Assembly: GCA_021792355.1 (NCBI GenBank)
Contig: JAJYUV010000047.1
Coordinates: 1 to 7,402 of the forward strand
Direction of reading: 5' to 3'
Length of the DNA: 7,402 bases
Origin: Thermoplasmata archaeon
GTDB taxonomy: Archaea > Thermoplasmatota > Thermoplasmata > Thermoplasmatales > GCA-001856825
The translations under genes were made by a program, and so were the position numbers. Below the pieces are notes generated by a model. The model worked only from the letters and a program-made list of their open reading frames with translations, made no database searches and had not been told where the DNA came from. Shown in pieces: positions 1 through 7,402 of this stretch (position 1 is its first letter; each line of letters opens with the position of its first letter).

Positions 1-26
1 TCGAAGAGTCAAAAAAGGTAATATAA

Positions 27-33
27 TTTATAA
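27..33 (+). promoter_or_regulatory. TATA-like box of the tRNA-Glu gene
   Basis: TTTATAA is centred about 21 bases before the mature tRNA 5' end, inside an A/T-rich stretch (11-33). This spacing puts transcription initiation at or within a few bases of the tRNA start, as is common for archaeal tRNA genes. It lies in chromosomal DNA, so tRNA expression should survive integration. Confidence 0.55.
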
Positions 34-50
34 GGCTTTCCGCTAGGCTC

Positions 51-125
51 GCTCCGATAGTGTAGTCCGGCCAAGCATACCGGCCTTTCAAGCCGGCGAC
101 CCGGGTCCAAATCCCGGTCGGAGCA
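51..125 (+). tRNA. tRNA-Glu (anticodon TTC), integration target
   Basis: A full cloverleaf can be drawn. The acceptor stem 51-57 pairs with 118-124 over seven base pairs, with discriminator A125. The D arm is 60-63 with 75-78, and the D loop carries GG at 69-70. The anticodon stem 80-84/92-96 encloses loop 85-91, with anticodon TTC at 87-89. The variable region is 4 nt, and the T stem 101-105 pairs fully with 113-117. No intron is present and no CCA is encoded. One oddity is that the T loop (106-112) reads TCCAAAT, so position 55, almost always U (pseudouridine), is C. The 3' end is the crossover site of the element. Confidence 0.95.
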
Positions 126-126
126 T
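110..126 (+). repeat. attL core (17 bp)
   Basis: AATCCCGGTCGGAGCAT covers part of the T loop, the 3' half of the T stem and the 3' half of the acceptor stem, plus the discriminator and one further base. It is identical to 7276-7292. Just outside the core, GGT (104-106) also matches GGT (7270-7272), with three mismatches between, so the ancestral homology may have been longer. The tRNA 5' part is chromosomal and the 3' part is in the repeat, so recombination leaves the tRNA intact. Confidence 0.9.
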
Positions 127-215
127 AAATCCAGCGGGTGCGCATTACTCTGATTCTCCGTAGTATCCATATATAAGGTTTAATTTTATTTTGGCATTAT
201 TATATCTGAAAAAGG
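127..215. other. Left-end spacer of the element
   Basis: This 89-bp stretch between attL and the leftward RHH gene has no reading frame of note. It contains a T-rich run on the + strand (about 180-192), which could end tRNA transcripts, and CTTTTTC on the - strand (207-213), which could end the leftward gene. A TATA-like TATATAAG at 170-177 faces right, into the antisense of the leftward gene; no product is evident. In the circular form this segment would lie next to the integrase promoter. Confidence 0.4.
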
Positions 216-1259
216 TCAAAGTATCTTCCTGACGACGTCTCTCATGATTTCCATTATAGTCGTTTTTGTCAGCACTACAGATAACGCAAAGAACGCCGTG
301 AAGGTCATCATATGCTCCTGAACAGTACGTGCATGCTCGTCTTTTTTCTTACGCTTGGAGAGTTTTTCGCTGATCTCTCCCCTCTTTGGTCCTGAAATAA
401 AGAGCTGACTGATGATCCATGGAATGGAGCTGTTATCGAATTCCCACATGAAGGACGCAATCGAAAGGCCTGTGAGAAAATCCAGGTAATTGAAATCCGC
501 TATGACGCTAACGTGTTCTTTCCTCGCCTGGTAATATTCATCGGGTGAATCAATAAAAGGTGGGACCGTCCCGCCCATCTTAATAACCCTTGAAACACCC
601 TGAGGGAAATTAAGCGAGACAAATCTTTCAAGTGCTGTCAGTTCCTTATTGAACCTTGACACTGTAGTCCTGGAATCAGGCGAGAGGTCCTGGAAGGTAA
701 AGTCGGGATTCATGTTGATTTCAATTAGATCCCCTATATTTAGGCCATAAACCGATGCAAGGATGCTCCTGACAACAAAACCGTACTTGCCCTGGTTTAG
801 ATTGTAGACAAATCCCTCTTTGGCAAAAACGAACCTGATACAGTATCTTATTATAAAAGGAAAGGTCGGGTTAGAACCTCTTGCATTGAACTGCACTGCC
901 CTCATTATATCCTCCATCGCAACGATATCTGTGTCGGAAGCCATGAAAATGTAATTTCCCCCTTCGGCAGTTGGCAATGTTTGCGCAGATCCTTTAATCT
1001 GGTCGTAGGCCTCCCTGGGCATCTCAGAGAAAAGATCCATGGTCTTCCTGAATTCATAGGCCTCCTGCGGGCTCCCTCTGACAAGCGCCCGGACGTACCT
1101 GATTAGCCCCCTGATTATTTCATTCAAAGGGGGCGCTTCATTGAACTTGCACCCAACCAGTAGAACAGTTTCCTGCACTCGATACAGGTAATCGTACTCC
1201 CACGCATTCATCTTGACAGATATCCTCTGTAAGGGCATAGCTGTATAATACGCATACAT
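216..1259 (-). CDS. Protein with two tandem ribbon-helix-helix-like segments and an unknown C-terminal region
   Basis: The product is 347 aa from the ATG at 1259. The open frame extends to a GTG at 1289, but that codon lies almost on the promoter TATA boxes (1279-1285, 1293-1300), so a start at 1259 or at the ATG at 1238 is more likely. Residues 11-60 read as a strand (RISVKMN), a long helix, a turn and a second helix (NEIIRGLIRYVRAL), the layout of an RHH DNA-binding fold. Residues 102-145 repeat that layout (NYIFMAS, helix, turn, FIIRYCIRFVF). The last 200 residues are not recognised. They include a lysine-rich patch (KLSKRKKKDEHAR) followed by a hydrophobic stretch near the C-terminus that may be one membrane-associated helix. 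The gene is divergent from the copG-like/rep operon. A regulator or partition-type DNA-binding protein is likely; the RHH call is inferred from pattern, not from a database match. Confidence 0.75.
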   Translation of the reverse strand: MYAYYTAMPLQRISVKMNAWEYDYLYRVQETVLLVGCKFNEAPPLNEIIRGLIRYVRALVRGSPQEAYEFRKTMDLFSEMPREAYDQIKGSAQTLPTAEGGNYIFMASDTDIVAMEDIMRAVQFNARGSNPTFPFIIRYCIRFVFAKEGFVYNLNQGKYGFVVRSILASVYGLNIGDLIEINMNPDFTFQDLSPDSRTTVSRFNKELTALERFVSLNFPQGVSRVIKMGGTVPPFIDSPDEYYQARKEHVSVIADFNYLDFLTGLSIASFMWEFDNSSIPWIISQLFISGPKRGEISEKLSKRKKKDEHARTVQEHMMTFTAFFALSVVLTKTTIMEIMRDVVRKIL

Positions 1260-1276
1260 ACTTAAGCACTCCGGGG

Positions 1277-1317
1277 CGTATATATTCACAAGATTTAAAT
1301 AGGCACGCCGTATATGT
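1277..1317. promoter_or_regulatory. Divergent promoter and possible RHH operator
   Basis: The palindromic TATA-like ATTTAAAT at 1293-1300 is equidistant (about 37.5 bases from its centre) from the ATG at 1334 on the + strand and the ATG at 1259 on the - strand. That places each start about 11 bases after the expected initiation point. A direct repeat CGTATATAT/CGTATATGT (1277-1285, 1309-1317) has 32-bp spacing, about three helical turns, and an inverted GGCGT/ACGCC pair (1275-1279, 1305-1309) flanks the box. Such symmetric half-sites suit control by one of the two RHH proteins encoded on either side. The box and repeats are seen; the regulation is inferred. Confidence 0.55.
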
Positions 1318-1333
1318 CCTGTAGGGAAAGTAA

Positions 1334-1516
1334 ATGTATAGTGAAAGAGCTACAATATACATCCGGCTAAAGGATAAGATAGACCTAATGCGAGAAGCAA
1401 GAAGACGGAACATTTCTCTCTCTGCGCTCTTGGTAGAGTCTGCTAAGTACGCGCAGCAAAACAAAATCGACCTGGGCAAAGAAACAGAGACAGTGATGCG
1501 GAATGACACACAATGA
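1334..1516 (+). CDS. Small ribbon-helix-helix (CopG/Arc-like) DNA-binding protein
   Basis: The product is 60 aa. Residues 5-14 (RATIYIRLKD) form the expected strand, 15-24 a charged first helix (KIDLMREARR) and about 28-42 (SLSALLVESAKYAQQ) the second helix. The spacing is that of short RHH repressors such as CopG or Arc. The hydrophilic tail after residue 43 is probably disordered. It is the first gene of the replication operon, the usual place for a copy-number repressor of archaeal and bacterial plasmids. Its promoter is the TATA box at 1293-1300, and the leader is short, without a strong ribosome binding site. The gene end overlaps the next small frame by 14 bases. Fold assignment is by pattern; the copy-control role is inferred. 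Confidence 0.8.
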   Translation: MYSERATIYIRLKDKIDLMREARRRNISLSALLVESAKYAQQNKIDLGKETETVMRNDTQ

Positions 1517-1601
1517 GTTGATGCGAGAATTGAATCGAATCCTGGAAGAGATCTTCAGTAACGAAAAGGAAGACAATCCTAAACAGGAGAAAGTAAAATG
1601 A
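1503..1601 (+). CDS. Possible 32-aa leader or coupling peptide upstream of rep
   Basis: ATG at 1503 opens a 32-codon frame, highly charged and probably helical (ELMRELNRILEEIF near the N-terminus). It overlaps the end of the RHH gene by 14 bases, and its TGA overlaps the rep ATG in an ATGA arrangement. No gap remains between the RHH gene and rep when this frame is counted. No strong ribosome binding site is visible, so translation would depend on coupling. It could be a small regulator, a device coupling rep translation to upstream ribosomes, or a chance frame. Nothing in it identifies a family. Confidence 0.42.
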   Translation: MTHNELMRELNRILEEIFSNEKEDNPKQEKVK

Positions 1602-3976
1602 CAGAAAAATCCGAAGGGGAGGTCAGTCCCCCACAGACCACAAGCAAGGAAGATAACCAGAACGAGAATAAAAAGTTATCAATTTCTGAGGTAATCGAAA
1701 AGATGGATCCTCCCTTCAGGGATGTCTATAAAGATCCAGCAGAGATCCAGAATTATAGTCAGGATGGGTCCGTATTCTACCGTAAGAACTCTTCCGAAAT
1801 CAGGAATCTCGTAAAAAAGAACGCCCTTAAACACGGACTGGACCAAGCATTATTTGATGATTTCAAGAACGGTTCCGAGCTATGGAAAAACGAGTCTCAA
1901 TCAAAGGTCGTAGGAAAGTTTGAGATATTGTTTAAGGACCAGAGGACATTCAGCACGGGCCAAGGGATTCTCCCGGATGGTGTCCTGGCTTATACTGTAT
2001 CATTTCCGACAAAGATAGAAAAACAGGACACGAAACAACAACACAGCTATTTCATTACCGTTCAGTATAATTTCGAAATAACTAGCAAAGGCGAGATCTT
2101 CGCATGCTCGGAAGATGAGTTCAGAAAGAGAGATCTTTTCGTGAACATGCCAGAGGAGCCCATACAGTCAAGATGGAGTATGAGCTCCCGCAAAGACTTC
2201 CTGGACGGAATAGCCCACGTGGATCCCTGGACCGTCTTCAAGAAAATAAAAGAAAGATTTGACAGGTATATCGATTTCGGTGAGGTAAAAGGAGGATCGA
2301 CTCTATGCGCCGTTTATTCCATACTTACTTACGTTTTTGTATTATTCGACGCAATACCATACCTTAAGATCGAAGGTATAACAAATTCCGGTAAAACGAA
2401 GCTAGGAGAGGTATTTTTTCACATATGCTTCAATGCGACGATGGGAGTGGATCAAACCCCTTCGGTGATATACAGGACCATAGAAGCGGAAAGATCTACC
2501 ATGATAGTCGACGAAATAGAAGGCCTTGACAAGAATAGACAGACCGACAGGATGCTTGAGTTGTTTCCGATCTTCAATTCAGGCTACAAGTCAACCGGAT
2601 CCGTGATGCGAACTGAAGGAAACTCGTTAAACCGAAAGAGGGTCAATTATTCCACTTACAGCCCTAAGATATTCTGTGCAATCGATCCTCTCCTTGAAAC
2701 AATCAAGAATCGGTCTTACGTGATAATGCTGATTCGGACACTTGATGAGAAAAGGTCTAATCTGTCGCTGTCCAGCAAGGATCCTGCATGGCAGGAGATG
2801 CGGGATGATCTGTATGTTCTTGCATTGGAGTACTTTGAGGAAATCAAGGAAATCGCCGATTCAATGGAGATTACGAACGACCTGAAGCTCATAGGCAGAG
2901 ATTACGAGAAAGCCAAGCCCATCCTTGCAATTGCACGATTCATCGCCAAGTATAGCAACGGAGACAACTCAGTTCTGCAAGAAATTAAGGAATTCTTAGA
3001 GCAGCAGAAGAACGAAGACCAGGATCATGCAATGGGTTCCAAGGAAGCAACCGTAATACTTGAAATTGAGGCAATTATAAACGAAGTAAATCAGGCAAAG
3101 TTAGATCCATCTAATAGTGTTGATGACGCAGTCCAGATCACGATACCGGACCTCTCAGAGAGGGTGGCTAATGCCCTTGGCTATAACAGTGAGAAGCTCA
3201 ATAAGATGTCATTTTCCAGAAATATTTCAAATACGGTAAGACGGCTTGGCCTGATGAAAAATAGAAGGACCATAGGAAAAGGAATCACTGCATTCGACTG
3301 CACATCTGCTTTGATTAAGGAAGCAAAACAACGATACAAAATCGAAACAACTTTGTGCAACCCTTCTAACCCATCTAACCTAACTAACCCTTCTAACCCA
3401 TCTAACCTAACTAACCCTTCTAACCTAACTAACCTTAACGAATTCAATCTAACCCCTTCAGGGAACTCGGGTAATCCTGAATCCTCAGACGCAGGGGTTA
3501 GATGGGATACTTGGGTTAGATCAAAACCTACAGAGACAGAGAAGGATGATCACCCCGGGTATTTCGTCCGAGTATGCACAGAAAACCCTGGGATCCGCAA
3601 TCCATTCAAGAAGCTCAGGAAAGGAATCACTTTCAGGATCCACAAGGACGAGATCTCATCCTACAAGTTCTATGAGTTCTCCAGGGAGCCGGAGAAGGGC
3701 GAAGTTCTTGACAAGGAGGATGACATTCACTTTATAGAGGCCTTCAAGGCAGCTGAGATCCCAGACAGACAGAAAAGGGCGAAGCAACTCCTCATCCTGA
3801 TTCTTGCCGAGAAGCCAGACAAGAAACCAGGCAGCATCCAGAGAAGGCTGTCCGACCTTGACTCGACCCTGTCGACGGCAGAGGTAGTTTCTGCGCTCAA
3901 GGAGCTCATTGACATGGGCCTGATCCATAAATCGGAGGATGGCTTTTACATGCCAGGCAAGGAGGCCCTGAAATGA
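1598..3976 (+). CDS. Replication protein: AAA+ helicase-like ATPase with C-terminal winged helix
   Basis: The product is 792 aa. GGAG at 1586-1589 sits 8 bases before the ATG. Residues 1-35 are charged and disordered; about 100-165 are strand-rich and unassigned. The ATPase core follows: Walker A GITNSGKT (260-267, Lys266), Walker B TMIVDE (301-306), a strand ending in SPKIFCAIDP (355-364) that fits sensor 1, and Arg372 in a plausible arginine-finger or sensor-2 region. Residues about 510-580 look like a winged helix with an RRTIGKGI turn, resembling the region after the ATPase in DUF3631/VapE-type plasmid and phage helicases. Residues 588-612 are an Asn/Pro/Ser/Leu/Thr repeat encoded by a 9-bp DNA repeat. 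The last 65 residues form another winged helix. No primase or polymerase active site is evident, so host enzymes are probably recruited. It is the only replication gene in the element. Family assignment is moderate; ATPase identity is strong. Confidence 0.85.
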   Translation: MTEKSEGEVSPPQTTSKEDNQNENKKLSISEVIEKMDPPFRDVYKDPAEIQNYSQDGSVFYRKNSSEIRNLVKKNALKHGLDQALFDDFKNGSELWKNESQSKVVGKFEILFKDQRTFSTGQGILPDGVLAYTVSFPTKIEKQDTKQQHSYFITVQYNFEITSKGEIFACSEDEFRKRDLFVNMPEEPIQSRWSMSSRKDFLDGIAHVDPWTVFKKIKERFDRYIDFGEVKGGSTLCAVYSILTYVFVLFDAIPYLKIEGITNSGKTKLGEVFFHICFNATMGVDQTPSVIYRTIEAERSTMIVDEIEGLDKNRQTDRMLELFPIFNSGYKSTGSVMRTEGNSLNRKRVNYSTYSPKIFCAIDPLLETIKNRSYVIMLIRTLDEKRSNLSLSSKDPAWQEMRDDLYVLALEYFEEIKEIADSMEITNDLKLIGRDYEKAKPILAIARFIAKYSNGDNSVLQEIKEFLEQQKNEDQDHAMGSKEATVILEIEAIINEVNQAKLDPSNSVDDAVQITIPDLSERVANALGYNSEKLNKMSFSRNISNTVRRLGLMKNRRTIGKGITAFDCTSALIKEAKQRYKIETTLCNPSNPSNLTNPSNPSNLTNPSNLTNLNEFNLTPSGNSGNPESSDAGVRWDTWVRSKPTETEKDDHPGYFVRVCTENPGIRNPFKKLRKGITFRIHKDEISSYKFYEFSREPEKGEVLDKEDDIHFIEAFKAAEIPDRQKRAKQLLILILAEKPDKKPGSIQRRLSDLDSTLSTAEVVSALKELIDMGLIHKSEDGFYMPGKEALK
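3362..3433 (+). repeat. Eight tandem 9-bp units (CTAAC-ended) inside rep
   Basis: Eight contiguous 9-mers each end in CTAAC. Two perfect 27-bp copies (3362-3388, 3389-3415) are followed by a third lacking its middle unit (3416-3433). They encode the NPSN/LTN linker of the replication protein. Every Asn uses AAC, every Ser TCT, every Thr ACT and every Leu CTA, so identity extends to silent positions. Either recent unit duplication or selection on the DNA explains this. The same word recurs inverted downstream (3496-3502, 3514-3520), which favours an iteron-like origin or Rep-binding array. Confidence 0.85.
3447..3520. repeat. Inverted copies of the TCTAACC word (candidate origin half)
   Basis: ATCTAACCCCT (3447-3457) is matched by its exact reverse complement at 3493-3503, making an 11-bp inverted repeat with a 35-base spacer. 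A further GGGTTAGAT follows at 3513-3521, and GGTTAGATGGG (3496-3506) is also the exact complement of CCCATCTAACC in the tandem array (3370-3380, 3397-3407). In this orientation the word encodes GVRW and WVRS, unrelated to the NPSN linker, so the match is not a protein-repeat effect. Confidence 0.7.
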
Positions 3977-4467
3977 CTGACCTGAAAGACCTCGGGCCTT
4001 ACAAGGTTGAGAAGGCGATCGATTATGGCCTCCTGGAAGATCACTCTTACGAGCATGTAATCAAGGTTAAGAGATCCCATCCGGGTCCTCCCTTCTTTCC
4101 TTTTGAGTCCCATCTTTTCAAGTATTCAGATAACGAGTTAGGCCTCTACCTCAAGGATCGCAAGAATGACTGGAGGGATCTCTCAAGGATCCTTGGGGTC
4201 GATATCGACATCCATGACCTGGAGATCATTCTCATTTTTCCGGTATCCATGTTCCAGGAGATCTCCAGGGTGATCCCCTTCAGAAAGAAAAGAGGGTCTT
4301 CGACCATAACAGATGTCCAGAAGCATGACCGGATTTTTAGGTTTAAAACTCCCAGAAACGGTAGGCAAAACGTGTCAAATTTAAACGATAGGTCCTCACG
4401 CCATATTTTACATCCTTTCAAGACAGAAAGGACCCTTGATGCCTTCAAGGGGGGTGGTGCCTTCTGA
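3973..4467 (+). CDS. Protein of unknown function, 164 aa
   Basis: I do not recognise a family. The ATG overlaps the rep stop (ATGA), and GGAGG at 3961-3965 stands 7 bases before it, so it is a well-supported, co-translated partner of rep. Residues 1-105 look folded, mixed helix/strand (for example DIDIHDLEIILIFPVSMF near the middle), with many aromatic residues near the N-terminus. Residues 106-164 are basic and low in hydrophobics (RKKRGSS, RFKTPRNGRQ, RSSRHILHPFKTER), typical of a nucleic-acid-binding or disordered tail. There are no cysteine motifs and no membrane segment. The position suggests an accessory replication factor; that is inference only. Confidence 0.72.
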   Translation: MTDLKDLGPYKVEKAIDYGLLEDHSYEHVIKVKRSHPGPPFFPFESHLFKYSDNELGLYLKDRKNDWRDLSRILGVDIDIHDLEIILIFPVSMFQEISRVIPFRKKRGSSTITDVQKHDRIFRFKTPRNGRQNVSNLNDRSSRHILHPFKTERTLDAFKGGGAF

Positions 4468-4640
4468 TGCCAGAGATACCCTCTTTACTGATCCCATTCC
4501 AGGATGGTTATCGTATGAAAATGAAAGTGTCGAAACAGACATTCATAGAGATAGCGAGAGTTATGAAACAGAACGGCTACAGGTATACAGGCTCAGGGAT
4601 ATTCAGACCGGAGAACGAGAGGAGGCCTTATCCATGGTAG
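4467..4640 (+). CDS. Small protein of unknown function, 57 aa
   Basis: The start overlaps the previous stop as TGATG (4465-4469). A G-rich stretch ending GGGGTG (about 4449-4456) could serve as a ribosome binding site at a slightly long spacing. The sequence is basic, with one clear helix (KQTFIEIARVMKQNGYRY) after a short strand (MKMKV), and a C-terminal RPENERRPYPW tail. Codons (ATA, AGA, AGG, AAA) match the neighbours. A competing frame (from 4436/4439) covers the same DNA but lacks a good start context and uses more CGN/CTA codons. I prefer this frame because it links the 164-aa gene to the zinc-finger gene by start-stop overlaps on both sides. Confidence 0.6.
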   Translation: MPEIPSLLIPFQDGYRMKMKVSKQTFIEIARVMKQNGYRYTGSGIFRPENERRPYPW

Positions 4641-4813
4641 TTGTCGTCAAGATCCAGGGAAAGGTCCGTTTCTACCCTGACTCAAGGTTCTATGTGATGA
4701 CGCCACTCGGATGGGAATGCAGGATATGCCAGGATTCCGTCCGGTTTCTGAGCATCCATCTCCTCAGGTGTCACGAGGATAAATTAAGGGAGGTGATAAA
4801 ACGAAGAAAGTAA
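4634..4813 (+). CDS. Small C2H2 zinc-finger protein, 59 aa
   Basis: One classical zinc finger is visible: Cys29-X2-Cys32-X9-His42-X4-His47 (WECRICQDSVRFLSIH and onward). It follows a strand-rich N-terminus (VVVVKIQGKVRFYP) and ends in a basic tail (REVIKRRK). GGAGG at 4621-4625 lies 8 bases before ATG 4634, which decides the start; the same frame stays open to TTG/ATG at 4436/4439 (124-125 aa), but without such a site. Single-finger C2H2 proteins are common in archaeal viruses and plasmids, where they act as DNA-binding regulators; that role is inferred here. The start overlaps the 57-aa gene by 7 bases. Confidence 0.78.
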   Translation: MVVVVKIQGKVRFYPDSRFYVMTPLGWECRICQDSVRFLSIHLLRCHEDKLREVIKRRK

Positions 4814-4947
4814 TCGCAGTATTGGGATTCCTCATAATGGCCGGAGCCATCCTTTATGCATACACAAGAGCGCCAGACAGTTCAACGCCTCTTGGTATAG
4901 CTATCATAGGATTTGCCGTTATGACCGTAGGCCTCGTAAAGTCGTGA
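4801..4947 (+). CDS. Two-helix small membrane protein, 48 aa, apparent ACG start
   Basis: A perfect GGAGGTGAT (4789-4797) precedes a frame that has no ATG, GTG or TTG at the right distance. Seven bases after the GGAGG core stands ACG at 4801, followed by KKVIAVLGFLIMAGAILYAY, a textbook N-terminal membrane helix. A second helix (LGIAIIGFAVMTVGLV) follows a short polar loop with Pro/Asp/Ser, and the protein ends in Lys-Ser. Either ACG is used as a near-cognate start, or the original ATG carries a T-to-C change (or a sequence error). Otherwise TTG at 4822 or ATG at 4837 would start inside the first helix. The frame overlaps the zinc-finger gene by 13 bases. Function is unknown; two-helix proteins of this size occur in many archaeal mobile elements. 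Confidence 0.62.
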   Translation, partial: TKKVIAVLGFLIMAGAILYAYTRAPDSSTPLGIAIIGFAVMTVGLVKS

Positions 4948-4996
4948 GGCCATGGATCCATCTATTATCTTATTTATGAGCATTGGAGGTCCCTGA

Positions 4997-5188
4997 TTGG
5001 AAGGCCAGGACCTCATATGCACAATCATATTAGAATACCTTGACGCCTCCAAGTATAGAATATCAATACGTTATATCTCCCGTCGTGCAGACATACCCGC
5101 TCAGACAGTATGGTATCATGCTGCGCATCACCTGCAAGTGAGGATAGAGGGCCGTTCCAGGGGCACCGTAATCATTAAGGATCCATAA
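4997..5188 (+). CDS. Small winged-helix DNA-binding protein, 63 aa, TTG start
   Basis: TTG at 4997 lies 7 bases after GGAGGT (4984-4989), a good site for this unusual start. Residues about 8-17 form helix 1, and ISIRYISRRADIPAQTVWYH (22-41) fits helix 2, turn and recognition helix. VRIEGRSRGTVIIKD (48-62) reads as a two-stranded wing with a basic tip. The whole protein is essentially one winged-helix domain. It is the last well-supported gene of the rightward operon and borders the repeat-rich intergenic region, where it might bind; that target is a guess. Domain assignment is by pattern only. Confidence 0.7.
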   Translation: MEGQDLICTIILEYLDASKYRISIRYISRRADIPAQTVWYHAAHHLQVRIEGRSRGTVIIKDP

Positions 5189-5276
5189 TGGGCTACCATG
5201 TGTCAAATTGTAGTTTTATGATTGTGATTTAGCGCTATTTGCTGCCTTGTCTTCAAAAATATGGGGACCAGTTGGC

Positions 5277-5302
5277 ATAGGGGGGGAGGGTATACCCCCT
5301 AT
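5277..5302. repeat. G-run inverted repeat (possible terminator or origin hairpin)
   Basis: ATAGGGGG (5277-5284) pairs with CCCCCTAT (5295-5302) around a 10-base spacer. Inside it lies the perfect palindrome GGGTATACCC (5288-5297), so two alternative cruciforms are possible. It lies 89 bases after the last well-supported rightward gene. There is no T-run directly after it on the + strand, so a simple terminator role is not clear. Confidence 0.6.
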
Positions 5303-5362
5303 TAATTCATCCAAGAATACACGTGTAAGGGTAGAAAAAAGCGGCTGCATCTCCCAAAATGG

Positions 5363-5458
5363 ATGGGTATCATGCCTGAATAAATTACCAGGTAAGATCG
5401 TCAATAATCATGCATGAGTATCAAAGATTCGTTTCCCGTTTCTGATACATGGGTATCA
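5363..5458 (+). repeat. Three direct repeats ATGRGTATCA with one inverted half-site
   Basis: ATGGGTATCA occurs at 5363-5372 and 5449-5458, and ATGAGTATCA at 5414-5423. TGATACAT at 5443-5450 makes a dyad TGATAC-N4-GTATCA (5443-5458) with the last copy. Spacing between copies is irregular (51 and 35 bases start to start). These look like binding sites for a sequence-specific protein such as Rep, an RHH repressor or the integrase; which one cannot be told from sequence. Confidence 0.6.
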
Positions 5459-5517
5459 CGTATCCGGAACTAGGGGCACGTTATATGATTAATAAAATAG
5501 TTAAAGTAAATGATGTG

Positions 5518-5568
5518 ATATTGTCCCTGCCTTGGGTTGATTTCCCGAGAACCGGCCCGGGGCAATAT
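5518..5568. terminator. Possible bidirectional terminator hairpin
   Basis: ATATTGTCCC (5518-5527) can pair with GGGGCAATAT (5559-5568) over ten positions, with one G-U pair. The 31-base loop contains a smaller GGG/CCC pairing (5534-5536 with 5544-5546). T-rich DNA follows on each strand: ACTTTTAA at 5570-5577 on the + strand, and T-runs reading from about 5510 down to 5485 on the - strand. It lies exactly at the end of the leftward integrase unit. A terminator is the simplest reading. Confidence 0.35.
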
Positions 5569-5573
5569 TACTT

Positions 5574-5777
5574 TTAAGGATCCACTTCCGGCACTACGAG
5601 CACTTCAGTTTTAAGGTCAGATACTATCGCATCGATGACCTTCTGGAATGGACTGATGCCGTCAAGATATGCGATTGCCTTCAGGGTCCCGCTCTGCTTG
5701 GGTGTCAGCTTGAGCTCCCTGGTCTCCCCATCGATCGTAACCTTCAGGGTTATTTCAGATTCACTTATTCCTTGCAC
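5574..5777 (-). CDS. Small protein of unknown function downstream of integrase (67 aa; up to 118 aa)
   Basis: No family is recognised. The C-terminal 65 residues look like a compact fold: two strands (SEITLKVTIDGETRELKLT) followed by helices (SGTLKAIAYLDG, FQKVIDAIVSDLK) and a strand (TEVLVVPEV). The start is uncertain. GTG at 5777 has a perfect GGAGGTGA (5782-5789) with 7 bases from the GGAGG core, giving 67 aa. The frame stays open to an ATG at 5930 whose ATGA overlaps the integrase stop, giving 118 aa, with another ATG at 5876. The extra N-terminal part is rich in aromatics and Ser and looks less like a conserved domain. A role with the integrase, such as an excision or directionality factor, is suggested only by position. 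Confidence 0.68.
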   Translation of the reverse strand: MQGISESEITLKVTIDGETRELKLTPKQSGTLKAIAYLDGISPFQKVIDAIVSDLKTEVLVVPEVDP

Positions 5778-5926
5778 TTCCTCACCTCCTTTCCTTTGTT
5801 TGAATAAAGGAACGTAACTGCAGCTGAGAGAATTCGATGTTCTCATGTTCTCCTTGAATGATTCAAAAGGATCCATTTCTTTCCCTCTATATATGAACCA
5901 TGCAGGCGCATAGGAAGGTAGGAGAA

Positions 5927-7234
5927 TCATTCCTTCTCGACCCTCTTTCTAATCTCATCGAGCTTGCCGTCCTTCTCGAGCTTGAGAAGCAACGACGCCA
6001 GAAGATCAAGCCTTGATTCCTCGGGTAGATTATCCAGGGCCAATTTAATATCCTGACCAAACAGAGAGCTCTCTCTAATGGCATCCATGACCTTTATCCT
6101 GTGTTCCTCAGCCTTCATGAAGTCTTCAGGCCTGAGGGGCGTCCCACAATTGGAACAGAATCTTGCGCCTCCCGTGTTTACGGTATGGCATCTCTGACAT
6201 CTTCTTGCTGTCTTCGAGACAGGCTTCTTCAGCTCATCGTCGGTTATCGGTATATTGCTTGCCTTCAGGATCGCTATAATCTGGCCTTTGGAATCAAGAT
6301 GGGTGTAGTTATCAGCCATCTTATTGGAGCTCCAGCCCATCTGCCTGGTAAATACCTGGATAGGGATGTCGACCGCCATCCTGGTGGCCGCGCTGTGCCT
6401 GAAAAGGTGAGGAGAGATCTGCTTGTCTATGCCGGATCTCTTCTTGACCTTCCCGATCATAGCCCTGAGGTCATCATATGTCAGGTTGGATCCATGTCTC
6501 TCCTTCCCTATTCCAACAAACAGAAAACCCTTCTCGCTGAAGCTGTCTTTCAGGAAGTCCTTCAGGAAGTCCACGTATTGAGGGACCAGAACGACTGAAT
6601 CTCCAGTTACTACTACAGTACGCTGCCTGTAGTTCTTGGATCCTTCGCTTATATTCAGCGTAGCATAAAGACCATCCTGGGATAACTGGAAGTCCTTGAC
6701 CTTAAGACTTAGGAGCTCCGAGGCCCTTATCCCGCTATCCCAGAGAAGGGAAAGAATGGCTTTATCCCTGGAGTTTTTACAGGCCTTCAATAATGATTGC
6801 AGCTCCTCATAGGTTATCATCTGATCGGGCCGCTTGTATCTTGAACCGATCTTCTCTGCATGAATGTCGTTCCAGAACCTATCCAGGACCCCATCATTCG
6901 TGTACTTGACAAACTTCTTAAGTGTCTTCTTGAAATCTGAAATGGTGGACGGGCTGTATTTTGTATGCCTGGTAGTTGTCCTTTCCCGGAGATCTGAAAT
7001 GCATTTTATGACGTCCTCCCTGGAAGGCCTTAAGATCTTTGGGCCGAGTATCCCGGCAAGAATCAGGAGCCGCTCAAAATAGAAGTATTCACGGTGTTTC
7101 TTGATTCCGTTTCCTTCTACCAGGACAGAGACGAACTCGAATATTTTATCCTTGACACTTTCCGGCAGATCACTGTTCCTGAGCCTCTGCTTGACGCTTG
7201 TAACGTTTCGTTCGACGTCGTAAACCGGATTCAT
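5927..7234 (-). CDS. int: Tyrosine-family site-specific integrase with C-terminal zinc ribbon
   Basis: The product is 435 aa. An N-terminal SAM-like core-binding domain (about 15-125) precedes the catalytic domain, which shows Arg170 in DSGIRASELL, a probable hairpin Lys200, His276-X2-Arg279 (HLFRH), Trp301 (MGWSS) in the third box and the nucleophile Tyr310 (MADNYTHL). After it comes a zinc ribbon, Cys346-X2-Cys349-X10-Cys360-X2-Cys363, and a C-terminal helical, charged tail (about 372-435). The chemistry is strand cleavage and exchange at the 17-bp tRNA-Glu core, for integration and probably excision. All catalytic residues are present, so it should be active. The gene is intact and reads away from attR, with its start 42 bases from the core. 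The fused zinc ribbon is an added DNA- or protein-binding module and is not part of the minimal XerA/XerC-type enzyme. Confidence 0.95.
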   Translation of the reverse strand: MNPVYDVERNVTSVKQRLRNSDLPESVKDKIFEFVSVLVEGNGIKKHREYFYFERLLILAGILGPKILRPSREDVIKCISDLRERTTTRHTKYSPSTISDFKKTLKKFVKYTNDGVLDRFWNDIHAEKIGSRYKRPDQMITYEELQSLLKACKNSRDKAILSLLWDSGIRASELLSLKVKDFQLSQDGLYATLNISEGSKNYRQRTVVVTGDSVVLVPQYVDFLKDFLKDSFSEKGFLFVGIGKERHGSNLTYDDLRAMIGKVKKRSGIDKQISPHLFRHSAATRMAVDIPIQVFTRQMGWSSNKMADNYTHLDSKGQIIAILKASNIPITDDELKKPVSKTARRCQRCHTVNTGGARFCSNCGTPLRPEDFMKAEEHRIKVMDAIRESSLFGQDIKLALDNLPEESRLDLLASLLLKLEKDGKLDEIRKRVEKE

Positions 7235-7271
7235 AGCATAGCAATAAGATGGGGTAATATGAACCTATCGG

Positions 7272-7277
7272 TTATAA
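7272..7277 (-). promoter_or_regulatory. TATA-like box of int overlapping attR
   Basis: On the - strand GATTATAACC contains a TATA-like box centred near 7274.5, about 40 bases before the integrase ATG (7234), predicting initiation near 7249 and a short leader. Its upstream half lies in the att core, so the region where TFB would bind is tRNA-derived sequence. Bound integrase would cover the promoter, giving a simple autoregulation. The box is seen; its use is inferred. Confidence 0.45.
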
Positions 7278-7292
7278 TCCCGGTCGGAGCAT
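7276..7292 (+). repeat. attR core (17 bp)
   Basis: This is an exact second copy of the tRNA-Glu 3' end, without the rest of the tRNA. It lies 42 bases upstream of the integrase start codon. Sequence to its right (7293-7402) should be the original chromosomal DNA that followed the tRNA gene. Bases 7272-7277 also form the TATA-like box that best fits the integrase promoter, so attachment site and promoter overlap. Confidence 0.9.
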
Positions 7293-7402
7293 CATAACAT
7301 CTGTTACATTTAATTTCGAGAGAAAATCATTCTCTATATTCGCGGATGAGTTTTTGTAAATATGAAAAGTGCCCAATATGAAATCTTTTTAATCAATCAC
7401 AC
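7293..7402. other. Right chromosomal flank
   Basis: This is 110 bases of A/T-rich DNA after attR with no supported gene. It should be the sequence that directly followed tRNA-Glu before integration. It ends in a T-run (ATCTTTTTAATC) that may have served as the tRNA transcript terminator. Confidence 0.5.

Follow-up and report, generated by a model that had tools for sequence, protein, structure and literature searches.

In phage lambda, the iterons bound by the initiator lie within the initiator gene and the origin maps inside O, as described in the accessible parts of two reports (PMC5043065, PMC3985674). For the plasmid protein pSK41 Rep, the available portion of PMC5703833 describes a winged helix that binds four Rep boxes in the centre of rep, an origin-encoded stretch that is a deletable linker, and a separate C-terminal domain. 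The archaeal plasmid pRN1, whose Rep combines a helicase with a winged helix, has a stem-loop origin whose structure, not its sequence, is kept in relatives, according to the sections of PMC4234260 at hand. A Thermoplasmata plasmid paper of 2011 dealt, in its accessible part, only with plasmids of the Orc1/Cdc6 type (PMC3177234). It has long been asked how an initiator and its origin can exchange partners and survive the transition. We analysed a stretch of 7,402 nucleotides from a Thermoplasmata archaeon (the window), in which the start signal for replication seems to be part of the rep gene itself.

The window contains an integrated element inserted at a tRNA-Glu(TTC) gene (51-125, plus strand). 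Its ends are marked by two 17-bp att copies of repeat family D7, one at 110-126 in the 3' end of the tRNA gene and the other at 7276-7292; they lie 7166 bp apart, in agreement with the 7166-bp circle proposed in a first-pass annotation of this DNA. The second copy is adjoined by a gene for a tyrosine integrase with a zinc ribbon (5927-7234, minus strand; Pfam PF00589, E = 1.4e-26, and PF13240). At the Rfam gathering score, the tRNA was the sole family matching the window. Pfam searches of seven window ORFs matched the integrase and zinc ribbon in one ORF and a sub-threshold DUF in Rep, and detected no Orc1/Cdc6 initiator on the element at E <= 0.1. ORF 216-1289 (minus strand, 357 residues), in which a possible hydrophobic stretch near the C-terminus was seen by eye, had neither a Pfam nor a PHROG match and is putative cargo. 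Apart from the array described below, the tandem repeats of the window reach just 2.0 copies (5837-5852, period 8) and 2.3 copies (6545-6572, period 12, within the integrase gene), and no second comparable array was listed. GC skew, which the annotation had suggested as a guide to the origin, tracks gene orientation in our reading and was no help for this purpose.

The largest gene of the window (1598-3976, plus strand) encodes Rep, an AAA+ replication protein of 792 residues. Its structure model, built on a 53-row alignment (mean pLDDT 75.0), supersedes an 18-row model (pLDDT 57.5). The AAA+ part (residues 158-480; 2069-3037) matches the folds of MCM, SF3 and SCCmec Cch helicases. It is followed by a domain of predicted E-H-H-E-E-H order (residues 512-579; 3131-3334; block pLDDT 85-91), which we propose as the array reader and call winged helix wH1, a name that is our reading of the structure model. 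From residue 585 to about 712, the model has low confidence; this linker is encoded by the array and leads into a C-terminal helical domain (residues 706-786; 3713-3955) that is swapped among family members. By predicted fold, Rep thus pairs an SF3/MCM-like AAA+ helicase with a winged helix, and fold and context together suggest that it is a replication protein or initiator.

The Rep family is undescribed. The single Pfam match of the window Rep, DUF4423, was below cut-off, and among 53 members five Pfam families matched weakly (best E 0.0023), with no RepA_N domain at E <= 0.01 and no match to the phage replication protein O profile. No PHROG matched the window Rep, P0005, P0014 or P0053, and no PDB sequence matched a profile of the 53 members. 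In a literature search largely confined to journals outside subscription, neither this Rep family nor an archaeal plasmid origin inside rep was recognised.

Protein searches returned 59 Rep homologue ids (19 first and 40 further). Few of them carry a name: P0051 and P0054 are from Thermoplasmata, P0053 is from Micrarchaeaceae and the distant P0028 from Dehalobacter, and the close relatives with names are archaeal, mostly Thermoplasmata. The window Rep as a single-protein query found no relative in the viral or genome contig sets, and alignment queries A1, A2 and A3 found nothing in the viral contig set; alignment query A4 returned one distant viral contig (L024), which was used in the sliding-window survey only. 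Whole-genome searches gave matches, mostly distant, in 14 of 400 genomes from the class, in 10 of 117 from the order and in 1 of 8 from the order that includes G075. Plasmid and phage records gave distant helicase matches only, and none when P0014 was the query. The loci read as DNA include three in named Thermoplasmata genomes, the others being in genomes of the same class, and arrays were read as DNA in six (window, L002, L003, L010, L011 and L013). The large alignment excludes P0018, P0019, P0027, P0028 and P0059, and P0026 and P0039, whose sequences stop before the linker, were omitted from counts.

Several relatives were unusual in themselves. A broken Rep relative (L004), a decayed copy near a contig end, lies around 7974-8876 of L001 and is 94% identical to P0007 over 301 residues. 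In L021, a 596-residue frame (1492-3279) begins with 90 residues that are 74% identical to the P0010 N-terminus and then turns into another protein, in which a P-loop-like motif was recognised by eye, so the N-terminal part of Rep occurs on other proteins. P0019, a distant helicase relative, has a C-terminal GNIGNIGNIG plus NDSNDSND repeat, possibly another array in a rep gene.

The first-pass annotation had reported six forward and two inverted copies of TCTAACC within 156 bp of rep, and we found all eight between 3365 and 3520 (plus strand at 3365, 3374, 3392, 3401, 3419 and 3448; inverted at 3496 and 3514). One more TCTAACC, the ninth of the window, lies on the minus strand at 869-875, inside a different ORF. 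Dinucleotide shuffles of the whole window contained a mean of 0.97 copies and a maximum of 5, and none of 200 reached nine. The core of the word, CTAACC, has nine forward and two inverted copies; eight of the forward ones run consecutively from 3366 to 3429 with an exact 9-bp period and the ninth is at 3449, and no 250-nt stretch of the window outside the array holds more than one copy. The direct array (3365-3454, plus strand), with its nine CTAACC, is separated by a 41-bp spacer (3455-3495) from the inverted copies (3496-3520, minus strand), which read GGTTAGA on the plus strand at 3496-3502 and 3514-3520. The ninth direct copy and both inverted copies are read in frames differing from that of the first eight, so that one word is encoded three ways; the annotation had noted that the inverted copies encode unrelated residues. 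At the inverted copies, arms of 26 nt show 81% complementarity to stretches of the direct array, and by eye all five mismatches fall between the two inverted words and none within them. Runs of GGGTTAG had suggested a minus-strand G-quadruplex, an idea that we rejected; by eye, such G runs are lacking in L002 and L011, whose arrays are of the ATTAAC type.

All six arrays read as DNA contain direct and inverted copies of their own word, and the word itself differs among them: CTAACC in the window, CTAACC in a CCTAACC context in L003, ATTAAC in L002, ATTAAC plus TTTAAC in L011, CTACC in L010 and ACTAAY in L013. Direct and inverted copies number 9 and 2 in the window, 10 (plus one distant) and 3 in L003, 6 and 2 in L002, 4 and 2 in L010, 5 and 7 in L011, and 2 and 3 in L013. 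The encoded linker residues vary freely between homologues (NPS, HLP, TNQ, INL, HQS, STP). Comparison of homologues had been set in advance as a check, and in it the linker residues change while a repeated word and its inverted copies persist. The annotation's claim that the word is conserved as DNA therefore needs revision: what is kept is a repeated word with its own inverted copies, and the word changes between relatives in both orientations together. Drift in copy number, named beforehand as evidence for a minisatellite, does occur, but the inverted copies and their partner-specific match are unlike a drifting minisatellite.

Word clustering was densest at the array in all six loci, weakly so in L028. 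In the sliding-window survey, the densest segments for inverted words reached 38 in the window, 40 in L002, 35 in L003, 38 in L011 and 20 in L010, against 5-17 in distant relatives and other fetched records; the exception, L027 (23), is a record whose GC content is 0.71 and whose background is high. Distant helicase relatives had no comparable array in the stretches fetched. In L013 the array scored 15 and a segment elsewhere scored 20, and the word is hardly clustered (three copies at the array versus two elsewhere). This locus is an 806-residue gene (L028:8088-10508, minus strand) of chimeric make-up: its start is similar to P0008 residues 1-105 and its end to P0008 from residue 563 onward, with another helicase, D5-type in our reading, in the middle. 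A shortened array is retained there though wH1 and the helicase were replaced. We take L013 to be the product of an exchange at the iteron array, and it counts against wH1 being always needed.

We then asked how far the DNA word exceeds what the protein requires. Inverted 7-mer pairs at the array numbered 40 in the window, 40 in L002, 35 in L003, 22 in L010, 45 in L011 and 15 in L013, compared with maxima elsewhere in the same ORF of 10, 10, 7, 9, 10 and 25, respectively; the array thus beats the rest of its ORF in five of six cases, and L013 fails. Among 2000 synonymous shuffles of each array, the observed value was reached 0 times for the window, L002, L011 and L013, 4 times for L003 and twice for L010. 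In a cross test, for which the split points were picked by eye after the sequences were seen, each direct part fitted its own inverted part best in all six rows (one tie) and five of six columns were best with their own partner, one of these with a three-way tie; the exception was L011, whose word is common to L002. The match between own direct and inverted parts exceeded that of every other segment of the same ORF in 6/6, narrowly for L011 (13 versus 12), and this match was attained by 10 of 300 codon shuffles of L011 and by 1 of 300 of L010.

We also compared the proteins alone. When partners were permuted among 17 proteins, P0015 having been dropped for a direct segment of fewer than 12 residues, the observed sum was reached in 0 of 20000 permutations. 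Individual shuffles failed for P0014 (193 of 500), P0016 (417 of 500) and P0017 (197 of 500) and were weak for P0004 (35 of 500) and P0002 (25 of 500). We read the three failures as inverted copies outside the cut segment, and all three proteins rank first in a test that uses no split. This split-free test placed the array segment first in 10 of 22 first-set proteins (0.9 expected) and in 27 of 35 found later (1.5 expected). Twelve of the 22 first-set proteins were not ranked first, and the window Rep ranks 4 of 27, so the case for the window rests on its DNA. Together, these sequence comparisons come close to showing that the word is maintained as DNA in its own right, in both orientations.

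Variation in the word gave an opportunity to identify its probable reader. In five homologues (P0001, P0002, P0010, P0011 and P0012), His replaces Asn at the Asn codon of the word, implying CTCA instead of CTAA, a class that we assigned from linker residues and not from the DNA of these five; among the non-CTCA members, P0025 and P0058 have no clear word. A single column, residue 562, has no residue common to the two classes, both among 571 columns of 22 sequences and among 540 columns of 57 sequences. In the structure model, this residue (Gly in the window; codon 3281-3283) forms the turn between the two wing strands. The CTCA members carry Arg (two) or His (three), and the other 52 have Asn (48), Gly (3) or a gap (1). 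Swapping labels within the close pairs window/P0001 (82%) and P0003/P0002 (88%) left no separating column, and among 2000 random sets of five members one gave such a column, as did 7 of 1500 clade-like sets. On a tree of the AAA+ part, the CTCA label requires at least three gains or losses by well supported branches, so the difference is not a single inherited change. The one gap belongs to L010; its word, suggestively, likewise lacks an A (TCTACC versus TCTAACC).

Contacts of Asn to adenine, and of Arg or His to the guanine paired with C, are of well-known types. The wing idea came from the same first sequences as the first test. The 35 later homologues contained no counterexample to the wing rule and no new CTCA member, so the correlation is confirmed out of sample on one side only. 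The second base of the word (ATC versus ACC) also follows wing residues 559-560; here 14 of 365 columns separate the classes, and the signal is therefore confounded by kinship. The C-terminal domain behaves differently. P0005 and P0006 have the same word, with wH1 77% identical and C-terminal similarity undetectable; P0007 and P0013 share a word with wH1 at 80% and C-termini at 43%; and P0008 and P0013 differ in word with C-terminal domains at 70%. The C-terminal domain does not track the word and, by this evidence, is not the reader. The covariation indicates that array word and putative DNA-reading loop changed together in relatives.

We consider it likely that the array is a set of iterons for the Rep of the same gene, most likely the replication origin of the element, and several other explanations were weighed against this one. 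One of them, which we regard as unlikely, is a stem-loop origin as in pRN1, with the arrays as hairpin or cruciform arms recognised by shape and the repeats a by-product. All six arrays do fold better than their dinucleotide shuffles (z -3.7 to -6.1 as RNA, -2.8 to -5.8 as DNA), and the stems of L010 (16 pairs) and L013 (14 pairs) are unbroken. However, any inverted repeats fold, so these z-scores do not discriminate. Direct copies are in clear surplus in the window (9 versus 2) and in L003 (10 versus 3), though not in L011 and L013; the five arm mismatches of the window spare its inverted words; and reading by shape leaves the tracking of base by wing residue without account. Surplus direct copies and the wing correlation favour reading of sequence over shape, and iteron and stem-loop roles could both hold. 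The same RNA folding would suit an mRNA hairpin affecting translation or stability of rep, but the array lies 1.8 kb into the gene, Rfam at its gathering score matched nothing in the window except the tRNA, and neither the surplus copies nor the wing correlation is accounted for, making this a very improbable explanation.

A further possibility, which we hold to be somewhat less probable still than the stem-loop origin, is that replication starts at another place and that these are Rep sites for control: Rep could regulate its own gene, limit copy number by handcuffing or block transcription within rep. A second role in control is common for iterons, the array is within the transcription unit and Rep would bind there. 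Against this, the array is 1.8 kb from the start of rep, no other array of similar copy number was listed in the window, and the word is densest at this place in the six loci, though weakly in L028. The least credible proposal, already largely refuted and retaining almost no probability, is a neutral minisatellite or a protein-level repeat that makes a flexible Asn-rich linker. A period that is a multiple of three and the differing copy numbers would fit it; the synonymous shuffles, the inverted copies in other frames, the partner-specific matching and the free change of linker residues do not. The iteron origin itself has features that speak against it: its 9-bp period lacks helical phasing, and the array is scarcely richer in AT than its gene (0.53-0.63 versus 0.55).

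Rep very probably binds the array, as judged from the sequence comparisons, and origin activity is what we infer from this. Of the annotation's suggestion of Rep-binding iterons or an origin inside rep, the iteron reading is thus supported by the homologue tests, and the origin remains the conjectural part. That wH1, encoded just upstream, reads the word, with the wing tip probably contacting its variable base, is well supported by covariation. Rep would gather on both the long forward array and the opposed one, placing the AAA+ helicase, and the AAA+ part, possibly as two facing rings, would open the DNA between or beside the arrays. By analogy with pSK41 Rep, the array-encoded linker may do no more than keep wH1 and the C-terminal domain apart. 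Put in full, and only tentatively, the element may be a one-gene archaeal replicon with initiator, helicase and two opposed iteron arrays in the linker that load facing rings for bidirectional replication. The wing tip would read one base, A going with Asn or Gly and C with Arg or His; one residue and a few synchronised base changes would repeatedly have given a new origin specificity, and wing and array would travel as one cassette. With reader and target separated by a few dozen bases of the same gene, dozens of natural pairs and one wing residue that apparently sets one base, a change of partners between initiator and origin becomes directly testable. The array would also supply an origin for an undescribed replication protein family found mostly in Thermoplasmata, and would support the independent rise of origin-carrying initiators in phages, Gram-positive plasmids and archaeal elements.

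Two plasmids of related archaea, pPO1 (7.6 kb) and pTA1 of Thermoplasmatales, have an Orc1/Cdc6 initiator and a predicted intergenic, repeat-rich origin in the accessible part of PMC3177234, whereas the seven ORFs scanned in the window gave no Orc1/Cdc6 match. ORF904 of the Sulfolobus plasmid pRN1 is likewise an archaeal plasmid Rep with helicase and winged helix; its stem-loop origin is downstream of the gene and is said, in the available sections of PMC4234260, to lack iterons, whereas the window array is inside rep. The proteins of PMC13107129 are, from the part available, of the rolling-circle type and unrelated to the window Rep. The helicase part of Rep is weakly similar to a protein of plasmid pXZ1 (28.9% over 237 residues). 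We take pXZ1 to be a pRN-like plasmid; its record (L025) has 110 direct 7-mer pairs in 250 nt at about 1201-1475, between genes 362-598 and 1755-1913.

In layout, the window Rep resembles initiators outside the archaea. Lambda O and its origin resemble the window in having repeated sites within the initiator coding sequence, and the lambda iterons are placed where the DNA-binding N-terminal part of O gives way to its C-terminal part. Lambda has four 19-bp iterons, each an inverted repeat, beside an A+T-rich stretch, whereas the window has many 9-bp units and a separate opposed array. To our knowledge, lambda O carries no helicase; in the window Rep, initiator and AAA+ helicase are one protein. 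The layout of pSK41 Rep, with winged helix, array-encoded linker and C-terminal domain, is that of the window Rep. It differs in being bacterial, 319 residues long, with an N-terminal winged helix and a C-terminal domain that contacts primase, and the window Rep family is without a RepA_N match. Lambda O and pSK41 Rep stand for a class defined by layout and not by common descent, to which the window Rep would belong. Because lambda and pSK41 already provide origins within initiator genes, we rate as new the protein family, the opposed arrays, the visible recognition rule and, as far as seen, the archaeal setting.
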